From: Aldrovandia affinis | Taxonomy: Eukaryota; Chordata; Actinopteri; Notacanthiformes; Halosauridae | Assembly (NCBI GenBank): GCA_029706075.1 | Contig: JAINUG010000194.1 | Coordinates: 620,001-684,000, forward strand | Length of the DNA stretch: 64,000 bases | Direction of reading: 5' to 3' | Shown here: piece after piece, positions 1-64,000 of the stretch | Numbering within the stretch: the first letter of the stretch is position 1 | Layout: each line of letters starts with the position of its first letter | Made by a program: the position numbers and the translations under genes | Notes under the pieces: generated by a model | Told to the model about the DNA's origin: nothing | Seen by the model: the letters and a program-made list of their open reading frames with translations, nothing else | The model's database searches: none

Positions 1-75
1 GAGGCCATCTCTGAGAGGGGGTTCCGCGGAGCCAAAGTGAATTCAGACATCATGATGGTGGTGGGAGATTACTGA
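1..75 (+). CDS. Possible C-terminal exon of an unidentified host gene
   Basis: The first 24 codons of the window are open in frame 1, start EAISERGF, end MMVVGDY, and are followed by a TGA. Codon third positions are mostly G or C, which fits a coding exon, and the sequence is not low-complexity. The upstream splice site, if any, lies outside the window, so this would be a 5'-truncated terminal exon. AATAAA signals downstream at 669, 741 and 779 would suit a 3' UTR of about 600-700 bases. I do not recognise the protein. A 24-codon open stretch can occur by chance, so the call is tentative. Confidence 0.3.
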   Translation, partial: EAISERGFRGAKVNSDIMMVVGDY

Positions 76-830
76 GCCCCGTGCAGCATGCTGTCTGCCA
101 GTGTCATTTAATGGCTGTGTCAGGCTCCCCGCTCTGTTTGGAGGCCATGTGCCAGGACTCCTCTAGAGTCTAGACCATCCTGGGTACAGCTCCCTGGCAG
201 TCAGGGTGACTTTCAGCAGGACTTCTCCGAGCCTCTGAGAAGTTATGAATACTCCAGGCCTAGCCAATGATGAATGACAAATGCCAAACTTGCCATACTT
301 ATTGGGGATGACACGTCCAAAAGTAGTACATTTGCACTGCTTTGCTCAGAGATTCGCACAACGATGGCATGAGCACCTTTTCGGCTGAGATGACTTCGCA
401 GGGGGGACACAGAGCATACTGCCCCCTTCTGCGAGGGAGAAGGATTTGCATCTTCTGCATCTGTGTAGCTGAACTTGGATCCGGGACAAATGACTCCAAC
501 CTACGCCGGTCCTCAACAGAAGAAAAGCTTCCCCAAAATGCTCTGAGTCACTACTATGGTTCAGAATTAGATTACGTTTTTTTCTCTCTAACCTTGTTTC
601 CCAGCAGCTAAAAGTAATTTAGAAATGCTTGTTTCCCGTAAGCAAAACACTGCTCACTGCCTTTGTGAAATAAACTTAAATAGATGCTCATACAATTTAC
701 AAGTAATACAAGTCTTGGCCATTGGGAGAACAAATAATGAAATAAAAGGCAGGTTTTGTGGTAATTGCCTCTGTGTCCAATAAAAGAGATATTTTCCATT
801 TAGCTTATTGATTGAGAGCATTACAGTCCA
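76..830 (+). other. Gene-free stretch; possible 3' UTR of the preceding exon
   Basis: No coding signal is visible. Three AATAAA hexamers (669-674, 741-746, 779-784) on the plus strand could be polyadenylation signals if the first 75 bases are a terminal exon. Otherwise this is unannotated unique sequence. Confidence 0.25.
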
Positions 831-879
831 GCCGCTCGTCTCCAGGGACGGCCCCCAGAGTGGCTCATTTGTTCAGATG

Positions 880-1450
880 TATAGTAATGTATCAATGAGG
901 AATTTGTTGTGCTCTCTTCTTCTGATCGGTTCTGGCCTTCGGGTGAAGCGCACGTGACCAGGAGCACTCCAGGGAAAAAGCTGAGAGCATCTGGACTTTA
1001 CTTATGTTACTCAGGGCTTTACTCTGACAAGATATGCCCAGTGGATGTGAACTGCGGCATGCTTCACATACCAGCCCCAGCGGTCCACCGAAAACGACTG
1101 ATTCCGATGTGGTAAGCTGAACGATCGCAACAGATAAAGCGTTAAAGACACAGAGAAACGACGCTGACAGAAAGCGCTGCAGCGCACGGGCCGAGGGCCG
1201 TGGGAGAAGCAGACGGCCGTAGTGAAATGGAGAGGCCCTCGCTGATAAGAGTACGCTGAGCAGATGTGAGCGAGGTGTACTGGAGGGGCAGCAAGACGAT
1301 TGAAGCCGGAGTAGTGGGCTGGGGCGCACTAGATCACGGGTGTGAAAAGCCAGAGCCCAGCCAGGAGCAGGCCAGTTGGCCCAGTGCAGCAAGCCACAGG
1401 GGTATAGGGTTGCATTGGCCTTCCAGCCCACGGGAGACCGGCTGAGCCTC
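880..1450. promoter_or_regulatory. CpG-rich patch, island-like
   Basis: This stretch is visibly richer in G+C and in CpG dinucleotides than the AT-rich DNA on both sides, especially around 930-1330 (GCGCACGTGACC, AACGATCGC, GCGCACGGGCCGAGGGCCG). Such patches in vertebrates can be unmethylated islands near promoters or enhancers. A 186-codon minus-strand open frame across it has no recognisable domain and is more likely a by-product of low stop-codon density in GC-rich DNA. Confidence 0.3.
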
Positions 1451-1826
1451 ACATTAACAGGTTATCGGCTGTTCTGCGTTTCCCTTTCTCCCTCTCTCCT
1501 TTAAACAGGGCCACGGGTCAAAAGCCACAGGGTGATGGGTGTGGAAGGGAGTGTTTTTCTGGTAACCATAGACTCAGTCGTGGAGCGATATGAAAACACC
1601 AGCTGTCTGCGCCTTTATAAGGTCTAGTCTAAGAACGTCAGCCATGTGGGGAGAAGCAAAAAAAGGTCAGGGGGAACAAGGGGTAAATGACCAGATTTGC
1701 ACACCCCTAGCATGAAGCGTGTACCCAGTTATCCCTGATTTGGAAGATGCTACCCTCCTGAAGAAGGACACATAGTGAGAACATGCAACATTGCTTTCAT
1801 TTCTCTCACCTTACACAGAGATCTCT

Positions 1827-1876
1827 TTAGATTAGATTAGATTAGATTAGATTAGATTAGATTAGATTAGATTATT

Positions 1877-1909
<33 letters not shown>

Positions 1910-1985
1910 CAGCATTATTATAATGAGTAATAATAATATATTTAATATTGTTAGTAGTATTCGTAGTAGTACAAATACTAGTGGT
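1827..1985. repeat. Compound microsatellite (ATTAG)n-(AAT)n
   Basis: About nine uninterrupted ATTAG pentamers (1827-1873) run directly into AAT/ATT trinucleotides (to about 1908). Imperfect TAA/TAG/GTA triplets continue to about 1985. Confidence 0.95.
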
Positions 1986-4900
1986 AATACATCTTTGAAC
2001 TTCCATTACTTAAATGTAGAAGACCTGACATTTTTTAAACAGATTGTAGATGATTAGTGCATATGGAGAGGAAATGCATCACAGCTTGCAGCCAGACAAA
2101 AGTGATCAAGTCTGTTGTTTTGTCAAGCATTAAAACACAATAGAGCTTTTAACTCCCAATGAATATCTGTGGCATAAAAAATGCTACGTGTAACCATCAC
2201 TCTTTTACATGACCTGCGGATGGGAGCGCAAGTTAGGACTGGTCAGGGGAGGAGATTAGGCTGTGACTTGTTGAAACCCTGCATTGTTGCTCAATGCTGC
2301 TCATTTGCTCAGTCCTCTGCAAATATTCTGTGCACGTTGACAGCGGAGCAAGATGTTATGCTCAGTGAGTACACACAGCGTCTTCAGTTATCTTGTGGTG
2401 AACTATATTTATCCACGTGTCTGTGTGCTTTTCTATGAAGCAGAAGCAGAAGGAGGAGAGGTGGAGGCCACAACATTTCCACTGAAGCCATGACATCTCC
2501 CTAGCTCTGTTGTGATACATCCAACCATCCAACCTTTTCTTATTGGAAGGGGTGGGTGTTTGCTGTGTGACTATTTGCACTCAGTGTACTGCTGGGAATG
2601 TATACTGGGGGGATCTGTCTGGCTGACACTGAGGAATACCAACCACACCCAGCAGAGTTGTAATAGCTGGATCCCCTGATCCGGAGCGGTGTTTATGATA
2701 TAATGTTTCAGGTCCTAGATTTTGAAATATAAAAGCTGTTTAAACAGTCTTTCTTTTATGCAGACTGAGTATTACATTTTACAATGTGCAGTATTTTCAA
2801 ATACATGGACTCAATACACAAGGTCACTTATTACAGTTCGTCATGACCCATCCCTCGATCTGCGAGACAGGACACAGTGTGCACGTGCAAGCTTGGAACC
2901 CCAGAAGGGCCTGCAATCTAATGTGCAATTTAGTGATTAATCAAACAGAGCTACACAGCCAAATGTGTCATGTGACTACACAGTCAAATTGCTCTGATAT
3001 CTTTTGTATATGCATTGTGTAGTATGGCCACAATGTCAAAAACCTTCATATTAAGATAAAGGATATGAATGAGTCAGATTGCTTTGTATGGTTTGCATAC
3101 ACATTCACTAAAACCTGGAGTTACTTGAATTTAAGGTTAATTGAGTGGGGATTACCTCCACTTCAGAGGTGTTTCAGCAAACATTACCAGTGTTGATTAC
3201 AAATGTTTTAAATTGATGTGTGCCCTTGTGTGTAAACTATTTCTGCCATTGTTTCTCCTTTATTACCCATGGGTACACAAACAATGTTAATGAGGATAAA
3301 AGAAAGCCACATGTGGTCCTCGGTGAAGATTGATAATTGAAAACAAATTTTGGGGGTAGAGAGGGCCGTGGAGGGTGGATAGAAGAATGGAAATAAAAAG
3401 CTCTATTAAAGTAGCAGAGCACCAGCAGCTGTTGCACAGGCCCAACAAACCCACTGAACTCTGGGAAGGGATCCTGACGGCGAGAGCCGGGGGTTCGCTG
3501 TGGTTCAGTCCAGCAGGGCCTCGTTTTGGCCAGGAGCCTGAAGAAGCCAAGGAACCAGGAGAGATGGAACCTAGGCAGTAAAAATGAAACAGTGCAAACC
3601 TTTAAAGAGCAATAAAAAATGGTAACCTTTTTTTCCCTTCTTTCTCTTTTCTTCTTTTAAAAGTCACATTTCTGCTGCACGTGCTGATGCTCTCTGGTGC
3701 GGTGCTGGGGTTGGAACGTCTCTTGTTTTTTTTTGTTTCTTTTTTCCCCTCTCTTTTTTATTTCTGTGAAACAGAATCTCCCAGCTTACAGTGCAGTCAG
3801 TCTTGAGCTCTCCGCAATCCAAAACAGATGTGCGAGAACAGCTCGCCGCTGAACACAGAGTGTTGAGAAACTGCCTGCGGGTTGCCGAAGAGGGGGGATG
3901 TAAGCAAAAACAGCCCGGTTGCTAAGATACACAAATAACAAAACAAGCCAAGGCCCCACTGAAAGAGCATGTTTTACTCTGTTAATTGGAAAGTAAGGAA
4001 AACAATATTCTTACTGAAAAAAAGCTGAGGCTTCAGTTTATCTCAATTTATAGGGGGAAAAAACAACTTTCTTTTGTAAAAGTAAAAAAAAAAAAAAACA
4101 CTTGCTTTTAGCCCCAGCCATAGGATTACCGTAGCAGAATGCACTGACTTGTTTGAGCATGTAGGTGTCTTTTGTCTTTAATGTACAAAATAACGTATTT
4201 GACTGAGTTTTTTTCCAGATTCTGAACAGTGCCAAATGTCCTCTTTCCCAAGATTGTCGCTGACAGCTCCCTACACCCAGCTGCATGGCCTGCTCTCCTC
4301 CCTTCTTCTAATGATCTCAAGCCCTCTTTCACCAGCAAACGTGATGAATTAATTGAGGTTTTGATGGAATCCAGCTGAGCGCAGGGCTCGGGGATCAAAG
4401 GTTGACTCAGAACCCCTTTCACTGGCATATTTGAGATTGTACATATATCTTTATATATCTGTCTGTCTATTCATCATAAACATTTAACCGCTGTCTGCCT
4501 ATTTAACCATCTGTGTCTCATTAGGGTTTCACCACATTTTTTGCCGTTGTAGCTGCGCAAGGCCTGGAGAACTGGGGTACCATGTGGTCCTGTCATTTTC
4601 TCTCACTCTCTCACTGCTGGAATTGACCCCGCTTCTGGGATCAGAGTTCAGGTAGGGTCACAAGGGGAGGTACACTGGGTATGCCATCCTACCATGGGTG
4701 CTAAAGCAGGGGACTGGCTCTGTGATTTGATGCGACAGCTATTCTATCCTCTCGCACAAGGACACAATTTGTGTTTACACTGCCGTACCGGGAGACACTG
4801 GGCACGTAGATTGTTGGTGGACTTGAAAGCGTGACTTGTCAGCCATGTTGTGCTAGGCCCCGGGGTACTGAGAGGGTGACCCCAAAGTTGCACAGCCTCC

Positions 4901-7900
4901 ACCAGCAAGCAGCTCACAGCCTTTGTGTGGCACTCTCTCATCCCATCTGCTCTGGAATGCATTCGCCTCACACCAGCAAGTGCACATGTGCACCACATAC
5001 CTCCATGTTTTGACTGCTGCCAAGTCATCTTCTCTGGCATTGGCTGTGCAATGCTCCTTGAAGTCTCCCAAAAAACACCCCCAATGAGTATTTTTATCCA
5101 CAGAACTCCCCTGTCAGAAGTTGTCTGCGCCTTGTTGCAGGAGTTGTGTGCACATGAATTTGTAGAATTCATTTTTTTTCTCGTATTCTCTCCTTTATTA
5201 CTTAAAGGAAATATTACACACAAATCTCCTTATTTAGAGTCTAAAGAATGAGCATGTATAATTAATTATTTCATATGTGTGTGTTTTCAATAGATGTATG
5301 TACCAAGACCTCAAATTTTGACCTTGGATTTCCAGGAAAGATCCTGATTTCTTTGTTTTGTGGCTGGGTACCATGGTGATTTCTGTAAACAAATACAAAG
5401 TTTAACTGCAACAAGTTAACACAGCTATCCATTTTCAATTTGATGAATACATCATGGTTTACTGAGGATAATGGGGGCCAGAACTGCTAGAGAGATAAGA
5501 CCAGAAAGTATTACTTTCTGCTGTTTGTACAGGTATGTTAAACATGCAGGAAGAAAATGTATTGCTTTTGCTCAAACAACAGAGTAATGATCCAGTTGTA
5601 ATCAGAGAGATTGAAGGCATGATGCCCTCTGCAAAAAAGGGCACACTTAGAAAAAATTTAACAAGACAATTATGTGTGCTTTTTTGCCACCAGTAAATGT
5701 GTCTATTGTAAAAATGTTTTCTTTTAGGTTGTGGAGCATAGTGACAAAGAAGTCAATTATTTACTAGTTTTAGAAGTGAGGAGATAATAATCTTTGAAGA
5801 ACAAATAAAGGTAGTTTCTGTTGAACTAGGAATGTGGAACTTACTGCCAAGCCTTTAGTTTCTACACAGGTCCCTCCAAGAGATGAGGGTCTGTAACAAA
5901 ACAAAAAAAGAAGAAAAAAAAGAAAGAAAATCATAATCATCTTGTGGTGACCTGCTGCCAGAGGTTAGCAGAATTTGTTTACAGTGTTTTCTGTCCAGAA
6001 GGCTTGCAGCACAGCATGGGGGCTGCACATTACGGACTAATCAAAAGCTAGGGTGAGATTCCGGCATGGCTAATTATTAACCCTGGAACTCATTTCACAA
6101 GATGTGGAGAGTAGGGAATTTCCCCCAGCCATTTCTTTTTCACCCACGTTGACATGCCTGAACTTCCAGACAAACATGTCTGTGACCTTGAATGGTATTG
6201 AACTGATAACGCTGTGCAAATTTGCCATGAAACCAAAATATTTTCTCCGCCATATTTCAAATTTTCGCAGTTAGCGGAATGTTTCCTGAACAGAATCTTG
6301 GATTTTTTTCTTTCTCTGTTCACTGTTGTTTTTGGTTTCAGTTCCCCTTGTCAGTCTAAGATATGAGGGGATTCCTTTACTGCCCCCGACAGGCTCTGGA
6401 TGAACCCTTTTGGATTCTTTAATTGCTCCCCTTAGCTGTGGGCTGACAGCATTTCTCACTCCTTACAAGCTTTAGGAACGTGCTTCTTGCTGTACCAGCT
6501 TGAAATTATGTGGTTTAACCTAAAGCACTGCTGTAATTAGACAAAAGATGTTTCACAAATGGGGTCTGTAACCTTTCCAATGCTGCAGGCCATTTATTCA
6601 TTCTCATTAGATGCCCTTCTATCCCTGCCTGCTACATTTCTCTGGGAACCTGCCATCACGCTGGCTCTACAAAAAACCAATGCAGGCCTGTGTGGTGTTG
6701 AATTTGTCATCGTGGTCAGGTGTGAAAAATATTCTTAGGAAACCACTGGAAAACAACTGGAGTGCTCCAAGCAATGCTTACCTATTCATAGACACAGCTG
6801 TCATTGCTGATGCTGAGTTTACCTTGAGGCTGCGGAATTTGGACACGGTTCGTGAAAACCGAGATGAAACTCTTAGCTTGTTTTGCTTTTTCTGTGCAAA
6901 GCAAAGGGTTAGAGGTGTCATGCAGTGATTAGTGAAATTTGATTATATCCTCTATCTGAAAGTCATCTAAAATCTCAATCAACGGTCTGTCACTGAAACC
7001 TGTAGCTCTCTGTTAAAACGCTCATCTTTGGCTTACGCTTCAGGTTGTGTGCCAAGCTGAGGCAATGGGCCTCCTTCTTGTGTTTTAATTTTTTGTCTTA
7101 TTGTGTAACTTGCCAACAATCAGCTCTGGAGTTTTGAAGCTGTTAAAAGCCCACTTTCATAGCTCAACATCTGAGTGGCCTTGTGCTACCTAGACACCAA
7201 GCTCAATTATTTGTGCTCAGGTTTTGAAGGCATGCCTGTAGCTTTCTGTAGCCGGTGAGAGAATGTTATTGGTCATGAGGCTGACATAGTGTGAGGCAGT
7301 GACTCAGGGTTATGGGGTGAACCTGATCCATCCACGTCCAGAAGCAGAGCTGGGGATGGTAACTGAAGACTGTGGCTAAAAGCAGCCCCCCCCCTCCCAT
7401 CTCCTTTATCACAGGCTTGTCATCCCGCACAGCAATGCTGTAGCCCAACCACTTTTAAAACCCCCACACTCAGCGAACAACAACTTCAGGGGCTCAGGGT
7501 GAAATTTCAGTCAGAGGTTTAGTCATGGCGAGGTTCACACTCTACGGTGCACGTAGAGAATTGAAAGACCACAGCGAGTACTCCTGTAGCCCATCCCTTG
7601 CTCTTCTAAGACTTATCAAACTGGACCCAAGTTGTATTTATGGACTGTAACCCACAATATTTTACAAGGGTACCCATTACCTAAAATTACCATTACAGCT
7701 TTAACAGACATGCATTGTTTTATTGGGGAGGATTGCAGGAGGTGGAGTCACTTAACATCACCAGGAGGGAGGCTGTACAATACCACAGAAGAACCTCAGA
7801 GATACGAAAGCATCAGGAATGGAGTTTTTTCAGAATTATGAAATGTTTGTCATTTTTAAAAGTGATATGAAAATATGCTATTCTTAAGAATTTGGATCCT

Positions 7901-8260
7901 TAGTTGATTTGAATCATTACTTACATCATTGTTAAATAGGCTACTTTCATTTTGTAGCTATAAGTCTTACGTTTAAGCTAATAACCAATAATCAAACCAG
8001 CTGTAATCAGGAGAAGGAGAGCACTCTTGTTTTGTGTGAAAGATCTCCTTTTCAGTGGCGCACTATCTTTGGTCTCTTTTGCAAACTGATTTATTTTGTT
8101 CTGGCTCTTTATATCAAACACTGCTGACTTTCCATTACTGGGTTATTTAGCAATAGTGCTAATACATGCCCCCCTCCTCCCCCTTTGTCTAATTTTGATA
8201 GTATTTTGAGTTTTTATCAATGGAAAGTGTGGCTCCCATTCCCATTTGATGCTCGCCTTT
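1986..8260. other. Gene-free unique sequence
   Basis: I see no gene, transposon terminus or RNA gene. Features are limited to simple tracts: a polypyrimidine run near 3625-3760, an A15 run near 4085-4100, and an A/G-rich run at about 5899-5930. Open frames are short, overlapping and without recognisable domains. Confidence 0.5.
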
Positions 8261-8271
8261 GTATCAATAAT

Positions 8272-8327
8272 AAAAAATAAGTAATAGGTAATAAGTAATA
8301 AACATAAAGTAAGTAATAAGTAATACA
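8272..8327. repeat. Imperfect AAGTAAT-type tandem repeat
   Basis: AAATAAGTAATAGGTAATAA and related 7-8-base units repeat imperfectly about seven times. It is simple-sequence DNA. Confidence 0.85.
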
Positions 8328-10206
8328 CTACTTCCAGTTTCATACCCATTTGGTTGTCCGGTAAGTCGGTAACTCTGAGGTTCGTATCTCAGAGGTTGTA
8401 CTTAAACTTATAAAAAAACTTCATGGCAACTGCTCGCATCATCCCTTTTCTGCAAAGTTTGGACTGTTGTGGTCATTAAATACAGATTCATGATTATGTA
8501 TTATGAATATGAGTGCTTATTTGAGTCCAGAGGCACAGTTAAGGGGTCAGTAAAAGGGAGGGAGAGGTGGCTGAGAAGGCCCGGACGACAGAGCAATGCC
8601 TTCAGGCTGTTAAGGAGTCTGGCTAACATCTTACAGGCTGACCCTTCTCTCCATTTCAGATCTGTGCATAATTTCCAGACCTCTAGATTTTCCTCGTCGT
8701 CTGGGTCTGGGATCGAGGGCAGGACCGCAAGTGAGAGTCGGGAAGGGGGTCTAGGGGACATGGGTCTCTTCAAGTCCAAGCAAGCAAGTCGTCAAAGGGC
8801 CATTATGATGAAAGGTTCCAGGAGCCTAAGGGCTTTTATTCAACTGCCTCCTGTGAGCGTGGAGTGACTTGACATTGCAGAATACTAAATACATATACAG
8901 TTTATGAATACAAATTAGACGGGTCTCTCTCACTCATCACAACCCAAGATTTTTCTCCAAAGCTTACCTGTTCAATTGGTCATGATGAATTTGTCAACTA
9001 AAAATATAATGCCATTTTCTCCAGATACTACAGCAGACTTGCCAATATGTGAATAATTTAGTGCTTTAGCTAGTTTTATCTATGAGCTTTTTTTTTATCC
9101 CTAAATGATTAGCTGCGGCAATGTTGCATAGGCACTGACCCAGATTCAGGAGTGCCACCAACATTTGTTGCATTGTGTTTAGTTATTTTGGCAAATACAG
9201 GGAAACTGATGATAGCCATAAAGTGTTCAGCCATACACATAGATTTGAGCGGCATCATATTTGAGCTTTCAGCTGTGAATATCAGCATCATACAGTATAA
9301 CATTTTTCTGAATAGCGCTGAACTACAGTTTTGCTCAGAGGCACATTGCAGCGCGGTGTTGTGAACAGTCACGCTAAAGACCGGATCATTGGGCTTTACG
9401 GTCCTGTGTGGTCTCCAGTGTGATAGAGGGCAGGTACATGAGTGGAGCAATCAGTGTGGGAAAGGGCAAAGTTGACCCTGCAGGCTGTAGTGGGGAAGTG
9501 TCGAGAGGGAGAGAGCGTCTGTAGATAGATTAGATAAAACCACATCTGCTTGCGCTCAGTGGAAAAACTTCCCGGTGTGTTTGTCCAACAGGAAAAAATT
9601 AACATTGAGTCTGCATCGGGAATTAAGCATCAAAATCAACATGTGCTTGGTGAGTTGTTTTCAAGGCGTGGGCTTTGCTGGAACAAAACAAAGGACAGCT
9701 GCGATGAGAGGGCAAGCTTTCTCTAAATGATTGTTTGTGACCGTGCCTTGTACCTCAGAATCACAGCGTGATTGTTGTACTTGGCCAATATCTGCAGGAT
9801 GCAGCCCTTAGTCTCTTCAGTAGTAGATAAGGCCTGTCTCTTTCTGGTCCTTTTTGCCACACTGAAATGGCTGAATTTGAATTGCATGTGGTGCAAGTGA
9901 TATGAAACTCTTGCTGTCTTTGACAAGATGACCAATATTTGTTTTCAAGCTTCATCCTTCAGATTACAATATGCACGACACCACAGACAGGAAGGGGATT
10001 GCACAATCACCTGGGGGTTCGGCAAGTGGGAGCCAGAGGCAAGCCGCGAAGATCTGACCCTGGTCTGGACAGACTCCACCCTGAATGACTGACACCAGAG
10101 GAATCCCACATATTCCCGGCCCAGAGTATAGTACAGGATAGTATAGGACAGCTTGACTCAGCAGAATGACACGATGAGAGCAGCACATTTGAGTGGGCAT
10201 AATTTG
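8328..10206. other. Gene-free unique sequence
   Basis: No supported gene or repeat family. The 132-codon plus frame at 8469-8867 and the 113-codon minus frame at 9109-9450 have no recognisable domain. Confidence 0.45.
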
Positions 10207-10210
10207 CTTG

Positions 10211-10387
10211 TGTAACCGAGTTGGTTCTGCCCGCAGCGAGTTTCGAACCGAGGGATCTCGACGCGACAAGAGAGCGATTAAGCTCGCTGAGCTAAAGACT
10301 CAAGTCTCCAACTCTGGGAACTAATCGCACCCTTATACACGTCATTTTCTGTAGCGGACGCTCACGTACCAGAGCACACCCGCTACA
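10211..10387 (-). repeat. 3' LTR of the miniature element (minus orientation)
   Basis: 177 bp, TG...CA. On the minus strand it opens with a hairpin-capable stretch (TGTAGCGG at 10387-10380 pairing with CCGCTACA at 10357-10350). A TATA-like GTATAAGG at 10338-10331 and the tRNA-like boxes follow. Confidence 0.85.
10239..10294 (-). promoter_or_regulatory. tRNA-like Pol III A/B boxes in the 3' LTR
   Basis: On the minus strand an A-box-like TAGCTCAGCGAG (10294-10283; consensus TRGCNNARYNGG, one mismatch) is followed 33 bases later by a B-box-like GGTTCGAAACT (10249-10239; core GGTTCGAA intact). Order and spacing match a tRNA gene. The stretch does not form a clean cloverleaf by eye, so it is a tRNA-derived or tRNA-like promoter rather than a functional tRNA. 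Confidence 0.65.
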
Positions 10388-10398
10388 TTCTCCCCCTC
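10388..10398 (-). other. Polypurine tract
   Basis: The minus-strand purine run GAGGGGGAGAA directly abuts the TG of the 3' LTR. This is the position and composition expected for the plus-strand primer of an LTR retroelement. Confidence 0.75.
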
Positions 10399-10449
10399 GA
10401 AACTCCTGCGGCAGCAACCACGGCCCAACCGATTGCCATCAGTTGTCTT

Positions 10450-10467
10450 ATCCGAGTCACGGCACCA
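10450..10467 (-). other. Primer binding site, tRNA-His type
   Basis: The plus strand reads ATCCGAGTCACGGCACCA, which is the mature 3' end of vertebrate tRNA-His including CCA. The minus strand is therefore its complement, one base inside the 5' LTR, where first-strand synthesis would be primed. Confidence 0.85.
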
Positions 10468-10468
10468 A

Positions 10469-10645
10469 TGTAACCGAGTTGGTTCTGCCCGCAGCGAGTT
10501 TCGAACCGAGGGATCTCGACGCGACAAGAGAGCGATTAAGCTCGCTGAGCTAAAGACTCAAGTCTCCAACTCTGGGAACTAATCGCACCCTTATACACGT
10601 CATTTTCTGTAGCGGACGCTCACGTACCAGAGCACACCCGCTACA
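10469..10645 (-). repeat. 5' LTR of the miniature element (minus orientation)
   Basis: Identical by eye to the copy 258 bp away. As the 5' LTR of the minus-oriented element it would drive transcription. It carries a TATA-like GTATAAGG at 10596-10589, followed by the tRNA-like A and B boxes. Confidence 0.85.
10497..10552 (-). promoter_or_regulatory. tRNA-like Pol III A/B boxes in the 5' LTR
   Basis: Same arrangement as in the other LTR: A box at 10552-10541, B box at 10507-10497. In the 5' LTR these boxes lie downstream of the TATA-like motif, so they would be inside any Pol II transcript. Confidence 0.65.
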
Positions 10646-10649
10646 CTTG

Positions 10650-13600
10650 CATAGCTCTACGGCACTGGAGCTACCATTGACAATGACTCCCTCTGCAGAA
10701 AGCTGCTTCCCTCTTTGTGTTGTATTGCACTTTTGTTGCATCACTTCCGTGTTCACTGACATGGATCAACTGTAGCAGCATCCATTGGATGACCTCACCT
10801 TTGTGTGTTACTGTCCATGATGACGCTTTCACCTGAAAATCAAAACAAGAAGGAAAAAACCTCATAAAAAGGCCATCCATGACCTTAATGAAGTGAAAGG
10901 GAGCTGTGCGTGACAATGGTCATGATAGTCTCTGAGGAACAGTCAGTGACATTGTCTTGCACGTCCCGTCACTGCACTGTTCTCGTTGCACAAAATCTCC
11001 TGTTTTGCCATAAAACCAGGCTTCTACATTCTAGACACTATTTGTCTTATGTAGTTCCACACTGAGGTGTTACTGTACTTGTTTTATTATTCACTTTCTC
11101 ATTCTCTGTGACTGAAACCAAAAAATATTTTTCTGCATATTTGTTTTGTTTTGTTTATTGGGATAGTTCATTTATAGGCTTATTCTGAATGATTCATTTT
11201 TGTGTGCTCAATAAGGCTTTTCAGCTTAAGTGGAGGGTTTTTCTTAACCCCTTCCCCTCTTGTCAGTATTTGCATGTTGTACATTACGGGGGAACTTCCA
11301 CATATTTTTTCACCCTCACTTATGCTGCTGTTAATTTGTCATAACCTACAAAAATGTCTAAATGAATCAGTCAGGATTCAATTATTTTAGTGAAATGTAT
11401 GACAATATATTTTGCTTGCCGTCTGATGGCATGACTTAACTGTGGCAAAGGTAAAATTTATATTTGCCCACTTTTTATGATTCCAAAGCCACATTTCACT
11501 GATGAAGCATATTTCCACAGCCAATCTAAGGACATCTAAAATGTGATGGGCCATAAATGCTAATAAGCACAGTCAACCAGAGAGAGTTAACACATTAACG
11601 GCCCTTCATTTTCATACATTTGGGGAGGTTTAGGATGGATTTCCCAGGGAGGTGGCTGTGGTGTGCGTGTGTACAAACACCTGTTGTTCTGAAAAAGCTC
11701 CAGCACCCTAGAGAGCTGAGGGGAAAACCCAGAATGAGGAGAAAACAATAACAAGACAGATCTGCAGGGGATCATATTACTGTAAATAATGGCTCTTGGA
11801 AATTACAGGTGCAGGAGTAAAACTTGCTGAAAATGACCAGGAATTGGTCAAATGCAACATGAGAGTCATCACTCTGCCAATCGTGTTGCTATGTACGATA
11901 GTAGAAAGCCCCTTTCTGGTTACCCAACCCCTCTCCCCGCCTACGGGACACACAACTCAGGCTATCATGTAGACTGCCTTCTGCGGTCAGTCGCACACCA
12001 GCTCTGAATTATTTAGTGAACAAGCATACCAGGTCGGGGGGGGGATAATGCTCAAGGGAATTTTTTTTCTCTCTTGACAAATGAGGAGCGGAGAGGGCCC
12101 CCATCCCCTTAAGGGAGCGGGAAGGGGGTGGGGAGGGTCTGAATCAGCGAGATGTCATGTGACCACCGGGAGATCCCTCTGCAGTGTAGTCACATGACTG
12201 ACTGGAAATGCTCCCTTCTGCCAAATCCTGCTTCCCAGAACAGGGGCTGCTGAAGCCTGCTGCAGCTGTCCCAGTCTGTGACCCTGATCCACAGGCTTGG
12301 ACAGCCATGGCAGCCAGTAGCGCTAGGCTCACGCTCTAGTCTCATCAGACAGAGAATCCACACAGCTCTTATTTTAAAAAAATCTATTTTTAACATGTAA
12401 GAATTCCTGACATTTTACATTTCTTAAGTCTGAGGTACAGCTAGCTACAGATTTGTACATTGTTGCAGGGATTACATGTCCTTAAAAAAAGTATAGAAAA
12501 TATAAAAACCTGTCAAGTAGCCTAAACATTGTACCTCTATTACCTGTTTAGCAAACTACTTATAATATTTAAATTATTTGACACTAATCTATTGGACTTT
12601 AAATAGCTCTGTCAAACATTTGTGTCAGGGAGACTGACTGGAGAAGAGAGCGAGGAGATTATTGCCTGCTGAAGATTTACTGTGAGGAGAACACACGTTT
12701 GTATTTGTATTCTGTATCCTATTTGTATTGTATTTTATTTGTATTCTGACCAAGCTGGAGGCCACTCTTACCTTCTGTTTTTTGCATTTCCTTTCCTGTG
12801 GAGGGATGTGCTCTGGATTCTAAGTAATGTCACACCAAAAATATCAGGGCTCTGTGTGTTTTACCTCAAACTGTCTGTTGTGGAAACTCCAGACAGTCAG
12901 GTGGGCAGAGAGAATTTTGAAAGGCTAAAATTCGGAATTAATTTTGAAAATCCTTTTTCCCCCGCATTATAATTAAGTAAAGTCTGTTTAGTTGCTTGTG
13001 CCAGCTCTAAATCACAAAGAGTTATTAAATTGCAAAGCTGGCTCGAACGGGGAAAAAGCTGTGGGTTGCCCTTGTGAGGAGACAGAATGAGAGCGCATAT
13101 CTCACTGCCTTAGTGGAGCACTGCACCATGGCTCAGCCACCTCCCCCACTTCACTGCTGGTGCTGGGCCACAGTTTCTGTCTGGGATGCTGCAATACTCA
13201 TTTACTGGTATACAGCTGGCAGAGTGGTGACACAGCATTCCCAGCTGAAGTGCCTGTGACTGGAAGGTCCCAGTCTCTCAGCAAGGTACCTTTCAAGACG
13301 CCCGGCTGAATTAGTGCACCCATTAAATAAACAATGAGCAGTGCCCTTGTGCACAAGTGCCGTCATCTGATGATTTCTGTCAAAGTCCAGGCTGCATTAC
13401 CTGCTCTGTCACAAAGAGCTGGGCATGACAGAAGATGCCAGTTAAAGCCACCAAGAACTGGGAAAATAACTGTCAAAAGCAGAACATTTTCATCTTTAAA
13501 CATACCGTGTATGTAAATCTATATTTTGTGGATCTATACAAAATTATTGCATTTCACTTGTAGAGTTTGGAAAATCATAACAAAATCTGATGATATACTG

Positions 13601-16129
13601 TATATTCAAGGCCAGTAATATGCTAATATGCAGTATGTTGAAACATTGCATATTATTTGTAGATGCCAGTTTATGTAGTCTCAAAAGACAACTTTGTAGG
13701 CACAAAAAATGGTAAATGCTACTTTAACTAGCCAAGTCTGGAATTTCTTAAAGATACAAATGATAAACTTACCCATAGATTTTACATAGAGGAACACAAT
13801 TTGTGCAAACTTTCAAGAAAATGTAAGAGGATCACATCAAGGTTCACCTGATTTCACATGGAATGGCCCAGTTCCCCTGAATTTCATTTCTCATGCCATC
13901 CAGTTCTCCTGAAAAGATAAATGTCATGTAACCACTGTATATATTTTACAATATATATTTTTCAATGTGTGCAATTTATTATAATTATAAATATAATTGT
14001 GAATACCATTGAAATGACCAATTACCAATACACCCGAATGGAAGGGAAACTACATGTTACAGGGATTGCCTGTAACATGTCGGTTGCATGAGGGGCCATC
14101 ACATAGTTTCCATGATTAAACATGTTTCTGCTTTCCTACTTGAATGTATTTATGAGCTTGGAATGAATTATGATAAGTTTATGGATCACTCCAGGCTGTA
14201 GTACGTTAGAGCATGTCATTAAAAGCTTGTTTAACTGGTTTATTGTTCTACTTCAGGGTTTCAATACAAGAACCTTCCCTTCCGCTGTTTAAGTGTTGAT
14301 TGATCCCCATGTATTGTAGGACATGTAGTTCTATGTCATTCTGCATTCTACAACTTGTTGCAAAATCAACAACTGCTGATGATCTGGCGATAACTGATGG
14401 GGTGAAGGGGGTTATATTATTTAATTCCATACAAATTATATTACCATGAAATGTATTTGCGGTGCACGGTACCCAAACAACAAACCAAATTTGGTAGGCT
14501 TTTCACAATAGCATATGGAAAAAAGGGCGTCACCCCATTTTTGGCCCAGGTAATATGGGATTGTTAGCAGCCCTATAAACAAAACTGTATTGATACAGAC
14601 CAGATGCAGACTAATCAAAACCAAATTATCACTTAATCATAAACCATTTCTTAGATTAATTTAGATTAAGTTAAATTCTGGTTATTATTTAGGATCAATC
14701 CAATAGTGGACATAAAATGCAATCAAGTTGATTCAAGTTTTGGGATTGACTCTCCAATTCAGCTTTCATCCTGCTCTCTAATGCCATCAGAATTGACATT
14801 TTAGTCTCAATTCTGTGCAGGCTAAAAATGCCACAAGTTAAATTAGCTAGAAGCCAGTTTATATGGTTACTAGCTAATGGCAAATGTGTTCAGTCAGTCA
14901 GACCCTAACGTTAACTGCTAGCTATAGGTCTTTGGCTAACTAGCTATCTAGCAAACTAACATTAGCTGCTCTTATTTGTTAGCTCCAGAGAGTACAGATC
15001 TCCACCCATAAGTGAACTTCCCTCATTAAATCCTGTATCCGCTCCTGTAAGGTTTATACCACCAGGCAATCTGTTTGCCGAACCAATGGGGGGGATTTTA
15101 CACACAAAACACAAAACATGTGCACCTGGACGAGGGGAGAGGGGGAGGGCTGTAACCTGGCACCGTGCCGGAGAATTAAACGTGAGAAGGATAGACAAGT
15201 TCAAGTTAATGGTTGAGAAATATTGCAAGGAGCTGACCCACCCACAGAGCTGTTTTATAGAGACGATTTTAAATAGTAAATTTTCATATGGGGAAATGCA
15301 CTGGAGAAGAGTGCAAGTCAAACACAAACTAAACGGAACCAGTGTAGACACACAAACGGCTTGCTGTTTTGAATCTACGTGTGCAGTGTAGCTCCGGCAC
15401 TTGGAGAGCAAAATAAATTATATCACTGACAGCGATGTGGGCAACTACTGACCCTCCTGACCCTGTCATCTCATGTAATTTCCTCCGTTATTCTAAGAGC
15501 ACCATTCTTATATTCCGGTAAATTAGAGAGATTCTGCTTTTACTCACGCAAATTTGGCGGCAATCTGAAGAGATTTCATTACCTTTATCCAATGGCAAAC
15601 TCCTCATATGAAAATAAAATCTGCTGCAGTTTGTTGTGTTATTGTTTGGTTTTCCAGGTTTGTCTTTCGCTGCTGGGGTGTCAATGGTTGTTTGTTATTT
15701 TTGTTGATATGGAAATCCGCCATCTTGCGGAGTATGGTATTCGGCCCAAAATGTCAGTTCGTTCTGTTTATGAGAAGAACCTGGAATGGCCTGGAATGTT
15801 CATGCCAATTAATGTACTCTGGCTGCGGAACACCTAAATTTGGCAATGGATTGCATTGAAAATATTGTATCTGGTGACAATAACTTGTATTGAATACATA
15901 TCAACAAAACAAATTCATATGGCACTAATATAACATAATGTCAGATTACAAAGCAAGGGTAGCTCATATTGATATGAAAATTGATATGAATAATCTATAT
16001 ACTCTAATCTTTCATGGTATGGGGGCTTTCATTGTGCAGTGACCTTTAGTTTTGGAAATATCTTACAATAAATATTTTTTTCACAAAACACAAAATGCAT
16101 TTTTCTAACTTGGAACTGCTGTGTGTAAT
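10650..16129. other. Gene-free sequence
   Basis: No supported gene. It contains a perfect 12-bp inverted repeat (14052-14080, separate entry) and a GCTAGC-rich stretch at about 14900-14970. The 149-codon minus frame at 14962-15411 has no recognisable domain. Confidence 0.45.
14052..14080. repeat. Perfect 12-bp inverted repeat with 5-base loop
   Basis: ACATGTTACAGG (14052-14063), loop GATTG, CCTGTAACATGT (14069-14080). It could form a cruciform or RNA hairpin; no terminator or gene context is evident. Confidence 0.8.
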
Positions 16130-16131
16130 TA

Positions 16132-17214
16132 CAGTGATTCTTGAAAGTTTGTGAACCCTGCAGGGGTTGATCATTATTTTCATATATTATAGAAAAATAA
16201 CCTTATAAACTCTTTATCTAAACCTTATTTCTTAACAAAGATATCCCAAATACAGGACACACACAAAGAAATATGATATATTTCCATTGTTAATTTAACA
16301 AAAACTCAGATATCCTTGTGTGCAAAAATATGTGAACCCCTTCAATCAATAACTTGTGGCACTTCCTTTAGCAGTGATGACTTGAAGCAAACATCTCCCA
16401 TAGCCACTGATCAGACTCTGGCATCCAATTGCCGCCCCGATGGCACTCCCGGCCAGAGCCGACTCTGGCGCGATGGGGAATCGAACCCCGGTCACCGTAG
16501 CCAGCGTCGGACATTGTAACCACTAGACCACGTGGCAGGCTGCAATCTTCTTATTCTTGATGGATGCACAATGACATCAAATATAGCGAGGGAGGCTTGT
16601 AGATTCCTGGTTATTATTCTTGGGTTGCTTTTTACTTGATTTATAATTTTTCTTGTGGCTCATGGTGATATTTTAGAAGGATGCCCACTTCTATGCTGAG
16701 TCGGTGTCGTGTTAAACGCTCTCCATTTGTATATTATTTGTCACACAGTGGACTGACGGAGCCCAAGTCTTTTTAATATGATTTTATATCCTTCTCCATA
16801 CTGAGTGCACTCACTACTCTCTTCCTGAGATCCTCTGAGTGTGTTTTGCATTCACCTGTATGGGTAACACTGAACTGACCAGGTTTCTTACCTGTTTTAT
16901 AAGAGTGCCACCCAAACTTTCCTAAAGATCTGACCTTTGATTGGTTAACTTGGTACCCAATTATATACCCACCTGATTTCACTTACCTACTTGATTTAAC
17001 TAAGGCAACAGGAGGTTCACTTATTTTTGCATGTTCAATAATTATTTTTTCCAGATTTTTACTTTCTATATGGACAATCTGAAATTGGTCAATATAGACC
17101 CTTTATTTCAGTTAAGAAAAGAATGGTTCTGATTAAATAAGGATTTAGTCGTAACTGGATTTCTATGATTGCACAAGGGGTTAACAAATATTCAAGCATC
17201 ACTGTATATATCCC
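16132..17214. mobile_element. Non-autonomous Tc1/mariner-type DNA transposon
   Basis: The left end CAGTGATTCTTGAAAGTTTG and the right end read inward, CAGTGATGCTTGAATATTTG, form imperfect terminal inverted repeats. Both are flanked by TA, the Tc1/mariner target duplication. The 1.08-kb interior has no transposase; the longest open frame is 69 codons and featureless. Motifs such as TATGTGAACCCC near the ends recall non-autonomous Tc1/mariner copies common in fish. A tRNA-derived SINE is inserted at about 16405-16545, so this element was in place first. Confidence 0.75.
16405..16545 (-). mobile_element. tRNA-derived SINE fragment nested in the DNA transposon
   Basis: On the minus strand the head reads GTGGTCTAGTGGTTACAAT (A box, 16530s) and later GGGGTTCGATTCCCC (B box, about 16488-16474), resembling tRNA-Glu/Asp. 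Downstream comes GGGAGTGCCATCGGGGCGG then CAATTGG. The same body motif, in variant form, follows the tRNA head at 43.2 kb, which supports one SINE family. It is not a functional tRNA: the 3' acceptor strand is absent. Confidence 0.7.
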
Positions 17215-17216
17215 AT

Positions 17217-20200
17217 CTAGGACTATAATGTGTGTATTGGGGGATAGCTAAGAGACTTCTGATACAACTATGACTCATTACTTTGTGTTAGATTACCATG
17301 AGAAATCATGTACAATATTAAAGGCAGTGAAAAACAGGTAAGTTCAGAAAGGACTGAAAGATTTCAATCAAAACGGGGGCCTAAATGCTTGTTTACTCTG
17401 AAAGGGTGCTGTTAGCAACTGTATTTCAGCATACTGGCACCCAGGCTAGCTACACTTAATGCAACAGGTGAGTAAAAAACATACATTATATAGAAATAAA
17501 CTATTTCAGGTTCACTTGTGGCTTGTGGCACAAACTAGAGTGATATTGAGTTCAGAACAAAAACGTCTAAACACCATTTCTTTGAAGCAGTACAGGTAGC
17601 ATTACACTATACAGTACGTGACCCAGTATTGGCAATTTATAAGAACCAGATAGCTTTCTCAAGACCTACATCTATCCCTAACCATAAATAATAGAGGGGA
17701 TAATTCAGGGTCTGTAGAATCAGGATGCAATTAGGCTGTCACCTCCAGGCTGGGACTGGAACACTCCCTACAGCTCACAGGTGCTATTGTTTGGGCTCAT
17801 TCTTAGACAAATGGGATGGCAAATTGCCAATTCCTGCTCTCCCTTTACCTGACATGAACCTCATTTGGTGAAAAATGATACAAATCTCAAAATATAAAAG
17901 ATCCATTAAGACTCAACATGGCTGATATCACTCACACATTGCACTGAATAAGATATGTGTGGGTCCATTGATCTGTACTTATTCTTATTGTGTTGTTTTC
18001 CTGATGTGAACCCAAATTTCTGAAATGACAGGCTAATGAATTACTGAATAAAATGCTGAGTTAACACAAAACACGTTATTATTGAATTAACCCTATATTA
18101 TTACTTACGTATATTAATGTTGCCCTATGGTGCCATAAATATGTTGACTTGTGGTAATCAATATACAAACCATGTGTTTGACTTTTGAGTACTCATTGTT
18201 ACAATTTACAATTGCAATTTAAAATACAGTGTTATACAGTAATACAGTGCAATATATTGTGTTTCAAACAAAAGGTCATAATTATGTATTTTCCCTTTTG
18301 ATAATCCTAACATTTCAGAAAATGATCTCATGTATTTTTGTGAATTGTCTTTAGGATTGATTACAAATGTTCTCTATGCACCTATTCAATAAAAAATGCA
18401 GCTATTTAATGTAAAATAAAAATAAAAATATTGGCAGGTCAAAGCTTTTGACGATCAATCTACAAAATTGTACAAATTATTTTAATAGCAGTATATCGAA
18501 TGCAATGTTCTACTTTTGCATACCCTTCTCCGTATAATTCAAAATATATATATATCATAATAACAATTAGTAAAAAATGTTGTTTTGAGAGCGAAACCTA
18601 ATGCACCCTGTGAACACATTTCAATTTCTTTAGTCAGTCAATCATCAGATTTAATTTTGTATATTGCCTTTATTTAAATATAGTCTATTTTTCATTTGCC
18701 ATCGAGGTAATGAAGGACATTACGGAAATTAAACTGGATCTCAGCTTGGGTATACTTTGTGATTAGTGGTACTCAAATTACTCTGAAAGGAAAATGCTTT
18801 TTTTTTGCTTTTTTACATTTTTTAAACAAATATTTTTCTTTATTCCACAATTTGGAAAGCCAAATCCTAATTTCTCGCCTGTCACTGCAATATCACACGC
18901 TAGAATGCACATCCTCCGAAACACATTCATGTTAACTGCCGCATCTGTCACAGTCATTGTGTTGGAGAGCGACACTTCATGTGCAGACTGTAGGCACCCA
19001 ATTATAGCCCTGTGGGAGTCCCAGCTGCAGTTAGTACTTATATATACTACTATATATAAAATACACACATGTATACTACTACTATGTGTAGCTGCAGTAC
19101 GTACGAAGTCAAATCAAAGTTTGTCAGATTTTGTTGCTTTTGAAATTAAGGGAAAATGGATATAAGTTACAGGCAGTCACATTTCAAGGTGCAGACATGA
19201 TAATACAATATCACAATACTTGAAATGATTGTAATATTTTCCACATTTGTACACATTCAAAATGATTAGAATATTTTCCACATTTATGCACATTCAGAAA
19301 CACAACTCGGGAATAGTATTTAAAACACTAGGTGGGCAAACATCTTCTGTAGCCACAGTTGTGCACTGTATTTGCAGATCCTCAGCTCAGCCCACAATCA
19401 ATAACAGTCTGCCCACCCCCTTCCAGCTGCCGCCCCTCTGCCGACCCCACTGCAGGGCTAATTGAATTTGTGCTGCTCCTGATATCTTTATAGGGTTACG
19501 GTGAGAGGAACATTATTAATGTCTTTGTAAACGGCCAGCGTGTCAAGGTCATCGCTGGCTAAGTACTTCTCATTATTCCGTGCAGGGCTCAAGGACACTG
19601 AAGAGAGAGATCAGAAGGATTTATGATTATTATGTAGATGATAATGACCGTTGGTGGGAGACATATCAGTTTTTATTTTGCGTTTGATCCCTTGTATTAG
19701 CAAATGACATATTTTTTATTCATGGGGAGTCGTAAAAGTCTGGCACCATGGGGAATTAATATCAATGTAATCCATTTTATCGAATACAATCTGCATTTTG
19801 TGATTTTGACTTTGATACTGAGCACAGGACGCTGAACTCTCCTTTAGACTTTCCGCTGGCAATGTAAATCTGCCCTGACCTCTGAGGGACTGGAGCAGAG
19901 GCTATCAGTGTGAGTACATGCATGACCGTGTATTACAGACACAAAAGTGGTAAACACTGGTGAATTCAGGACTATCACGAGTGAGGGTCTAATGACATAT
20001 TTAGATCTATGCAGGTCTAGATCTTGATGCTTGGCTGTCATCTCATCTCATCTTGGCAATGAGATGTTGATGGATTGTACAAGCTGCTGTTTATGGTCCA
20101 AGGAGATTTTCATCTTGGAACTGTGCTAAAATCACACAGAGTGAGTCCCTCAGTAAGTAGGAGCACTGGTACCTTCTGGAAAATTAAAATGGGCAGATGA

Positions 20201-23200
20201 TAATAGAATGATGGAAAGAGGATCAGGATGAATCTAGGGTGTCCGTGCTGAGCTCACAGCGCTGCTGATGGCTCATCATTCACAGCTGACTCATCGAGGT
20301 ACGCTGTCACCATATTCCAGGAATGCCAGCCTTAAAGTGCTGCTGCTGTTTTGAGTATCAGCAATGCCATCATTCTAGACAATAAAACCCTCATCCACCC
20401 CCACCCCTCACCCCATTGCTTGGAAATGCCGGAGGAAGAGATATTGACATCAGTGCTGTTTTCGTGCCTATGGCAAATTGGGTTATACGGCAATCTAAAA
20501 CTGCAAAGGGGTTTCTTTTGCCCAGAAAATTCCAGGCTCTGAGGACAAACCTCTTTTCTTTTCTAGTTCATGATCCAGGTACTTTACCAATTAAAACTTT
20601 CACCTGTAATACAATCCATCGGATTAGTATTTTTCCCCTGCAGCACGCGAACCACGTTATATTGCACCGCTGCGTTTCGATTGATCTGCTTCAACAATTA
20701 GCCAGGCCAATGAAACAGTAGTTTATTTTGAAATGAAGCAGGGTTGCTGTTTACCTAGCCGTGCTTGACTGAGCCGTATGCATCCCCCTTGGGGGAGAAC
20801 CAAAAAGGAGCAGTAGCTCTGAGAGGCAGAGGCGTGGTGGGGAGAGGGCCACGGGCTCAGCCTTTATGTCTGGGACAGAACATAAAAAGCGCCTGCCAGC
20901 CCGGCGACGCAATTAAGAGACCGCTTCATCTGAGCTGTCAGATCGGGTCAAAGGAACCGGCTCTTTAATTTTACGTCCCAGAGGGCTCCTGGCACAAAGC
21001 ATCAAACAACAGGCCTCTACGCCAAGGTCAGTCAGCCCAGCCTAAGACAACCTGTAAAACCGCCACGCAGTCACGAAAGGAATCAGAGTCGATGCTGGAC
21101 ATATCCTGTTCTAAAATGTAAAAGAAGACAAGTTGGAAATTCACAGATTTGCTTTTCATTTACCATGACAGCTTATGTGTAATTTACCCTTATTCATTGA
21201 TCATCATCTGAGGACAATAGAAATAAATTGTAATATGTGTAAAAAGAAAGATATAATTTAACATAAGCAATAATGTTAACAGAATCAAGCTTCCATACCC
21301 GTTACCTGTTTTATTTTCTCAAATTGGGAGGAGCTGCAACTAATACAGCAGTGAAACATAAATTATACATTTATATGCAGCCGAACATTTTCACAATATT
21401 AGTATTTATAATATAAATAAATAAATATAATCTTTATTTATTGATATAAATTATCTATATTTAAAAACAGATTTTGGACCATGACGAATCACATGTAGGT
21501 TGTGTTTAATGGCTGCGTATAGTTGGCTACATGACAATGAGCATTATCTAGCCAGCATTCTTGCTACTTCCATATCAGGTAGCTAAATATTAGCTCTACT
21601 CTATATTCAGGTGTAGGTTACAGTAAATGTAACAATGCCAATTTGAATTATCCCCTTGATAAATGCTGTATTTGATTGATAAGTGCAAGACATGCCTGAA
21701 AAAACAAAGCATTGCGTTAAGCTTTGCATCAACATGAAGCTCCACGTACCTTAATGCTCTCCTGCGTGAGGATAGAGCAGCATGACTGACACGCCCACCC
21801 CCCCCACACTTATTTTCTCTGCCTTGCTTAGCTGCAGCCTTCCCGTCATACAGTGGTAGTCAAGGGATGTTTATTTCAAAATAAAAGCTCAATAGACCTG
21901 GGTACCATATTTTAAAAAAATACGAAATGCCATATTAAATAAATTGATATATTATTAGCTTATATGATAAATAATAATAATTAAAAAATAAACATGTAAT
22001 AATGAAAAATAAACAAAAATACTTTTAAATAAGGTAACAATAAAAGGTAAAAAAAAGTACTTTCATGAGTTTGACAAAAAGTGTTTTATCATTTTTACAG
22101 TAAGGTACAACATAGTACAGTAATCTCTGCCCGAACTGTACTTTACAGTGTCAATTACAGTATTAGAAATACAGTAGGTTTGTCCAATTTGCCTGATTGT
22201 TCCCTATGTTGTAATTGAACACAATATATATTTTTTTTATGAATGTTAGGAATATGTAAGCTTAGGTCCCTTGCACCTCATTCACCCGTTCAGATGAAAT
22301 AAGCTATACATACGCAAATAAAGGAGTAAAAACTATGCAAAAAACTTGGGGTTCATATTGACATAGTGTTATGAAAGTGGAAAAATATTTGGATTACACT
22401 CCCCGTTTGGGCTATGATGCAACAGGAGGTAAATATAAAACATTGTGGCTGTTTAATTATCAAGGGAGTCATTTTGATGAAAATGTTGCTCCAGGTTTAA
22501 CAATCGATTAATCACACTGTTCAGTCTGTTATTAATGGAAACTAGACTAGGAAGGAATTGGTCAGGTTAGAACTAGTCTAGTGTAGAAGGGTCTAATTTG
22601 AATGGGTGTGCTTAGAAGGATTTCTGAGATCATGTAAGTTTTAGTGTACCTACATGCCCAGGGCTCATGGTGGTTTTGTGTCTGTCTGGTGTTTGGCTTA
22701 TCTAGTGATTCAGAACTTCACTTATGTCTCCTTGGCGTCAAAGGTGCACAAATTAATTATCTTGCATGCCAGTACGTATCATCCAAAAGAGCATGATGGA
22801 TTGCTTATATATATATATGTTTTGCAGCTGTTAAAATAACCCTACTAGATCTTAGTTCATGTTATATTTTAAGGCGCCCAGTCTTTATCAAATCTATGCC
22901 TGTCTTGCAGTCAAGATAAGAAAGAAAATGTTCTCAAAGAGATGCACCATGTCCTACTATTTCACATGCCCAGGCAAGGTGACCTCCCATAAAATGTTAA
23001 TGTTAAAAAAAAAAAAAACCCACAAGCCAACAAGCCAGCTACCAAACCCAAATCAGGCTGCCAGCTCCCCCTAAGTTGGCTATGTTCATATACCCGCTCA
23101 GCTGTAACTCCACCTTTGTTATCTGGCTGTGTGGTCTTCCAAGGCAGGGCTGGTATTAGAGCACCCATCCCTGCCCCAGCCAAATCCCATGGGTTACCAG

Positions 23201-26200
23201 GGAGGCTCTAGCAGACACAGTGAACAAACAACACATGCTTTAGTATCGTATTTACATTTTTACACAATTAGGCTGAAATTACATTTATTGGCTCCATTGT
23301 TTCTGTTTCTGGCGCCCCAATGTAAATATTTTCACAATGCTCTTGAAAGCTTTGTGCCTTTGCAAAATAAAAATTAAGCCGGATGTCTGACACAGGCCTG
23401 TACTAACAAAAACACCTTGTCAAAGTATGTGTGGTAAAAGGTGTGTTAGGCTTTCTGAGCAAACTGCTGCATTTATTTAAGGATTAGAGATCAAATTATC
23501 CAAAGGGGCATTAGCAGATAGACTTTCGACTCCTTTTTTGCTTGTGCCAAAAACTTTGTTGATTTCGAGTAAATTTAGCACAGTGCAAAGTTCCTATAGG
23601 GCTTTCCTTTTGCTTACCCTTCTCACGTCTATGAAAAAGCTGTCATCTTAACCCTATCTTGAACCCCAGCACTTAATTGTTGGTTTTGTGAGGAAAAATC
23701 ACAGTGTGCTCCCTTTACAATAATCCCCATAATCCCTGTTGTATTTTTAGGTTTATATACAGTAACCAGTGCACAGCAAACATCCCTGAAACAGTTACCG
23801 TATCTATGGAAAGCTCCGCGTGGCTTGGACTCATGTTTGTTCACCTGTAGTACTCCTCACACTTCTTGGGCATGACATGACATCACTCATCGCACAGGTA
23901 GTGAAGGGGGGAGATATGGTTCCCTGTGCATTGCAATATAATCCTACTCATGTTGTTATATTTTACTCACAGTTTCCATACTGCACTGGTTAGCTTCACA
24001 GGTGAGCCCTGTGACATGGCCATTTCTCTCTACAGATCACCCATTGCTTTTTCAACAGAGTTGTCTAATCTGGAACCTTTCTTAGACTGACTGGCAACCG
24101 TCTCTCTAAATTTGGCCTGCACGGAAAAGTATGTAATGGGCTCTGATTAAAGAGCAATCAAGTTACATACAGTAACTAGGCAGGTAAGGAAGTAAACCTG
24201 CGAATCACCACTATTCCCTCATTTTTACACAGTTCTCAAAAAGCAGCAGGTGCAGTTAAAAATAAATAAACACAGACTGCTTTTTCAGTTGGTAATTTCA
24301 GACACATCCCTGCCTAAGATAACGTTATCACTTCATGTCCTTCTTGTAATTTCCTAATAAAAAAAACCCTTAAGACAATATTGGAACTTCCTGTTTCTTA
24401 AGTACACCAAAAAGCAAGAAAATATTTTCAACTGTATTAAGTCAAAGAAAGACAGAAGTTTGTGCACTGAAACAGTCACATATTACTATTGCTCTTACAT
24501 CAGACAGTTTTATTGTGGAAATGTCACCTAATATTAGTACTAATACTTTACCAATTATGGTGAATCATACAATTATGTAAACTGTGTAAACCGGAGTAGA
24601 TATCCTTTACACAACAGTGAGTGTAATTCTAGTTCTCTATCGGCGATACATGATTATTTAGACTCCTCGGGACACTAGCTATAGACAGCTGGGCCAAATA
24701 CAAGGAACTACATGGTGTTTTATGGTCATCTAGGGAGGCTGTTGATACCAGCTCTGAAAGAAAGACCAGAAGCAGGGTAAACTTCCTGTGTCGTAGTTTC
24801 ACTTGACCAGCCCTGACTTCAAACGATGAGACTCCCTGCCAAGCACAACAGAAAGAACCACTTCAGAAAAAAATGGAACAGTTGCACATGCTTACCTAGA
24901 AGGAAAATAACTGCTCTTTTAATGTAAGGTTGTCTAAAAAATATATGACTCACTCATTATTTCCATTCCACAAGAACAGAAACAGCTTCGCATCCACAAT
25001 TGCGGCCATAGATGTAAAACAATCTTTAACATTGAATTTAAGCATAGTTCAGAGTGGATTGTTTTGCTGTGTGTTTAACAGTATTGTGTTTGTCCTCTAA
25101 TATCTCTGCTAGTGCACTCCATGTTGCGACACATTAAGGGGAGTGCTCGGCAGGTTTGGAGGAATACCCTTGCTGCAGATTGGAGTGTGCGTCATTGTGA
25201 ATACACACAGGGAGACCCAACAATGCTTGATCATGTGACCCCAGCATTTGGAGGAGTTCCAGAGAGCTGAGAGAAAACACAGAGGCATGCTGGTAAGCGG
25301 TAGTGGGTGGACCCAACTCATGGGCAGAAACTCACACAACAATTTTATCTAGCCCCTTGGAGCAATAAATATTTTTCATAGACCTTTCCTGTTATGAAAT
25401 CGTGGTATATCCCAGCTGAACATAAATAAACATCCCTGAAAATGTATAATAATCTCTTTGAATTGCAATTGTGTAGATCATGCCATGCATTGCTTTGGAA
25501 GCTGGTGTTTACTGGTCACTTTGTAAAGATCCGATACAGCATGCCCTTTTTAGCCTCCGCAATTTGCTTCTTTTAGAATTGTTTGAAATTGTGGAGAGAA
25601 AATCTGCACATCCGCACTAAAGGCACTGCTGCTGAAGGACATGCACTCCTCCAGTACACTCACTTGCAAGCCAGTGACTTTTTTGCATGCTAGAGGCCAC
25701 ACAGAACTACAGGACAGCTAAAGATGATCATCAGCCAGGTATATGTCTCATTGATGAAAACTGGTGGCCAGACGGCACCTTGTGCATTATTGGGAGGAAC
25801 TAATGCAACCTGAAAAAGCATGACTGACCTACAATCACCATTATACCTGTGGTGGGGCACCATACAATGAGACTAATTGTGTCCCACTCCTGTGCACGCC
25901 TGGTCATAGTGGGCCAATGACATTATGACAGCACTGAAACCTAGGACCATAGGGCTTGGGAAACACATTTTTGCATTTTGCACATTTTTTTCACACAATT
26001 TTTTTTTGTGATCAAAAATGTCAGTTTGATTAGATTGCAATGAGCGAAAATAAAGTGACATGTTTTCTTTTGTAATGAGAGCAGAGCTGAGTTAATACTT
26101 ACACAAGTTGTTTGAATTTGGACCCTGGCCATACAACACCAGTGTCAAAATGTCAACATAACATTGAAGTGTTGGTATAAGCTGCCCAAAGGCTGTATTT

Positions 26201-26755
26201 TCCATATGATGTGATTAGAATGCAATTTACTCTCTACTGATTTGAACCAAGAAAAACACATACTTTATTAAACAAAACAAATTACCCCATTTAGACACTA
26301 AAGTCTCAAGATGTAAAACAGTAAAGAACGCGCTTCAGGACATATGAGTTCAAACTGACTGGTTCAAACTAGGTTTTTTAAAATTGGGCTTTGAAGCAGT
26401 AAAAATATTCAAAGGAAACCCCTAACCATATTCCTGTCTTGATATAATGACTCCACTGTTCTTTAGTTGACTAATGTTATATATATATACAATATATTTG
26501 TATTTCCGTGTATATAATTGTTTTGTAACTAGCATCATCATCAGTGAATACATCCATACGAAATTCCCCATAACAATGCTTCAATAATGGGTTTTGGAGT
26601 TCATAAATGTAGTTTTTAGAGTTGATAAAAGTACAGTATTTCCCTTATTCCTTTTTTGATTCTGTTTTACTGAAAATCATGCCCAAAGCATGGTGCAATG
26701 AGCTCGGGGAAGCAGTGGATACTACAAGATGAAGTAAACCCTGAAGGGGCTGTAC
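17217..26755. other. Gene-free, AT-rich unique sequence
   Basis: No supported gene or complete mobile element. It holds short TA runs (18541, 22808), an A13 run near 23007-23020, and two stretches of non-repetitive, balanced composition (19490-19810 and 20490-21000) that could be conserved non-coding DNA. Open frames are all shorter than 125 codons with no recognisable domain. Confidence 0.5.
19490..19810. promoter_or_regulatory. Candidate conserved non-coding element
   Basis: This stretch has no repeats, balanced composition and homeodomain/POU-like AT cores (ATTAAT, TTTATGATTATTATG, GAATTAATATCAATG) mixed with GC-containing words, unlike the simple AT-rich DNA around it. That texture is typical of developmental enhancers. 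Conservation cannot be judged from one sequence. Confidence 0.25.
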
Positions 26756-26757
26756 CA

Positions 26758-26882
26758 AGGCCGTAACCATGGAGTCAACATTGGGGGGGACATTTAAAAA
26801 AAAATATCAGCTAGGCTATATATTGGGGGGGACATTTTGTAAATATTGGGGGGATGTGTCCCCCAATGATAGGGGCTTTCGT
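26758..26882. repeat. Fragment of an interspersed repeat with ATTGGGGGGGACATTT motif
   Basis: ATTGGGGGGGACATTT occurs twice (about 26780 and 26823), followed by GTGTCCCCCAATGAT, an inverted counterpart at about 26856. The arrangement looks like the end of a DNA transposon, but no target duplication or partner terminus is found. Confidence 0.35.
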
Positions 26883-29800
26883 TGGGCTGTACTAAGCACC
26901 TAAGCTTGATAACTGCTTCTACTGTCATACTTAGTGGGGCTACCATACTACGGCTTGCCCTACAAGTCAGAGGTGGTAGTTTCAGGTGAAGCGACTGAAA
27001 GTAGTTTAGCTTTGTATCTTCAATGTTATTCATTGTCATTCATTCTTTAAACAAGTGCACTATCGATCTACGCAGTACAACCGTGAGCAAGAGATTTCTT
27101 TGTTTTCACTATCTATCTTTACATGTCAATTTTAAGTGTACTGCATGATGTAAACTGTACAATTTAGACACAAACCAGCAATAATTCACTTGCCAAAGAA
27201 ATGTCAAATGCCGACTGTATCCTGAAGAAGGATTGTAATGTGGATATTGCGACTATGGAGGTGTGGATTACAAACAGAAGTTGGCCAGATAAACTCTGAT
27301 ACAGATAAACGCCCTTCTGTAAGGTGTCCCCATTGTTATTCCATCTTTTGAGCTGGCTGTGCAGCAGGCTAATCCTCAATTGTGTATTGCCATACAGTAG
27401 CAAGGGCCACAGGGTGCAGTGACAGTGCTAAGAAGCTGATCACAATCTCAGTGTCACTCATAGTGTCGGTAACTATACATTTTAGGCAACTGCACACACA
27501 GTATCATCTCAAATCCCTAACCACATCCTTAAGCCTAACCCCATCTCTAAGCATACCTCATTTCCAATCATAGTTCCTTATGCATTCTCACACAGCAGCA
27601 CGGCACTGTGCCCATGTGTGTTTTAGCACACATTTCTTACCTAACACAAAGTGCGACAAAGTGGTATTTAAGGTTTGGAACTGTGCGGACCCTGTAGGCG
27701 TTTCATGGCTGAAGCTAAATCCGAGGTAAAGAAAGGATTAGTAATAGCATGCTGACTTCATGCCTGATAATGCTATTAGAATAGGGTAATATGCACGAAA
27801 TGCCCAGAGCTCCTCGATGACACACAATGCAGTGGAGCTTGCTGCCACTTAAATCTGACTCACAGCGCTGTGGCGAGGGGGATCTTCCTCCCGCCAGCAC
27901 TTCTCGTGAAATCGCCTTGCCCAAATTTGGCTGCCAATTGCAGCCCGCAGTGCTTGCATTGTGTATTCTGCAGAGGTGTAAGCACTTCAGATGTCTTTTC
28001 ATATGTTGTTTTTTAGTGCGCGCATTAAGCCGCTGGGAGTTCCATTAATTGTGGGATAAGCGTGAAATACAAAGTCAATATAAGCCTCTTATACTGACAG
28101 TCCCTTACAGGGAATGTGGTTTGGAAGCCATTTTCCTGCCGTGCGTGGGTATGTGTGTGCGCGCACATGTATGACTGTTTTATGTGTGTGCGCGCTCGCG
28201 TGTGTGTGTGTGTGTGTGAATATTTGGGTGTGTGTGCACGAGCCTGTGTGCGGGAGAGGGGAGCACATGGAGGTAGGCAAACTCTTTTATGATGAACTTA
28301 CTTATGAGTTTCCAAGTTCCACTAAAGTGCACTGCTTGCAAAAAGAAATCCCAGACTGAAGACTGCAGACTGAAAAAGCCTACCTCAGTTTATTGAAAAC
28401 AACACAAATATATATATAACGCCCATTGCACCCTTCTTGCCATGCACGGATAAACTGCTGGTAACCACATGCAGATAAATGTCAGAATATTGTAGTGAAA
28501 GAGGAACCAGGTATTCTTTAATTAAAAGACTGCCATGTAAACAGTGTTGATTTGGGTTATTTTCCCATTGCACATTTGATCAATGCATATAAATGCAGAC
28601 ATCATCACATAACTACGTTCAGTGTTCCATCAACTCTAAGAGAGTTCATTCAATCCTAAAAGAGTTTATATGAGGCTGGTCGGAATACAATGTTGAATTT
28701 AGCATATTCTCTTCATTTTTCTGTGCATTCAGAGTAATTGTGCATTCTTTGTGTCTTTTTGCTTTAGTTTTTTTGCTACAAGGCAAACTGTGTGCTATTG
28801 TCTCCTAAATAAAGATGACTGTTTCCCCCTAGGTTCTGCTGCCACGTTTCATGGAGCCATGTGAAACGGCTGGCACGTGGCACATATGTATGTTGACATG
28901 ATGTGGCCAGGATCTTGCCTTAGTTTATTATTTTTCCTGTAATGACAGATTACACAGCTGACTCAAGGGCCTCTTGTATTGCAGAGAATGACACGCAGAA
29001 TCAAGGGCGTAGCTTCCACTGAGGTCCTGTACAATCTCTAGTCCTGTCCTGACGCAAGCACCACCATTCCCTCACACCTCATCACAAGTCCTCAAAGAAT
29101 GTTGAGGGGCACCTACACTGTTGTGGATCTTTGGATTAAGATGCAAAAAATATGCTTTTTCATCTAGGTGTTGTTGCTGAGGTTCTACAAGGCAATCTGG
29201 TAATTATTGTACATCTGTCCCTCAAACTGCAGCCATTCAGCTCTGATTTGGGGCCCAGTCCAATTATTCAAGCTGAACACCATCACCTCATGCAGTAGCA
29301 CCAGCAGCAACGGAATATTTTTTGAAGGGAAAAAAATACGTTGGTTTCTCTGAAATGAAACAAGTTGATGCATATAAAATAAGTCATAGGGGTAACCCCA
29401 TCAGGTGGTGGTTCAACCCCTGAGCTGTATTAATTACTGCATGCATCTGTCTGCACGCCCATCTGCAGTTAAAATGTTAAATTCTCTTAAATTACTGTAT
29501 GTGCTGTACAAAGCATTTTTTCCCGTTGAAATATAATTAAACACAGCTTGAAAAATGACTGGTGTGGTCTGACCAGGATTGGAAACCATTTATTTCACAA
29601 CACCACATCTTAACTCCCAACAAGAAATAGGACTGGCCCACTGCACAAAAGACCCAGGTCATTTGTATAGAGGCTAATTGTCCATAGCAGACCAGCATAC
29701 ACAATGAGCTCTGCTTCACTTTGTTCTACTTAATGGCTTTTTGTTCCCTGTGGTCAATGGGTTTTTGGCTCATCCCTCTTGGACAATAAGAGACATAAAA

Positions 29801-30008
29801 GTTTAATGGCTTCACTTTCATATAAATAAGTAGTGTTGCTGAAATTTTTTGGAGTTCGCAACAAGTGAACATGTCAACATACCCAATGAGATAGCTTCAA
29901 AAATGTATGAGACTCTTTGCAAACAGTTGCAAACAGGTTTCAAACAGAAAAGCATATACAATTCAGAAATGTTGAATTCTCAATTCAAACCTGCAAATAT
30001 TGATATAG
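26883..30008. other. Gene-free sequence
   Basis: No supported gene. It includes the GT/GC-rich alternating tract at 28147-28262 (separate entry). Other open frames are below 100 codons and featureless. Confidence 0.45.
28147..28262. repeat. (GT)n / (GC)n alternating purine-pyrimidine tract
   Basis: Runs of GTGTGTGCGCGCAC, GTGTGTGCGCGCTCGCG and (TG)10 alternate. Such sequence can adopt Z-DNA under supercoiling. Confidence 0.85.
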
Positions 30009-30056
30009 TATATTTATTTACATTTTACATTTTAAGAGAGCGACTTACAATATGTG
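30009..30056 (-). mobile_element. Decayed SINE/L2 3' tail fragment
   Basis: On the minus strand it reads GTAAGTCGCTCTCTTAAAAT and then ATGTAAATAAATA, matching the fish L2/SINE tail with the central GGATAAGAGCGTCTGCT part lost. Confidence 0.45.
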
Positions 30057-30903
30057 CATTAATACATAGTAGGAACATCATGTATGTTTTTAAGCATTAG
30101 TTTTCTTAAGAACCCCAACTGTGAGTTGTTTAATTGAATAATTTGCTTATTCGTTCTAGATTTTTGTTGGCGTGTCAGAGAAATGTCACAACATGTTATC
30201 TTTATAGAGTGCTCTAAATCAATAGCCAGGACAGGATGAACAGTGGAGATACTGCCAAAAGTAGAAGTGGTGACATTTGAAAGTGCTGCCAAAATGTTCA
30301 GCTGTTACCCACTATTGTTCCATGTTTTTTCCTCTATTGTTTTATTATTGGAAGCAATTTGGTAAAGGTGTTTTGCAGAAAACAAACCTGCTGCTGTTTT
30401 TTGGTACACATCCACAACACAAGGCCAGATTATTTTATATTAAAGTAAAAATGTTGGAGTCTCTGCCAAGAATCTGCAATAAAATCAGGAATCCTGTTAT
30501 GTATGGAATAACAGGTTTGAGGGAGTGCCGAGGAAGGGGGTGGAGTGCCATGTTTGATAACCAAGCCACCAAGAGCTCTTTTTTCTTTTTTAAGGCCTGC
30601 GTTCGCTTCCCCTTCACTGACTCGGAGAAACTGAACTGTGTGTGACTGCTATGTTTTGAGACAGTGGGTCATTCACATCCAACTTTGCCCATAACAAAGT
30701 GCTATAAATGCTTTGTAAATGCTTAAAAATGTATTAACATTTTAAATAGTGCACTCCATTGGCAGCAAAAAAAGTAGGTTTTTTTGGTGGGGGGGTGGGG
30801 GAGGAATCCATCATCATGACATAGTGATCTTGATTTCCTGTGGCAAAGCACTGATGTGTCAGGTCACCAAGCTACTCATACATACATACATACATACTGT
30901 ACA
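30057..30903. other. Gene-free sequence with CATA microsatellite
   Basis: No gene is supported. A 122-codon plus frame (30277-30645) lacks recognisable features. A short G-rich run lies at 30786-30802 and five CATA units at about 30876-30898, next to the Tc1-like insertion. Confidence 0.4.
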
Positions 30904-31923
30904 TACAGGGTAGATAACATTATGGAAACAATGTGAACCAAATTAAAAACATATTTTGATAAAATGCAATTAAAAAGGAGTCTATGCATGTGTTAAACAT
31001 GTCTATGCATATTAATGTCAATACTAATTACCAATATGTTTCTTCTATAAAATACATTTTAAAATTAACACTTTAATATGCGAGTTTCTGAGCCAAAATG
31101 AGAGATTTAAAGGGTTTTGAAAGAGGTCAAATAGTTGGTGCTCTATTTGCAGGTGTGTCTGTCACAGAAACAACCAAATTACTTAATATGTCAAGGGGAA
31201 CAGTGTTGAAAATCATGAGAATTATGCACTCAATAAGGAAAAACTGCATCAGGAAAGAGGAACAGTGGGCTCAAGTCAAAGCTTACTGACAGGGATAGAC
31301 CATCGCTTAACAGGATAGTTGCTCAAACGAAAAAACAACGGCCTCAAAAATGACCACAGAACTGAATCTTCACCTCCGTGACCCAGTCTCAACAAAAACT
31401 GTACATTGTAAGCTTCACAAAGTTGATATTTATGGTAGGGCTGCCATCTGGAAACCACTTTTAACCAATGCCAATGCGCAACAATGTATAACTTGGTGTA
31501 ATGAGCAAAAAACCTGGACTTTTGAGCAGTGGAAGAAAGTAATATGGTCTGATGAGTCTTCTTTTTCCTACATCTGGACAGGTTTATGTTTGGAGAAAGC
31601 CAAAGAAGCATCAGCAGCAACTCACATTGACTGTTAAACCTGATGGTGGATCTGTTATGATATGGGCAGCCATCTTGTGGGAGTCATTGGGTCGGATGGT
31701 AGAATCATGGCCCAGGAATATGAACACATTTTAGGTGACCAGCTACTCCATAGTATATTTCCATTGACTTCATCTTGCAAGGAACTGGAGGCTTTCCTTC
31801 TTGAATAACAGCATTCCAAGAAGGATCGAAGCTGTTCTGGAGACAAAGGGTGGCCCAACTCCTTATTAGTTCAAAAATATTCATATATTGTTTGGTGTTT
31901 CCATTATTTTGTCTACTCCTGTA
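30904..31923 (+). mobile_element. Tc1-like DNA transposon, decayed
   Basis: The left end TACAGGGTAGATAACATTAT and the inward-reading right end TACAGGAGTAGACAAAATAA are imperfect terminal inverted repeats starting with TA. They enclose a plus-strand transposase relic. At about 1.0 kb the copy is shorter than intact Tc1 elements (about 1.3-1.6 kb), consistent with an internal deletion. A separate TIR-like fragment of similar sequence is at 60375. Confidence 0.8.
31098..31866 (+). pseudogene. Tc1-like transposase pseudogene
   Basis: The open frame from 31098 encodes an N-terminal DNA-binding segment with a helix-turn-helix-like part (GVSVTETTKLLNMSRGTVLK). After stops and frame changes, a second piece (31350-31637) contains WSDESSF with the first catalytic Asp of the DDE/D domain. 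A third frame contains GGSVMIWAA. The tail ends KGGPTPY, as Tc1 transposases do. The region with the second Asp and the catalytic Glu (NPIEHLW-type motif) is missing, so it cannot encode an active enzyme. Confidence 0.8.
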
Positions 31924-32280
31924 TCATTGCAAAAGCGGCAACATGAAAGATGTGCCTTGAAACACCTTAGAAAATTCCTTGTTTTCTCTGCATTCTGCAC
32001 ACTACGCCCATCACTGACAAATGACTTTGCTCTCTTTGACTGGGCTAGAGTGGCGGTGTGAGAGGACCAGGGCGCTGTCAAAGCTCTCGGTCTGGCATAC
32101 TGCTGAGGAGTGGCAGGACAGAGGCCCACGGCAGGAATGTGGCCAGCAGGCGAGACCTCTGCTCAAACACAGCCTTATAAAGATTGATATGGGATCCAGT
32201 GACATTGAGTAGCTGCAGCAGCAGGAGAAATGTCACATTAAACAAACAAGGGTGGTGTCAGATGTGAGGCTGGCAGCCCA
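31924..32280. other. Gene-free sequence between the Tc1 relic and the minisatellite
   Basis: Nothing recognisable. Short open frames on both strands carry no domain. Confidence 0.4.
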
Positions 32281-32283
32281 ATT

Positions 32284-32740
32284 CCAGGAATAACAGATAT
32301 AAGGATAGTGGCAGACCAGGAATATCAGATATAGGGATAGTGGTAGACCAGGAATATCAGATATAAGGATAGTGGCAGACCAGGAATATCAGATGTGAGG
32401 AGAGTGCAGGACTAGGAATATCGGATATGAGGATAGTGCACAGCGTCAGGAATAGCAGATAGAAGCATAGTGCACAAGGCCAGGAATATAAGTATAGTGT
32501 TGGACCAGCAATATCACATATGAGAAGAGTGCAGAACCAAGAACATCAGATATGAATGATATCTTAATATTTTGTTAGTGAGGTTTCCAGACAAACCCTT
32601 TCTGGGTAGTTTTTTTTAACCTCTCCTACACATTCACTTGTGTTATTTTATATTTCATGTTTGTCAATGTGTGAAAACAAATAAATAGCAATATCAGATA
32701 TAAGGACAGTCTGGAACCAGGAATATCAGATATAGGTGAT
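32284..32740. repeat. 32-bp minisatellite, interrupted
   Basis: About nine units of roughly 32 bp, built on CCAGGAATATCAGATATAAG plus GATAGTGGCAGA, begin at 32284, 32316, 32348, 32380 and 32412. They then become more divergent and irregular to about 32562. After about 125 bp of unrelated sequence (32563-32687), one to two further units appear (32688-32740). Confidence 0.85.
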
Positions 32741-34666
32741 ATTGTGGGACCTGCCAAACTTGCATTAACTCTATCCATTGCCTGTACATAGCAATTGCAA
32801 TGGACCTCACCAGAGGGATTTCATTAAAACAGATGGGGCTTTGTCTTTGGTAATGTCTTTCACAGGATGCCTATTGTCTCAGTACTTGGGTATTTTTTCT
32901 ACCTCCTTCAGGGATCAGGTGATCTGTGTCATAGAATGGCACTAAAGCTATTTACGGTGGGGGGGGATCAGATATATACAGTATATGCTTCCTTATATAC
33001 TATTGGTTAATATTGATGGCACATCATGTCATACTGTATAAACCATCATATTACCATGCATCGTGTAAGACTGCTTTCTGCAAGGAAGAAGTGTTTCAAT
33101 GCAATTCATTTTCACAAATTCATTGTCTTACTTTACAAAACATTGATGGAGGTTCACACTACTGACCATTTATCTCAAAACGGCCCTTTTATGGCTGTTT
33201 CTTCGCATTCGAAGATCAGTGGAAGAAATTAGTCTAAAACGGTGTGTCAGCGAGTACAGGGTGGCATGACCACAGACGATGGTCAAAACCTCTCTGGTTC
33301 CAGTATAATGGTGAAATGCGTCGATACTAAACTTGGGAAATTATATCCAAGGAGTATCTACACTGCACAGGACAAGATGATCCCTGGCTTCCTTACGTCA
33401 CTGAGTGGCAGGGTAACCTGCCATCCCATCTGGTGAGTGAGTCTTCAGGCAAGCACAGTAGGACATTGCGAATAATCCTCATCCCTGCTCCTCTCTGACT
33501 CTTACTCTCTCTCTGACTCACAGATAACCCACGGTCATGGCGATCCATGGCTGAGACTAATGACTTTTCCTTTTGGATGGATTATACAGTTGTAGTGACC
33601 CAGTATTGAGTAGAACTACACCACTTTCTGGTTAAGAGGCAGAAAGAACCCCAGGCTTTTAAGGTTAAATTGGTCACAGCTACGGCTAAGCAAGGAGAAC
33701 ATGGAGAACAATAGAAGCATGAATTTGAAAAATAATTGATTTTTATTACAAAAATAGAATAGGAATATTACAATTACTTAGTAGCTAAACATATACTGTA
33801 TGGGCAGAGCGCACACTTTCCAATCCTGAATGGAGACTCAGGGTCCGCCTTCTGCACCCCACCCCAGCCCCGAGTGCCTGCGAGAGAGAGAGAGAGGGGG
33901 GGAAGAGGAATAGAGAGAAAAGCCAGAGAAGACACTGCATGCAAACCCTGGATGAACACTACAGCAAAGTCACACGTTATTCACCGCAAGCTTACAAAAG
34001 AACGACGTGCTTAAAATATATATCAGATTATTACACACCAACGTGTCCCACCATTGCACCCCGAAACACCCAAGGAATGGAGCGAAAGCTCACGCATTCG
34101 GCAAAACCCTGTTCCTCCATATACGCGTATAGGCTGCTATATTTATATATCTAGGAGCGCATTAACTTGAAGTAATAAAAATAAATAAATGAAAACAAAC
34201 AAAACCAACCAAACACATGCATTGGTCTTAAATAACCCCTAGAAACAGTGGCTGGCATGATTCCTAAAGAAAAAGGCAACCATTAGTATCTGCCAGTACT
34301 TCATGCACAATCAATGCAACCAACAAAGTCATAAATATACATACTTCACAGTAGTTGGTTCGCCGCTCATGGTTTTATGAACACTTGAGTATTGTTCAGG
34401 TAGTGCACTTGTTTTGGGAACAGAAGAGCACTTACCTCTTACGCCCATCTGCAGGAGCTATAAAACTAAAGGAAAACAAAATAAGTATACACAATGCAAA
34501 TTATGAAGCGTTTGCAGTTTTACCAATGTGCTTTACCATTGAAGAGTTGTTTTTAAGACACGTCTTGTCTGATAACCCACACAAGCCGTCTTCCATTTAG
34601 CGCAGCACTAAACTGGCCATTTTATAATCCTGAAGGGTGATCAACAAATATTGATATTGTTATGAT
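32741..34666. other. Gene-free sequence
   Basis: No supported gene. A short GA/G-rich run lies at 33880-33903. Remaining open frames are below 85 codons and featureless. Confidence 0.45.
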
Positions 34667-34799
34667 TGTTACACGGACTGGACCCAAACGCAGGACACAG
34701 ACACAAGGGATGAGATTCGGTGAGGGTATTTATTCAATACAAAGACTGGTGCGGGGGAACAAGGGAAAGGGCAGACGAAGGCACGGAAGCGGGCAGGCC

Positions 34800-35390
34800 G
34801 GGAAGCTGGCTGGCAGGCAAGCAAGCAGGGAAGCTGGCTTGGAGGCAGGGCAGGGAAGCAGGAAGCTTGCTTGTAGGCAGGAAGCAGGGAAGCTGGCTTG
34901 TAGGCAGGGAAGCAGGGAAGCTGGCTTGTAGGCAGGGAAGCAGGAAGCTGGCTTGTAAGCAGGGAAGCAGGGAAGCTGGCTTGTAGGCAGGGAAGCTGGC
35001 TTGTAGGCAGGGAAGCAGGGAAGCTGGCTTGTAGGCAGGGAAGCAGGGGATCTGGCTTGTAGGCAGGGAAGCAGGGGAGCTGGCTTGTAGGCAGGGAAGC
35101 AGGGAAGCTGGCTTGTAGGCCGGGAAGCAGGGAAGCTGGCTTGTAGGCAGGGAAGCAGGGGAGCTGGCTTGTAGGCAGGGAAGCAAGGGAGCTGGCTTGT
35201 AGGCATGGAAGCTGGGGAGCTGGCTTGTCCGTGAGCAGGGAAGCTGGCTTGTAGGTAGGCACGCTGGGAAGCTGGCTAGTAGGTAGGGAAGCTGGCTTGT
35301 AGGTAGGCACGCTGGGAAGCTGGCTTGTAGGTAGGGAAGCTGGGAAGCTGGCTTGTAGGCAGGGAAGCTTGGAAGCTGGCAGGCAAGGGA
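34800..35390. repeat. 28-bp minisatellite
   Basis: Around twenty units related to GGGAAGCAGGGAAGCTGGCT plus TGTAGGCA are arranged head to tail, with shortened variants (lacking the GGGAAGCA step) and sequence variants near 35200-35350. The period is not a multiple of three and no unit contains a minus-strand stop in any frame. Long overlapping minus-strand frames (up to 342 codons, PASLPTSQLPCFPAYK-like) therefore arise automatically and are not evidence of a gene. Confidence 0.92.
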
Positions 35391-35421
35391 GGGGGCTGGC
35401 TGGTCCGTGGGCACGCAGGAT

Positions 35422-35478
35422 GACAGGCAAGACAGGCAAGACAGGCAAGACAGGCAAGACAGGCAAGACAGGCAAGAC
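35422..35478. repeat. 9-bp tandem repeat (GACAGGCAA)6
   Basis: Six near-perfect GACAGGCAA units within the same solo-LTR-like element, next to the 28-bp array. Confidence 0.95.
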
Positions 35479-35790
35479 GAAAACCACTGGAGCTGAGAGA
35501 CAAACAAGGAAGGAGCCAGGAAGGGAAAACAAACAATCTGACAAGGAATGAAGGAGAAACCGGGGTAGATATACACTGCAGGGCTGATGAACTTGATGGG
35601 AGGCTGGTGTGCCGGAATTGGTAACAGGTGAACATGATGAGTGGTAACGAGGGAATGATAACGGGATAATTGAAAAGAATAAAACAATTAACAACAATCA
35701 CAAGGGAGAAAAGGAAAACCGAGACAGGAACAAGGGAAAAACTGTCAGGAAACACAAGGGAGGTGGACAGGACGGGACGGAGACGTAACA

Positions 35791-38390
35791 GATATGAAAT
35801 ATATTACAATTAAAATATTTCTTAAAACTCAAATATCACCCCATAGCTGACCAGAGAAGGAACGGGCAAGAGATCCACTGGCAGCAGAACGGCAGTTGCC
35901 GAGAGCAAACAGTAGTGTGGAGATTCCATTGCTTATATGGGCGTGCAACCCTTACGCAACTGGGTGTCAATTGTGCTAATTGGTAATTATCTCTGATATC
36001 TCTATTTTTACAATCCATGTAGTTATGAATTCTTAACCTTGTCCATTTTTTGGAACAGAAAGACATGGATGGCATTGTCTTAATTAGAGTGGGACAACAG
36101 GCCTGGGACTCCCTGAGTTCCATACAGATATTTGCAGCTGCAGGACTATACTGATGGGAATGAGTGGTCAAAGATTAAGCTGATGGAAGTCTATTGCTCT
36201 TGTGAGATATTACATTAACTCCATTTTTACAGGGCCAGAGTTAATTCTGGGTCTCACCTACCTTTAAGAGGTAGTGGCCTAAATCACCATCTTACCATGC
36301 ATTAAACGTGGGTTTCAACATAGTAACGTGGGTTTCAAGAGCCTGGAAAACAATGACAAAAAGGCTGATATTTCCAAAGGGTGTATGGATGGGAGCCTCT
36401 CTCTCTATCTGGTCCTCTCTCCACCCCCCCTCTGTGACCAGGGTCATGGTGGAAGGGCAGCATGTGTGCATTTTAATCCATCCACTTTTGAACAGCTGGG
36501 TGAGGCTGACCCTGGAGGTACGGTCTTGGAGCAGGGACAGTGTGCAGTCTGTCCAAGGACAACAGGTAGAGCTAGGCACCACGTCAGGACTGCACATGTT
36601 TACAGCCTTGATAACTGCTCATAATATTTATATATATATGGCAAATATGTGTCTGTATAAGTACAGGAGACCCTGGCCATTTGCAGGGGATACTTTTTCT
36701 TAAATATTTATATTTCAGTAAATGAGAATATACTTTAATGCTATTTTATATTAGATTCCTGCACTAATGTTAAACACTTATGTGCAAAGAGGTATTTTGT
36801 CCCAACATAAAAAAATCACATTTGATTATAAAAATGCATGTAACAATGCAATAAACATGAGATCATTATGGATAAATAAGTAATAACCCAATAAACATGG
36901 GATTAATTAAATCTACATTTATAAAATAGTGCGCTAGAAATAAAGAGTGATGCCTAACATGGATACTCTGCACTGAAAATGGTGCGATCACATCACTTGC
37001 ATTAGGTTATGGTTCGCATGCATTGTCCTGAATCTCAGATTGGCTCAGTCAAGGAAGTGTGCTTCCATCTTGGCTCTACTGTTTCATTGAGATTAAAGGC
37101 CTGTGTTAGCCATGTCTCCGAACACTTCCTCCCATCTCTCCTCTGTATTCCTGCCTCCAGGGGAGCTCCCTTCCTTCCTTAGATGTATAATGTACCATTG
37201 AAAAACCAAAACAGTGTTCATCAAACATCTTAGTGTAGGGTTTGTTATGTCTCCCTTCTGCTCATTGTGATATCCATTTCTAATGCAAAGTGTCTGTCTT
37301 ACTTCCAGTCTGGCTCTCTCACTGTCTTCAGTATTGCTCTTTTCCTCAGTACTGCTTTCTTTGAAAACAACTAGAACAAGTATTTGAAATATTAAGCTGA
37401 CATCAAGGAAAACATAGCTGGGGCTGTCCATTTACTGCATGTTTTAACAGCAAATAAACTGTGAGAAGAAGCTTTTTGCAAGGGTTGTTATTGAGAACAT
37501 GAATCTAAGTGAACACAATGTTCCATGTTTTATTGCCTTTAATGCACCAGTGGCGTGCCCCGATCTTTTGGATCTGGCATTGTGATTTTATGGAATATTA
37601 CAACAACACCTTTTAGGCAGTTGTCAGAACCTGAGGGGGATTTAGAGTGAGAAATATGCCCACTTTTCCCACCTCCAGGTTTTCATATCTTGGAGAGCTC
37701 CTGGCTTGTTGGCAAGGTAAGACATTCTAACAGCATGGGTTCAAGGTCAGTGTCACCCAGCCTCATTCACCTCTGGCTGGGCTTGGATCGCACCACTGCG
37801 AGGACTGTTTCCACCAAACTGGCAAGATTTGTTTGTCACTGATGGAAAAATTAAAAACTATTCTGATCACTTCAAGACCTGCCAGCTTTACATTTCTTTT
37901 CATTATGCCCTCACTTTTAATCATCCACACCATGAGAGAACATTACATTTATCCAAGCAAGAGGAGATATTCACAATATAGCTGAAGTCTTGTTAATCAA
38001 TCATACTTGTCAAGAATACACAGTTGTGGACACAGAGGGCAGGCATTGTCTTTTTAACATTTAATTACACAGTGCATTATAGGTCACAAAGCATACCACT
38101 GCATTCTTTCAGGTTGTCCCTTGGAATAATTCAAATGTAGAAAAGGGTAACTGCACACAGCCATGGCCAAACGCTTAAACCATAAAGTGAATGTGGATAA
38201 CCTCAAGAAAAAGAGAGTAAAGGAAATGAAAAAATGGTGAAGGAAAGACGTTTTGCAGATGTGGTATTTGTAGCATTGAGGGTTGAGCTGAGCATAAAGT
38301 CAAATTTAAGACACATTCATCTGTGATATTGTCTTAACTTGACCTAGCAAACATTCCCGGTCGTATGATGGGATGGGACGACTGAAATGT
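35791..38390. other. Gene-free sequence
   Basis: No supported gene. ACGTGGGTTTCAA is repeated 19 bp apart (36307 and 36326). The frames of 111, 131 and 112 codons in this interval have no recognisable domain. Confidence 0.45.
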
Positions 38391-38394
38391 ACCC

Positions 38395-38640
38395 TGTGAC
38401 CCGTGTACGCTGTAGACTATGCATATGAGTCTGTGTGTACTGTATACAAGTATGTAGACTATTTATACTGTATCAGTCAGTGTATACTGTAGACTGTGCA
38501 TATCAATCTGTGTACATTGTAGACTGTGAATTCATGTTTCTACACTGTAGACAGTGTATAGGAGTCTGTGTACACGGTAGACTGTATACATGCACATGTA
38601 AACTGTAGACTGCATATGTGTTTGTGCAGACCATAGTATA
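38395..38640. repeat. Degenerate tandem repeat with a TGTAGACTGTG core
   Basis: Variants of TGTAGACTGTGCATATSARTCTGTGTAC recur about six times between 38410 and 38620 with irregular spacing near 35-40 bp, indicating an old, decayed minisatellite. Confidence 0.7.
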
Positions 38641-39760
38641 TGTGAGAGTTAGATCAGGGTATGGGGAAGGATTCCTTACAATCCTTGACCCCATTAGCTA
38701 CTCTCAGCTGTACCTGGTCCATCCAGGTTAACTTACTCACCCAACATTTTCTAAACAGATTTACCTACAGTACTGTTTAATAAACAATGACAAATGTCTC
38801 ATGCATGGAGGAGAATGGAAATCAGTATGTGCCCATATTCCATAATATGGCACCAGTGATGGTCAAAATCACTGATCTAATGTGGGGTTTTTATCTTGCA
38901 CTGTGAAATATTATATTCTTATAGCCAAACAATCTTATAAAACCTGCAGTCTTTGTCATTGTCATGAAATGTGGAAAAAATAAGTAGAAAATGTTTATAC
39001 ATTGCCTTAGCTAGCTAGTCAGGTTTTGCTGGTTAGCTGCTATACAAATATTCTATGAATGATGATGATGATGATGATGATGGGTTTATCTTTTTAGTTT
39101 AGTTTTCTGAAAACCTGATGGTTCTTACGAGAGCACTAGAAGTTTTATTCCTTTGATGCAGGTCTATACATATGTAATAACCTGTGTGTACTTGTATTTG
39201 TTAGATAGATCAGATCATTTAGTTAATAATAGCTATACTCTTTCAAAGAACATGTGGTGTTCAGCAAAATAAATAACAGGCTTACGGTATGCTGTGATTC
39301 ATTTCCCATTGTTTTAGACAAGTATATTGTTGTATCTTTGAGATGGATCTTGTATCAAATATAATAATTGTTTCTGGGAAAATATGGAGCAAAGGAAACT
39401 ATGAATTAAAAATGATCTGATTTGATTTGAGCACATGAAAACAATTATCCTTTGATGAAAAAGTTTTATTGAGCTTGGCAGACAGATTTTCTTTATGCAT
39501 GTCTTTGAGTTATTTTCCATCGAGCATTTACAGTACACAAAATTATTCATAAATAGGTCATAATAAGACATTGGATAAAACCAAGGTTGGAAATAGTACT
39601 CCCAATATATAACAGTTTGAGATGTTCCAGGTTGTAAAAGAAGCATGTTATTGTGGAAGCCACCAACAGGTGCAGCATATTAACTCACTTCTTCTGGTAA
39701 AACCTGTATTGAAGTGTTATGAATTGGGAATGCTATTTCCATCCTTAAAAATGCATAGCA
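38641..39760. other. Gene-free sequence
   Basis: Nothing recognisable apart from an (ATG)8-type microsatellite at 39056-39082. A 110-codon minus frame (39314-39646) lacks a domain. Confidence 0.4.
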
Positions 39761-40330
39761 AGCTAATTAAATCCCCTTAAAATAATATTCTTGTACAATC
39801 AGGCGCTGATTAATAAATTGTAATTTGAAGGACTGCCCCGATCCACAAGTCATGTTCCTATGCCCCTGTTCCAAATAATCGTTAGCCCCCAACCATGAAT
39901 GTCAATGCAACAATAAAAAAATAAATGCAAATGCAAACTGAAACTGGTTCAGAAAATATACAGAGAGCCTTTAATTATGCAAAAAATGTATTGTGTTCCA
40001 ATATCGCCCACACATTGCCCCTGGGGGAGATTCCAAAAGAAACGGAAGGAAGGTTGCCGTGTGTCATGTCAAATATTAATTATAGCATTCCCTGTCTTAA
40101 TGCTCATGCATGATGTGTGTCATTCCATCACATATCTGCCCTAAGCATCCCAACGGCCATTTTACATCTACCTTGCAAACATTTCTCTTCCAGCAATAAT
40201 TCGTTATTGTATTACATGGCTTTGAGTATCCATGATCAGAGGTAAATAATGTGCCATAATTTCCATGGAATTCACATTTGCACATCTGCAAACCTCTCTA
40301 CCATAATATTGTGTTACTATTCAACATATT
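39760..40330. promoter_or_regulatory. Candidate enhancer-like conserved non-coding block
   Basis: The stretch is non-repetitive and dense in homeodomain and POU-type words: GCTAATTAAATCC, GCTGATTAATAAATTG, a perfect octamer ATGCAAAT (39925-39932) and TTTAATTATGCAAAA. The clustering resembles vertebrate developmental enhancers. No gene is visible nearby and conservation is untested. Confidence 0.3.
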
Positions 40331-43139
40331 AATGACCGTTTTTTTTCATGTTTGGGCTATGAATCTTTATGGAAATTAAATTAAATTATCTGTAATAATT
40401 AATGACACATTTGAAGTAATCAGTAACGTAAGTGTGTATGAATCCAAAAGCATACACATTTGATTGTGGAACCAAGCCACATAAAAAAACAGCTGCTTCA
40501 GAAAAAAAGGTCTGTTTCTGAGAAAAAGCAAAGCCAAATGCAAATCCTTTCCACTCTCCAGTGTGGCTTTTATCTTATCGTGTGTTTTTATTCTAAACCA
40601 GTGCGGCAGGCTTGGACTGCAGCTCTAGCCGTTGTCAACATGGGAATTAAACACGTTCATTTATCAGCGGCCAATCTCTCCTCAGTCAACTTTCCCATGC
40701 ACCTCTGGCAGGGGAAAGAATAAAGAAAGAAGGGGAGGTGATCTGTGGAGAGCGCTGAAGCAGTGCAGCCACCATAAATGGTCCGAGCATGTGAGTGATT
40801 AGATCTCCCCTCTAATGTAAAAAGCCTGTCTTGTTTTTGCCTTTTTGTCTTGCTTTCCTCTCCTGATGACAAATGATCAGAGTAAAAGTGTGTTCCTCTG
40901 GTTCACCCCTCCTCCCGCTCTCCCCCCCACCCCCCTGGCCTGCGGGCGAGTGTGGCAGCCTGGAGTGAAATGTGAGACAGAGATGCCGTTTTCTATTTCA
41001 GGAAAGTGATCTCAAGCAGGCAAGTGCGTTTCTCTTGGCCTGTGGGCTTCAGTGATGGCTCTTGCTTTTGTTTCATGTAGCTGGATGGGGATTAGAAATG
41101 ATTAGAAATTAACCCTGGACCCCCCCAAGTAACACCCAAAACATAACCAAAAATGAAGGTGGCAATCAGTTCTTCTTACTGTTATATACCATACCTATAC
41201 CATACACCACACCTATAGTGTGTGGATGTGCTGTAAACTGCAACGTTACGAGGAGACTTACAATAAACTGTTAGAAGGTAGGACATTAGTTTTATATGAT
41301 GGGAGGTTTTTTGCATAGTCTGCTCCCTTGACACATTTTTCTGCTGATCATATTTTGGAATGAGTGATGTAATGAAGGGATGATTCCCAGATAGAGAATG
41401 CCAACCGGGACAAAAGTATAGGGCTTCCCTTTTCTTCTGTTCTGAAACTCACAGTGCTAAAGAGTGTTCACGCAGACTCACAAAGGCATGCACATGTACA
41501 CATTCACACACACACACACAGAGAACAGAAACTGGAGCCTGCAGAAGGAGATATCAAGGAGGTGGTCAGCCAGTGGAGCAGCTGTGCTGACTTGGTCTCG
41601 TTCCAATCAGATTGGTCTTAATCCCATTTTACAGGGATGTCTCTGGAGTGAGGAGGTGTGGGGGTTAGGGGTGTGTTTCGGTGGGGGGGGGGGGGGCGGA
41701 GGCATGAGATTCCAGCTGCAGCTGCCAATACTGTGTGTGCAGTGGAACAGCAGGACTTTTCTCAAGGTCACTGTACCCCTCACAACTCATAAAATGAAGC
41801 GGAATGTCCCCGGTTAAGGCACTAGGATGAAGAGATGGAGCCTGAAAAACTCAAATGTCACCAGTTTGCAGGTGAGGTGCGGTAAAACTGGGCAGGTAGC
41901 AGGGACTTCTTAGGGTTTTTTTCTGCTTTTTGAGATTAGAAATAAAAATATCTTGGTATTTGAACATATTTAAAAATGTTAATAGAATTATTAGGTGACA
42001 GAAGACAATATTCTCTCCACTGATATTGTATTCGAACACAGTTTAGCATTCATAAAGTGCCACATTTGGAATGAAAAATGAATCACATTTACAAAAACAA
42101 AATTTTAATGACATGTACCACTCTCTGGACACTTCAAAATGGTATCCTCCATCTGTAAAACTATTTGTAAACAAAATATGAAAGCAAAGAAGTTAACCGA
42201 ATCTTCTGAATGGATTATTCGATGTTTGTTATTACTGAACATTATTCCTTATTAGAGAATTCCCTTATTTCCTCCATTCCTTATTATATGTTTTTTAATG
42301 TAAGCTGCTTCCTAGGGGGCCCATCCAGCTAAGAACCCTAGTCCTCCACGCAGTGATGCGCCCAACAGTCTGAAATGTAATCCTGACTGTGCCAATGCTG
42401 TCTGTGGCTGGGAGTCTCGCAGGGCGATTCACATTTGGCTACAGACTTGCCCAGGTAGGGAGGGTAATAGTCAGCCCTGTCCCACCACACCATAGTATCT
42501 GCTCTGGTAAATTAAGTGCCTGCAGCCTGCCTGCATCAGCATAACCAGTCTTCCATGTAATAACTGGTCTTCCGTTGCAATGACTGCACAGTTAATTTTG
42601 AGATAATCAATCATTTCTTATTTTCTAAGTACATTAACTACTTCATGAGTTTGAAAGTTGAAGAATAAACAAATCATACACATCTCTTACATACCATTGT
42701 TCTTTGTTTGAACCATTGTTCTTTTTTATGTCTGATTTTATATATGACATATGGAAGAACCATATATCTTCAGTTACAGTTACAAATTGTGCAAGAAGAG
42801 TATATATCACATTATGTATGGTGATACAAATGAATAGCAGACTTTTACATAAATAACACAATGTCCCCTTTATGTGAATTAGCTTACATGAAGTGCATAT
42901 AATTTGGAGCTGCTGTTTGTGCTCCTCCATTATTCTCCCAAAGCCTCTGGCACAGGTATTGCTACATAGTTTTCCCTTTAAAATGCAGCAAACAGTGAAT
43001 TATCAGTTGGATCTATATCAGTTGGATCTTTTACATTTGTTTCAGATTTTCCCAAATTAGTAGCCAATTGTACCCTCTTTCTGCTTCTTATCCCCCATTG
43101 CACTATGAGCTCGCGGCCGCAGCGACAAAGGAAAATTAA
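40331..43139. other. Gene-free sequence with simple repeats
   Basis: No supported gene. It contains an (AC)n tract at about 41503-41520 and a run of 14 G at 41683-41696 within G-rich DNA. Open frames are at most 117 codons and featureless. Confidence 0.45.
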
Positions 43140-43340
43140 CCGACCGTAACACCGGTGCACACAGAGCCACTCTTATACAAGGCAAGCTCCTGCTGGCATC
43201 CTACCCCCCTCCCCTGGGGTGGACAACCAATCGCCACCCCCGAACGGGACTCCTGACCAGAATCAAACCCTGGCCGCACTGGGCAGTTTACATTCCGGGC
43301 TAGTGCCTTTACCATTACACCACCGAGGGGCCCGTCTAAC
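43140..43340 (-). mobile_element. tRNA-derived SINE
   Basis: The minus strand shows a tRNA head with A-box-like TGGTGTAATGGT (about 43323-43312) and B-box-like GGGTTTGATTCTGG (about 43275-43262). GGAGTCCCGTTCGGGGGTGG and CGATTGG follow, a variant of the body motif of the SINE at 16.4 kb. Several B-box changes and a missing base in the A-box region show decay. No target duplication identified. Confidence 0.7.
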
Positions 43341-43960
43341 CGATTGTTTTCTGACAGTTATAGCTACAGCTTTCTTAACTAAATTAGCAAGATGATGGTT
43401 TTCAATCCATGTTCACAAGCTGGCTATATTATGACAACTGAGGTCAGCTGTGCCAAAGCTAGTTAACGTTAGTAACAGGCTAGCCGCTAGCAACTGTTGT
43501 TAGTAGCTGTAGGAGTCTGTAGTTGTTGTCTAGTTTAAAAGACTACACATTTTTAAACTACCTTATTACTAGTACGCTTAGCGTAGCTGACAACTTTAGG
43601 AGGTAAGTTAAGTGTACTACTGACAACAGTTGGTAGCGTCTAGTAACAGGCTAGCTAGTCTTCCACATACCACTTTCGGAGGATTTTTCCCTGGCTTCTC
43701 TTGCCTGGGAATACAGGCATACGGTTCCCCTGTGTTCATCAAGGTGTTTTATTGTCTGTCTTTCCAGATGTTAACTGTCAACTTAATTTTTTTTACCTAC
43801 GGTGGAACAATTTCTATTGGCTGCAGCCAAGTACAGAATCTGCCCCTCCATTCTCAGCAAGGGTGTCATTGTGTGAAATAATGATTTATTATGTTTATCT
43901 CGATATTCACAAAATATGTACATAGGCTATATGGTTTTTCATTGCAGTGAGCCAATTGGT
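43341..43960. other. Gene-free, GCTAGC-rich sequence with a hairpin
   Basis: A perfect 10-bp inverted repeat TAGTTTAAAA / TTTTAAACTA (43531-43540 and 43551-43560) lies among many CTAG/GCTAGC words. AACAGGCTAGC occurs at both 43474 and 43645, suggesting a short, diverged duplication. Confidence 0.4.
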
Positions 43961-43972
43961 TCTGTGTGGTTC

Positions 43973-44115
43973 TGTGTGGCTCAGTTGGGTTGGTAGAGCA
44001 CAGCGTTGACAACGCTTAGGTTGTGGGTTCAATACCCACTGGGACCACATATACTGAAAAATGTATACATTCACTACTGTAAGCCACTTTGGATAAAAGC
44101 GTCTGCTAAATGGCA
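43973..44115 (+). mobile_element. tRNA-derived SINE, short, V-SINE-like tail
   Basis: A well-preserved tRNA-like head runs from TGTGGCTCAGTTGGGTTGG (A box) to GTGGGTTCAATACCCACTGG (B box and T arm, about 44025-44042). An AT-rich linker follows, then the fish tail GTAAGCCACTTTGGATAAAA and GCGTCTGCTAAATG. The tail is shared with L2-clade LINEs, which presumably supply reverse transcriptase. Confidence 0.85.
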
Positions 44116-45496
44116 TATATTATTTGAATTACTTTAAATCTTTGGCATACAGACATTATGTAGGTATATTAAAGAAATCATTCAAGTGAATGGATATGAT
44201 TCATACTTTTATGGAGAAAAAGAATATTTGCATTTGCAGACCATACGTTGCCTGGATTCCCCCAAAAAATAACATGAAGAATAATTTTCCTACAGTTTCC
44301 TTCAGTATTGTAGTTTGTTTTACTGCGCTCAGACAGATGTTTTAACACTGTCAATTGTTTGTCCTGTGGCCTAATTCAGGCAAACACTTAGACTTATTTA
44401 TTTCTTTATGTAAAATATCCCAAGAGCTGACAAATATGACTTATGTATTGATTTACATTTTCTATTTATTTGTGTTCTTTGAGGAAGGGGTGGGGACCAC
44501 TAGAGCAGAGAGTGATTATTAAAGCGCTGGGCCGCGTCTGAAAGATGGCGCACCAGTGTTTTTGTTGCTGTCTGGATTTTCCCCTTTGCTTGCTCAAAGT
44601 CAGAAAGGCTTTCTCCTGGATTTCCCAGACTGTTCCGTTTGCTGGCGATAATTGAAACCAGTCAGTCTGCGGCATGTGTGGAAACAAGCTGGGCAATGTT
44701 TATTTTTTCCTTTAGGCAAGTTACGCACACACAAACACTCCCATACACACACACACACACATATACAGGCATACTGTAAATACATGTACTCCTGAGTACT
44801 CAATAACATCTGTTTCATCAGGGGCATATCATGATTATTAACATTTGAACTTTAATTGGTTTTTATTGTATTTAATATTTAACTGGTTGTTGTTTATTTC
44901 TATCTTTTTTGTATCTATTTGTTTATTTGTCTAATTGTAGGTTTGATGATTTTTTGGATATTTACCTGCATAAGTCATATTGAATGCACCAAAAAAACTT
45001 GCCGCTGGATTTTATCAAAACCACAAAGCCATTTTAAGGAAAATTGCTGTTAAACAATTTTTAAAAAGAAATAAAAAACTTTCCTGGATTATTCCTGAAC
45101 TCAATTACAACCAAGTAACTTCTGTCCCTTAAAACGGCTTTGCAGTTTTGATAGAATCTAAGGATTAAGTGTATAATGAATATATAATATGAGTATATAA
45201 TATATAATATTCTTTTTTGTGTTTTCCAATGCTGACAATATGTTGATGCATACAATGGACACACCACCTATGAAAAACGAAGTGATTTTGGCTGTCCTGA
45301 TGAAGCCCAGACCAGCATAGCACTATCACAAGGCCATCAATGCTTTTGCTTTCTTGATGTTACAATAAAGGTTTTCCATTCTGTAGTTTGCTCTACTACA
45401 ATTTGCTCTACTTTGCTCTACTACAATATCTTCAATGTATCTTCAATGCAATACTGCATTCACTCCAAAGATTACTCTGTATGTTCTTATATGCTT
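44116..45496. other. Gene-free sequence
   Basis: No supported gene. Contains an (AC)n tract at about 44727-44763 and an AT-rich TATAATAT cluster at 45178-45210. Confidence 0.4.
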
Positions 45497-45927
45497 CCAA
45501 CTTTGTGGCAACAGTTTGGGGAAGGCCCTTTGCTGTTCTAGCATGACTGTGCCCCTGTGCACAAAGCGAGGTCCATAAAGACATGGTTAGACCAGTTTGG
45601 TGTGTTGGAACTCAATTGGCCTGCACAGAGCCCTGACCTCAACCTCATTGAACACCTTTGGGAGGAATTAGAACGCCGATTGCGAGCCAGGCCTTCTCGT
45701 CCAACATCAGTGCCTGACCTCACAGATGCTCTTTTGGCTGAATGGACACAAATTCCCACAGACACACTCCAAAATCTTGTGGAAAGCCTTCCCAGAAGAG
45801 TGGCAGCTGTCATAGCCGCAAAGGGGGGTCCAACTCCATATTAATGCCCATGGTTTTAGAATGGAATGTCCAACAAGCTCATATAGCTGTGATGGTCAGG
45901 TGTCCACTGACTTTTAGCCATATAGTG
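45497..45927 (+). mobile_element. Tc1-like transposon, 3' fragment
   Basis: Only the 3' part of the transposase and the right terminal repeat remain. The right end, read inward, is CACTATATGGCTAAAAGTCA, a Tc1-type terminus, followed by TA. No matching left terminus or N-terminal coding part is present upstream, so the copy is 5'-truncated or deleted. Confidence 0.8.
45500..45844 (+). pseudogene. Tc1-like transposase, C-terminal fragment
   Basis: One frame from about 45500 reads through HDCAPVHKA (second catalytic Asp region) and, from the Met at 45557, on to SPDLNLIEHLWEELERRL, which holds the third acidic residue of the DD34E triad. It ends KGGPTPY and TAA, as the family does. An in-frame stop (TAG, 45540-45542) sits just before HDCAPVHKA and the first Asp and DNA-binding domains are missing, so it is a broken fragment. 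The preserved part is close to the family consensus, suggesting moderate age. Confidence 0.82.
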
Positions 45928-46504
45928 TAGCTACTGTAGTTTACACACCACCTAGCTAACTGGTTACTCATTATGTCTGCTAGTATTAGACCATAGATTG
46001 TACTGGAGAGGAGAGGACGCTGGGGCTGTTTGTTCACCACTTCTCCATCTGCGTCTTAATTTAAGTTTTTCATGCAATCTAGCTTGTTTTTATAGTTTTT
46101 TCTTTTTTCCAGCTTTGATGTGCTTTCTTGTGACTCAACTAACTTTGCCTGTACTGCATGCTGAGTAACATTACTAACTTAAACACAAGAAGCAAAGACA
46201 TCAAACGTACATCTCTATCAGTAGTTAAGCCAACATTAAATCTGATAAATAACTATGCTACTGTAGTAATTACTGTATGTTATTACTATTACTACTATGT
46301 TACTATAGCATTATAGCTAGCTGGCTATGTTAGAAGTTGGAGAAGCTACAGTTGGCTAGCTAGAAGGCTAAATGTTAAATCACTATCTAGCTATGTTGAT
46401 ATAAATAAGTTGTGAACTGCAGGGCTCATTACATTACTACATCTGTTTAATGCTCTAAGAGCATGGCATGACCAGGTGTAAAATCCATGAAGACTAAATC
46501 CATT

Positions 46505-46638
46505 AGTCTTTATTTTCAGCATAAATGTTGACTTTATTTAATTCATCAACCTAAAGCATTGCCTGATTCCCAGTCTTTATTTTCAGCCTAAATGTTGACT
46601 TTATTTAATTCATCAACCTAAAGCATTGCCTGATTCCC
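46505..46638. repeat. 67-bp tandem duplication
   Basis: Two adjacent 67-bp copies (46505-46571 and 46572-46638), starting AGTCTTTATTTTCAGC, differ at only one noticed position (CAGCATAA versus CAGCCTAA). The near identity implies a recent event. Confidence 0.93.
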
Positions 46639-46994
46639 AGTCCTCGCCAATGAAATCACAAAATACCTACTTGCCTATGTTCATGTGAAGTGGCAATGCC
46701 AGGCTCTGTTGATGTTAAATTGTGTGTTATAAGTGTACATTACTGTATCTCTTTGCATATGGCTGTGAATACAGATAATTGTGTTTCTATTTGGAGGAAT
46801 TTTAGCACCATATACATTTTAATAACATCACCTTCAGCTCTTCTTCATTAAACATTGTTAATTATTGTCAAATCTTGTGCATATATCTATTTTATATGCA
46901 CCATTAAGAGGAATGAAAGAGTGAAGAGAGACTCATTCACCAGTAGTTTAAAATTGTATTTTTCTTAAATTGCTGTAAAAATGAGAAAGCTGAA

Positions 46995-47032
46995 TGATGC
47001 ACCTGTACATTGTCAGGTGTACAGGTGCATCA
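46995..47032. repeat. Perfect 15-bp inverted repeat, 8-base loop
   Basis: TGATGCACCTGTACA (46995-47009) is exactly complementary to TGTACAGGTGCATCA (47018-47032). The arms are balanced in composition, not simple AT, so a stable hairpin is plausible in DNA or RNA. Confidence 0.88.
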
Positions 47033-48465
47033 CACAGAACTAAAGCACATGTACACTATTTTCTAGGGGGGTCATTGTGGATGCTGTTGTAAACCTTTCC
47101 TGATAAATTGTTAAAGAATTTGCTGTGCAAAATCTTTCAATATTTCATCCTGTTTAATTTTATTGTATATTTGAGCACATGCTGGAGATGTAGTTGCAGC
47201 CTCTCCAGAGCCTGGTGGCTGTATGACTACAGTCCTGAGACTGACCTGTGGGGATTAATAAGCTCTGTCCAGCTAGCTCACTGCCCCCCTGATGTTTGCC
47301 TTCTAGTCTGGCTTGAAACACCCCTGCAAAATCCTTCTACTCTTACAAGGTAAACAAATCAGGTGAGATGGCTTGACATAAAGAGCATCTGTGTGACACG
47401 GTGTGCATTGGAATCTGCAGGCCAGACGTCTGCACAATCTTTATCAGGAAGGAGACCTCTTGACATCTCTGGCTTGCAGTCCTACATATAGTTTCCAGAA
47501 TAAATGTGCCAGTTTCGTCTCATAGTGTTTTAAGGCTCTTTTTCAATCAGTCTCTCTGAAGAGTTCACTTCTCAGAAGTAAGCAAGAGCTGGACAGTTTT
47601 TTTGTGACCTGAAGTTTTGAGCAAAATGTACGTGATATATATGATGTAACTAATAAACTCATCGGTGCAGTAAATCTAGATGTACCTGTGTTATTAAATG
47701 AGGGAGAATAAACTGAATCAAGGTCAGAGGTGCACTATGACACACAATTCAAAATGCTGTATCACATCATCCTCCATGCGTCATGCTTTCATTTCATGTT
47801 AAATCACAACTACGTCTTAAACCTTGTGTTTGATGAATGGGTTCCCAATTGACTGAGCTCACTCTGTCAATACCCACCACCCCCATGTGCTGTTTGTGCC
47901 TCACCTCGTCACATTTGCATGCAGGCATTTCATCTTAATCTCTAAATACTGGCAACTGGGTATCAGCACTATGCCTGGGACATTTTTTTAGAGGAGGGTT
48001 TTTCCTTTTTTTTTTTTTTTTTGCACTTCCTGCAGTGCACTGAAGAATCAGACCTCGTATGTGATGAGCTTGTCTTATTAATCTCAGGAACGGTGCAATT
48101 AGTAATCACATGATACCCACAGAGAGCACCAGGCCATCTCTTTCTTTAAAATCACTATGATGGTTGAGTTTCACCACAAGGTAACATTAAGGACTTCATA
48201 CAGTAACTTCATAAATATTTTTATAGCCATTTTAGTGCACTTTTATGATCATGGTCCAGTTTCAAGTTTTAGTTTCAGTCACAAACAAATGACAAAACAC
48301 AAATAAAAGTTTTCATGAGCATTTAAAATTTGAGATAAATGAAAATGTCCATCATCTAATAGGACCCTCTACCACAGAATTCTCCTCTGGGATTTAAGTG
48401 AAGGAAAACTTTCAGGACAGCCATTTTACAAGTGCAGTATCAGGAACAGTAATTGGGCGACATTG

Positions 48466-48680
48466 GGAGGCAATGTTAGCATAATGGTTAAGGGACTAGG
48501 CTCGTAACGCAAAGGTTGCAGGTTCGATCCCAGGTGGGGCACTGCCGTTGTACCCTTGGTACTTACCCTGGATTGCTTTAGTAAATATCCAGCTGTATAA
48601 ATGGATTGTATGTAAAGAAATGTGAAACTGTGTAAGTCGCTCTGGAAAAGAGTGTCTGCTAAATGCCTGTAATGTAATGC
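48466..48680 (+). mobile_element. tRNA-derived SINE, UnaSINE1/HE1-like
   Basis: The tRNA head has an A box in TTAGCATAATGGTTAAGG and a B box GGTTCGATCCC (about 48521-48531). The body includes CACTGCCGTTGTACCCTTGG and TAAATATCCAGCTGTATAAA. The end is GTAAGTCGCTCTGGAAAAGA, then CTGCTAAATGCC and a short (TGTAA) tail. This order matches a full-length fish SINE relying on an L2-type LINE. It is largely intact with scattered substitutions. Confidence 0.88.
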
Positions 48681-48689
48681 ATTAAAGTT

Positions 48690-50694
48690 ATGGCCCATTA
48701 AATTGCTGAAGATTTTTACATTATTATCATTCATACTTTTGAAACCTAATTAATGCTGAAACTGTAGAACATTGGTGACAGACTTTATGAGGACTTATTT
48801 GTCTCTTCCAGGCTGTTGTACTTTAGATATAGACTAGGGATATTAATGATTAATCGATGATCAATTAATTGCCATTAAGAATAATAATTCTTCATAATTC
48901 TTATTGTTTTATGCTGTTAAATAGGCCCGTGTCTCAAAAGTTTGAATAAAACTTTGATTGAGGAAAAAAACTTGCATTTTGTATTCTCTGTCCTATGCTA
49001 CATTTAGCTATTTTTGTTAAGAAAAGATTAATCGATTAATTGTTTGTTAATTGTTTGTTAAAATTAGCATTAGAAAAACTAATGATTTTCTTTGACTTGT
49101 AGGCTCAAAGTAGAAAACAAAACTGCACATAAAGTTTGTTTCAGTTTCAGTACCATGAGCACTGTCTTCAAAAGGCAGTGGAGATTCCAGCCCCCTGTTT
49201 CGCGTAATTTATTTTCTTTTTTTGTAATACCAGATTTTGATGTATAGACCTGTCCTCACCCCATACTCAGGCATGTGTGAACCAACCCCCCCCTTGTAGT
49301 GGTCCCACCCAGTACAGGCACTGTCAGGTCAGAGAGATTCCCAAGCAAGCTGAAACTCTTAATGTCACACATTCCCCATTACCATTGTCCTGTGGTTGTG
49401 CGGTTTCTTTGCCTATTTGCTGCTTAGCTGGGAACTCAGATGAATCACAGTTGATTGGGGATCCACTGTGGTGGACGTGACCTATTCAGCCTCTTCATGA
49501 GAAGGCTCTGCTCAAAAGCCCCACAGGCATGCATGCATCGTGGCTATGTTTCAGTTACCCACACATGCATAGGTCACACTGACACTTCTCTCTCTCCCCC
49601 CACCCCCCCCCCCTCCAAAAAAAGTGCAGAAAACCAAACCCTTGAAAGCCTGTAGGCTTTCTAAAGATATTGCCTGACAGCAGCAGATCTTTTCATGGAC
49701 TGTCTTCACACAGCGAGGCCAAGGGGCGTTACATGAGCTGCTTCTCATTGCAGTCGCATTTCTCATCTTGTGGAGTACTCCACATTTTTAAGAATGGGTC
49801 ATCTGTTTTTAAACACACATACAACAACACAGCAAAATGTGAAACTGCCATGACAGACAATGAACAAAATCTTGGTTATTAAAGTCATATTGTTCCATAA
49901 CATGAAAACAAAGACAGTATAAACATCATTACATTGTTCACTATGTCTGTAAAGCCATATAGCTGTGGCCCTCAGGATGTGGGTTGGCAGTACAGATATT
50001 GTTTAGCCTGCATGTCAACAAATCTGACAGGGTCTTTCTTTCCTTCTTTATTTTCCTTCCACACCACAATTGGATTTTTGTGGGGTTAAGAATTTCTAGG
50101 CAATCACCCAGTCAACTAAGCAGTCATTTATTTTCAAACCAAGCCAGCCAGGTGTGACCCACCTTGGATAGTTTCGACCCTAGCCACTCTGTCTCTAGAG
50201 AGTCTGGAAAGGGAAGTTACAGTTTGTGAGAACAGTGTCCTGCAATCTGATCGGTTCTTGCCATTTTTGTTATATTTGTTACAGCATTATTACAGCATTT
50301 TTATAGATAAATCGTTGAGTTAGCTTCAACTGCTACCTCCAATTGGAGCCCCACCTACACACAGAACTTACCATTGGTTTATTAGCTAACATCCCTGGAA
50401 GTTGGGTGGACTTTTCTTACATCAGACTGTCAACCTTCAAGTGAGGGTACTCCTTAGCTTAACACATTTTTCTAATACAGTGGTGGCCAGTTGCTAAAAT
50501 ACACATTATAAAAATCATCACTTCAAAACCTAGTACCAAAAAAATAATAAAAAAGTATTAATTAATTGACAAATATTCCAACAAGTATTGCCTCACTAGC
50601 TAATGCTATTTTAGCCGTGCAATAGTCCACTAGCTCTCAATTTGTGTGAATAATTTATATTTACCTGCTGGATAGTAAACATATTGTAGCTATG
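48690..50694. other. Gene-free sequence
   Basis: No supported gene. A C-rich run lies at 49599-49614 and repeated TTAATCGAT/ATTAATTG words near 48845-49055. Open frames are below 75 codons. Confidence 0.4.
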
Positions 50695-51116
50695 TTAAGG
50701 CCTCTACATGCTTCTGCATAACTTGTGCAACATCTTCGCGGTTTGCGTGGTGCAACATGTCGCAAGCACTCAGCAATTTATACTTCTGCACAACCTATGC
50801 GACATGGTGTCCTTACACTTCTGTACACTAGTAGGCGTCAATGTATTGAACAAGGTCGGTAAAGTTTCATGAAAGCAGGGAAACTCCTGTACCTACGAAC
50901 TTCTTCAGCCAATCCTTCCTGAAGCTGGTTCATTTTGTATTGTGTCAAACAAATGATGCTAGTTATCTATGTCGTTAGCTACTGTTAGCGAGCTTTATAC
51001 CATGATAGGCTACCAGGTTGCTAGCTAGATAGATATCGATAGTTTTCCTTAGCTAACGTTAACATAGATATATACAGGTATGGTATGCAGCTGGTATGTC
51101 TATCGCTGTATTACTG

Positions 51117-51220
51117 CACTGATCTCTTGTGCGAACTATGATTGTTCTTACCATGTATTAATGCACATCTGGTAAGTCGCTCTGGATAAGAGCATCTGCT
51201 AAATGCTTAAAATGTCAAAT
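51117..51220 (+). mobile_element. L2-type LINE or SINE 3' end
   Basis: TAATGCACATCTGGTAAGTC then GCTCTGGATAAGAGCATCTG and CTAAATG is the fish L2/SINE 3' terminus. Upstream ATTGTTCTTACCATGTATTA resembles an L2 3' UTR more than a tRNA head, so it is probably a 5'-truncated L2 copy. Confidence 0.7.
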
Positions 51221-51358
51221 GTAAAAAAATTATGTACTAGCTCAATGAACTATGACTATGACAGCTCTGCCTCCATTCTCTAACCAACCAATCAATGCTG
51301 TGCAACATCTACATCTACATGTTGCGCTGCGGTCGCAAGTTAGATTTTTGTGCCAGGT

Positions 51359-51430
51359 ACACGACATCCTCTGCAACATCCTTTGCAACATCAGTGCAAC
51401 CTCTGCGACGTGTTGCAGAGGATGTCGTGT
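51359..51430. repeat. Perfect 20-bp inverted repeat within the Harbinger-like element
   Basis: Arms 51359-51378 (ACACGACATCCTCTGCAACA) and 51411-51430 are exactly complementary around a 32-base loop that itself repeats GCAACATC-type words. Confidence 0.88.
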
Positions 51431-51649
51431 TGCAGTCACGTTGCAGTCGCTAGAAGCCTTTAGTGTTATTGCAGAGTTTATTATACATGGCTGCTTAAGC
51501 TAGCTAAGACTATTCAAATTGATCTCTTATTCATTAGCTCATTAGCAAGTGTAACTATAAACAATAGCTAGCTAGTTATTACTTAGCCAGCTATCTTACA
51601 CACTAATCTTAAATAGTTGTCCAAATCGGCAGGCAGACACTGAGCCTGA

Positions 51650-51991
51650 GCAAGACTCACGTGGGCACATCCTGCTTCAGTGATCTTATTTCTCTGTATC
51701 ACCCAAAAAGGATCCTATGATCACAGGATGCTATCTTGGGCCCAAAACTTCTATGCTTAAAACCGATGGCAGAGCTTTTATTTTCAGGGCTCCCTAGTTT
51801 TAGAATGACCTTCCCCATATCGTTCAGGAAGCAGAAACTATTTCGGCCTTTAAATAAAGAAAATAAGTTAGATCTTTGTTTGCCCCCTGTAATACAAATC
51901 TATACTCTACTTGAGACATGTTGTTCTCAGACTATGTCCTGAAAACTACTCTAGTCAACTTGTTTGTAAATGGTGCTATACAAAAATATAG
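51650..51991 (+). mobile_element. Degenerate LINE 3' fragment
   Basis: A broken reading frame resembles the extreme C-terminus of L2/CR1/Rex-type reverse transcriptase ORFs (a NDLP... ISAFK pattern). The fragment ends in GTAAATGGTGCTATACAAAA, similar to the usual terminus of such LINEs in fish. Stops interrupt it. Confidence 0.4.
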
Positions 51992-54900
51992 ACCACACGT
52001 CCAAGATTATACTGCCACAAGCTTCCGCAGATCATTTTGAAAATATACACATTATTGATAGATATCTTTACTTATATACCATGAATGTTTTTTTATGGTA
52101 TTCAACAGCAAATAAATTTGGCTCAGCATTGTCGTTCACTCATGACTGAATTAAGTGCTGATGAAGGTGCTCTGTAATCACATTAGGTATTTTAGCTAGC
52201 TATTGTTATTTTGCACATTGCTATGCAGGATGTGTCAAGTATAGCTTACTGTAACAACCATTACACATTTAGTATCATGATACTGCATGAAAGGTTGGGA
52301 AAGTTCCCTCACATGCAGCCAAAGGTTTGTTTCATAGGAATTTAAAAATGTATAGCTATTTTCACATGAAAGACCATTTAGCAGTCCTGTAGCTTTCAAT
52401 TTTGCAGCCTGTCGTATCTTCTGGTAATCTTGGGTAAAACATACCCCGCCAAACCACCCATTTGTCTTTAGAGAGGGAGGCTGAAGGGTTTGTCATTTCT
52501 GAACTCTAAGTCATCAGAACTGCCCGCCTTAAATCAACAGACTTTGATGACGCCAGGCTTTCCCAGTTAGTTTTTTCCACTTGTTTACATATCTTGTTAT
52601 GCTTCTGATTATACTGGTCTCCAGAGCTCCAGAATTGCGATGCAACTGGAAACCACTAAGGATGCTTTCCTCACAAGGAATGCTTTCAAAACCAGAAAAT
52701 TGTCAACTAAAACAAAACATTAGAACATTTAATACATTTTGAAAACGTTTAGAAGACTCTGTCTATTTAGATTGTATTTAAAAAGTTTTTTTGTAAATTC
52801 TGATTGAAATGTATTATATTTGCTAATTATAATCGTATCCATTGTTGATATATTACTTTATTGTGAAATATTACACTGTAAGCTCCTTTAAAAGCTTCAA
52901 TATTATACCCATTAATGTATTAAAAATGTCTTATATTACTGGTTATTACTCTAGCCCCCTTATTTAGTGGGATATATATGTAAGATATAAACCACAATAT
53001 GCTGTACATATACAAGTATATATTGCACGTGATGGGTTGGTGGAACAAGAATGAGAACGAGATAAGATCACATTTTTATATCGCAACGTTTCTCATGTTT
53101 TCCTTGCAAGTCTGATCAGGTCAGTATACCCATAGTAAGCACAGTTAAGTACCCAAATACAGAATGAAATGTTAAATACTCTTTAATCAATTGCAAATGA
53201 ATAGGAGTAAAATGAAGGAGAAACACCACACCATAAGATGAGATTACTAACATACAGTAAATGTAACATGTTGAAATATTTATATTCAGTGCAATAAAAT
53301 GTCACCAAGCAATTAAAAAATATCAAATTTCTGGTCTCTAGAACTGACGATTGCAATTATACTAATGCCTTCCTGAAATTAACCCCAACCATGGTAGTAT
53401 ATGAATTAATTCTTGACTCTTATGTTGATGCCTATTGAAGGCTTATGTTTGGTCTGCCATTCTACTAAGTGTTCATTATAGATCTCTCTAATAATTTGCA
53501 ACAGCTATGCAAACATTTAAGCAATTTTGCATTCATCTGACTTTTTGCCAAGGCTGTGGCATATGTTCAATATCACGTCAAGGTGAAATATAGTTCCCTT
53601 CACTTGATAAAGAAATTGAAATGCCAATGAAGATGTCCCGGGGCGGAGCAATAAATAAAATCCTGATTGAACGGTGTAGGTGTAGTCACGCCATGCTGAG
53701 GTGTTTATGGACCGTGTTGTTGTAATGACAGCGCAAGGCGAACACAATAGCTGTTACATCAAAGAAGGAGCAAGCGTATGAACACAGACACGTGTGGGAC
53801 GGGGAGAACCGCACTCCGTTGTCTCGCCTACACCATGCTCTTTCAGGCGTGACATTTCAGTGCCCCTCCCTCGCTCAGTAGCACACTCTGGGTGATGAAG
53901 CGGGGGGATCTGTGTGTGTCACCCAGCTATGAAAACCACACCCACACCAAATTAGCCAGAGGGTTTTTCACTCTGAATTGGAAAAGAAGGTGAAACTCTA
54001 CTATAGCATCAATCAGGTTAAGCTCTCTGACTACAGCCACAATTACTATTAAGTCTCCTCAAGAGGACATTAACGTATCACTTGCTATTATATGGCGCCC
54101 TGACATTTATGTAGGTTTGTAATGCACTATTCATCTCAGATAGATAGATTAATGTGTTGTGATGTATAATTTATGCAGCAAGTGGTGGCGAGTTGTCTAA
54201 GGGAGTACCTGCGGGAGTAGGTGGTTGATCACAGTTACACTGCCACATTATAGCAATCCCTGTGTGATTTAGTGAGAACTGTTGATGAACTTGAAGCTGT
54301 ACATCCTATTATTTATTTTCTCAGTGGACGCCTTCATCCACATTACATGATGGGTTTTTTCTAGATTCATTTATTTTAAATGTGTACATCTGCATATATA
54401 TGGAAGCAAGCTGGGTTAAGTAGACTGTCTCTCTCAAGGGTAGAACAGCAGTGTCGCACCACAGATTCATATCTGCATCCCTCTGCTTATGAAGCCCCAT
54501 GCCCTATTGCTACTCCACACTGCCACATAAGAACACTGCTCATTGGGTCAAAGAAGACCTCTGTCCCTGGTCAGCCCTGGCATGCATGGAGAGAAGAAAA
54601 ACAGTACAAAATCTTGGTAAGATGAAAAGAAAATATATTTATTAAGACAGGTTCCACATGTAGAGGGGATGGGGGGGGTGGAAAAATCTGGTTTGGATTT
54701 TTTTTCCCCCGTGTTTGATTCTGCGCTCGAAGGAAATAACCTTTCTGGGCTCTCAAAACACTGTGATATCCCACACCTCCCGGCTTTAAATTTGTTTCAA
54801 ATGTGTGCAGGTTTGAACATATCTAATTCTTCCTTCCTTTGGGTTCCAACGCTAATCCTCAACTCTTTGGGCTTCCTTCCTAGAACAATCAATCCTTTCT

Positions 54901-56528
54901 TAAGAAAATAACCCCATGGAGCACCTTCCAAATCCCACCAATTTTTTTCATTAAAGGCCAGTGAAAAGTGTTGGATTTTTCTTTATTGAATTCAGCCTGA
55001 TGAAACTGTACCTGCACCATACTGCTCTGGAAGAGAATGAGAGAAAGGCACAAAGCAGACCACTGATGAAATTCTCTTTAATGTGTCACTGATGAAATCT
55101 GACATTAATGTCAACAACTACGTGTGGTCTATGCGTTTTTTAAAACATTAACAATGTCAGATTTTGGTGCACCATTTTCCCAGCACTTTTTGATGCTCTT
55201 CACTTGGTAAAAATTCTGAAGTTTGTCAAAAAAAAAAAAAGATCCTTTTTGTGGAAGGGAGGATTTATTTTATTTATTTTTTGATTGAAAAGATCTCATA
55301 GACGAACCCGTTCTTCCGCGCTGCCATCCGATTCTCAGAGCAGCAGAGGATAAGTGCTGGTCTGAGTGCTCTTAGTTAATCTGTTTCAGGGTTTGTTTTT
55401 CCAATAAATGTGAATCAGATTAAGAGTGATATATATGACAGTGATACTTCTTTATAAACCCAGGCTGTAATGAGCAGTATGGAAATCTCGTTTTCCACAG
55501 CTATGGCAGAGATACAGATCAGTACTGCTGTAGGGTTCAATGCCCCCCACACACCCCCAATAGCCAGGCAGAATCTCAAACAAAATCTTCAATTGGGAGA
55601 ATCAGTGAAAATAGCAGGCCTTTTGAAATATCTACCTGAGTTTTTAACTCTATAATGTAATTAGCTTTCATGTTCATTCACTGTGATCCTGTTTGCAGGG
55701 TGTGATTACAATCCTTTACGTTTAGTTTTGTCCATCATTTGTAATCTTATCAGTCAGGGGGAAACTGAGGAGTAAGGACTAACACCCAGATATCAGGGCT
55801 TTCCTGTGGGAAAGGCTGTCCTGCTACTGGAGTGGTGTCCCTCAGGTAATGAATCCTCCCAACTGTTTAATTACAGATCTCCACCTGCAGGGCTTCCCTC
55901 TCTGGGTGTGACAGCGCTGTGGTGAGGCGCTTGACTGGCTGCAATGATTAACCCCTACCCTGTCCACTCCTGCCTTGATCTTAGTACTGTATACCACTCC
56001 TATTCACGTGTATGCTGCGCATAGAAATATTATTGATTCCCTGTGATCAGCGGATTAATTCATTTCAAATTTCAATGGAAGCAAGCCACCAATAGTGGCT
56101 ATAAACCTACTTTTTTCTCTTTATTTGAAGGTTCAGTTCCTGACAGTGAATTTGGTTAACTGAGGGGGCTCTGACTCTACATTTAGCATAGGAGCCTATA
56201 TGGCCTCACACCAGAGCGAGTCACCTGGCAATGCTGGACAGTCATTGGTGTCAACAAATGTCTGTTGTGGTGTTGTGTGCCTGTGTGTGCGTATATATCA
56301 TTGTGTCTACCAGGTGGATCCTATGACCAGAACAAACTCACTGCTGGTAAAACAGCAGGTTTCAAGAACACAGATGTGGGAATTTACCATTCAAAACTGT
56401 TGGTATTGACCATTGTAGGTAACTTCAATTTGTAGTACACAACATTTCTGATATTAAGGGGGAAAAGAAAACGCTACATTTTCATGAAGAAAATCACTTC
56501 ATGCTTTTTGGCCATCACATATACATAT
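51992..56528. other. Gene-free, AT-rich sequence
   Basis: No supported gene. Contains an A12-13 run near 55228-55241, a TTTATT-rich stretch at 55265-55285 and a G-rich run near 54668-54680. Open frames are below 85 codons and featureless. Confidence 0.45.
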
Positions 56529-57109
56529 TGTGGTGTCCCCAGGGGTTGGGCGACACGCACGGACCTTGCAGAGGGCGTAGGCAAGTTTAACAACAAGGAG
56601 GAGGCAGTATTTGAAAACAAAATGATAATTTATTATACTAACTATGACGAACGTTTACACAAAACAAAGGGCGGGGTATTCGGGGGAATACAAACAAAGT
56701 CCACAAATCCTTTCTCGTTGTCAAAGTCCGTTCCGTTGTCCAAAATCCAGTTCGTAGTCCGCAATCCAGTCCGTAGTCCAAAGCCAAAACAATCCAATCC
56801 CAAAGACACACAAAACAAACACTCCAACAAACACTCTCTCCAAATCCTGGCTGGTCAAACGACTTCACAGGTATTCTCTCTTTAAACAAACACAGTAACT
56901 CCTTCCAACTCACGTTCCTACTCCTCTCGATAGGTTCTGGGAGCGAGACCTTTAAATAGGCCTTGCAATGGCCTTCAGCTGGTCGTTAGCTCCCATTGCC
57001 TGACTTCGTTCAGGTGTTTCTGTGGTCTGCTGGGAAATGTAGTGAAAATGGCTGCCATGTGTTGGAGGCCAGGCAGCCATTTTCTGGTGCAACCCTTTGG
57101 GCTGCCACA
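56529..57109 (-). repeat. 3' LTR (minus orientation)
   Basis: 581 bp, TG...CA. On the minus strand a TATA-like CTATTTAAAGG lies at 56959-56949 and AATAAA at 56634-56629, giving a plausible U3-R-U5 order. It encodes the last 52 or so residues of the 872-codon ORF before the stop at 56952. Confidence 0.92.
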
Positions 57110-59570
57110 CACCCTCCTCCTCAGCTCTGACCTCGGGGAGGGCTGAGCGGCCTATGTCCAGCGGCCACCAGGAGGGTCCCCCTCTCCAGGTCCACTCAGG
57201 CAGTTTTCCACCCGGGTCAAACGTCCAGATCCCATCTCCATTCGCCTGAAAAAATGTCTGCAAGCCGTTAGGAAAGGACGAAAGGCGCTCACCTCGTTTG
57301 CCACCACCTGGCCATAGGTGGGTACTGGCTCTGGGGTCCAAGGATGGAACGGTTACCGCTCTTGCGTTAGTCCTCAACAGCCCTCCAAGGCTCCTCCAGT
57401 GAACCCTGTGCAGCATTTCATTTCTTGGTCCATTCTTTGGCTTTTTCCTTGTTCCTTTTGCTTTCAGGGGATCAAGTGTGGTAATTGGGGAAAATACACT
57501 CTTCAACAGCCAGTTAACTTTCTCCTTTGATTTCTTTTCCACATTTTCCTTCAAGTGAGAGCTTTGAATCTCCACTTTTCTCAATTTCAGTGCTGGCGAC
57601 GGACTCACCACATCAGGAGATGGTTGGGCCTTCAACCAGGCCTCCTCAGCCATAGTCAAGAGATCTTCCTCAACACTATGGTTCCACCATAACTCCTCTA
57701 GGCTCCCTTGAAGGTCCAGCAGGCTGAGTGGGACTGAGGACCATTGTCCCCACTCCAATGTCTGGTCATCATCTCTTGCCAGCTCACCTGGCTGTGCGTT
57801 CTCCACCTGCATGCTAGAGTCTTTCACAACAGGGACACGTTTTACACACTTCAGTTCCGCACTCACCCCTTCCAATCGGTCTTGTAGATCCACTCTGGTG
57901 TTCTTGAGGTCCTTGTTTTCAGTCTCCAGCTTTTCCACACTGGCCAAAAGGTCTTCCACAGCCCGAGAGAGCTCAGCCTTTTCTGTGGACAATGCGGCCA
58001 TCTCTTGCTCCAACTGCCGGTTCCTGGAGCACTGCTCTTCTTTCTCCTTCACAAGCTGCTCCTTCAGAACCTGCAGGTTCTCGTTTTTCGACGAGAGGTC
58101 TTTGTGACCTCTCTTCAGGGTGGACAGCTCGGAGGCAGAGGCTGAGAGCTGCATTTGAAGGGCCTCTCTCTGACCTTTGAGCTCCTCGACTTCTTTGGAG
58201 GTGTTCAATGATACTAGCTTCAGATCCGCTAAATCTGCCCTTAACTGTTCAGCCACCTGCTTGGAGGAGGCTAGCTCAGTAGTGAGAGACTGGCCTTGCT
58301 CTTTGTAAGGCTGCAGCTCCGCCGCCAGCTGCTCCAGCTCCTTGCTCTTGTCGCGAGAGCCGCTGAGCTCCTGCTCAGTCTTCTCCAGCTTGTCACGGAG
58401 CTCCTTGAGCTGTTGGCCGTGCTTCTCGGATTCCCCCCTCAAGGCCTTCTCCTGGACCGCCTGTAGCTCCTGGTTCTGGGCCTTTTCCTGCTCCACGCTC
58501 TTCTCCAGCTCGGCCAGCTGCTCCCGCAGGGCGTTGGCCTCGACCTGGTGCGTATCCCTGCTCTCCTGCTCCACTCGGCACCGGAGTTGCTCCACCTCGG
58601 ACGCATGGTTATCCGCTGCTTTCCTTAGCTCTGCCTCCTTCTGGGCGAGCCTGGTCTGTGCATCCCCCAAGGCCCTGGAATACTCATCTGTGGCCTGGTC
58701 CTGGGACTCCTGCATGTCCAGACACTGTCGCTGCTCATTCTCAAGCATCTGGGTTAGGTTACTCACCCGCTCTTCGAGCGCCAGGTTGTGGGCCTCGACC
58801 TGCCTCACTTCATCGCCCAGGGATGCTTTGTCCTTCTCCAGCTCCCCAGCCATGATTCCCAGCACTCTCAGCGAGTCAGTGTGCTCCTGCAGCAATCTCC
58901 CCACGGCCACCAGATGGCGCTCCTCCGAGGTCCCCAACTCAGCTTTCGTCTGGTACAGCTCAGTCTGGACACCTTTCAGTTGCTGGACCTCCCGGAGGGT
59001 GACTCGCCATTGGTCCTCCACCATGGCCGCCCGTCTCTGGTTCTTCACCAGGTCTTCCCTCTGGTCCCGACAGCATTGCTCCAATTTGTGGACCTCTTCC
59101 TGTTTGCCCTTGATTATATATTTTGCCTCTCCTAGCTCTGACTCTAAAACAGCACACTTGTCTGCGACACTTTTATGCTGCTTTTGCGGCCTACCTGGGA
59201 TCTTTTGACTTTTTTTCCTAGGGGGCACCACAGAGCAGGGGTGGCCATTTTTCTCTCCGACTTGTTTTGGTTCTGGTCTCTCCTTTGGGTCTTTCCAGCC
59301 CACTTCTTCCCTCATGGAACACTCACTGGGTTGGTGGCCATACTCCATACAGCATATGCACCACGGGGCACCACTTTGTGCCAATTGGGCCTGTTCCTTG
59401 TTCCAGGCGTCCATGGCTGGGCCTCCTGTCCAGTCACCTTCCATGAGCGTGCTTTTTCCTTTAAAAAATTCAAAAATTAAATCCTGCTGCACTACCTCCT
59501 CTTGCCTGTAAGTGATGCCCTCTGCCCGCATCCTCCACCATATGTGGTGTCCCCAGGGGTTGGGCGACAC
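56952..59570 (-). CDS. 872-aa CCHC zinc-knuckle plus long coiled-coil protein of the LTR element
   Basis: This is the only long coding-like frame in the window. The frame opens at a Met at 59570, inside U5 of the LTR. A second Met at 59531 (MRAEGIT), within the primer site, or the Met at residue 43 are plausible alternative starts. Residues 71-84, CICCMEYGHQPSEC, form a C-X2-C-X4-H-X4-C zinc knuckle as in retroelement Gag nucleocapsids. A basic stretch with PPRKKSQK follows, around residue 116. Residues about 137-577 are rich in Leu, Glu, Lys and Gln in heptad-like spacing, a long coiled coil similar in style to golgin, NuMA or EEA1 rods, though I cannot assign a source. The C-terminal 290 residues are acidic, then basic, then Trp/Gly/Pro-rich, and the last 52 or so are encoded by the 3' LTR. 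There is no capsid fold that I can recognise and no enzyme. It likely binds RNA and self-assembles, but that is inference. Confidence 0.78.
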   Translation of the reverse strand: MSPNPWGHHIWWRMRAEGITYRQEEVVQQDLIFEFFKGKSTLMEGDWTGGPAMDAWNKEQAQLAQSGAPWCICCMEYGHQPSECSMREEVGWKDPKERPEPKQVGEKNGHPCSVVPPRKKSQKIPGRPQKQHKSVADKCAVLESELGEAKYIIKGKQEEVHKLEQCCRDQREDLVKNQRRAAMVEDQWRVTLREVQQLKGVQTELYQTKAELGTSEERHLVAVGRLLQEHTDSLRVLGIMAGELEKDKASLGDEVRQVEAHNLALEERVSNLTQMLENEQRQCLDMQESQDQATDEYSRALGDAQTRLAQKEAELRKAADNHASEVEQLRCRVEQESRDTHQVEANALREQLAELEKSVEQEKAQNQELQAVQEKALRGESEKHGQQLKELRDKLEKTEQELSGSRDKSKELEQLAAELQPYKEQGQSLTTELASSKQVAEQLRADLADLKLVSLNTSKEVEELKGQREALQMQLSASASELSTLKRGHKDLSSKNENLQVLKEQLVKEKEEQCSRNRQLEQEMAALSTEKAELSRAVEDLLASVEKLETENKDLKNTRVDLQDRLEGVSAELKCVKRVPVVKDSSMQVENAQPGELARDDDQTLEWGQWSSVPLSLLDLQGSLEELWWNHSVEEDLLTMAEEAWLKAQPSPDVVSPSPALKLRKVEIQSSHLKENVEKKSKEKVNWLLKSVFSPITTLDPLKAKGTRKKPKNGPRNEMLHRVHWRSLGGLLRTNARAVTVPSLDPRASTHLWPGGGKRGERLSSFPNGLQTFFQANGDGIWTFDPGGKLPEWTWRGGPSWWPLDIGRSALPEVRAEEEGVWQPKGLHQKMAAWPPTHGSHFHYISQQTTETPERSQAMGANDQLKAIARPI
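57110..57121 (-). other. Polypurine tract
   Basis: On the minus strand AGGAGGAGGGTG directly precedes the TG of the 3' LTR, as expected for the plus-strand primer. Confidence 0.75.
59523..59540 (-). other. Primer binding site, possibly tRNA-Ala type
   Basis: On the minus strand TGGTGGAGGATGCGGGCA starts two bases inside the 5' LTR. TGGTGGAG(G) matches the complement of the tRNA-Ala 3' end (CCTCCACCA); the rest aligns only with small gaps, so the primer identity is tentative. Confidence 0.55.
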
Positions 59571-60123
59571 GCACGGACCTTGCAGAGGGCGTAGGCAAGT
59601 TTAACAACAAGGAGGAGGCAGTATTTGAAAACAAAATGATAATTTATTATACTAACTATGACGAACGTTTACACAAAACAAAGGGCGGGGTATTCGGGGG
59701 AATACAAACAAAGTCCACAAATCCTTTCTCGTTGTCAAAGTCCGTTCCGTTGTCCAAAATCCAGTTCGTAGTCCGCAATCCAGTCCGTAGTCCAAAGCCA
59801 AAACAATCCAATCCCAAAGACACACAAAACAAACACTCCAACAAACACTCTCTCCAAATCCTGGCTGGTCAAACGACTTCACAGGTATTCTCTCTTTAAA
59901 CAAACACAGTAACTCCTTCCAACTCACGTTCCTACTCCTCTCGATAGGTTCTGGGAGCGAGACCTTTAAATAGGCCTTGCAATGGCCTTCAGCTGGTCGT
60001 TAGCTCCCATTGCCTGACTTCGTTCAGGTGTTTCTGTGGTCTGCTGGGAAATGTAGTGAAAATGGCTGCCATGTGTTGGAGGCCAGGCAGCCATTTTCTG
60101 GTGCAACCCTTTGGGCTGCCACA
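59543..60123 (-). repeat. 5' LTR (minus orientation)
   Basis: Apparently identical to the 3' LTR. It should supply the promoter: the TATA-like CTATTTAAAGG lies at about 59973-59963. A 91-codon open frame inside it (59652-59927, minus) would lie near the start of the transcript, but it is present in both LTRs and has no recognisable domain. Confidence 0.92.
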
Positions 60124-61110
60124 ATATATAGTGCAAACTTTCTTTATTCACCAAAACTTCTCTCCACCACATTGGCAAAATGACTAAGCTATAAAATCCA
60201 TACGGTATACTGAAAACTGACGTAACATAGCAGGTTTATAGCGGGCTAGGGCAATTGTCAATATGCCCAATATGGCATCGATTCAACATCATGGTGGATG
60301 TTTAACAGTTGTTTGTATTCCAGGCATTTTTTAACCTCCATATCAATCACAGCTCGTACCAAAGTACATGTATGTACAGGTATTGGCCAAAAATGTAGAA
60401 ACACCAATATGATATGGCCATATGACAATATGTAAACTCCCCCGGACAATTATTTATTTTTTAAAATAAATTCTGTTTCTGATTTTACCCCATTTTTCTC
60501 CCGAATGTGGAAGCCAATTAAACTCTTTAATTATTTTCTGTTCTTCATGAAATATCAGCAAGTTGAGCTATCTTCATCACTGAAGCTTCTGCTAAATGTG
60601 TCCCAACAATCACCCCTCTTTCGAAGTCACATATTCGAACCATGCTAGCAATAATTATAGGCAACCAGTCCTGCCTAGAAATTTTGTACATGACACTGAA
60701 CATGCTGGGATGTTATTTGCTTAATTAACTCAGGAACAATGCCTGTGTAGAAATACCAGTTTTCAATATAATTTGTTTTTTGTACAATATTAAATGACGT
60801 ATCCTCTAAGATTGTTGATTGTATGTAAAATGGCATGTAACTTAATTTTTTCTTTGGAAAACTCTTATCGAGTGAAATTTTTAATTTGCATTCCAATAGT
60901 GTTATAACATATACTTATGCACACAAGATGGAATTCAATGTCTGATAATCCTGTCCTTGTTTGGCTTTGTTAGGTTTGTCCAATGTTTGTTCAGCAGTCC
61001 TTATCAGACAGCGGGGTGGAATCTGCCCTGTGTGTCTGCTGCTGGCCTGGGACTGGATATGGGGTAGCAAGTTAAGACCAAATGAAGTCAGAAACTCTTT
61101 ATGGCTGCAA
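60124..61110. other. Gene-free sequence
   Basis: Host sequence beyond the LTR element. No supported gene; a Tc1-type terminal fragment at 60375 is listed separately. Confidence 0.4.
60375..60408. mobile_element. Orphan Tc1-type terminal repeat fragment
   Basis: TACAGGTATTGGCCAAAAAT then GTAGAAACACC resembles the termini of the Tc1-like element at 30904-31923 (TACAGGAGTAGACAAAATAA then TGGAAACACC). No transposase or partner end follows. Confidence 0.45.
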
Positions 61111-61111
61111 G

Positions 61112-61816
61112 TTAAACTGCAAATTGCAGTACACATGCCACCATTAAAATATATGGGCCCTGTTGATTGGCATTTACTGTAGACAGGGCCACATTCCCTA
61201 AAATCCCTGACCCAGGCAATGCTATACCTCTACCAAGATGGTCAACTGAACAATGAAGACATTCTGTCTGGTTGTGTTGCTGTATGGCATGGAGACAAAT
61301 CTTGGTCTTCATGTGTTTGGTGGGATATGGAGCCTCACGAGCTGTGCAGGATGGAGAAAATAGTGGCAAAAGGCTTGCATACTGGGGATTGTGCAGTTGG
61401 AACTTGAAATCATCATGCAGATTGAGTGGTGTCATACGATGGGAAATAGGTGAGGAGGAGGTCAGCTTGACAGGAAACCTTCCTAGAGGCCCTGGAGGGC
61501 AGCAAAGGATAATGATTTTAGGATTTTTAAAAGTAACACCATGATACTCAATTGAAGCAATGCAGTGATTAGTAAGAGCTTGAACAGAAAGTTGCCATGA
61601 GATAAATACAAGTATTCCACCCAGAAACCCCACCCAGAGTAATGGGTCTGACCAGGGGTCATTCCACTTGATAATTTTCTTCCTTTTAGTGTATGTCCTG
61701 AAACACGTTTTGAAATGGATAACACAAAATACACAAACGTATTTTGTCGCATAACGAATTCTTAATGCATCTGTAAAAGCATTTAAATCTGACCACTTAC
61801 TCCACAAAGCGTCCAC
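61112..61816 (-). pseudogene. Degenerate non-LTR retrotransposon endonuclease fragment
   Basis: A 234-codon minus-strand frame contains, in its middle, IASIEYHGVTFKNPKIIILC followed by CPPGPLGRF and TPLNLHDDFK. This matches the pattern of the apurinic-like endonuclease of fish LINEs, where a YRPPG...LG segment is followed by a P-L-hydrophobic-GDFN motif. Here the usual YRPPG is CCPPG and the usual GDFN is DDFK, so catalytic Asn/Asp positions are altered. The flanking residues look unrelated, and reverse transcriptase is absent. It is an old fragment; the openness of the frame is probably fortuitous. Confidence 0.45.
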
Positions 61817-64000
61817 ACTAAGGTCATTTGCACCAAAGAGCTCATTTACGTGTTCTGTGGTATATGGCTAGCTACATGTTACGTTCTTTAATGAAGCCAA
61901 ACAGCACCGCAGAATTTTAATCGCAGACCAGTTATATTATGATCACTTGTAGTGCAAGTACAGCATGAGTGTCATTTTTTATCTGGGCTGTTTCAGCATT
62001 GTGTGCGATTAAGATATGACCCCTAACCCCCACCAACCCCCTCCAGTCCAGCCTTGTCTCTGCTGAATGGGATTCTTAGACAGACAATATGCTGTATTCA
62101 TCCTTTCTTACAAAGAAGGGTAATGTTCAACTTGACAAACATCATACCAGATACAGACGCCAGCCTCGTCTCCTCCCAGCATGCTTTGCCCTGGGCTGGC
62201 GTGGCTCGGCAGGGAGAGCCTGCACAGGCAGACTGATCCATACCCTTGAGCATAAACTCTATATGCTATTTGTTATAGTCATTCCCAGAGGTGTCTGAGG
62301 AAGGTCCTTCAGGGGACAGGGTGGTGCATGCAGAGATATAATATCCTTGGCAGTCATGTTCTAACAGTCCGTTGCAATTGCTTTGATCCAGGCAGTTCGT
62401 TGTACCTGTGAGAATCATTTTGGGCAAGGTTTTGGCTGAAATATCTAGCAGGGTGGATTGTTGACATTCTCATAACCCAGAGCTGAAGATGTACAAATCT
62501 TTATTCTCCTCATTCTGGCAGTGAGTGGGAGCAGTGTCAAAACTCAATTCCTGAAGGACTACATTTCTAGTCTGTATTCCAACCAATTCCCAAAGACTTA
62601 ATCGGTCAAATTAGTTCCTTTGTTGTAAACATACTTACATGCCAAGGAATGGAAATGGAAATTGTTTTGATTTAGTCGCAGAAAAATATCTCTTGAGAAT
62701 TTAGCACAATCTTCAACTATGATGTATCATTGCAAAAATGCAAAGGAAAAAGAAAAAAGGCAAACTGAGTAAATCATTTGACTAATTAAGTAATTAAGAG
62801 TCAAAATTGCAGCACTCCAATAATTTAGTGTAGCACTATTAAATGAATACCTTTTGGTGTGGCTTTGATTTATTTGTTTTCATTTAACTCAAAAGGGATG
62901 CAATGACAACCAGAAGTGCTTTGATTGTAGAGTTTGTTTTTGTACATCTGGAGATTGGCAAACAGAAACCCCGGAACATTTATTCAATCTCTTCCACAAT
63001 AATTGACTTTGGAGGGAGAACATGGCAAGGGGTTCACTGTTTAATATTACCACCTGTGTTTTTATATTTTCGTTTTTTCCTTTTGTTGGGCCTAAAGACT
63101 TGTATTGCCGAGTTTGGGTTTGTTGGATTTTTCAATAGCTTCTGTGTGAAGCATCGGCACCATCTGATGATGAATACAAACCACTGGCTCTTCAGTGCTT
63201 AGTCTTTACTGTTCTCAAAAACCAGATGCACATCATGACAAATCCATCACCTTCCACCCTCCTCCACAGTCAAACACAATGGACCATTATGGAGAGGTTC
63301 ATGTTGGTCCATTGGCTCTCTGCTTGGCGACCTCAGCTTGATCCTGGGCCAAAAAACTCAAAAACTTGAGTTTTTTGCCATGCTGTTGTTCCTTAGAATT
63401 CCCCACAGAGGACAATAGGGGCTTGGATTTGGAATTTGACCCTGGCGGCCCTTTAATTGCGCCACTGGGATTAGAGACGTGATCATTGTAGGTGCTCGTT
63501 TCTCCTCCAGACCAAGCACTCTGGTTCAACAGTGCAGCCACTGGTTTTTTTTTTTTTTTTCAGACCAGAGGCTCTGGTTCAACAGTGCATTGCTTCCTAA
63601 TGCATCATTAATCAGCAGCAGTGCCCACGCAGTCCCCACGCAGCCAGGCCCATGGCCAAACTGTGGTCAGGTTCCAGTGGGGCCGTGTCGGGATCCAGGG
63701 GGTCTAACAGTGGGTGACTCGTTCTTGGGGCACATTGGGATCCAGCAGTACTGCTCCTTCAAGCATCATAGAAGAAGGAAATGTTTATTGCAACACTGGG
63801 CACAAAATAAATTAAATAAACTGCACCTCAATTTTAGTTAGAAAATTGCCCCCCGGGGCTGAATGAGTCGTTATCCATGGTTGGAAACTGTGCCTCCACA
63901 CCTAAGTAGAAAAATCTTGGGTCACACCTTACCATGGAAAATGTGCTTTGTGGTCTGCAGGAACTCCGACTCAGGAGTTGGCACATTGTGGAGGTCTAAT
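61817..64000. other. Gene-free sequence
   Basis: No supported gene. Contains a T18 run at 63545-63560 flanked by a 28-base imperfect direct repeat (63509-63536 and 63562-63589). Frames of 99 and 120 codons (62903, 63479) have no recognisable domain. Confidence 0.45.

What the first reader, a model, noticed from the sequence alone, without database searches (positions are those of the whole stretch)
56529..60123. Recently mobile LTR element whose only product is a zinc-knuckle/coiled-coil protein
Apparently identical 581-bp LTRs, ATAT target duplication, primer site and polypurine tract show a genuine, young LTR insertion. The 2.4-kb interior carries one intact minus-strand ORF: a CCHC knuckle followed by about 440 residues of coiled coil, with no pol genes. 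Non-autonomous elements that keep a Gag-like ORF are known from plants; one whose Gag appears rebuilt around a long rod-like coiled coil in a fish is, to my knowledge, not a standard class. The coiled coil may be a captured host sequence or a divergent Gag that assembles by coiled-coil contacts.
Basis: partly seen in the sequence, partly recalled or inferred. Interest (0 to 1): 0.87.

Follow-up and report, generated by a model that had tools for sequence, protein, structure and literature searches.

The report
LTR element swapping host coiled coils
A young jumping element without copying enzymes of its own makes a single rod-like protein, and sister copies of it in the same genome carry rod segments taken in frame from host genes, so the element family appears to exchange parts of its only protein with those of its host.

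Summary
In detail: 56529-60123 is a minus-strand LTR element with identical 581-bp LTRs, an ATAT duplication, a tRNA-Ala-type primer site (recalled), a polypurine tract and one long ORF (CCHC knuckle, long coil, C-terminal region); no pol was recognised in it. It belongs to a large family: 16 two-LTR elements were read, 14 with exact 4-bp duplications, LTR pairs 0-9 substitutions apart. The ORF is constrained between copies (2 in-frame stops seen, 45.6 expected), although 14 of 16 elements lack a frame of 800 aa.

What is new: the middle of the coil is exchangeable. Sister copies with a similar frame around it carry a different middle coil. In two types it is host sequence: GRIPAP1 exons without introns (seven exons between copies, up to five read in one copy, 91.6-100% DNA identity) and 477 bp of one TRIP11 exon (95.6%). 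Both host genes lie in the same genome. A short, widespread coil is probably native. The donor of the window element's own middle coil was searched for and not found.

Best explanation: a non-autonomous LTR family, mobilised in trans, that acquires and shuffles host coil-coding sequence by template switching. The helper was not identified; a capsid fold could not be tested.

The parts
56525..56528 (.). target-site duplication, ATAT (left copy)
   Evidence: 14 of 16 elements read show an exact 4-bp duplication
60124..60127 (.). target-site duplication, ATAT (right copy)
59543..60123 (-). 5' LTR (581 bp, TGTGG...CCACA)
   Evidence: identical to the other LTR over 581 of 581 bases
56529..57109 (-). 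3' LTR (581 bp)
   Evidence: 40 of 40 scored genome places match at 89-100% (4970 first-look candidates)
59524..59540 (-). primer binding site TGGTGGAGGATGCGGGC, 2 bases inside the 5' LTR (tRNA-Ala type, recalled)
   Evidence: same site with G/A and C/T variants in the 16 elements. A variant of the LTR-end/PBS junction that excludes the window's own form occurs 28 times in the genome, 0 for the reversed control
57110..57122 (-). polypurine tract GAGGAGGAGGGTG next to the 3' LTR
   Evidence: the same in the 16 elements read
56952..59570 (-). the only long ORF on the element strand (872 codons from GTG; likely start ATG 59444 or 59414; conserved part ends near 57135)
59319..59360 (-). zinc knuckle CICCMEYGHQPSEC
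   Evidence: the 92 residues around it match in 150 of 150 scored places (997 candidates), 76-100%; pattern in 33 of 42 copies read
58566..59168 (-). N-terminal part of the coil, shared by the coil types
   Evidence: module map; its last 28 residues (58566-58649) are absent from the TRIP11 type
57888..58565 (-). exchangeable middle coil, window type (sub-segments 58365-58565 and 57888-58364); in sister copies GRIPAP1, TRIP11 or a short coil stand here
57135..57887 (-). conserved C-terminal region (tryptophan-rich, basic stretch)
   Evidence: alignment of 10 copies to 57156, mean column identity 70%; dN/dS 0.22-0.71 in 15 of 16 comparisons, undefined in one

Best explanation
A non-autonomous LTR retroelement family. 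SHOWN: its copies share LTRs, primer site, polypurine tract and one ORF (knuckle or other N-terminus, coil, C-terminal region), with no pol recognised in the window copy. They inserted independently and recently, and the middle of the coil differs between lineages. In two lineages the middle is a segment of a host coiled-coil gene: GRIPAP1 exons without their introns, and part of the large TRIP11 exon. INFERRED: the protein binds or packages its RNA and self-assembles through the coil, while reverse transcriptase and integrase come from another LTR element with the same primer. During reverse transcription in mixed particles the polymerase jumps between element RNA and packaged host mRNA, or another element RNA, at short similarities that coil-coding sequence (rich in GAG, CAG, CTG) offers in plenty. 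Jumps that keep the frame leave a working rod, so such copies spread and are later trimmed and recombined into other LTR backgrounds.
For: Element family. ORF constraint: 2 in-frame stops against 45.6 expected over 1153 substitutions in 11 copies. GRIPAP1: host gene on C213 with introns. Element L017 carries exons a, b, c, f and the start of g, 94.9-100% identical in DNA and without introns; L071-L074 carry b(part)-c-d-e and L071-L073 also f; L063 carries d-e-f and the start of g, L067 the same with the end of d missing. TRIP11: L019 matches 477 bp of the host exon on C1224 at 95.6% without gaps. Direction host to element: both host genes align with human protein pieces (typed from recall) beyond the captured part, the TRIP11 exon has no LTR within the 6 kb read, and for GRIPAP1 only the element versions lack introns. 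Exchange: of 42 distinct copies mapped, 12 have the window type, 15 GRIPAP1, 10 TRIP11, 4 the short type, 1 was too short to tell; GRIPAP1 and TRIP11 types sit in LTR backgrounds from about 71 to 95% identity to the window LTR (sampling steered by my queries). Mechanism precedent: PMC5408686, passages only.
Against: Donor of the window element's own middle coil not found. The TRIP11 piece lies within one exon, so it does not tell RNA from DNA capture. No helper with pol identified; but the 11 primer-site neighbourhoods read (L060-L062, 1.5 kb each; L063-L070, 0.5 kb each) are too short to exclude pol further on, and the two with a longer primer match (L076, L077) share only about 20 bases with the family. 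14 of 16 elements have no frame of 800 aa or more, so the protein may not be needed in cis. Among the 10 TRIP11-type copies substitutions look unconstrained (pN/pS 1.35, few changes), and in the coil dN/dS against the window scatters from 0.35 to 2.3. The knuckle is missing from 9 of 42 copies and from one subfamily, against an essential RNA-binding role. In L017 the join of exons c and f is not a clean splice (three bases fewer), probably a later deletion. Template switching is inferred from junctions, not observed.
Confidence: 0.68

Rival explanations
1. The ORF is an ordinary but divergent Gag with a native rod; the host-like coils in some copies are accidents of retroposition, hitch-hiking in copies moved in trans, with no role in the element's life.
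For: The short, probably native coil is widespread (150 of 150 scored of 1068 candidates match, 69-100%). TRIP11-type copies show no sign of constraint on the captured part. Most of the 16 elements are frame-broken.
Against: Pieces of two different host genes stand in frame in the same stretch of the coil. Open frames of 700-863 aa that include captured coils are listed. Over 77 codons of GRIPAP1, 15 copies show 0 stops and pN/pS 0.56.
Confidence: 0.2
2. The element is a passive parasite: coding capacity is irrelevant, and the ORF persists because copies are young and descend from a few intact masters.
For: LTR pairs are nearly identical (32 substitutions in 9230 bp over 16 elements). Frames are broken in 14 of 16 at the 800-aa mark. 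L063 and L067 share a junction that removes the knuckle, which suggests that this form multiplied without it.
Against: Substitutions between copies avoid stops (2 against 45.6), and 25 gaps are multiples of three. Of the 74 other gaps 46 lie in homopolymers, and LTR pairs of single elements show 24 indels to 32 substitutions, which looks like assembly error in part.
Confidence: 0.08
3. The window's own middle coil is an old native or horizontally acquired coil, not a host capture; only sister lineages captured host genes. (This can be true together with the best explanation of the family.)
For: All 107 candidates for the second sub-segment were scored and none of the 47 matches stood out as a host gene (most lie at known element places, they were not checked one by one).
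Against: A donor exon that is short, diverged or absent from the assembly would be missed; the segment stands where the known captures stand.
Confidence: 0.5

Closest known systems
LTR-mediated retroposition (chimeric retrocopies; Tan et al. 2016 as cited in PMC5408686, passages read)
   Same: spliced host mRNA joined into an LTR element, explained by template switching at short similarities
   Different: here the host pieces sit in frame inside the element's only long ORF, in one stretch of it, in lineages that then spread to many copies
Bs1 of maize (retrocopies of three cellular genes; as cited in PMC5408686, not read itself)
   Same: LTR element with captured pieces of several cellular genes
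   Different: coil-for-coil exchange in a scaffold shared by a large family, with alternative captured coils in different lineages
Gag-only non-autonomous LTR elements of plants (recalled)
   Same: LTRs, primer site and polypurine tract kept, one Gag-like ORF, no pol
   Different: helper unknown; protein dominated by a rod; capsid not demonstrated; host coils incorporated
Transducing retroviruses that carry host cDNA (recalled)
   Same: intronless host coding sequence within a retroelement
   Different: no env or pol recognised; the captured part replaces a segment of the element's own rod rather than adding a foreign gene

Membership tests
LTR retroelement (general) | paired direct LTRs ending TG...CA | tested here: met
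   581 of 581 identical; 16 paired elements read
LTR retroelement (general) | short target duplication of constant length | tested here: met
   exact 4 bp in 14 of 16 (10 different sequences); L012 has one mismatch, L022 unclear because its 3' LTR end is cut
LTR retroelement (general) | primer site and polypurine tract next to the LTRs | tested here: met
   tRNA-Ala assignment recalled
LTR retroelement (general) | dispersed independent insertions | tested here: met
   different duplications; flanks share only short repeat-like matches, the longest 146 bp at 86%
Autonomous Ty3/Gypsy, Copia, BEL or retrovirus | pol with reverse transcriptase and integrase | tested here: not met
   no Pfam family at its cut-off in the coil ORF or in six other frames of the element
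Retroelement Gag | CCHC knuckle | tested here: inconclusive
   pattern present in the window copy and in 33 of 42 copies; no Pfam hit; absent in one subfamily
Retroelement Gag | capsid fold | not testable with these tools
   structure prediction switched off; no sequence match of the C-terminal profile to solved structures at E up to 1
Gag-only non-autonomous partner of a known autonomous element | LTR, primer site and polypurine tract shared with a pol-bearing element | tested here: inconclusive
   only primer-site sharing seen with two other elements; no pol read
Host gene capture by LTR element | host coding sequence, without introns, inside the element | tested here: met
   GRIPAP1 exons without introns and a single-exon TRIP11 piece in sister copies; for the window's own coil no donor found
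Host gene capture by LTR element | short similarity at the junctions | tested here: inconclusive
   a few shared bases at the junctions read; no test against chance

The most novel reading that the evidence does not exclude
The family is a coil-shuffling retroelement: reverse transcription routinely exchanges the rod of its single protein with rods of host membrane-traffic proteins (GRIPAP1 and TRIP11 are endosome and Golgi tethers, recalled), and the captured rods are kept because they route or assemble the particles in new ways.
Probability: 0.25. Interest if true: 0.92.

Novelty: new variant of a known kind. Interest (0 to 1): 0.78.

Why it matters
Gene capture by retroelements is usually met as a single event. 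Here a family carries in-frame rods from at least two host genes in the same stretch of its only long ORF and has multiplied with them, and the donor genes are still in the same genome at about 92-100% DNA identity. That makes the order of events, the junction rules and selection on captured protein parts directly measurable, and it points to a route by which retroelements can rebuild a Gag-like protein from host material.

Tried and rejected
Segmental duplication instead of transposition: rejected, different target duplications and no long shared flanks. Chance ORF: rejected. Coil similarity to host genes as mere composition: rejected for GRIPAP1 and TRIP11 because the match is at DNA level. 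Solved-structure and Pfam matches to coil pieces are weak, below the curated cut-offs where there are any, and treated as composition: keratin (E 0.026), ODAD1 (0.093); for the window's middle coil alone 19 Pfam families at E up to 1, best DUF7491 at 2.3e-4, 21.8 bits against a cut-off of 30. Donor search for the window coil: 225-residue query, 153 matches from 150 scored of 541 candidates; 158-residue query, 47 matches from 107 of 107 scored; no host gene stood out. GRIPAP1 and TRIP11 were first judged by recall and then tested. Autonomous partner: variant primer-site pattern (28 places; neighbourhoods of 11 read; 0.5-1.5 kb only) and longer primer match (2 places). The two latter have frames that I read as SCAN/Gmr1-like Gag from recall; Pfam and PDB sequence searches do not confirm this; pieces 2.3 kb downstream were only looked at by eye for long frames and showed nothing I would call pol. 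The extra N-terminal domain seen in L060 has no Pfam match and no convincing PDB sequence match (best E 0.5). One viral-contig scan gave one hit at 25% identity, taken as chance. Eight paper searches showed nothing in their listings that describes this family; only PMC5408686 was opened (passages), and PMC5131818 is not held.
Full report
WHAT IS THERE. The element occupies 56529-60123 on the minus strand: 581-bp LTRs without a difference, a 2433-bp interior and an ATAT duplication. The interior starts with TA and TGGTGGAGGATGCGGGC, which I recall as the complement of a tRNA-Ala 3' end, and ends with a purine tract. It holds one long frame on the element strand (872 codons from a GTG; likely start at 59444 or 59414), with a knuckle C-x2-C-x4-H-x4-C at 59319-59360, a coil to about residue 560 and a conserved C-terminal region to about residue 812. 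After that, copies differ in frame. No Pfam family reaches its cut-off in the ORF, its pieces or six other frames of the element; the middle coil alone gives weak coil-type matches (best DUF7491, E 2.3e-4, 21.8 bits against a cut-off of 30).

A YOUNG FAMILY. The LTR has 4970 first-look candidates in the 1.22-Gb genome; 40 were scored and all 40 match at 89-100%. I read 16 two-LTR elements including the window's. Target duplications are exact in 14 of 16, with 10 different sequences among the 14; LTR pairs differ by 0 to 9 substitutions, in all 32 in 9230 bp. Four further LTRs read are solo LTRs with their own duplications. Flanks share only short repeat-like matches, the longest 146 bp at 86%. 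The knuckle region alone has 997 candidates, 150 of 150 scored matching, so the family probably has several hundred copies or more; exact numbers are not available because the tool scores only the best candidates.

IS THE ORF REAL? Eleven copies with the window's coil type (10 of the 15 other two-LTR elements plus L025; L009, L017, L018, L019 and L023 were left out because their coil differs) carry 1153 substitutions relative to the window ORF, with 2 in-frame stops (both in L011) where 45.6 would be expected from the same base changes placed at random. The copies are related, so the 1153 are not independent events. Gaps: 25 are multiples of three, 74 are not, and 46 of the 74 lie in homopolymers. 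LTR pairs of single elements show 24 indels to 32 substitutions, 11 of the 24 in homopolymers, a ratio that suggests assembly errors in part. Against this, only 2 of 16 elements have a frame of 800 aa or more and 5 of 16 one of 600 or more. dN/dS against the window is 0.22-0.71 in the C-terminal part (15 of 16 comparisons; one undefined), 0 to 0.86 in the N-terminal 92 residues (14 of 16; two undefined) and 0.35 to 2.3 in the coil (15 of 16; one undefined), the high values resting on few changes.

THE COIL IS EXCHANGEABLE. Copies L017, L018 and L019 keep the knuckle region, the first part of the coil and the C-terminus but have different middles (in L017 and L018 the knuckle lies in another frame piece than the coil). 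A module map of 45 fetched stretches (42 distinct places; L029, L049 and L056 repeat L017, L019 and L009) gives 12 window type, 15 GRIPAP1 type, 10 TRIP11 type, 4 short type and 1 cut too short. The sample follows my queries, so these are not frequencies. The short type is widespread: 1068 candidates, 150 of 150 scored match at 69-100%; its spread of identity suggests the older state. The knuckle pattern is found in some frame in 33 of the 42.

HOST ORIGIN, GRIPAP1. A piece of human GRIPAP1 typed from recall found three exons on contig C213 (17 of 17 candidates scored, 3 matches). Reading 20 kb upstream showed the gene with introns. L017's middle equals exons near C213:685034-685099, 686111-686248, 686674-686772 and 689911-689991 plus the first codons of the exon at 691250, at 94.9-100% DNA identity and without the introns; two exons (near 687772 and 689098) are missing, and the join across that gap is three bases short of a clean splice. 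Other copies fill the gap: L071, L072, L073 and L074 carry part of the second exon, the third, both missing exons and, in the first three, the next one (91.6-97.8%); L063 and L067 join the primer site directly to the fourth exon and run on to the same 3' junction as L017, L067 lacking the end of the fourth exon. No single copy read holds all seven. The simplest reading is one spliced GRIPAP1 cDNA of at least seven exons that entered the element and was trimmed later; the 5' joins differ between copies, so more than one event is possible. The query for this coil gave 156 matches from 150 scored of 1005 candidates, many in long open frames. Over 77 codons of exons two and three, 15 copies differ from the host by dS about 0.02-0.11 and dN 0.006-0.028, with no stops.

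HOST ORIGIN, TRIP11. The L019 middle has 45 candidates, all scored, 40 matches. One, at C1224:8250019, lies in a 1050-codon frame with no LTR in the 6 kb read. That frame aligns with a recalled human TRIP11 piece at 44.6% over 213 residues, reaching 434 bases beyond the captured part. Element and host share 477 bp at 95.6% without gaps. The piece lies inside one exon, so it does not show whether RNA or DNA was copied. Ten copies differ from the host by dS 0.08-0.11 with no stops; among themselves the few changes look unconstrained (pN/pS 1.35). GRIPAP1 (as in L017) and TRIP11 pieces end at the same native segment; their 5' joins differ by a native coil segment of about 28 residues.

THE WINDOW'S OWN COIL. 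Its first sub-segment is shared with other types (L071 and L072 have its beginning followed by GRIPAP1). The second (57888-58364): 107 of 107 candidates scored, 47 matches, none standing out as a host gene (not checked one by one). So the host origin of this coil is a reasonable guess by analogy and is not shown.

WIDER FAMILY. Some members (L060) have a further domain of about 70 residues before the knuckle: 998 candidates, 150 of 150 scored match at 56-100%, frames up to 876 codons. The window lineage lacks it. A subfamily (L073, L074; leaders of L066, L068) starts at the coil and has no knuckle, with frames of 721 and 732 aa listed at the L073 and L074 places.

HELPER. None found. Of 28 places with a variant LTR-end/primer junction, 11 were read over 0.5-1.5 kb: all are members or trimmed forms of this family, and pol further downstream would not have been seen. 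A longer match to the primer occurs twice; those elements share about 20 bases with this family and begin with another Gag-like frame, whose class I could not confirm. They show at least that other elements with the same primer type exist in this genome.

HOW IT PROBABLY WORKS. Shown: structure, youth, ORF constraint, exchange of coils, two host donors, and loss of introns for GRIPAP1. Inferred: packaging through the protein, helper enzymes in trans, template switching at short similarities, and tolerance of a rod to exchange. Unknown: the helper, any capsid, whether captured coils are selected. Template switching with host mRNA in LTR particles is a described mechanism (PMC5408686, passages).

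NOVELTY. The listings of eight paper searches name no such family; the library lacks most subscription papers, and repeat databases were not available, so an existing repeat name cannot be excluded. The parts of the process are known; in-frame replacement of the rod of a Gag-like protein by rods of more than one host gene, in a large and young family, is to my knowledge not described.

Noticed in passing
L044 (host GRIPAP1 3' region, C213 near 714368): A short stretch of the host gene (EQL-KNMHLQK) recurs about ten times, mostly 92 bases apart, in the region after the exon: a minisatellite grown from coding sequence.
   Followed up: no
window 34753-35456: Array of repeats stepped by 20 and 8 bases, with overlapping minus-strand frames of 158-342 codons.
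   Followed up: no
window 10211-10387 and 10469-10645: Two identical 177-base direct repeats, 258 bases from start to start, unexplained.
   Followed up: no
window 44066-44119, 48619-48672, 51158-51212: Three UnaL2 LINE 3' tails, one behind a tRNA-like match at 43977-44039: SINE-like repeats of a kind known from fish and reptiles (recalled).
   Followed up: no
L022:4310-4517: A second, 76.5% similar LTR fragment a few hundred bases from the element: a related LTR subfamily.
   Followed up: no
G000 contigs C302, C1447, C2466, C3, C1480, C2211: Pairs of matches 2.7-3.1 kb apart on the same strand suggest LTR-interior-LTR-interior-LTR tandem arrays.
   Followed up: no
L076, L077: Elements with a 21-base tRNA-Ala-type primer match and another Gag-like frame; possible helper class.
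   Followed up: partly
L063, L067: Copies in which the primer site is joined straight to GRIPAP1 coding sequence, with an ATG of the primer-site region in frame.
   Followed up: partly
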